This document shows positions 1 to 26,085 of a stretch of DNA of 26,085 bases, piece after piece (the first letter of the stretch is position 1; the number at the start of each line of letters is the position of its first letter). The position numbers and the translations under genes are program-made. The stretch covers positions 1-26,085 of IMG/VR virus record IMGVR_UViG_3300025853_000557. One strand, written 5' to 3'. The notes beneath the pieces are model-generated. The model had not been told where the DNA came from, did no database searches, and was given only the letters and a program-made list of their open reading frames with translations. The stretch is from a virus.

Positions 1-3
1 GGC

Positions 4-117
4 GATTCGCTATCCGAGCGTATATATTTCTCGTTTGTCAACCTATCCTTTTGCCCCCTTGACATACCCAAGTTGGGGCCCCCTATATTCTTACGGGTGA
101 TTCGGCTATCCGAGCGT
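4..117. repeat. Pair of 18/19-base direct repeats
   Basis: Bases 4-21 (GATTCGCTATCCGAGCGT) recur at 99-117 with one extra G after GATTCG. The starts are 95 bases apart, and only the outer copies of the block are shared. A shorter echo, TATCCGA, occurs at about 129-135. A near-perfect direct repeat in non-coding DNA beside the terminase genes could be a protein-binding site or the trace of a small duplication. It may continue to the left of the window. Confidence 0.6.
59..89 (+). promoter_or_regulatory. Possible sigma70-type promoter
   Basis: A perfect -35 hexamer TTGACA (59-64) is followed by TATATT (84-89) after 19 bases, or by CTATAT (83-88) after 18. The -35 is consensus but the spacing is longer than the usual 17, and the spacer contains the palindrome GGGGCCCC (75-82). 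It points toward the terminase operon about 425 bases downstream. It is called from sequence match alone. Confidence 0.3.
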
Positions 118-173
118 TACCCACCCCATATCCGAAAACAAAAAAAAGTACAAAAAAGATTCGTTTGTTATCA

Positions 174-193
174 ACAACTTATAAAAAAGTTGT
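174..193. repeat. Inverted repeat, 7-base arms
   Basis: ACAACTT (174-180) and AAGTTGT (187-193) are exact reverse complements separated by ATAAAA. It lies in very A-rich DNA, so part of the match could be chance. No T-tract follows, so it is not a standard terminator. Confidence 0.4.
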
Positions 194-242
194 AAAAAGT
201 GTGTATAAAATGTCAAAAAAAGCACTTATATATACATAAGAG

Positions 243-326
243 ATATACTTAAGTATATAAACTATAGTAAATGGGATATATATTAATATATAATATATCC
301 CATAAACTTAAGTATAATACTTAAGT
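243..326. repeat. Three ACTTAAGT palindromes (operator-like)
   Basis: The palindrome ACTTAAGT occurs at 247-254, 306-313 and 319-326. The first sits in a longer perfect palindrome (243-258), and the last two are 13 bases apart centre to centre. Three copies in 80 bases of non-coding DNA, with two about a helical turn apart, resembles binding sites for a dimeric regulator. The low complexity of the region lowers the weight of this. Confidence 0.4.
271..303. repeat. Inverted repeat, 11-base arms
   Basis: ATGGGATATAT (271-281) and ATATATCCCAT (293-303) are exact reverse complements around an 11-base AT spacer. The GGG/CCC ends make this more than random AT richness. It lies between the first and second ACTTAAGT palindromes. 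It could form an RNA hairpin or a cruciform, or bind a protein dimer. It has no T-tract. Confidence 0.5.
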
Positions 327-351
327 ATGATCAATTAAGGATTGATTAACA

Positions 352-368
352 ATTAGCTTAAAGCTAAT
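352..368. repeat. Palindrome ATTAGCTT-A-AAGCTAAT
   Basis: Eight-base arms (352-359 and 361-368) surround a single base. The core TTAGCT/AGCTAA returns in the hairpin at 483-500, so the two elements may be read by the same protein. As RNA the tight centre would open the inner pairs. Confidence 0.4.
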
Positions 369-460
369 GAGGGTTTTCCCAAGTCAACCATGACAAATCT
401 TTAGGGTATTGTTGTTTTGAGAGACAGTCATGCCGATGCACTTGGGGAATTTTAACAATG

Positions 461-500
461 GTCGATTTTTAATCGACTAACCGTTAGCTGGTAAGCTAAC
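461..500 (+). promoter_or_regulatory. Two tandem hairpins directly ahead of the small terminase gene
   Basis: The first stem is GTCGATT (461-467) with AATCGAC (471-477) around TTT. The second is GTTAGCT (483-489) with AGCTAAC (494-500) around GGTA. Both have perfect 7-base arms. The second ends right against the ribosome binding site AGGGGG (501-506) of the gene at 516. The layout suits control of translation or of RNA stability at the start of the late operon, or part of a packaging site. Which of these applies is not visible. Confidence 0.5.
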
Positions 501-515
501 AGGGGGCCGTAGATT

Positions 516-905
516 GTGACTGATAGCAGAGCATTACCATATAGCGAAGTTGTCGCAAAGAAGATCCGTGAGGGTATTCGTAACGGTGTGTCGATGAAAG
601 ACATTATGGGGTCGATACAGAAGTATCAGAATGCCCCACGTTCTACGAATACTCTCTATAAGATCTATGGACAGATGATCTCAGAAGAACGTGCTGAGAT
701 TATAGGTCAGGTTGGTGCTATTGTTGTTCAACAGGCACTTGATGGCGATTTTAAAGCTGCTGAGTTTTATCTACGGTCTAAGGGTGGTTGGTCTCCTACT
801 CAAACTATTAATGAGGTTGAGCAGTCTGAAGACCCCGATCTTGATGAGGGTGCGATAAACACTTTGATGTCGTTGCTTGGAAAAAATGAAGATAACGTCG
901 AGTGA
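516..905 (+). CDS. Terminase small subunit (probable)
   Basis: This 129-residue protein probably recognises phage DNA and guides the large terminase to it. It starts with GTG at 516, nine bases after a strong AGGGGG ribosome site. No ATG fits as well. Residues 12-60 are helical and resemble the helix-turn-helix DNA-binding region of small terminases (IREGIRNGVSMKDIM, then TNTLYKIYGQM). Residues 75-95 include EFYLRSKGGWSP. The C-terminus is acidic (SEDPDLDEG). The main support is its place directly before, and overlapping, the large terminase gene. It is the first gene of the packaging and head operon. No enzymatic motif is seen, and the family assignment rests on context plus general resemblance. 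Confidence 0.7.
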   Translation: MTDSRALPYSEVVAKKIREGIRNGVSMKDIMGSIQKYQNAPRSTNTLYKIYGQMISEERAEIIGQVGAIVVQQALDGDFKAAEFYLRSKGGWSPTQTINEVEQSEDPDLDEGAINTLMSLLGKNEDNVE

Positions 906-2235
906 TCTTAGGTCACTACCACCCGAAAAACTACAACAGGTACTTTCTGAACTAGGGCAGAATAAAGCTGAGGAGCTTAGGTATCTGTGGCCTTTCTGGG
1001 CTAGACAAGAACAGCTAGAACCAGAAGGTGATTGGAATGTCTGGATAGCTCTTGCTGGTCGTGGTTGGGGAAAGACTAGGGCTGGCGTTGAGTGGGTTAG
1101 AGAGCAAGTTAAATCTGGTAAGAAACGTATTGCTGCTGTTGCTCCTACAAACTCAGATATTAGAAGGGTTATGGTAGAGGGTGAGTCTGGTTTCCTTAAT
1201 GTTTGTTGGAAGGGTGACAAGACACACAGAGGCGGTAAGATGGGGTTTCCTGTTTGGTCGCCTACCAACAGAACCCTAACGTGGGAGAATGGAGCTAAGG
1301 TAGAGTTCTATTCTGCAGAAGACCCAGAGCGTTTACGTGGACCACAGTTTCATGCAGCTTGGGCAGATGAGGTTGCAGCTTGGCGTAACCAGCAAGATGT
1401 TTGGGATATGTTGCAATTTACCTTACGTCTTGGTCGTAAACCAAGGGTGATGGTAACAACTACACCAAAGCCCACCAAGTTGATGAGGGGCCTAATTGCC
1501 TCTCCTGATAGCTACATTACCAGAGGATCTACCTTTGATAACGTAGATAACTTGGCAAAGCCATTCCTTGATACAGTTAGAAAAGAGTATGAAGGAACAA
1601 GGTTAGGGCGACAGGAACTTTATGCTGAGATATTGGAAGAAGCTGATGGCGCACTCTGGACAACAGAAATGCTTGACGAGTGTACCATTGAAAGAAGTGA
1701 AGTACCAGAACTCAATCGTATTGTTGTTGCTGTAGACCCTGCTGTAACAGCTAAGACAGAATCTGACATGACTGGTATTATTGTTGCTGGTGTAGATGTA
1801 AACGGGATTGGATACGTACTTGAAGATGCCACGGACAGATTTAGCCCTCAACAATGGGCAGCGAAGGCTATCTCGTTGTACAGGGAGTATAGTGCGGATC
1901 GTATTGTTGCCGAAAGGAACCAAGGCGGTGAAATGGTCCGTAGGACACTTGAAGCAGAAGATGAAACAGTTCCTATTCGCCTTGTACATGCTAGTCGAGG
2001 AAAAATGGCTAGGGCTGAACCTATATCTGCACTCTATGAAAAACATAAAGTCAAGCATGTTAAAGGTCTTGACGAGTTGGAAACGCAAATGAGAACTTGG
2101 GAGCCTTTAGGTTCTCTAGGATCTCCCGATAGGTTAGACGCTTGCGTGTGGGCATTGACCGACCTAATGCACCACGGTAATCCAACCCCTACCTTAAGAC
2201 TTGCTTACTCTAGCGCAAAAGGTTTAGTGGCCTAA
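886..2235 (+). CDS. terL: Terminase large subunit (packaging ATPase and nuclease)
   Basis: This motor pumps DNA into the prohead and cuts the concatemer. Numbering is from the ATG at 886. The ATPase domain shows Walker A GRGWGKT (58-64), Walker B with adjacent acids in AWADE (D161, E162) and the coupling motif VTTTPKP (190-196). The C-terminal nuclease domain shows the expected acids: D284 in VVAVDPAV, E343 in VAERNQGG, and D415 and D418 in SPDRLDACVWA. The GRGWGKTRAG signature and 449-residue length match the gene-transfer-agent-like group (COG5323 type). A TTG three codons earlier (877) is possible, but 886 is the first ATG. The gene overlaps the small terminase by about 20 bases, and its stop is followed at once by the portal start. 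All catalytic residues are present. Confidence 0.95.
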   Translation: MKITSSDLRSLPPEKLQQVLSELGQNKAEELRYLWPFWARQEQLEPEGDWNVWIALAGRGWGKTRAGVEWVREQVKSGKKRIAAVAPTNSDIRRVMVEGESGFLNVCWKGDKTHRGGKMGFPVWSPTNRTLTWENGAKVEFYSAEDPERLRGPQFHAAWADEVAAWRNQQDVWDMLQFTLRLGRKPRVMVTTTPKPTKLMRGLIASPDSYITRGSTFDNVDNLAKPFLDTVRKEYEGTRLGRQELYAEILEEADGALWTTEMLDECTIERSEVPELNRIVVAVDPAVTAKTESDMTGIIVAGVDVNGIGYVLEDATDRFSPQQWAAKAISLYREYSADRIVAERNQGGEMVRRTLEAEDETVPIRLVHASRGKMARAEPISALYEKHKVKHVKGLDELETQMRTWEPLGSLGSPDRLDACVWALTDLMHHGNPTPTLRLAYSSAKGLVA

Positions 2236-3561
2236 ATGAAGAAGATTAGTGAACAGCTAGGTAAACTAGAGTTAGGCCAAGGCGGTGAGCAAACCCGCAA
2301 TGGGACTATTCGTGCAGATGAGTTTCTGCAAGAGATTAAAGGTAAAAGAGCTATCAATAAGTTTCGTGAGATGCGAGACAATGATAGCACTATCGGCGCA
2401 ATTATGTATGCCACAGAGCAGGTTCTGCGTGATGTAGATTATTATGTCGAACCAGCTAAAGATACAGCAGCAGGTAGAAAAGAAGCAGAGTTTGTCGAAA
2501 CTATCCTAAAGGATATGGAACACTCTCTTGATGATCACATTGCAGAAGCCCTTTCGCATTTGACGTTTGGGTTTTCTTTGTTTGAGGTGGTCTATAAACG
2601 TAGACGTGGACCTAAAACAGATGATCCAAAATCTTACAGCAGATATTCTGATGGTAGGATAGGCGTAAGGAAGCTGGCTTCTAGGGCGCAATGGACCATA
2701 GAGAGCTTTGATGTTAATAAAACAACAGGCGATGTTTTAGGTGTTAAACAAGAACAAAACTATGGCTTAAAGTCTACTTACATTCCTGCTAGTAAGCTAC
2801 TGCATTATAGAACAACAAATACAAATAATGATCCTTCTGGTCGTTCTATCTTACGGAACGCTTATACTTCGTATCAGTACCTAAAGAACTTTCAGAGTGT
2901 GGAAGCCATAGCTGTTGAAAGAGAACTTCATGGTGTTCCTATTGGAAGGATTGCTGCAGAGTATCTCTCCCCTGATGCAACTGCTGATCAAGTATCAGTA
3001 CGTAGCCAGATGGAAAAGATCCTAAGAGATCTTAAGTTCAATGAACAAGGCTATGCTTTGTTGCCTTCTGATGTATATAGAGACATAGATGGAAAACCAA
3101 CTAATCAGAGAATTGTCGATATTGAACTTATTACAAGTAATGGCTCTCGCAACATTGATATCAACCCTATCATCAGCCGCTATCAGCACGATATTGCTAG
3201 GAGCGTTATGGCTGAGTTCTTGATGTTGGGTGCAGGGGCAAATGGCTCTTATGCGTTAAGCAAATCTAAAACTGACTTGTTCCTACGTTCTATGGAGAGC
3301 TATATCAACTCTATCTTTGATGTGTTGAATAAGCAATTGATTGAACCACTCTGGCATATCAACGGACTTAACTTTGACCTTATGCCAAAAATCTGCGCTG
3401 GTGATGTTGCCCCACATGATCTACGTGAACTTGGTAGTTATCTACGTAACTTGAATGGCGCTAACATAGACCTGAGTGATCAGGATGATATTGTGAATGC
3501 TCTGTTGGCTAACGCAGAACTTCCACCTAAGAAAGTAGCAGAAAATGGCAACTCTAGCTAA
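2236..3561 (+). CDS. Portal protein, DUF935 (Mu gp29-like) type
   Basis: The portal forms the dodecameric ring at the head vertex through which DNA enters and leaves, and to which connectors attach. The 441 residues match the DUF935 group in layout: an N-terminal region with DNDSTIGAIMYATEQVL (about 48-64), the conserved LSHLTFGFSLFEVVYKRR block (about 106-124), and a C-terminal helix-rich part with DIARSVMAEFLMLGAG (about 318-333) followed by SKTDLFLRSMESYI. The ATG directly follows the terminase stop codon, so the pair is probably coupled in translation. The last 17 bases overlap the next gene. Its position between terminase and the head protease agrees. Assignment to portal is firm, the subfamily slightly less so. 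Confidence 0.85.
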   Translation: MKKISEQLGKLELGQGGEQTRNGTIRADEFLQEIKGKRAINKFREMRDNDSTIGAIMYATEQVLRDVDYYVEPAKDTAAGRKEAEFVETILKDMEHSLDDHIAEALSHLTFGFSLFEVVYKRRRGPKTDDPKSYSRYSDGRIGVRKLASRAQWTIESFDVNKTTGDVLGVKQEQNYGLKSTYIPASKLLHYRTTNTNNDPSGRSILRNAYTSYQYLKNFQSVEAIAVERELHGVPIGRIAAEYLSPDATADQVSVRSQMEKILRDLKFNEQGYALLPSDVYRDIDGKPTNQRIVDIELITSNGSRNIDINPIISRYQHDIARSVMAEFLMLGAGANGSYALSKSKTDLFLRSMESYINSIFDVLNKQLIEPLWHINGLNFDLMPKICAGDVAPHDLRELGSYLRNLNGANIDLSDQDDIVNALLANAELPPKKVAENGNSS

Positions 3562-3910
3562 TGCTGTATTCGATAGTGGCCTATCGACACTTACAACAAA
3601 CGGTACACGAATTGATATCTGTTCTACAGAGCCTACTACCTATACAGAGGCCACCTCTACCTATACATTAGGTACAGATACAATTACCATTGGTTCTCCT
3701 GCAGATCGTACAGGGGGTGGTCGAGAGGTAACTGTCTCTGCTGTATCAGACGCAAGTGTTACAGGCTCAGGCACCGCTGCATATTATGCTATTACAAATG
3801 GTAGCACAACTCTGTATGCAACAGGGGATCTAACAACCTCACAAGTTGTAACTTCGGGAAATACATTTTCTTTAGGGTCGTTCACTATCGGTATTCCTGA
3901 CCCAGCATAA
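3545..3910 (+). CDS. Small virion surface protein (function unknown)
   Basis: A 121-residue protein, rich in Thr, Ser, Gly and Ala and predicted to be nearly all beta strand, with no catalytic motif. It opens with ANAVFDSGLSTLTTNGTRIDIC and closes with NTFSLGSFTIGIPDPA. Similar small proteins sit between portal and capsid genes in many phages of Alphaproteobacteria and are usually labelled structural. The start overlaps the portal end by 17 bases. A role as head decoration or a short head or tail spike is inferred from composition and place. No closer function can be given. Confidence 0.55.
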   Translation: MATLANAVFDSGLSTLTTNGTRIDICSTEPTTYTEATSTYTLGTDTITIGSPADRTGGGREVTVSAVSDASVTGSGTAAYYAITNGSTTLYATGDLTTSQVVTSGNTFSLGSFTIGIPDPA

Positions 3911-3922
3911 AAGGGTTAGGTC

Positions 3923-5314
3923 ATGTCCAGTAGGATATTACAGGAGAGTTCTGACCTACTTCTTACTGAAGCTAGTGAACCGATTATCAATGAGAACTTT
4001 ATTGCCACAGATGGCATAATAACAGGTTCTCCAAGTGTTGCCACAACAAATATAAGTCAAGACCACAATTCAAGTCCTGCTAATATCTCTACAGGCAATT
4101 CTGTATTAGCCACTACAGCTATTACACAAGGCCATAGCTTAAACTCTGCCTCTGTAGCTACAAACCCCCCAGACCTTGCTACAACGAGCGTAAGTCAAGA
4201 TCACAACTTAACTCTTACAGTTATTGTTTCTAGTCAAGTTGTAATTTCTACTGCAGGTCTTACTCAAGGCCATAGCCTTCAAGTAAATAGTGTTGTAACT
4301 GGCTTTCCTGTTGTACCTTCTGCAACAGCTACAGAAGCAGAAAACTTTAGCGTTACGTCTCTTGTAACAGGTACACCAAGTCTAGGCCAAACAACCTTAA
4401 CACAGGCCCATAGCCTAACAGCGGGAAATATCATAACTCCTTTCCCTGAGTTGGAAAGCGCAGATGATCTCAACGCTGTTGTAATCCAAGAAACACAGGA
4501 AATAGAGCAAATGTTAGGAGGTTGGTCGAGAAGAGCTTACGAAGTCCCTGATGGGAAACTTGTTCAAGCTGAACGTGAGATCCAGCAGACTTATGGAGAT
4601 AAAGTCTCCATTGATCGTAAGGCTAAGTCTCTTATCAAGTTTGGACGTTCTGCTTCATTAAGTACAAACACCCTTGAAACTGTTTGGACTGTTGGTCAAA
4701 ACGAAAGTTACGTTACAGATAACACTATTTCTTTTGTGTCTTCCTCTTCTGCCTCTGATACACAAGAAGTTACCATTGAGGGACACACCCTAGCTGATAA
4801 TAAGTTCACTTTTGTCGTACAGACAGCAACTTTAAATGGACAGAATGCTGTATCTCTAACAACAGACCTTGCGCGTGTTTCACGTATGTACAATAACAAT
4901 AGTACAGAGTTAGTAGGAAGAGTTGTAGTCTATGAGAATACCACTATCTCAGGTGGCATTCCCACAGACGCTACAAAAATCCACATTGATATACCTCAAG
5001 GCTTTCAACAGTCCCTAAAAGCTGCCACAACCTTTAGCAATACTGATTATTATATAATGACTGGGTTTTATGGGGCTGTAAGTTCCAAAACCAGCGCAGC
5101 AGTTGATTTTTATGTCGAAATCAGGGAAGTAGGTAAAGTATTTCTTCCAAAAGGATGTTTTACAGCGTCTTCCAATGGGGGCGGTTCTAACATTATCTTA
5201 GACCCTGCAATCATCGTACCAAAGAATGCAGATGTTCGTGTAAGAGTCGAAACTCCAACCAACAATGCCATAGTATTTGGTATCTTTAAAGGTTATATAG
5301 CTAAGGTACTTTAA
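3923..5314 (+). CDS. Virion structural protein with N-terminal 23-residue repeats
   Basis: 463 residues in two parts. Residues 31-168 are six units of exactly 23 residues, with a partial seventh after them. Their shared pattern is roughly TG-P-L-TT---Q-H-L, with Gln and His almost always kept. Residues about 234-463 begin with KSLIKFGRSASLSTNTLETVW and run through RVSRMYNNNSTELVGRVVVYE. This second part resembles a beta-rich domain found in structural proteins of many marine phages, where KFGRN and a following Trp are conserved. The whole is probably an outer head fibre or decoration, the repeats making a stalk and the C-terminal domain the exposed head. Function is inferred. The stop overlaps the next start by one base (TAATG). 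Confidence 0.65.
   Translation: MSSRILQESSDLLLTEASEPIINENFIATDGIITGSPSVATTNISQDHNSSPANISTGNSVLATTAITQGHSLNSASVATNPPDLATTSVSQDHNLTLTVIVSSQVVISTAGLTQGHSLQVNSVVTGFPVVPSATATEAENFSVTSLVTGTPSLGQTTLTQAHSLTAGNIITPFPELESADDLNAVVIQETQEIEQMLGGWSRRAYEVPDGKLVQAEREIQQTYGDKVSIDRKAKSLIKFGRSASLSTNTLETVWTVGQNESYVTDNTISFVSSSSASDTQEVTIEGHTLADNKFTFVVQTATLNGQNAVSLTTDLARVSRMYNNNSTELVGRVVVYENTTISGGIPTDATKIHIDIPQGFQQSLKAATTFSNTDYYIMTGFYGAVSSKTSAAVDFYVEIREVGKVFLPKGCFTASSNGGGSNIILDPAIIVPKNADVRVRVETPTNNAIVFGIFKGYIAKVL
4013..4426 (+). repeat. Six in-frame 69-base repeats coding for 23-residue units
   Basis: The units run at residues 31-53, 54-76, 77-99, 100-122, 123-145 and 146-168 of the protein starting at 3923, all of identical length. 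Units 1 and 3 carry SQDHN and units 2 and 4 carry TQGHS, an alternating A-B-A-B order that implies duplication of a 138-base double unit. Unit 6 has TQAHS, and unit 5 has drifted (TEAEN). DNA similarity is still visible, for example CAAGGCCATAGC in units 2 and 4. A seventh, shortened unit follows. Confidence 0.8.
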
Positions 5315-6696
5315 TGCCCTATTCTCGTAATTCAGAGCTTCCAAAAGCAGTGAGGCAAACCGTGCCAGAGGAAAAACATACACAGTTTCGTCGTGTCTTT
5401 AATTCAGTTTATGCAGACACCAAGAGTGAGCAGAGAGCTTTTGCTGCTGCTTGGTCTGCAGTAGAGAAAAGACAGATGGATGAGGACTTATTTACCAATC
5501 CTGCAGAAGCTCGCACAAGAGCCAGAATGATGGGACTTGGTGAAGAAATCCATACACACTTTATGAATGGTCAAGCCTTCTATATGCCAGCAGCTACGCA
5601 TGAAGCGTACATGGAATACTATAATGAGCTTGGAGATATAGAAGACAAGGAAGAGCCTGATGATTTGCTTTCTAGGGTCTTGACCGCTATCATCCAAGAG
5701 ATCACCAAAGTGGACATGTCTACGCTGGAAAGCAAGGCAAGCGACCACAATAAAAAACATGGGGGTAAAGGTAAAGTAACTGCTTCCACCTTACGTCAGG
5801 TTTATGACAGGGGTATCGGTGCATACAAAACCAACCCCTCTTCTGTAAGACCTAACGTGTCCTCTAAAGAACAATGGGCTATGGCACGTGTCAACAACTT
5901 CTTACGTACTATTCGCACTGGTCGTTTCCGTAGCGGTAAACACGATACTGATTTACTCCCTACTAAACACCCCCTGTCAACAAGAAAGAATGACGTGTGG
6001 GATGAGAGTGAATTGCCTACCCAAGCAGCCATTGATAAAGCAGACAGACCTCTAAACAAGCCATTCAGATTGCCTTCTGGATCAAGCAAAAAGTTTGGTG
6101 TTTACGTCAAAGATGGTGATAAAACCAAAAAAGTAACTTTCGGTGATCCTAACATGGAGATACGCCGTGATGATCCCAAAGCCAGAGCCAACTTTCGTAG
6201 TCGTCATTCGTGCGATACTGCAACTGATAAGACAACTGCGAGATATTGGTCTTGTCGTATGTGGGAGAAAGGTGCCACAGTGAGTGATTTAACTAAAACA
6301 GAAATTGAGGGCAAGATCCTTAAGGCAGACGAAGAGCAACGTATTGTCTATGGGTGGGCCTCTGTCATTACTGAGAATGGTGAACGTGTTGTTGACCGTC
6401 AAGGTGATGTTATCGAAGCTGACACACTTGTGAAAGCCGTAAATGATTTTATGGAACATATTCGTGTTGGTAAAACAATGCACACAGGTAAAATGACAGG
6501 GCGTGTAATTCACTCTCTGCCTATCACCAAAGAAATCGGTGAGAGCCTTGGCATACAGAGTGACCGTGAAGGATGGGTTGTAGCTTACAAAGTCTACGAC
6601 GATGACGTCTGGGATAAGGTCAAATCTGGAGAACTTGCGGCCTTCAGTATCGGTGGTCGTGCAATCAAGGAGAAACTAGAAGATGCATCTTCTTAA
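5314..6696 (+). CDS. Multidomain head maturation protease: ChaB + unknown middle + XkdF-type peptidase
   Basis: The C-terminal domain (about 328-458) matches the XkdF-like phage serine peptidase group (Peptidase_S78_2), with RIVYGWASVI, the D361-R-Q-G-D block, H390 in MHTGK and S445 in AFSIGGRA as likely catalytic residues. It would cleave scaffold and capsid precursors during head maturation. Residues 8-52 resemble ChaB (LPKAVRQTVPEE, then AFAAAWSAVEK). The middle has two further conserved-looking blocks: about 143-215 (SDHNKKHGGKG, EQWAMARVNNFL) and about 259-317 (FGDPNMEIRRDDPKARANFR, RHSC, YWSCRMW), the latter seen in other phage proteins without known function. At 460 residues it is much longer than a lone XkdF domain. 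It overlaps the scaffold-like gene by 14 bases. Confidence 0.8.
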   Translation: MPYSRNSELPKAVRQTVPEEKHTQFRRVFNSVYADTKSEQRAFAAAWSAVEKRQMDEDLFTNPAEARTRARMMGLGEEIHTHFMNGQAFYMPAATHEAYMEYYNELGDIEDKEEPDDLLSRVLTAIIQEITKVDMSTLESKASDHNKKHGGKGKVTASTLRQVYDRGIGAYKTNPSSVRPNVSSKEQWAMARVNNFLRTIRTGRFRSGKHDTDLLPTKHPLSTRKNDVWDESELPTQAAIDKADRPLNKPFRLPSGSSKKFGVYVKDGDKTKKVTFGDPNMEIRRDDPKARANFRSRHSCDTATDKTTARYWSCRMWEKGATVSDLTKTEIEGKILKADEEQRIVYGWASVITENGERVVDRQGDVIEADTLVKAVNDFMEHIRVGKTMHTGKMTGRVIHSLPITKEIGESLGIQSDREGWVVAYKVYDDDVWDKVKSGELAAFSIGGRAIKEKLEDASS

Positions 6697-7465
6697 GCAA
6701 CTTGAGCTTGACGAACTATCTTTGGTTGACCGTCCTGCGAATGCGTCTGCCAAAGTTGCTCTGTTCAAGCGTGATTCCGAAGAGGAAAATATGGAAAAAG
6801 CATACAAAATGAGTGATGCCGAAATGGAGGAAATGGACAAGATGTCTGATGACCTCAAGGCTAAACTTCGTGGCTACATGGATAAAGGTTACACTTTCCC
6901 AGAAGCTAAGAAAATGATGGACGAGGATGATATGAAGAAAGCTGACGAGGATATTTCTTTGGAAGCAGAACTTATCGCTCTGAAAGAAGAAAACGAAAGC
7001 CTACGCAAAGAGCTAGGTGAAGTCGTTGAGAAAAAAGAAGAGATCGTAGAGACGATTGAGGTTAATGGAGAGATGGTCGTAAAGGCTGACATTCCAGAGC
7101 CTGTCTTGAAAGCTCTTGAGGAAGCTAAAGTTGAAAAGCAGATGATTGAACTGCGCAAGAAAGCTGAAGCTGAATTACCACACTTTGACGTTGAAGTAGC
7201 TATGTCGTTGCTTGATGTTATTAAGGGTGATGCAAAAGTCCTAGAGGCACTTAAGGGCGCAGACGCTGCCTTTGCTGCTGCTATGGATGAAGTGGGAGAG
7301 AAAGTTGTCGAGGCCGACATGTCTGATCCACAATCTAAATTAGACAAGATGGTAGACGCCTATGCCGAAGAGCATAAGGTCAACAAATACGCTGCTTTTG
7401 ATGCCATCTCTAAAACAGCAGAGGGTAAATCCCTTATCGCTAAAACTTATGAAAAGGATGAGTAA
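6683..7465 (+). CDS. Head scaffolding protein (probable)
   Basis: 260 residues, very acidic and helical, rich in Glu and Lys, with a strong coiled-coil stretch at about 90-130. The first 25 residues carry LDELSLVDRPANASAKVALF, a segment typical of the region just after XkdF-type proteases and a likely processing or capsid-contact element. An internal ATG (Met37, in EENMEKAYKMSD) could give a shorter product. Place between protease and decoration/capsid genes, composition and size all fit an internal scaffold that is removed or cleaved after assembly. There is no enzyme motif. The start overlaps the protease end by 14 bases. Confidence 0.75.
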   Translation: MHLLKQLELDELSLVDRPANASAKVALFKRDSEEENMEKAYKMSDAEMEEMDKMSDDLKAKLRGYMDKGYTFPEAKKMMDEDDMKKADEDISLEAELIALKEENESLRKELGEVVEKKEEIVETIEVNGEMVVKADIPEPVLKALEEAKVEKQMIELRKKAEAELPHFDVEVAMSLLDVIKGDAKVLEALKGADAAFAAAMDEVGEKVVEADMSDPQSKLDKMVDAYAEEHKVNKYAAFDAISKTAEGKSLIAKTYEKDE

Positions 7466-7467
7466 TC

Positions 7468-7839
7468 ATGGCTGTAACACAATCACGTGAAACACGCTCA
7501 CTAATTGCTGGCGAAGATCTATCATCTTCTCAGTTTAAATTCGTAACACTAGAATCTGATGGTCAAGTTGATCTTGCAGACGCTGCAGGAGAGCGTTGCT
7601 TTGGCGTTTTAGAAAATGACCCAGCATCAGGTGGAGAGGCAACTGTTGTTGTTTCTGGTCAAACTCGCATCACATGCGGCGGCACTGTTGCTGCTGGTGC
7701 GCAACTTCAAACGGACGCATCTGGTGACGCTATTACAGCAGCATCAGGAGATGTTTCTATGGGATACGCAATGGAAGCTGGCGTTGACGGTCAAGTCATC
7801 GCTATGGAGCTTATCCAAGGCGGCAACATCCTAGCGTAA
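7468..7839 (+). CDS. Head decoration/cement protein, DUF2190-like
   Basis: 123 residues, small, Gly/Ala/Thr-rich and beta-strand rich. The order DLSSSQFKFVTLESDGQVDL, CFGVLENDPASGGEATVVV, then a Gly-rich core and DGQVIAMELIQGG is that of the DUF2190 capsid-cement group, trimers or dimers that sit on the capsid surface and stabilise it. It lies between scaffold and major capsid genes, the usual place. An AAGGAT site precedes the ATG. Confidence 0.75.
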   Translation: MAVTQSRETRSLIAGEDLSSSQFKFVTLESDGQVDLADAAGERCFGVLENDPASGGEATVVVSGQTRITCGGTVAAGAQLQTDASGDAITAASGDVSMGYAMEAGVDGQVIAMELIQGGNILA

Positions 7840-7865
7840 CCTATAGATAGGAAGGAATAACAACA

Positions 7866-8876
7866 ATGCCTATGCTAACCGCCTCACAGGTACATATTGA
7901 TCAGCCATTAACAAACCTGACAGTAGCGTACCTACAATCACAAGACAACTTTATCGCTGATAAGGTTTTCCCAAACGTACCTGTTGATAAAAAGACCAAC
8001 AAGTATTACATCTATGACCGCGAGAACTTCTTCCGCAATGAAGTTCAGCCTCGCGCTCCACGTACTCGTTCACAGCGTATCGGTATGTCAATCTCAAACG
8101 CAACGTACACTTGTGACGTGCGGTCTTTGTCTACAGACTTTGACTTTGAGACGCTGGCAAATGCTGACACTGCTTTGGATATTCGTCGCGGTGCATCCGA
8201 AATGCTCACACACAATCTCTTGATTGACCGTGAAAAGCGTTTCATGTCTACGTTCTTTGGAACAAGCATCTGGACAACTGAGTACACTGGTGTTGCAAAT
8301 GCTGACAACGACACTGCAGCAGAAGTCACACAGTGGGATGACTACACAAACTCAACTCCAATCGTTGACGTAACAACTGCTCGTCGTGCGATGCAAGTTG
8401 CTTCTGGTGGCTTTAAGCCAAACAAAATGGTTGTTACCCGTGATGTTCACGACACATTGGTCAACCACCCAGACGTTCTGGCACGTATCAACGGTGGTGC
8501 AACAGTTACTAACACCGCTTTGGTAACGCAAGCTAAACTTGCTGAGATCTTTGAAGTTGCAGAATACTACATCGTTGACGCGATTGAGAACACTGCAAAA
8601 GAAGGTCTTTCTGAGTCTCTTGCATTTGTAGCAACCAAGAAAGCTGCTCTCTACTATGCACCACAATCTGCAGGATTGATGGTTCCATCAGCAGGGTACA
8701 ACTTCACATGGAACGAACTGGATAACGCATCTGGTTATGGTATCGACATTCGTTCTTACACAGGTGACTTCCTGCGTGTTGAAGGTGTTGCAGAGCTTCT
8801 TGAAGCTAACATGGCTTATGACCAAAAGGTTGTAGGTGCAGACCTTGGTGTGTTCTTCAACACAATCTTGTCATAA
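7866..8876 (+). CDS. Major capsid protein
   Basis: The 336-residue protein forms the icosahedral shell. N-terminal landmarks are NFIADKVFPNVPVDKKTNKY (about 28-47) and YDRENFFRNEVQPRAP (about 50-65), which fit a group of phage major capsid proteins expected to have the HK97 fold. No long N-terminal scaffold domain is present, in line with a separate scaffold gene upstream. The gene has one of the best ribosome sites in the window (AGGAAGGA, 7849-7856) and its own 26-base leader, unlike the overlapping genes around it, which fits high output. Codon use is biased to a few codons (GCA, GTT, CGT, AAC), also expected for an abundant protein. Confidence 0.88.
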   Translation: MPMLTASQVHIDQPLTNLTVAYLQSQDNFIADKVFPNVPVDKKTNKYYIYDRENFFRNEVQPRAPRTRSQRIGMSISNATYTCDVRSLSTDFDFETLANADTALDIRRGASEMLTHNLLIDREKRFMSTFFGTSIWTTEYTGVANADNDTAAEVTQWDDYTNSTPIVDVTTARRAMQVASGGFKPNKMVVTRDVHDTLVNHPDVLARINGGATVTNTALVTQAKLAEIFEVAEYYIVDAIENTAKEGLSESLAFVATKKAALYYAPQSAGLMVPSAGYNFTWNELDNASGYGIDIRSYTGDFLRVEGVAELLEANMAYDQKVVGADLGVFFNTILS

Positions 8877-8887
8877 GGAGTAGGTGA

Positions 8888-9286
8888 ATGACCCGACCAC
8901 CTTTCCAATATGATAAGCCAGTCTTCGTGCGTAATCCTAGTGGATTGCTGATGAGTGGTAAACGCTATGCTAAAGGTGATCTCGTTCCTTGGAAGGAGCG
9001 GGGTCTCCCGAAAGCTAACATTGAACGTATGTACAATGAGCATCATCTTCACCACAACGAAGAACTGGAAACAACCCTAAAGCCTTCTGTCGGAGATGGT
9101 CTCACTGATATGGATGTAGAACAACTTGCAATCCTTGTTAAGACCATCAACGATAAAGTTAAGGCAAAAACTTCTAACGAAGCTGAGTACGACAGAAAGA
9201 AATGTCGTGTCTCTAAGATCAAAGATAAGCAAATCGGTTTCATTCGCTCTTGGCGGGGGAGACATGGAGACCTAGAGGCAGACTAA
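8888..9286 (+). CDS. Small protein of the head-tail region, function unknown
   Basis: 132 residues. The N-terminal half has FVRNPSGLLMSGKRYAKGDLVPWKERGL, a compact beta-type segment seen in short proteins encoded just after capsid genes. The C-terminal third is strongly basic (RKKCRVSKIKDKQ, then SWRGRHGD). A good AAGGAG site (8875-8880) precedes the ATG. It has no motif I can tie to a function. From its position it may be a head-tail joining or capsid-associated protein. Confidence 0.5.
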   Translation: MTRPPFQYDKPVFVRNPSGLLMSGKRYAKGDLVPWKERGLPKANIERMYNEHHLHHNEELETTLKPSVGDGLTDMDVEQLAILVKTINDKVKAKTSNEAEYDRKKCRVSKIKDKQIGFIRSWRGRHGDLEAD

Positions 9287-9750
9287 TGGCTTGGACTTAT
9301 GACGAAACTGATCTCGTAACGACTACATCATCAGGTAGGCTGAATGTCGTTAGACTTCTTATTGGTGATACTGATACGAATGATCAATTGATCAAGAATG
9401 AAGAGATTACTTTCGCCTTATCTGAAGCTAATGATAACGTCTACTTTGCGGGTGCTTGGGCAGCTAGTTCTATCGCTGCTAAATTCGCTAGAAGGGTTAC
9501 TACAAAATTGGATGGGGCCTTATCATCAAATTACAGTGATTTGGCTAAACAGTATAAGGCCCTGTCTGCAGACCTTCGTGAGCAAGGTCAGAAATATTCT
9601 ATGACATCTGCAAGTCTACGTGCTGGTGGTATCTCAAATGCAGTTATCAGAGCTAACCGTAGACTGACTGATAGACCTGATTCTAGCTTTGCTAAAGGCC
9701 AGTTCGATAACCCCCCAACTGATGAACAATATATCAGGGACTATGAGTAA
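9286..9750 (+). CDS. Head-tail connector (adaptor) protein, probable
   Basis: 154 residues from the ATG at 9286, which overlaps the stop of the previous gene (TAATG) and follows an AGAGG site. A TTG at 9250 in frame adds 12 residues but has no advantage. The protein is mostly helical, with LNVVRLLIGDTDTNDQLIKNEEI near the start, which is the usual opening of adaptor proteins that attach beneath the portal (HK97 gp6/SPP1 gp15 role), and a Tyr/Ala-rich middle. Position right after the capsid block and before the completion proteins supports this. Confidence 0.65.
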   Translation: MAWTYDETDLVTTTSSGRLNVVRLLIGDTDTNDQLIKNEEITFALSEANDNVYFAGAWAASSIAAKFARRVTTKLDGALSSNYSDLAKQYKALSADLREQGQKYSMTSASLRAGGISNAVIRANRRLTDRPDSSFAKGQFDNPPTDEQYIRDYE

Positions 9751-10103
9751 TGTCGTTTCGGGCATACGATCTCTTAAATCTTGTAGGAGAGCATGGGCAA
9801 ACGCTTACTCTTCGTAAGAAAACCTATGGTTCTTATGACGTGACCACTAGCACTGTATCTAGTACCACTTCAGATGACTATTCATTTACAGGATACTTCT
9901 ATAATTATAGCCTTGGGGTGATTGACCCTGAGAACATAAACAGAGGTGTACGTAAATGCGTAATTCCCGCTCTAGGTCTTGCGGTTTCCCCAGACACAGA
10001 AGATGAGATCTTAGGGAATGGAAATACGGTTCATATCAATAACGTCCTCACTATGTTCTCTGATGGCACTGCCCTCTGCTATATTTGTGATGTAAGCGAA
10101 TGA
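9750..10103 (+). CDS. Head closure (head completion) protein, probable
   Basis: 117 residues, beta-rich, with GQTLTLRKKTYGSYDVTTST near the start, a pattern usual in small head-closure proteins that plug the connector after packaging (SPP1 gp16-like role). It is placed between the adaptor and the gp10-like completion protein. The start overlaps the previous stop (TAATG) and its own stop overlaps the next start (ATGA). There is no motif beyond this, so the call rests mainly on gene order. Confidence 0.6.
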   Translation: MSFRAYDLLNLVGEHGQTLTLRKKTYGSYDVTTSTVSSTTSDDYSFTGYFYNYSLGVIDPENINRGVRKCVIPALGLAVSPDTEDEILGNGNTVHINNVLTMFSDGTALCYICDVSE

Positions 10104-10516
10104 TTAAATCCTCTGTCAAAATTGATGAAGCAGCTATAGCTAGAAAAATAGAGGCTGCTAAGACCAGCATTTTAGAAGAAGTAAAGAATGAATTTGCGGC
10201 GATTGCAAGGGATGCAGTTAGGTTCTCCCCTGTAGACACTGGTGCTTTTGTTACATCTTGGTCGTTTGAGACAGGCAAGTCAGGTAGACCAAGGGGTAAA
10301 AGTTCTCTCAATAGGCCCAAAGCCCCTAATGAAGAAGACATGAGAAAAGAGGGTGAACAAAACCTTCTATCTGATATAGATAAAATCCCTGACTTAGAAA
10401 GCACAAAAGTGGCTGTACTTCGTAATGGCGCACCTCACGCAGAGTATGTAGATTATGGCGATAGTAAAGACAGAGGGCGTGTTATAAAGGGTAAATTAAT
10501 AAGGCTTCACGGATGA
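10100..10516 (+). CDS. HK97 gp10-like tail completion protein
   Basis: 138 residues. The segment FSPVDTGAFVTSWSFETG (about 47-64) is the signature of the HK97 gp10 family, and the later HAEYVDYGDS (about 114-123) is its second conserved part. These proteins sit at the head-proximal end of the tail and are needed to join tail and head. An internal charged insert (about 70-95, PRGKSSLNRPKAPNEEDMRK) separates the two blocks. Four-base overlaps on both sides (ATGA) suggest coupled translation. Confidence 0.8.
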   Translation: MIKSSVKIDEAAIARKIEAAKTSILEEVKNEFAAIARDAVRFSPVDTGAFVTSWSFETGKSGRPRGKSSLNRPKAPNEEDMRKEGEQNLLSDIDKIPDLESTKVAVLRNGAPHAEYVDYGDSKDRGRVIKGKLIRLHG

Positions 10517-10920
10517 GTAGCATATACCTTGACATAAGACGTGGCCTAGAGCAAAAACTTTCTCAAGTCTCTGGTATTCCATCTATAGCGTATGAGAATA
10601 TTTCTTTCGATCCGACTACAGGAACATCTTGGGTTAGACCTACTTTTATCCCAACCACTCGTAGACCAGCAGTAAGGGGTTCCAACCCACAACAACTCTA
10701 CTTAGGTATATTCAGAGTAGATTGCTTTGTGGCAGAGGGTAATGGCCCTAGTGCTGGTGATACACTAGCAAATAGCATAATAGAAGACTTTGATGCAACG
10801 ACAGACATTACGTTTAACTCAAAGACAATCTCTATAGATTATGCAGAGAGAGAGGAAGGTAGGCTCTCCTCTCCTTGGTACTTCATACCAGTCACTATCG
10901 GCTGGTACGTCTATAATTAG
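10513..10920 (+). CDS. Tail terminator protein, DUF4128 type
   Basis: 135 residues. LYLGIFRVDCFVAEGNGPS (about 62-80) and the C-terminal WYFIPVTIGWYVY match the DUF4128 group, which caps the finished tail tube and contacts the head connector (lambda gpU role). It lies immediately before the tail tube gene, as expected. The start shares ATGA with the preceding gene. Its stop is followed by an AGGAG site for the tube gene. Confidence 0.78.
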   Translation: MSSIYLDIRRGLEQKLSQVSGIPSIAYENISFDPTTGTSWVRPTFIPTTRRPAVRGSNPQQLYLGIFRVDCFVAEGNGPSAGDTLANSIIEDFDATTDITFNSKTISIDYAEREEGRLSSPWYFIPVTIGWYVYN

Positions 10921-10930
10921 GAGAAACTAA

Positions 10931-11908
10931 ATGGCTTTCGCACAAGGCTCTCGTTCTACTCTGTCGTTCAAAGAGGAAGCAACTTTTGGTACGACACCAG
11001 CAGGTAACTTTCAAAACCTGCCTTTCACAACTCACTCACTCAATCTCACCAAAGATCGTGTTGCTGGTACTGACATTCAAGCTGACCGTATGCCTCGCGT
11101 TGACCGTCATGGTAACAGAGTTGTGGGTGGAGACATTGTAGCAGATTTACGTCACGCTGAGTTTGACGTTCTTATGCAATCTGCTCTTATGTCAGATAAT
11201 GACTTCGCTACAGGCTTCACTGCTGGCGATGGATCTACAACTGTAACTAACGCAGCTATCGTAGGTACTACACCTACCTTTCTGTCGATTGAGGATTACT
11301 CAGCAGACGTAGACCAAGCACGTTTGTTCACAGGTTGCGCAGTAAACACAATGGCAGTCTCTATGGCTCCCAACCAAATGGTAACAGCTACCTTTGGTAT
11401 GGTTGGCAAGACAATGACTATTGGCGCTACACAGAAGACACAAGATGCTTCTGCTGGTAATGAACCATTTGATGCTTACTCAGGTGACATCAAACTTGGT
11501 AACAAGGGTACACTTGGTTCAGCATTGACGCTTATCACTGCCCTTGATTTTACTGTCACAAACAACTTTGCTCCAACTCTGGTTATTGGTGAGGATACAC
11601 CATCAGCCCTTGAGTTTGGTACGGTATCTGTTGAAGGTACAGTCTCAGCATACTTTGAGGATGCAACTCTGATCAACCGTTTCTTGAATGAAACAGAATC
11701 AGCACTTGAAGTTTCTGTAGGAGATGGGTCAAACACCCTCACATTCCTATTCCCACGCATCAAGGTAAACTCTGCTGACGTAGGGGTGGACGGTCCGACA
11801 TCACGTATTATCAACATGTCTTTTGTTGGTCTTCGTACTGATGAGGATCTTAGCTCTTCAACAACGAATACAAATACCATTCTTCAAATTACGAAGTCTG
11901 GTGCATAA
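10931..11908 (+). CDS. Major tail tube protein
   Basis: 325 residues. The opening, GSRSTLSFKEEATFGTTPAG, then LPFTTHSLNLTKDRV and RHGNRVVGGDIVADLR, is typical of the Phage_tube_2 group of siphovirus tube subunits. The C-terminal region, beta-rich and Thr/Ser-rich, probably forms an outer domain. It has a good ribosome site (AGGAG, 10919-10923) and codon choice like the capsid gene. The gene is followed by the only sizeable gap in the late operon (82 bases), which carries a structured RNA candidate. Confidence 0.85.
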   Translation: MAFAQGSRSTLSFKEEATFGTTPAGNFQNLPFTTHSLNLTKDRVAGTDIQADRMPRVDRHGNRVVGGDIVADLRHAEFDVLMQSALMSDNDFATGFTAGDGSTTVTNAAIVGTTPTFLSIEDYSADVDQARLFTGCAVNTMAVSMAPNQMVTATFGMVGKTMTIGATQKTQDASAGNEPFDAYSGDIKLGNKGTLGSALTLITALDFTVTNNFAPTLVIGEDTPSALEFGTVSVEGTVSAYFEDATLINRFLNETESALEVSVGDGSNTLTFLFPRIKVNSADVGVDGPTSRIINMSFVGLRTDEDLSSSTTNTNTILQITKSGA

Positions 11909-11912
11909 GAAT

Positions 11913-11971
11913 CCTAGCTAGGATGAGGGGGGTGGTTGTCGGGTGCTGCTCCCCTCACTTTAAAACCCGAC
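11913..11971 (+). promoter_or_regulatory. Intergenic palindrome and candidate H-type RNA pseudoknot
   Basis: The gap after the tube gene starts with the palindrome CCTAGCTAGG (11913-11922). Two 7-base stems then interlock. TGAGGGG (11924-11930) pairs with CCCCTCA (11951-11957), and GTCGGGT (11938-11944) pairs with ACCCGAC (11965-11971). The 5' arm of the second stem lies in the loop of the first and its 3' arm lies beyond, the order of an H-type pseudoknot, with linkers of 7, 6 and 7 bases. The element ends about 20 bases before the chaperone ATG. It may limit transcription or translation past the abundant tube gene. No T-tract follows, so it is not a standard terminator. Confidence 0.5.
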
Positions 11972-11990
11972 TAGCCCGAAAGGAAACCCA

Positions 11991-12389
11991 ATGGACTTGA
12001 AAGACCTGACACCGACAAGTGACACTGTGGATGTAAACATTGTGCATCCTACGACACTAGAACCATTACTGAATGATAATTCAGAACCAATGGTAATTAC
12101 TATGTATGCTCCACATTCTAAGGAGTATAAGGCTGCAGTACATGAGCAGACGAACAAGCGTCTAAAGCAAGCGCAGTCAAAGAAGAAGGTAGATTTAACT
12201 GCTGAAGATATAGAAGACGCCACTCTTGATTTATTTGCCAAGACAACAAAATCTTGGAACATCACATACGATGGTGAAGAGCCAAATTTCTCTGTGAGTA
12301 AAGCAAAAGAGATTTATAGCGAAGTCTTCTGGATTAGAGACCAGATTGACGAAGCGGTGAGTAACTCTTTAAATTTCAAGAAGGCTTGA
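11991..12389 (+). CDS. Tail assembly chaperone, lambda G-like
   Basis: 132 residues, mostly charged and helical, located between tail tube and tape measure genes where lambda has G. Such chaperones coat the tape measure and are absent from the virion. It starts at an ATG with an AAGGAAA site (11980-11986). Its last codons carry a slippery sequence, so a fraction of ribosomes should shift to the -1 frame and continue into the next open frame, giving a 245-residue fusion. The G-like call comes from gene order and the frameshift arrangement rather than from sequence identity. Confidence 0.78.
   Translation: MDLKDLTPTSDTVDVNIVHPTTLEPLLNDNSEPMVITMYAPHSKEYKAAVHEQTNKRLKQAQSKKKVDLTAEDIEDATLDLFAKTTKSWNITYDGEEPNFSVSKAKEIYSEVFWIRDQIDEAVSNSLNFKKA
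12368..12377 (+). other. Programmed -1 frameshift site (two overlapping slippery heptamers)
   Basis: TTTAAATTTC at 12368-12377 reads, in the chaperone frame, as T TTA AAT TTC. Both T_TTA_AAT (12368-12374) and A_AAT_TTC (12371-12377) fit X_XXY_YYZ in the correct phase, ten bases ahead of the zero-frame stop TGA (12387-12389). The following open frame (from 12386) lies in the -1 frame, and no stop occurs between the slip and that frame. A slip at either heptamer gives the same junction (SLN-FQEGLIEE). This is the arrangement of lambda G/GT. Confidence 0.85.
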
Positions 12390-12727
12390 TTGAAGAGCTT
12401 CTCGACTTTGCAGAACATGAGTTCTCCATCAGTAAGCCCGACAAGAACGGGATATCAGAACGTGAACACCTCGAACAAGTGGAAAGGCAGACTGGACGTA
12501 GACCAAAGGGATTGGATGGACCTGATTTTCCCACTTTGTTGTCTCACATCTGGTCTGCCTTTGTTGCATTAAGCAGTGGCAGAACTATGGGTTTCTCTGG
12601 CCCTAACCCGATTACCTACGATCAAATAAAAGCGTGGAAGGAACTTACGAATACACCATTGTCTTCTTGGGAAGTAGAGGCAATAAAACGTGTGGACGTA
12701 ATTTACATGGGTAGTTTTAATGGCTGA
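12386..12727 (+). CDS. Tail assembly chaperone T-like domain, expressed as -1 fusion
   Basis: 113 codons, open in the -1 frame relative to the upstream chaperone. The only possible early start is TTG at 12386, overlapping the upstream TGA. The first ATG comes 67 codons in, so independent translation is unlikely. Residues about 25-65 (QVERQTGRRPKGLDGPDFP, then HIWSAFVALSSGR) and GPNPITYDQIKAWKELT, then SSWEVEAIKRVD resemble small proteins encoded before tape measures. In lambda the T domain of the fusion binds the tube protein while the G part binds the tape measure, and the same split is inferred here. The fusion product would be 245 residues. The end overlaps the tape measure start by eight bases. 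Confidence 0.8.
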   Translation: MIEELLDFAEHEFSISKPDKNGISEREHLEQVERQTGRRPKGLDGPDFPTLLSHIWSAFVALSSGRTMGFSGPNPITYDQIKAWKELTNTPLSSWEVEAIKRVDVIYMGSFNG

Positions 12728-15032
12728 TATTAAACTGGTTATGCAAGCTGAAACGGCTCCTGTGGACCGTGCCGTAAGGCTTTTAGATAACTTACAGGCA
12801 GAACTACGTGATGTTAAAAGAGCGCAAGACTCTGGTTTAATCTCAACTAAACGTGCAACCAGTGAAACAAAGAGATTAAATGATCAGATCGCTAGATTAA
12901 ATAACGCTGCAAGAGGCTCCGCTACAGACTTCCGTAAGTTTGAAAAATCAGTCTATGGTTCTGGCAAAGCAATGCGACAAAAAGAGATCGCAATGCAACA
13001 GGCTGGATACCAGTTACAAGACTTTATCGTACAGGTTCAAGGTGGTACTAACCCTCTTATCGCATTTTCTCAGCAGGGTTCTCAATTAGCTGGCTTCTTT
13101 GCTGGACCTTGGGGTGCTGCTATTGGTTTAGGTATTGCTGCTCTTGGTGGCTTAGGCACAGCTTTATTAGGAACTTCTGGTAAAGTTAAAGATTTGCAAG
13201 ATGAAACAAAGGAACTCATAAGTATTATGGGTTCTTATGATACGGCTTTTGATAAATCTAGCGAGGGCATTTTAAACCTAGAAGAGGCTTTTGGTAAACT
13301 CACAGAGAGTGTTAGACAAGCTAGACAGGCCATATTAGATTTACGTTCTGCTGAATTAGAAGCTAAAATGAATGAAGTTTTCTCTGGCTTCCAAGAAAAA
13401 TATATCCCATCAGGTGCTACCGATAGGAGAGCTTTGTTAGCTGACCTGTTTGGTTTGGATATGACCCTTAAAGGTTTTAAAGATCCCGAAGGAAACCTTC
13501 GTAATACAGAACTTAGAATGCTTATGTCATTTATGACAGGCGCACAATATGCAGAAAATGATGAACAGAGGTTAGATTATTTATCAAAAGCCTTAAATGT
13601 TGCCACTGAATTAGCACTTATTACTGATGGTTTGTCAGAAGGAGAAAAAGAACTTGTAGGTACTATTGAATCTATATATAATGCCTTTGAAAAATCTGTA
13701 GCGAAAACCTCTGAGACAACAAAAAACTCACTTAAAGATCTTAGTGAATTTGATGCCTCTGCTTTTGGTGGTATGGGGGATCGTACTAACGAAGAAATTC
13801 AAGCTAGTGTAAAACTTACAAACGAAATGGTAAAAAGTGGTCTTAAAGAGACCATGAGCGTTTATACAAAGTATGCTGCTCTCAGAAGAAATGGCTTTAA
13901 AGAAGAAAGAAATAACAGTCAAATATTATATGATAAGATGCAAGTTTACTATAAACAAGCTGGTAAACTTATGACAGATGGTGAGACTCAGGCCAGACAG
14001 GAACAACTTGAGACCACTAACCAAGCTATTACAAACGCTGAGTTGGCTAAACAAAATGCGATGTATAAGGCACAAGAGGTTGAAAAAGAGCGTCAAAAAC
14101 AAGCGGATCAAACCCATGCTCATATGATGGCATTGCAAAATGCTTATTTTGAGGATAATAAAAAGAAGTCTGCTCAAGCAGGTATGCTTCAAAATTATCA
14201 AATAATGATGGCCTACCAAGCCTATGGTGAGAGCAGAGTTGAGGGAGCTAAGACCACACCACCAAAACCACCAAAAGGTAAAACCCCCGCTGAATCTATG
14301 GCCTCTATAATAAAAGGTATGGAAGAACAAGCTAATCTCCAAAGACAAATAGTAGGTTTATCTGATCAAGAAGCTGATCGCTTACAGATACTATATAATC
14401 TTAAAGAACAAAACAAAACCGCCTCTGGAAAAATGACTGAGGCTCAACTCAAGCAAGCAGCAGATAGAATAGCAGCCATAAATGCAGAAACAGCAGCTTT
14501 AGAGGCGCAAGAACAGAGGCTACAAGGTATAGCTAATACTTTAGCAAACGAATTTGAAAACTCTTTCATGTCTATGATAGATGGGACAAAGAGCGTAGAT
14601 GGTGCCTTTAGGGATATGTCAAGGAACATAATTAGTTATCTCTACAGAGTTCTTGTACTACAGAAAATGATAAGGGGGTTTGGGACAATTTTTGCTGGAT
14701 CAGATAATCCAATTCTGTCTGATATAGGTGGAGCTTTAAGTGACTATTCTATGGATGGTGGTGGTTACACAGGTTCTGGACCTCGCTCTGGTGGATTAGA
14801 TGGCAAGGGTGGTTTCCTAGCTATGCTGCACCCAAATGAGACTGTCATAGATCACACTAAAGGTCAGTCTGCAGAGGGTGTTACTGTCGTACAGAACATC
14901 AATATTTCTACAGGCATACAACAAACCGTAAGAGCAGAGATTTTGGGATTATTGCCTCAAATACAAGAAGCATCTAAAGCGGCTGTATTGGACGCTAAGA
15001 GGCGCGGTGGATCATTCGCGGGGGCATTCTAA
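12720..15032 (+). CDS. Tape measure protein
   Basis: 770 residues. It sets tail length and is ejected into the host envelope. The N-terminus is coiled-coil (10-65). GYQLQDFIVQVQGGTNPLIA (about 96-115) followed by a glycine/alanine-rich hydrophobic stretch (about 122-151) is characteristic of lambda H-like and TMP_2 proteins. Long Gln/Lys-rich helices follow (about 380-620). The C-terminus has GGYTGSGPRSGGLDGKGGFL and LHPNETVIDHTKG, also typical of the family. By the usual 1.5 angstrom per residue, the tail would be roughly 115 nm. It overlaps the chaperone frame by eight bases, and its stop overlaps the next start (TAATG). Confidence 0.92.
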   Translation: MADIKLVMQAETAPVDRAVRLLDNLQAELRDVKRAQDSGLISTKRATSETKRLNDQIARLNNAARGSATDFRKFEKSVYGSGKAMRQKEIAMQQAGYQLQDFIVQVQGGTNPLIAFSQQGSQLAGFFAGPWGAAIGLGIAALGGLGTALLGTSGKVKDLQDETKELISIMGSYDTAFDKSSEGILNLEEAFGKLTESVRQARQAILDLRSAELEAKMNEVFSGFQEKYIPSGATDRRALLADLFGLDMTLKGFKDPEGNLRNTELRMLMSFMTGAQYAENDEQRLDYLSKALNVATELALITDGLSEGEKELVGTIESIYNAFEKSVAKTSETTKNSLKDLSEFDASAFGGMGDRTNEEIQASVKLTNEMVKSGLKETMSVYTKYAALRRNGFKEERNNSQILYDKMQVYYKQAGKLMTDGETQARQEQLETTNQAITNAELAKQNAMYKAQEVEKERQKQADQTHAHMMALQNAYFEDNKKKSAQAGMLQNYQIMMAYQAYGESRVEGAKTTPPKPPKGKTPAESMASIIKGMEEQANLQRQIVGLSDQEADRLQILYNLKEQNKTASGKMTEAQLKQAADRIAAINAETAALEAQEQRLQGIANTLANEFENSFMSMIDGTKSVDGAFRDMSRNIISYLYRVLVLQKMIRGFGTIFAGSDNPILSDIGGALSDYSMDGGGYTGSGPRSGGLDGKGGFLAMLHPNETVIDHTKGQSAEGVTVVQNINISTGIQQTVRAEILGLLPQIQEASKAAVLDAKRRGGSFAGAF

Positions 15033-15664
15033 TGGCTATTACTTATCCCAGACCATTACCAACTGTCACAGGCATAGCTAATATAACTCTTCGTGCAGTT
15101 AATCAAACTGCGATGACCATGTCACCGTTTACCTATAAGCAGCAAATCCACAACCATGCGGGTAAGCGTTGGGAAGCTGAAGTGCAACTGCCGCCTATGC
15201 GATATGAGAATGCAGAAGAATGGATTGCGTGGCTTCTAAGTTTAAACGGACGTGCTGGCACATTTACTATGGGTGATCCAAACCGTGCATCAGCGCGTGG
15301 TTCAGCATCTACAACAGCGGGAACGCCTGTTGTTAATGGATCAGGCCAGACGGGCGCATCTTTGTCCATTGATGGCTTGCCAGCAAGTGCAACGGGTTAT
15401 TTAAAGGCTGGCGATTATATCCAGCTAGGATCAGCTTCAACAGCGTCACTTTATAAAGTTCTAACAGATGTTGATACAAACGCATCAGGCGAGGCCACAC
15501 TTGATCTTTGGCCTAATATTTTGACTGCACCATCAGACAACGCAACTGTTATTGTTGATAGTGCGGTGGGGCGTTGGCGGCTAAACTCAGGGGAGCAAGA
15601 TTGGTCAATTAATAATGCGGCAATTTATGGCATTACATTTGCAGCAGTTCAGGTACTTCCATGA
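15032..15664 (+). CDS. Distal tail / tail hub protein 1
   Basis: 210 residues, beta-rich. MSPFTYKQQIHNHAGKRWEAEVQLPPM (about 31-57, split by a conserved-looking His-Ala-Gly-Lys) and RAGTFTMGDPN (about 75-85) resemble minor tail proteins that follow the tape measure and form the first ring of the tail tip (the role of lambda M/L or SPP1 Dit). The C-terminus, NSGEQDWSINNAAIYGITFAAVQ in two pieces, is also usual for the group. From this gene on, GCG and CGC codons become much more common than upstream. The start is TAATG-coupled to the tape measure and the end overlaps the next start by four bases. Confidence 0.65.
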   Translation: MAITYPRPLPTVTGIANITLRAVNQTAMTMSPFTYKQQIHNHAGKRWEAEVQLPPMRYENAEEWIAWLLSLNGRAGTFTMGDPNRASARGSASTTAGTPVVNGSGQTGASLSIDGLPASATGYLKAGDYIQLGSASTASLYKVLTDVDTNASGEATLDLWPNILTAPSDNATVIVDSAVGRWRLNSGEQDWSINNAAIYGITFAAVQVLP

Positions 15665-16347
15665 CCCGTGATTTGCTGCAAATTCAAAACATCATTACGC
15701 TTGATGAAGTATTCCCATTTTTCGCGGTTGATCTTGAATTTGGCACTGAGACGCTGAATTACGGCGGTGAGATTATACAATCTGGCAATCTATATTTCTG
15801 GACGGGTCTTGGCGAAATCTCACATGGTGGCAATACTTACACGGGTGCGGGTCAATTTCTGACAGTTTCAAATATAACGGAGACGGCTGATTTACGCGCT
15901 GCTGGTGCGACAATAACTTTATCGGGATTGCCACAAGAAGTTGTGGCTTTGGCTCTCCAGCAGCCCTATCAGGGCCGCATATGCCGCATTAAGTTTGGTA
16001 TGGTCAACGCCAATCGCAACAGAACCATTACTGAGGACGGCATTGCGATCACCTTAGAGGACACAGGTGATGTGGATAGTTCAGAAGGTGATCCAGTTGT
16101 GATGATTGACCTATTCGTGGGCTACATGGATCAGATGAACATCAGCGAAAATCCAGACGAGGCATCTATTTCACTGTCTGTTGAGAATAAGCTGGTTGAT
16201 TTGCAGCGAGCAAAAGTAACGCGATATACATCTGAATATCAGAAGAAGAAATATCGGGATGCTTTTCCAAGTGCATCAGATGAGGATCGTGCATTTGATT
16301 TTATTAATGAACTGCAAAATAAGCCTTTGAATTGGGGCAGAACCTAA
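15661..16347 (+). CDS. Tail hub protein 2 (structural)
   Basis: 228 residues. WTGLGEISHGGNTYTGAG (about 48-65), TADLRAAGATITLSGLP (about 76-92) and QPYQGRICRIKFG (about 100-112) form the conserved core of a tail protein group common in alphaproteobacterial siphoviruses, next to K-like and J-like proteins. It probably forms part of the baseplate hub, as lambda L does. The C-terminus, FPSASDEDRAFDFINELQN, is also typical. The exact role is inferred from gene order. The stop overlaps the next start (TAATG). Confidence 0.65.
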   Translation: MTRDLLQIQNIITLDEVFPFFAVDLEFGTETLNYGGEIIQSGNLYFWTGLGEISHGGNTYTGAGQFLTVSNITETADLRAAGATITLSGLPQEVVALALQQPYQGRICRIKFGMVNANRNRTITEDGIAITLEDTGDVDSSEGDPVVMIDLFVGYMDQMNISENPDEASISLSVENKLVDLQRAKVTRYTSEYQKKKYRDAFPSASDEDRAFDFINELQNKPLNWGRT

Positions 16348-16781
16348 TGTTTTCTGATTGGGATATTCGTCTTGCAAAGTGGATAGATGCAATTCGTAAT
16401 AAGCCTTTTCAATGGGGGCCGCATGATTGCATCACTTTTGCCAATAATGCCGCAATACAAATGCGCGGCTATGGCTTTGCAGATGAGTTTCTTGATGGTT
16501 ATTCAACACAGCGCGGAGCAATGATTAAATATCAACGCTTCTTGCGCAAAAGTAATTATGCTGATTTGATTGACGGATTAGATGATCGTCTAAGTAGATT
16601 AAATACTAATTATGCACCGCGTGGATCAATCTCTGCGCAATTATCAAAAAATGAAAATAATGTTTTACCCCTTTGCTTTGGAATATCAATAGGTAAGCAT
16701 ATTGCATTTGTTGGGGATAATGGACTTGTGTTAGAATATCCATCAGAAAATATGCTATATTGGAGCTTGAGCGATGGGTAG
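16347..16781 (+). CDS. DUF6950 protein, lambda K-like tail tip peptidase candidate
   Basis: 144 residues from the ATG at 16347, which shares TAATG with the previous stop. A TTG at 16332 is also in frame. FQWGPHDCITFANNA (about 21-35) is the signature of DUF6950, small proteins placed before J-like genes where lambda has K. Cys28 and His118 (GKHIAFVGDNG) could be the Cys-His pair of an NlpC/P60-like fold, which would help the tail tip open the peptidoglycan. Activity has not been shown for this family as far as I know, so the enzyme role is inference. It overlaps J by eight bases. Confidence 0.72.
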   Translation: MFSDWDIRLAKWIDAIRNKPFQWGPHDCITFANNAAIQMRGYGFADEFLDGYSTQRGAMIKYQRFLRKSNYADLIDGLDDRLSRLNTNYAPRGSISAQLSKNENNVLPLCFGISIGKHIAFVGDNGLVLEYPSENMLYWSLSDG

Positions 16782-19700
16782 TAAGAGGGAAAGACAAAGA
16801 TTTTTTGCTACAGTCGCAGGTGCAGCTATTACCATTTTCACTGGTGGCTTAGGCGCTGGATTTAGCGCAGCGCTTGCTGGGGTTACATTTACGAAAGTCG
16901 CCTTGGCTACGGCTGCAAGTTATGCTCTCAACGCACTAAATCCGCAACAAAAACAAGCTGGAAACGCATCTGGCGGTTATGGCGTGGGCGTAAATGCGGT
17001 TTTACCAAATGCACCGCGTCAAGTAATTTATGGTCGTCCTAGAGTTGGAGGGGCAGTATTTTATCAAAACGTGCTACCCGACAATGTAACTCTTTATCAA
17101 TGTATTGCCTTCGCTGACCATGAAATTACAAGTTATGATGAAATCTATCTTAACGAAGAAAAGATTGACCCCAATACTATAGATACTGGTATTATTCCAA
17201 ACTATAATACCGCATTTTTATTAATATCACCTGATGGAACATCCAGAAATATTTTTGGCGCAACATCATATCAAGAGCGCCTTGGTACGCTAGATCAGAG
17301 TTTCGCAAGTATGCCGAGCAATACGCAGTGGACAGAAGAGCATAAAGCTGCTGGCGTTGCTTATCTGACTGTGCGTCATTATTATGATGCCAATAGGAAA
17401 GATTTCCCAAATGGCGTTCCCGCCATTTCAGCCTTAATCAGCGGAAAGAAAGTCTACGACCCTCGCACAGGTGAAACAGCCTTTACTGATATTAGCGGCG
17501 TTGAAATCGGGCGCAATCCAGCACTTATTTTACGCGACTATTTAATTTATTCGGGCATTGCGACTACGGCAGAGATTGATGAGGACGCATTTAGCACTGC
17601 TGCAAATATCTGCGATGAGAATGTAACATTATCTGGGGGCAGCACTGAGAAACGGTATCGCTGTGATGGAGCGTATTTAACGCAAGAAAATCCTCAAGAC
17701 ATTATTAAATCAATCATTGCCACGATGGGCGGCATGATTTGGTACAGCAATGGAAAATGGTCATGCAAGGCAGCAGCCTATACATCATCTGTGCTTACTT
17801 TAGATGAAGATGATTTGCGATCTGGCTTAGAAATAAGCACCCGCAATAGTCGCCGCGATGGTTTTAATAAAGTCATTGGCTTATTTCGCGGTGAGGAAAC
17901 AAGTTGGCAACCGACCAACTATCCAGAGATTAAATCAGATGAATTTGTTAGAATAGATGGCGGCGAAGAAAGCGTACTTGAATTGGACTTGCCATTTGTC
18001 AGCAGTTCATCGCAAGCACAACGCATAGCAAAGATTGCGCTGTATCGAAATCGGGAGCAGCTAAAAGTAAGCGGATCATTTGGTCTGAGAGCTTTGCAGC
18101 TTTCAGTTGGTGATATTATTAAAATCAACAACACCAGATTGGGCTTTGTGAATAAAGAATTTGAGGTCATTGAATGGACCTTTGGTTTGAATGGTGACAT
18201 GGCGCTTGAAGTTGTGATGACGCTGCAAGAAATAAGCTCTGCGATTTTTGATTGGGATGCAGAGGAAAGTACGTTTGAGAGCAATAATACTCAGCTTGCA
18301 AGCCCATTCTATGTGCCTGATGTAAGTATTACTCTGACAAACGAGGTTCGTGTTATTAACCAGCATCTCACCAATGTTATCGCCGTTGACGTATCGTCAG
18401 ACAATGCTGCACAAATTGAAGATGTTGAGGTTGAATATCTAAAATACAACAATCAGACCGTCAAATATAATGATTTAGATCAAAGCCTAGCCAATGGCGC
18501 TATTTCTGTTGTGGATGGTGCTTGGGGTGTTGCAAGATCAGGCGGTGGATTACTTACAGAGGTTACTAGCCTTACACGTAGGTTTTACTTTGGATGGACT
18601 TCTGGCGGTCCAACAGAGGCTTTCTTTGACCAAATCCGAGGAACATCTGCAAATGGTGTTGTTTCGTTTCTTGCGAATGAGGAAGGCGATTATGACGAAT
18701 TTACCTTCTTCACAAGTCAATCAGGTAAAAGCGGATCAGCAAAGTTTGATGTGCTATTTATTCAAAAGCAACAAACTGCGGCTGGTGGTGGTTGGTATTT
18801 GGTGCAAACAGCCGCTCCAGTTGTTTTAATTGGCGATTTAACAGGTTTAAGCACATCAGAAGGCGTCAATGTATTTTTTGCTTGGGAATTTTTGAGAACA
18901 GGTACAGATAAGGGGTACACGCTTCTAGGGCGTGGTGATCTTGGCAGATATGAAATTATTGATGCGTTTATAGAGGATGTAGATAATCCTCAATATACAA
19001 GATATTCAATTAGAGCAAGAGCAAGTAACTCTTTAGGAGTAAGGGGTGCTTATACGGAAGTTGGTCGTGTTACACAGCATGATACAACTGGCCCAACTGC
19101 TGTTTCTAGTATTGAACAGCGTATTGCGGGAAGCGCATTACATCTTGATTGGGAACCATCAGCGAGCGGCGATTTAAGTCACTATAAAATCCATAGAAAC
19201 TATGAAACATCTGGTGCAGGATTTAATGATTTCCACACAGTACCTGTTGTTAATCGTGTTGCGCGTCCAGCCTCAAGTGCGACAATGATTGCGCAGTCAG
19301 GCACATTCTTTATCGAGCCTTATGATAAATCTGGTAATGCTGGAACAGTTTCATCAATCGTAATTAACGCAAATGATTTAGATCAACGTACCAATTCAGA
19401 AACCTATACAATAAGCGGGACAACTGCTGACTTTAGTTCAACTGTAGGCACCCGCGATAATACGACGATTTGGTCTGGTTATTATGGCAAAGAAATCCAT
19501 ATTACTGATTACACAGTGGCACCATCAACAGGCACATACTTTAGTTATGGGTATGATGATTTAGGTAGCGACCAGAATGTGCGTTTATTTGTGAGTGAAT
19601 TGTTTGTTGAGCGCTACGCACCTCCAAGCACGACTTATGTTACGGCCTTTTCGGATCACAGTGGGCCATATGATATTAACTTTGATGCGTTGCAAGGCAA

Positions 19701-19950
19701 TATAGATAGTTGGCCCAAGGATTATGATTGGGATGACTTTGATCGTCAAACTGTAAACTTTAAGGATGTATCTGTTGAGGTGTATGCAAGAGCTTACCCC
19801 GCTGGCGGTGGTTCGCCATTAACAGATTACGTCAAATTGCCCTGTGAACTTTACGGCGGTCGTTTTTTATTTAAATATGTGTTAAAATCTACGGCAGATA
19901 ATGTTACACCAGTATTGCAAAAAGCAGTGATCTCAATGGAGTATAACTAA
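16774..19950 (+). CDS. Tail tip / host-specificity protein, lambda J-like
   Basis: 1058 residues, the second-largest tail gene product class in such phages after or beside the tape measure. Residues about 8-55 are hydrophobic and Gly/Ala-rich (AGAAITIFTGGLGAGF, ALATAASYALNAL), the usual J N-terminus. PRQVIYGRPRVGGAVFYQ (about 81-98) and ALILRDYLIYSG (about 248-259) belong to the J core (Phage-tail_3 group). Residues about 770-865 form a fibronectin type III-like domain (GPTAVSSIEQ, HLDWEPSASGDLSHYKIHRN). The C-terminal 170 residues are beta-rich and likely exposed for receptor contact. It ends at a TAATG junction with the first fibre gene. Confidence 0.88.
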   Translation: MGSKRERQRFFATVAGAAITIFTGGLGAGFSAALAGVTFTKVALATAASYALNALNPQQKQAGNASGGYGVGVNAVLPNAPRQVIYGRPRVGGAVFYQNVLPDNVTLYQCIAFADHEITSYDEIYLNEEKIDPNTIDTGIIPNYNTAFLLISPDGTSRNIFGATSYQERLGTLDQSFASMPSNTQWTEEHKAAGVAYLTVRHYYDANRKDFPNGVPAISALISGKKVYDPRTGETAFTDISGVEIGRNPALILRDYLIYSGIATTAEIDEDAFSTAANICDENVTLSGGSTEKRYRCDGAYLTQENPQDIIKSIIATMGGMIWYSNGKWSCKAAAYTSSVLTLDEDDLRSGLEISTRNSRRDGFNKVIGLFRGEETSWQPTNYPEIKSDEFVRIDGGEESVLELDLPFVSSSSQAQRIAKIALYRNREQLKVSGSFGLRALQLSVGDIIKINNTRLGFVNKEFEVIEWTFGLNGDMALEVVMTLQEISSAIFDWDAEESTFESNNTQLASPFYVPDVSITLTNEVRVINQHLTNVIAVDVSSDNAAQIEDVEVEYLKYNNQTVKYNDLDQSLANGAISVVDGAWGVARSGGGLLTEVTSLTRRFYFGWTSGGPTEAFFDQIRGTSANGVVSFLANEEGDYDEFTFFTSQSGKSGSAKFDVLFIQKQQTAAGGGWYLVQTAAPVVLIGDLTGLSTSEGVNVFFAWEFLRTGTDKGYTLLGRGDLGRYEIIDAFIEDVDNPQYTRYSIRARASNSLGVRGAYTEVGRVTQHDTTGPTAVSSIEQRIAGSALHLDWEPSASGDLSHYKIHRNYETSGAGFNDFHTVPVVNRVARPASSATMIAQSGTFFIEPYDKSGNAGTVSSIVINANDLDQRTNSETYTISGTTADFSSTVGTRDNTTIWSGYYGKEIHITDYTVAPSTGTYFSYGYDDLGSDQNVRLFVSELFVERYAPPSTTYVTAFSDHSGPYDINFDALQGNIDSWPKDYDWDDFDRQTVNFKDVSVEVYARAYPAGGGSPLTDYVKLPCELYGGRFLFKYVLKSTADNVTPVLQKAVISMEYN

Positions 19951-20681
19951 TGGCAACTCATGATTACGTGATAGACAATGCTACTGCGCCAGCGGTTCGG
20001 GCGGATATAAACAATGCGTTACAAGCTATTGTAACTAATAATTCAGGCACATCTGCGCCAAGCACGACTTATGCCAATATGTTTTGGTATGAGACTGATA
20101 CTGATTGGCTTTACATGCGCAACGAGGGTGATACGGCTTGGATTAAGTTGTTGCGCTTAAATAATTCAAGCAATGTTGTGGGTTATGTTGCGGATAGTAA
20201 AGTTGTTACAACAGGTGGAACAGATATTGGCACTCTGGGTATTTTGCCATCATCAAACTGGACGGGCGGCACGGTTACCACAGAAACACTGGTATCTCCT
20301 GCAAATGTCAAGGCTGGTGTTGATGCTTATGCACCCATTGCTGGATCAAGTAGATCATTCACTAGTGCAGAGCAAACATTAACGGCGAGTAACTTATATA
20401 CGTTGGCTCATAGCTTGGGCGCTGTTCCTAAATTAATTGATGCGAGAATGATTTGTAAAACTGCCCATGACATTTTTTCTGTGGGTGATGAGTTGCAAAA
20501 TTTCGTATATATTAATGGCAGCGATGAGGGTGGGGTCGTTGTTTGGGCTGATGCGACAAATATTTATTGTAGGCAAAACAGCGATAATTCCATTGCATAT
20601 TATAATGCTGCTGGATCATTGGCGAGAACATCATCAGCGCAGACTGCTAACTTTAAGCTAATCGTAAGAGCGTGGGTCTAA
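19950..20681 (+). CDS. Tail fibre protein 1
   Basis: 243 residues. The N-terminus, with APAVRADINNALQAIVTNNS (about 13-32) and then MFWYETDTDWLYMRNEGD (about 46-63), is a common virion-attachment segment of short phage fibres. The C-terminal half (AHSLGAVPKLIDARMICKT, then IYCRQNSDNSIAYYNAAG) resembles a small beta-rich receptor-binding tip. It would attach to the J tip or neighbouring tail end. The start is TAATG-coupled to J. It is followed by an AAGGAG site for the next fibre gene, which overlaps its stop codon. Confidence 0.75.
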   Translation: MATHDYVIDNATAPAVRADINNALQAIVTNNSGTSAPSTTYANMFWYETDTDWLYMRNEGDTAWIKLLRLNNSSNVVGYVADSKVVTTGGTDIGTLGILPSSNWTGGTVTTETLVSPANVKAGVDAYAPIAGSSRSFTSAEQTLTASNLYTLAHSLGAVPKLIDARMICKTAHDIFSVGDELQNFVYINGSDEGGVVVWADATNIYCRQNSDNSIAYYNAAGSLARTSSAQTANFKLIVRAWV

Positions 20682-20691
20682 GGAGAATATC

Positions 20692-22878
20692 ATGGCTGAC
20701 AAGAAAATATCTGAATTAGACGCGCTAACGGGGGCCACAGTTGCCACGGATGACCAGCTTGTGATCGTTGATACCTCTGCGGGATTGACGAAAAGCATTA
20801 CGATAGATGAATTTAAGAATGCGCTAGATACTGCCACAGGCTTTGTCAGGATTACTGGCGATACTATGACGGGTGATCTGGATATTCAAGGGACTTTGAC
20901 CAGCGATGGGCTGACTGTGGATGGTAGTGGTACTGCACAAATAACGTCTACCTCTGGTACAACTCTTGAGTTAATTCGGTCAGGTAGTGCTGGTCAAATT
21001 TCTTCTTTGATTATGAAGGATGGCGGTAATGCTCAAAACCGTATCAACAGTTCTGGTGGGGCATTGGAGTTTGAATATGGCGCATCTAACCTTAATGCAC
21101 TAAAGATCGACAATAACGGAGACATCAGCTTCTACGAGGACACAGGCACCACGGCAAAGTTCTTCTGGGATGCGAGTGCTGAGAGTTTGGGCATTGGGAC
21201 GACTTCGATTAATGATAGGGTAGATATTTCTGGCTCTACGGGTGACGGATACAGATTGACTGATGGTACGCACACAGGTGTGTTTAGGTCAATTAGTGGC
21301 GGCACGATTCTAAAAACAACCACTAATCACGCCTTAATTTTTGGCTCTAACGACACAGAACGCATGCGCATAGATGCCAATGGCACCATTACCAGCAAAG
21401 GTTATTCCGCTCTTAATTCTTCTGCGCGAGATGGTTCAGGTTCCATTTATCTTGGTGGTAACACAGGTTACGCACTTCTTATTGATCACTATGATTCAGG
21501 AACGACAAAATCAGTTATAAGAAACACCTATGCGCCTACAAATTCTTCGGCTGAGTTAGCTCTAGATAGTGGTGTAATTACATTTAATACTGGCACATCT
21601 TACACAGAAGCCATGCGCATTGACAGCAGCGGTAACTTGCTGGTGGGTAAGACGACTAATAATTCCGCCACCACAGGTCATGGTCTAACTAGTGCTGGCT
21701 TTGCCTATCACACTCGCAGCGGCGGTGAGCCATTGTACTTGAACCGCCTTTCCTCCGATGGCAGTATTTTGACACTAGCCAAAGACGGTGCACCTGTGGG
21801 GAGTATTGGGACACCCTTTACAGGTGAATTGTATATTGAGGCTAGTGGAGCAAACTCTTCTGGTCTTTTGTTTACGTCTGGAAACACTATTCAGCCAAGA
21901 AAAAACAGCGCTTCAGATGATGGAAACATATCTATAGGCACATCAGGCAACCGCTTCAAAGACCTCTACCTCTCTGGCTCTATTCATGGCGATACCATCT
22001 TTGAGAACAACGCTGGTACCACGGAGTATGCACGGTTCGACAGCAGCGGTAACTTTCTGGTGGGGACTGTTGATACAAACCCAACTACAGGAACATCGGA
22101 AGGTATCGTGCTTGGGGTTGGCGGTATTATGCTTGCATCAAATGCAAACGATGCGGCGATAGCACTAAACAGAATCACAACAGATGGCGCTATTGCTATC
22201 TTTAAGAAAGACGGCTCCCCTGTGGGGAGTATTGGGACACTATCTGGAACAACTTACATCCATTCAGGAACAGTTGGCCTCACTATGTTTGACACAGGCG
22301 GGTCGCTGGATAGGATTTATCCTGCAACATCTAATGGGAGTGGTCGTGATGCTGCTATTGATCTGGGGGACAGTTCAACTCGCTTCAAAGACCTCTACCT
22401 CTCTGGCGGTGTCTACCTTGGCGGCACTGGGTCGGCTAATAAGCTGGATGACTATGAGGAGGGGACTTGGACGCCTACTCTTACAGGATCAACCACAAAT
22501 CCAACGCAAAGTTATATTGATCAACTTGGTTACTATACAAAAGTTGGAAACATGGTGCATTTAACTGGCTGGGTTTATTTCAGTGGCAGTGGAATTACTG
22601 GTGGTACAGGTAATTTGATATTGGATGGCCTTCCTTTTACTATATCAAATTCACTTGCTGCTAGAGGCACTCTAAGTTTATCGGAACAACAGGATTTTAA
22701 TACCGCAGGAAACGGCGCACCGACAACAGGGTTTTTGCAGTTTAACACTACAACAGTTCTTTTAGAGGTGTACAAAAATGACGCTGGCAAGATTGGCGGC
22801 CTATCTTATGCTTTGGCCTCAGATGTTAAGAACTCAACACGCATGGCATTTACTTGCACTTACACCACATCAGCATAG
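20692..22878 (+). CDS. Tail fibre protein 2 (repetitive, long)
   Basis: 728 residues. The N-terminus, KKISELDALTGATVATDDQL, then TSAGLTKSITIDEF, is the usual attachment part of long fibres. The shaft is repetitive, with motifs such as MRIDSSGNLLVG, FKDLYLSG and GSIGT recurring, as in trimeric beta-structured fibres. A block of about 140 codons is present twice at recognisable DNA level. The tail end has DYEEGTWTPTLTGS (about 585-598), then GYYTKVGNMVHLTGWV, a very common C-terminal tip in marine and enteric fibres that probably binds the host surface. No chaperone domain with autocleavage site (SD dyad) is seen. A strong AAGGAG site (20680-20685) precedes the ATG. Confidence 0.82.
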   Translation: MADKKISELDALTGATVATDDQLVIVDTSAGLTKSITIDEFKNALDTATGFVRITGDTMTGDLDIQGTLTSDGLTVDGSGTAQITSTSGTTLELIRSGSAGQISSLIMKDGGNAQNRINSSGGALEFEYGASNLNALKIDNNGDISFYEDTGTTAKFFWDASAESLGIGTTSINDRVDISGSTGDGYRLTDGTHTGVFRSISGGTILKTTTNHALIFGSNDTERMRIDANGTITSKGYSALNSSARDGSGSIYLGGNTGYALLIDHYDSGTTKSVIRNTYAPTNSSAELALDSGVITFNTGTSYTEAMRIDSSGNLLVGKTTNNSATTGHGLTSAGFAYHTRSGGEPLYLNRLSSDGSILTLAKDGAPVGSIGTPFTGELYIEASGANSSGLLFTSGNTIQPRKNSASDDGNISIGTSGNRFKDLYLSGSIHGDTIFENNAGTTEYARFDSSGNFLVGTVDTNPTTGTSEGIVLGVGGIMLASNANDAAIALNRITTDGAIAIFKKDGSPVGSIGTLSGTTYIHSGTVGLTMFDTGGSLDRIYPATSNGSGRDAAIDLGDSSTRFKDLYLSGGVYLGGTGSANKLDDYEEGTWTPTLTGSTTNPTQSYIDQLGYYTKVGNMVHLTGWVYFSGSGITGGTGNLILDGLPFTISNSLAARGTLSLSEQQDFNTAGNGAPTTGFLQFNTTTVLLEVYKNDAGKIGGLSYALASDVKNSTRMAFTCTYTTSA
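21622..22407 (+). repeat. Duplicated ~140-codon block within fibre gene 2
   Basis: Identical stretches recur in order: 17 bases at 21622-21638 and 22039-22055 (offset 417), 22 bases at 21793-21814 and 22219-22240 (offset 426), and 27 bases at 21952-21978 and 22381-22407 (offset 429). All offsets are multiples of three. The DNA between has drifted, with small in-frame indels. This is an in-frame tandem duplication of about 425 bases that lengthened the shaft, with the matching stretches kept by selection or by later exchange. Confidence 0.8.
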
Positions 22879-22890
22879 CCCATTGCATAG

Positions 22891-22918
22891 CTTTGGGTCA
22901 GACAGTCCATAGCCAAAG
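22891..22918 (+). promoter_or_regulatory. Hairpin covering the ribosome site of the gene at 22929
   Basis: CTTTGG (22891-22896) is the exact reverse complement of CCAAAG (22913-22918). The second arm overlaps the AAAGGAG ribosome site (22915-22921) of the next gene. Formation of the stem would hide part of that site. The stem is only six pairs with a 16-base loop, so the effect may be weak. Confidence 0.3.
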
Positions 22919-22928
22919 GAGATAAACG

Positions 22929-23180
22929 ATGGCACTTACAGAAGAAACAGTACAAGACAAAATAGAGATCGTAGGCGACTTCAAGCACGTTCAGGTGCGT
23001 ACAGCCACGGTCATCAAGCGTGACGGCGTAGAGATCAGCCGTAGCTACCACCGCCATGTAGTCGCACCAGATGCAGACATCACAGGTGAAAGCACAGAGG
23101 TGCAGAACATTTGCAACGTGGTTCACACAGACGAAGTTAAAGCAGCCTATGCTGCACATCTAGCAGCACAGGAGGTATAA
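22929..23180 (+). CDS. Small protein after fibre genes, function unknown
   Basis: 83 residues: TVQDKIEIVGDFKHVQVRTATVI with a charged beta-type pattern, then SRSYHRHVVAPDADITGE (about 38-55) and a helical C-terminus VKAAYAAHLAAQ. Very similar short proteins follow fibre genes in many marine phages, without a known role. AAAGGAG precedes the ATG. The next gene begins two bases after its stop, and that gene's own perfect AGGAGGT site lies inside the last codons of this one. It is likely virion- or adsorption-related by place only. Confidence 0.6.
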   Translation: MALTEETVQDKIEIVGDFKHVQVRTATVIKRDGVEISRSYHRHVVAPDADITGESTEVQNICNVVHTDEVKAAYAAHLAAQEV

Positions 23181-23182
23181 TC

Positions 23183-23494
23183 ATGGCTGTAACTTATACT
23201 TGGAGTATTCCAACAGTAGAACGTAACTTATCTGACGGTGGTATCACTGTCATACACTGGCGTTGCACAGGCGTGGACGGTGATTACTCAGCGTCATCCT
23301 ATGGCACAACTAGCCACTCACCAGATGCTGATGCGGATGGTTTCATTGCTTACGATAGCGTAACTGAGGCCAACTGTATTGCGTGGGCGCAAGCTCAAGT
23401 CGGTCAGGAAGATGTTGAAGCGGCGATTGCTGCTAAGATTGAAGCTGACAAAAACCCAACCAGCGCAGCGGGAGTGCCGTGGGCCGCTGAATAA
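23183..23494 (+). CDS. DUF7936 family protein
   Basis: 103 residues. The pattern TYTWSIPTVERNLSDGG, then VIHWRCTGVDGDYSASSYG (about 26-44), DGFIAYDSVTEANCIAWAQA (about 53-72) and a final Pro-Trp (GVPWAAE) is that of the DUF7936 family, small phage proteins often found near tail fibres, with no assigned function. It has the best ribosome site of the window (AGGAGGT, 23170-23176), suggesting high expression. Its position fits a fibre accessory or tip protein. Confidence 0.7.
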   Translation: MAVTYTWSIPTVERNLSDGGITVIHWRCTGVDGDYSASSYGTTSHSPDADADGFIAYDSVTEANCIAWAQAQVGQEDVEAAIAAKIEADKNPTSAAGVPWAAE

Positions 23495-23512
23495 CACAGA
23501 AAGGAAATCAAC

Positions 23513-23734
23513 ATGACTGAAGAAAAAAAGGTCATTACGATTGACGATGTAGACTACACAGAAGATCAACTGTCAGACCATGCGAAGGCTTGCATTAATC
23601 ACATTGGATCATTGGATAGCAAAATTTCCTCTGCGGAATTTAATCTAATGCAACTAAGAGTGGGTCGCCAAGCATTTCTGGATATGTTAAAATCTGACTT
23701 AGAGAATATACCAGAAGAGATAGCAGCAGAATAA
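23513..23734 (+). CDS. DUF6447-like small coiled-coil protein
   Basis: 73 residues. VITIDDVDYTEDQLSDHAKA (about 7-26) and a following helical stretch with LQ-type heptads up to FLDMLKSDLENI fit DUF6447, short phage proteins of unknown role encoded after tail fibre genes. No membrane segment or signal peptide is present. An AGAAAGGAAA site precedes the ATG. It closes the group of three small accessory genes between fibres and lysis genes. Confidence 0.65.
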   Translation: MTEEKKVITIDDVDYTEDQLSDHAKACINHIGSLDSKISSAEFNLMQLRVGRQAFLDMLKSDLENIPEEIAAE

Positions 23735-23755
23735 CTATCAAATTAGGGCAGAATA

Positions 23756-23992
23756 ATGGAATATGATATACTTTGGACCGCTGGATTAACTGCCCTATTA
23801 AGTTTGTTGGGTTGGGCCTGTAGGAACATGTATTCTGAAGTACAGAGAATACAGGTTCTCCTTAACAAGACAAGAGAAGAGATCGCTAAGGAGTACGTCA
23901 CTAGAGCAGAAGCCCAAAGTGACATGAATAGAATAATAGACCGACTAGAAGCACTCGACGCCAAACTGGATAGGATAATTGAGCGTCGATGA
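23756..23992 (+). CDS. Small membrane protein with coiled coil (possible holin or XhlA-like)
   Basis: 78 residues. A single membrane helix near the N-terminus (about 5-22, LWTAGLTALLSLLGWACR) is followed by a long amphipathic helix (about 25-77) with KEYVTRAEAQSDMNRIIDRL and LDAKLDRIIER. This layout, one membrane segment and a coiled coil, is common among small phage proteins at the start of lysis regions, some of them annotated as XhlA-like or holin accessory. The ribosome site is weak (AGGG). The stop shares ATGA with the next gene. The lysis role is inference from layout and neighbours. Confidence 0.6.
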   Translation: MEYDILWTAGLTALLSLLGWACRNMYSEVQRIQVLLNKTREEIAKEYVTRAEAQSDMNRIIDRLEALDAKLDRIIERR

Positions 23993-24450
23993 TAGATCCC
24001 ATAACGGCGATTTCAGCCGCTACCGCTGCTTTCGGCTATCTCAAGAAAGGTATTGCCGTTGGCAAAGATCTGCAGGATATGGGAGGTCAACTCTCTAAAT
24101 GGGCTGGTGCAATAGCTGATCTTGATTTTGCTGATCGTCAGAACCAGAAGCCCCCTTGGTATAAGGCTCTTGGTGGTGGAGTAGAAGCACAAGCTATGGA
24201 AATCTTTGCAGCCAAACAGAAGGCTGCTTCCATGAGGCAGGAGCTAAAAGACTACATATCCGTCATGTATGGCCCATCAAAATGGCAAGAAATACTAGAG
24301 ATAGAAGCAGACCTACGTAAACAGAAACGAGAACACGAACACAGACGCATGGAAATAAAACAAGCTATAATAGAGTGGACTGTGGGTATTGTTGTGTTTG
24401 TTGTTCTTATAGGTGGCCTTGTAGGATTTGTATGGTTGGCTAATCAATGA
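23989..24450 (+). CDS. Membrane protein with C-terminal anchor, function unknown
   Basis: 153 residues. It opens with ITAISAATAAFGYLKKGIAVGK (about 5-26), an amphipathic helix, then a long helical and basic middle (about 85-125, LRKQKREHEHRRMEIK), and a clear membrane helix at about 130-150 (VGIVVFVVLIGGLVGFVWL). Proteins of this plan are found in marine phages near lysis or tail genes without a known role. It overlaps both neighbours by four bases (ATGA), so it belongs to the lysis-associated run. It could anchor an assembly or lysis factor at the inner membrane, but no motif shows which. Confidence 0.6.
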   Translation: MIDPITAISAATAAFGYLKKGIAVGKDLQDMGGQLSKWAGAIADLDFADRQNQKPPWYKALGGGVEAQAMEIFAAKQKAASMRQELKDYISVMYGPSKWQEILEIEADLRKQKREHEHRRMEIKQAIIEWTVGIVVFVVLIGGLVGFVWLANQ

Positions 24451-24668
24451 CTGTAGATCTAGGATTGCTTGGCTATTTACCATTACCTTTAATGCCTTTC
24501 GATAAAGTGAAACCTCTCCCTAATAAGAAAGAACGTATTGTAGAAGAGACCCACAGATCTGTTGACAGAAAAGCAGAAGACTACAAATATGAAACAGCCT
24601 ACGCATACCACCCGCATAATCAAGCTAAATATCAATCAGCACAAATAGTGGACTTTGTAGTAGCATGA
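24447..24668 (+). CDS. Hypothetical protein, small
   Basis: 73 residues and not recognised. The N-terminus is hydrophobic and proline-rich (LGLLGYLPLPLMPFDKVKPLP). The rest is charged and rich in Tyr, His and Ala (KYETAYAYHPHNQAKYQ). There is no clear membrane helix. It is joined to both neighbours by ATGA overlaps, which supports it as a real gene. The function cannot be stated. Confidence 0.5.
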   Translation: MTVDLGLLGYLPLPLMPFDKVKPLPNKKERIVEETHRSVDRKAEDYKYETAYAYHPHNQAKYQSAQIVDFVVA

Positions 24669-24895
24669 AAATAACACCAGAATGGTTAGACAAGTGGCGT
24701 ATATGGCCTCGCATGATCCTCACACTTTACGGGATTGCTTTCTATAACACAACAACTTGGTTTATGGCTCTCCCTGATCCCTCAAACGCTCAGGCAGGAT
24801 TCGTTAGCGTAATCGTGGGGGCTGGGGCAGGATTTTATGGAATATATGTAAATGGTAAAGCGCCTTCTGGTGGTAGCAACTCTAGTTCTAAGTAG
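24665..24895 (+). CDS. Holin candidate
   Basis: 76 residues with two hydrophobic segments: about 15-34 (WPRMILTLYGIAFYNTTTWF) and about 45-63 (GFVSVIVGAGAGFYGIYV), separated by a short turn (LPDPSNAQ), then a Gly/Ser-rich tail. The size, two membrane spans, short charged N-terminus (KITPEWLDKWR) and place just before a spanin candidate and an endopeptidase fit a small holin that permeabilises the inner membrane. Related small proteins in other phages carry the same W-PR and LPDP-QA-F features. Its last 44 bases also encode the start of the next gene in another frame. Confidence 0.68.
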   Translation: MKITPEWLDKWRIWPRMILTLYGIAFYNTTTWFMALPDPSNAQAGFVSVIVGAGAGFYGIYVNGKAPSGGSNSSSK

Positions 24896-25220
24896 TTGTG
24901 GACCCCTTTCTTATCTTAATCCTTTAAGCAATAGTGGAGGCCCTACTGTTAATGCAAACGTCTTGGCGGGAAAAGAAAATACACAACAAGTGGTCGCACA
25001 ACAAAATAGACAAGAAGCTGGCAGGGACATCGTTACAACAGAGAAGGAAGTCGAGGCCGAAAACGTCGAGACAATTAAGATATCAAACACAAATATACCA
25101 ATCTGGGTCATCCTCTTGCTTGTGCTTGGGTGGCTATTGCCAACACCAACAAGTATCGCAATCTGGTTTGGGAACCTATTCACTTCAATCTTTCAAAGGA
25201 AGAAATCCGATGACATTTAA
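24852..25220 (+). CDS. u-Spanin candidate (outer-membrane lipoprotein with C-terminal membrane segment)
   Basis: 122 residues. The N-terminus is a lipoprotein signal (MVKRLLVVATLVLSSC) with lipobox LSSC, Cys16 being the lipidated residue. A Gln/Glu-rich polar stretch (about 35-78) is followed by one membrane helix (about 83-100, WVILLLVLGWLLPTPTS). This order, lipid anchor in the outer membrane and helix in the inner, is that of unimolecular spanins such as T1 gp11, which fuse the two membranes in the last step of lysis. The gene begins inside the holin candidate (44-base overlap in another frame) and ends inside the endopeptidase gene (11 bases). It implies a Gram-negative host. Alternatives are a Bor-like or other lipoprotein, but the second membrane segment argues against that. 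Confidence 0.7.
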   Translation: MVKRLLVVATLVLSSCGPLSYLNPLSNSGGPTVNANVLAGKENTQQVVAQQNRQEAGRDIVTTEKEVEAENVETIKISNTNIPIWVILLLVLGWLLPTPTSIAIWFGNLFTSIFQRKKSDDI

Positions 25221-25677
25221 ACTTGGCGCTAGAAGCGAAGAAAGGCTACTAGGCGTAAATGAAACACTTGTAGATATTGTGCAACGTGCCATTTCTCTCA
25301 CCAAACAAGACTTCTCAGTGATTTGTGGTAGAAGAACCAAACAAGAACAAGAGGCCCTAGTTGCTAAAGGTGCCTCACAGACAATGAAGAGCAAGCACCT
25401 TGAAGGTAAAGCTGTAGACCTTATGGCTTATGTAGCTGGATCTGGTGGTCGTTGGGAACTTAATCTCTATGATGAAATTGCAGATGCTATGGCAGAAGCT
25501 GCTGCTGATCTAGGCGTCACTAATTTGCGTTGGGGGGCTGCATGGCATATAGATGATCTAGCCTCTTGGTGGGAAAACAACAACACTGCAGAAGATGCTA
25601 TGAACGCTTATGTAGACCTAAGACGATCTCAGGGTAAAAGACCATTCATAGACGCTCCACATTTCGAGCTTACATAA
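25210..25677 (+). CDS. Endolysin, peptidase M15 (L-Ala-D-Glu or VanY-type endopeptidase)
   Basis: 155 residues from the ATG at 25210, which follows an AAGGAAG site. Upstream extension of this frame as far as 24934 is only read-through of the spanin gene region. Zinc ligands expected for M15 enzymes are present: His63 and Asp70 in SKHLEGKAVDLM, and His151 in DAPHFEL. GRRTKQEQEALVAKG (about 40-54) is also a family feature. It has no signal peptide or membrane segment, so it should need the holin to reach the peptidoglycan. The gene ends the + strand operon, and a strong terminator begins eight bases after the stop codon. Confidence 0.9.
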   Translation: MTFKLGARSEERLLGVNETLVDIVQRAISLTKQDFSVICGRRTKQEQEALVAKGASQTMKSKHLEGKAVDLMAYVAGSGGRWELNLYDEIADAMAEAAADLGVTNLRWGAAWHIDDLASWWENNNTAEDAMNAYVDLRRSQGKRPFIDAPHFELT

Positions 25678-25811
25678 AAAGAGAGGCCCCGCAAGGGGCC
25701 TTTTTTGTGTTTAGCTTTACGATATAGTTTTGGCTTTTTCTTATCAGGGATTACCTTAGACCTATACTTAGGTTGTCTAAGATCCTTAGCCATTGGGTTA
25801 GGCTTCCTCAT
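25629..25811 (-). CDS. Small basic protein, function unknown; reads through the terminator
   Basis: 60 residues. The first 37 (PNPMAKDLRQPKYRSKVI, then Lys/Arg-rich) resemble short basic proteins found in phages of Alphaproteobacteria, of unknown role. A GGAGAG site precedes its ATG. From about residue 38 (KGPLRGLSF) the frame runs through the terminator hairpin at 25685-25706 and the 3' end of the endolysin gene on the opposite strand, ending at 25629. If the terminator works on this strand, most transcripts would end before the stop codon. The natural end may therefore be earlier, or the C-terminus may be a by-product of a lost stop. It is the last gene of the leftward cluster. Confidence 0.5.
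   Translation of the reverse strand: MRKPNPMAKDLRQPKYRSKVIPDKKKPKLYRKAKHKKGPLRGLSFYVSSKCGASMNGLLP
25685..25706 (+). terminator. Rho-independent terminator of the late operon
   Basis: GGCCCC (25685-25690), GCAA tetraloop, GGGGCC (25695-25700), then six T (25701-25706). All pairs are G-C and the loop is a GNRA tetraloop, making a very stable stem. On the - strand the same hairpin is followed by TCTCTTTTT, so it may stop both strands, in line with the converging gene order. Confidence 0.92.
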
Positions 25812-25989
25812 CTTTGTCTCTCCAGTTTAAACATCGAAAGTCAGCTATCACCCAACCTTGTTCATAAAAATGTTTAGCGCCTACTTGCACTGACATTTGA
25901 CACAGTTCCTCTGTAGGATGTATTCTAGGGTCTATAGATGCTTGACAGAGACCTTCACTCAAACAAACAAGTAGAATTGCGCTCCACAT
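25798..25989 (-). CDS. Small secreted protein, function unknown
   Basis: 63 residues. It begins with a short signal-peptide-like stretch (MWSAILLVCLSEGLCQAS), with cleavage plausible near CQA. The mature part has two Cys (30 and 53) able to form a disulphide and ends in GWVIADFRCLNWRDKDEE. Similar small periplasmic proteins exist in phage genomes without known function. A strong GGAAGGAAG ribosome site on the - strand precedes the ATG. It overlaps the start of the next leftward gene by 14 bases. The cluster runs opposite to the late genes and may belong to the early or middle region. Confidence 0.55.
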   Translation of the reverse strand: MWSAILLVCLSEGLCQASIDPRIHPTEELCQMSVQVGAKHFYEQGWVIADFRCLNWRDKDEEA

Positions 25990-25990
25990 A

Positions 25991-26083
25991 TTAACTTCCT
26001 TCCATTTCTTCTATTAACCTATTTAGATACCATTGTGCCTTCTTTAAGTCTTCTAGTGGTTTTCCCTTGTACCTGTAGCGATG
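25991..26083 (-). CDS. Partial small phage protein (C-terminal part), cut by the window edge
   Basis: The last 30 codons of a leftward gene enter the window from the right, reading HRYRYKGKPLEDLKKAQWYL then NRLIEEMEGS and a TAA stop (25991-25993 on the - strand). The conserved-looking YKGKPLEDLKKAQWYL segment occurs in short phage proteins of unknown function, usually among replication or nucleotide genes. The stop lies one base before the ATG of the next leftward gene, whose ribosome site is inside this gene's last codons, so the two are co-translated. The start lies beyond the window. Confidence 0.6.
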   Translation of the reverse strand, partial: HRYRYKGKPLEDLKKAQWYLNRLIEEMEGS

Positions 26084-26085
26084 CA

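Follow-up and report, generated by a model that had tools for sequence, protein, structure and literature searches.

A conserved structured RNA with a candidate pseudoknot between the tail tube and tail assembly chaperone genes of roseophage-type phages

The window analysed here (the whole stretch of 26,085 nucleotides of the IMG/VR record IMGVR_UViG_3300025853_000557) carries a tail tube protein gene followed, on the same strand, by the first frame of a tail assembly chaperone. The gap between these two genes is the largest among the structural genes of the window, as judged from open reading frames, in agreement with the first-pass annotation, which had pointed to a sizeable gap in the late operon and proposed a candidate H-type RNA pseudoknot within it. 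Searches with the tube and chaperone proteins retrieved close and distant relatives from IMG/VR, plus Roseobacter phage CRP-6, and the corresponding tube/chaperone gaps were extracted, yielding 104 distinct sequences (marine phage contigs and CRP-6). Covariation was studied in an alignment of 61 relatives, in which four pairs of a first hairpin (P1) and a 12-bp core of a second hairpin (P2) were modelled. The features of interest in the window are the following:

10931–11908, plus strand: tail tube protein gene (Phage_tube_2; Pfam PF18906, E 3.6e-41; phrog_290), upstream of the gap.
11912–11923, plus strand: P1 hairpin UCCU-AGCU-AGGA, directly 3' of the tube stop codon (4/4 pairs changed on both sides and 98.8% of cells paired in the 61 relatives).
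11924–11957, plus strand: P2, a 13-bp hairpin pairing 11924–11936 with 11945–11957 (12/12 modelled pairs changed on both sides, 92.8% paired).
11937–11944, plus strand: P2 loop UGUCGGGU, with the core GUCGGG.
11958–11964, plus strand: linker CUUUAAA between P2 and site A (4–20 nt in relatives, median 9, with a variable sequence).
11965–11971, plus strand: site A, ACCCGAC, complementary to 11938–11944 and putative 3' strand of the pseudoknot helix S2 (a CCCG-type partner lies 3' of P2 in 104/104 relatives, with one-sided changes only).
11974–11979, plus strand: site B, GCCCGA, a second loop-complementary site, adjoining the Shine-Dalgarno.
11979–11984, plus strand: Shine-Dalgarno AAAGGA of the chaperone gene, read from the sequence and aligned across relatives.
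11986–11989, plus strand: ACCC, a remnant of site C with only four complementary bases in the window (most relatives have CYCGAY between the Shine-Dalgarno and the ATG).
11991–12389, plus strand: tail assembly chaperone, first frame, the downstream gene (phrog_313, E 5.8e-7).
8888–8897, plus strand: ATG-ACCCGAC, the start of the post-major-capsid gene, bearing a loop-complementary tag (possible second target).

Both perfect 7-base stems of the first-pass annotation are present, i.e., TGAGGGG (11924–11930) with CCCCTCA (11951–11957) and GTCGGGT (11938–11944) with ACCCGAC (11965–11971), and the element does lie directly 3' of a palindrome (CCTAGCTAGG, 11913–11922) and 19 bases before the chaperone ATG at 11991. 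The interlocking linkers of 7, 6 and 7 nt are also correct as counted, but stem 1 (P2) extends to 13 bp (12–14 bp across relatives), so that the first two linkers are mostly paired, and it is an 8-nt loop closed by P2 that would form the 7-bp helix S2 with ACCCGAC. Taken alone, this geometry is weak evidence, and it is the comparative data that decide: a perfect 7/7 interlocked pair within 70 nt is found three times on the plus strand of the window versus 0.75 times per shuffled window, and shuffling the gap itself 5000 times reproduces such a pair 10 times. Moreover, a plain nested fold gives the region no exceptional stability (z −0.58).

Across the 61 relatives, 93.9% of the cells are paired, versus 79.0% after shuffling and at most 58% in slid registers, while the covariation score reaches 0.518, versus 0.224 for shuffled alignments and at most 0.185 for slid registers. 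In a rough control for relatedness, in which close relatives were compared two by two in 37 disjoint pairs, P2 displays 16 compensatory changes and 17 unpaired cases, whereas slid registers yield 3–5 and 54–74, respectively. Compensatory changes, which the first-pass annotation had suggested looking for in homologous gaps, are thus found in both P1 and P2. Together with the many G-U pairs kept in P2, they argue for a pseudoknot-capable element selected as RNA, as had been supposed, and the G-U pairs speak against a dyad operator at the DNA level. Likewise, P1 has to be regarded as a hairpin rather than as a DNA palindrome, because its loop varies among relatives (AGCU, ACGU, GGCC, GCAA, UUCU). 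Altogether, the gap almost certainly harbours a conserved structured RNA.

The case of the second stem is different: the complementarity expected from the first-pass annotation is kept, but covariation is not observed, both strands being almost invariant. All 104 distinct gaps share the loop core GUCGGG without a single change, and the first CCCG 3' of P2 reads ACCCGAC, ACCCGAT, TCCCGAC or CCCCGAC in 97 of them and ACCCGC, ACCCGT or ACCCGAA in the remaining seven, while the linker from P2 to site A differs in both length and sequence. As changes in one strand are not matched by changes in the other, S2 shows no two-sided change in the 61-relative alignment, and its support comes from the complementarity of two (nearly) invariant 6-mers, not from covariation. 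The linker over stem 1 is at least 7 nt long in 102 of the 104 gaps (automatic call), which suffices to cross a stem of 12–13 bp, as in coronavirus-type pseudoknots. Given this conserved complementarity, S2 very probably forms.

With a covariance model of P1–P2, a single strong copy per record is recovered from 46 phage records and lies at the tube/chaperone junction; pattern scans that ignore the genes return 199 loci, 195 of which are at this junction. The element is thus always found in relatives at the step where it was first noticed. The other four loci have neither P1 nor P2 and are chance matches, whereas weak second matches to the model in two records (G021 and G004) fall in the capsid gap, at a hairpin with a different loop. 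CRP-6, which defines a phage group ubiquitous in the ocean (PMC6918029), is the one isolate found with the element, which is therefore likely to be common in nature. No copy was detected in distant phages sharing the same tube family. In Pseudomonas, Vibrio, Stenotrophomonas, Janthinobacterium and Acinetobacter JeffCo phages of that family, the two genes overlap or abut, and a weak match in Vibrio phage R31B (E 0.037), where they are 10 nt apart, was taken as chance. In the Rhizobium phages P106B and RHph_X2_24, the junction features terminator-like hairpins with T-runs (L636:1208–1295; L637:457–509 and 1250–1290), along with inserted reverse-strand genes in RHph_X2_24. These G+C-rich hairpins occupy the same genomic position and presumably serve the same step-down, but they differ from the present element by their T-runs and have neither the GUCGGG loop nor partner sites. 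It follows that the junction step is handled by different means in different phages, the element being the roseophage-type solution. A prophage search found no tape-measure relative among genome contigs. Contigs L200–L204 come from metagenome-assembled genomes labelled Neomarinimicrobiota, Flavobacteriales and Poseidoniales; they encode a reductase 68–75% identical to that of CRP-6 and probably represent phage sequences assigned to the wrong hosts during binning.

Site A is not the only potential partner of the loop. At least one further CCCGA, CTCGA or CCTGA is present 3' of site A, at the ribosome-binding site (RBS), in 104/104 gaps. Site B, between A and the Shine-Dalgarno and most commonly 5–7 nt 5' of AGGA, occurs in 87/104 (4.4 expected from letter shuffles) and site C, between the Shine-Dalgarno and the ATG, in 75/104 (5.0 expected), counts that are inflated by shared descent, despite the diversity of the sequences and the variability of the rest of the leader. 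Estimated energies of the duplexes with the loop are −11.5 kcal/mol for A, −8.6 for B and −8.7 for C, and site A is the strongest partner, or tied for it, in 99 of the 104 gaps. In the clade of contig L137, site A has decayed and site C is a perfect ACCCGAC. Hence, the earlier idea of a switch holds insofar as alternative pairings are possible, but these would not be two alternative hairpins; instead, two to three rival sites would share one loop.

It is mainly because of these conserved extra partner sites and of their energy ranking that we prefer a translational control. According to this model, the element would act in cis on the mRNA, and the chances are about even that its main output is the translation of the chaperone, set by the partner that the loop selects. 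The gap would allow the tail tube, which is very abundant, and the chaperone, which is scarce, to be translated separately. P1 and P2 would fold immediately 3' of the tube stop codon, as a stable stack stopping the ribosomes that end the tube from entering the chaperone start. The exposed loop GUCGGGU would then either pair with site A, which would complete the H-type pseudoknot and leave the chaperone Shine-Dalgarno free, or engage the weaker copies of A, i.e., B or C, which would block ribosome binding, so that the competition between A and B/C would result in a low and adjustable rate of chaperone translation. We infer that B and C do pair with the loop in the cell, though two observations on the window itself are less favourable: in simple folding, the unpaired probability of the Shine-Dalgarno shows no clear change between states (0.45 vs. 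0.49), and the degenerate site C counts against the competition. Furthermore, the CCCGA tag is also found at genes without an upstream GUCGGG hairpin, an observation that a model acting in cis alone leaves unexplained.

Other readings of the same element can be envisioned. P1–P2, with or without S2, might block 3' exonucleases at the tube message end left by cleavage in the A/U-rich linker, in which case the tube mRNA would outlive the chaperone mRNA and the RBS-proximal CCCGA sites would serve another purpose. Stable tandem hairpins immediately 3' of an abundant message, the A/U-rich linker between P2 and site A and the hairpin of unlike sequence that also lies 3' of the capsid gene in most relatives are all in its favour, but such a role in mRNA stability or processing accounts neither for the invariance of the GUCGGG loop nor for the conservation of its two to three partners at the chaperone RBS, and we consider it rather unlikely. 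P2 might also be a weak terminator or a pause site, possibly modulated by S2, that would reduce transcription past the tube, as suggested by the T-run hairpins of P106B and RHph_X2_24 at the same junction and by the few T that often follow P2. These T are not conserved (mean 3.3, maximum 5 in the 8 nt after P2) and a terminator scan was negative for the element, which makes attenuation improbable. An intrinsic (Rho-independent) terminator was rejected on the same grounds, no T-tract being found directly 3' of the hairpin, as the first-pass annotation had already remarked. A pseudoknot stimulating frameshifting or readthrough was discarded as well: the structure begins 3' of the tube TAA, and the frames are closed or lack conservation (in the window, a UAG stops the zero frame three codons past the tube UAA). 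Finally, Rfam 15 returned no match in the window and only chance-level matches for the element, none above the gathering threshold; among them, a weak match to Alpha_RBS falls on the wrong strand, with a score far under the cut-off.

The last alternative extends beyond the gap. A loop-complementary tag (CCCGA/CTCGAY) is found in 86/86 start contexts of the chaperone, 21/31 distinct contexts of the post-capsid gene and 15/15 contexts of a CRP-6-type SSB-like gene, versus 0/264 contexts of the capsid, four other head-tail genes and the tube, while 2 of 23 tape-measure contexts matched it, farther upstream. At the post-capsid gene, the tag directly follows the ATG in the window group (ATGACCCGAC) and is shifted to a different reading frame in another clade (ATGACACCCGAC), which indicates that the nucleotides, and not the frame of the codons, are kept. 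It does not behave as a generic Roseobacter RBS spacer, since none was found in the spacers of 52 Ruegeria genes, and seven matches (vs. 0 for the control) in the 4.1 Mb genome of Maricaulis imply that it is rare in hosts. In a check for complementarity between the tag and host 16S rRNA, the two records examined yielded no rRNA. A factor acting in trans could recognize the tag at all three gene starts. This factor would be a phage protein or, alternatively, an antisense RNA consisting of the GUCGGG-loop hairpin released from the late transcript by cleavage, and the cis pseudoknot would represent one branch of the system. Yet, with site A next to P2, the loop would be expected to be occupied in cis. 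Moreover, a large clade has no tag at its post-capsid gene, several records, among them one closely related to the window, have none at their SSB-like gene, and no free small RNA is known. While a wider, non-universal regulon is possible, we hold its control by such a factor to be quite improbable. More speculative still, and in our opinion a long shot, is a double role of the GUCGGG hairpin in cis control of the chaperone and as the source of a trans-acting antisense RNA. If true, a hairpin cut from an abundant late transcript would silence CCCGA/CTCGAY-tagged starts phage-wide, i.e., the post-capsid connector gene and, in many relatives, an early SSB gene, thereby tying the ratios of virion parts and the shut-off of early genes to the level of the late transcript.

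The SSB-like gene has the tag only, without a GUCGGG hairpin. In CRP-6 and its close relatives (the 15 distinct contexts above), the tag lies in the RBS of gp18 (L159:8094–8645), annotated as hypothetical, which bears an acidic tail (EDDELF) and ends in F. Its predicted structure is of moderate confidence (mean pLDDT 65), and the best matches of the model are phage SSBs (DUF2815 proteins, T7 gp2.5 and the Enc34 SSB; Z 7.5–8.3), the next unrelated match having a Z of 5.0. Based on this fold and on its acidic tail, gp18 is very likely a single-stranded DNA-binding protein of the T7 gp2.5/DUF2815 type. The promoter and RBS of gp18 are strongly conserved (CGAAAGGAACTCGACATG in relatives). An apparent tag at CRP-6 gp22 was dismissed, as it falls in the coding end of gp21.

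Unequal output from neighbouring genes of a late operon is usually ascribed to terminators, to overlapping genes or to the strength of start sites. The element described here, an RNA with strong covariation, stands at exactly such a step, in a phage group abundant in the ocean; it is absent from Rfam 15, its design (one loop, several sites) lends itself to simple compensatory mutations, and its sequence tag hints at a coordinated translational regulon. Our literature search found no report of this element. Pseudoknot operators are known from ribosomal-protein operons such as the alpha operon, which similarly rely on a pseudoknot near the RBS and on alternative folds to control translation, but the tail element is intergenic in a phage late operon and implies no ribosomal-protein ligand. 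Hairpins of the Rhodobacter puf-operon type also separate abundantly from weakly expressed cistrons; they stabilize the upstream mRNA, and we know of none that forms a pseudoknot with RBS copies. The closest concept is the pseudoknot operator of T4 gene 32. In T4 and T2, the gene 32 message is translationally controlled, with an H-type pseudoknot upstream of the SSB gene that is bound by gp32, and, as in the tail element, an A/U-rich stretch joins the pseudoknot to the RBS (PMC3014915, in which it is compared with the E. coli rpsO pseudoknot operator). The two nevertheless differ in gene and architecture (an SSB gene there, a tube/chaperone gap and a stem 1 of 12–14 bp here) and in the tandem partner sites, copies running into the RBS only in the tail element. 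An SSB operator of the gene 32 type was thus rejected, given that the element is upstream of a tail chaperone.

Three additional observations were made around these genes. In most relatives, the region 3' of the major capsid gene has another stable hairpin, unlike the present one, whose loop is often CUUAAG or of the UUCG type (L156:6948–7005, L104, L109, L122, L126 and others, as well as the capsid gaps of G001–G045), and these relatives have a CCCGA near the next start, whereas the window group and the L137 group are without this hairpin. In L039 (1822–2500), an insert of about 600 nt with an HNH-endonuclease-like ORF separates P2 from the chaperone. Hairpin P2 is retained with its loop upstream of the insert, the nearby site A is lost and the leader is partly duplicated downstream, which amounts to a natural experiment on the element. 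Finally, TTTAAAT occurs in the zero frame (T TTA AAT) at positions 12368–12374 of the window, near the end of the first chaperone frame, and a second chaperone frame (12386–12727) lies in −1 relative to the first, suggesting that this site is likely to direct a programmed −1 frameshift of the usual tail-chaperone type.
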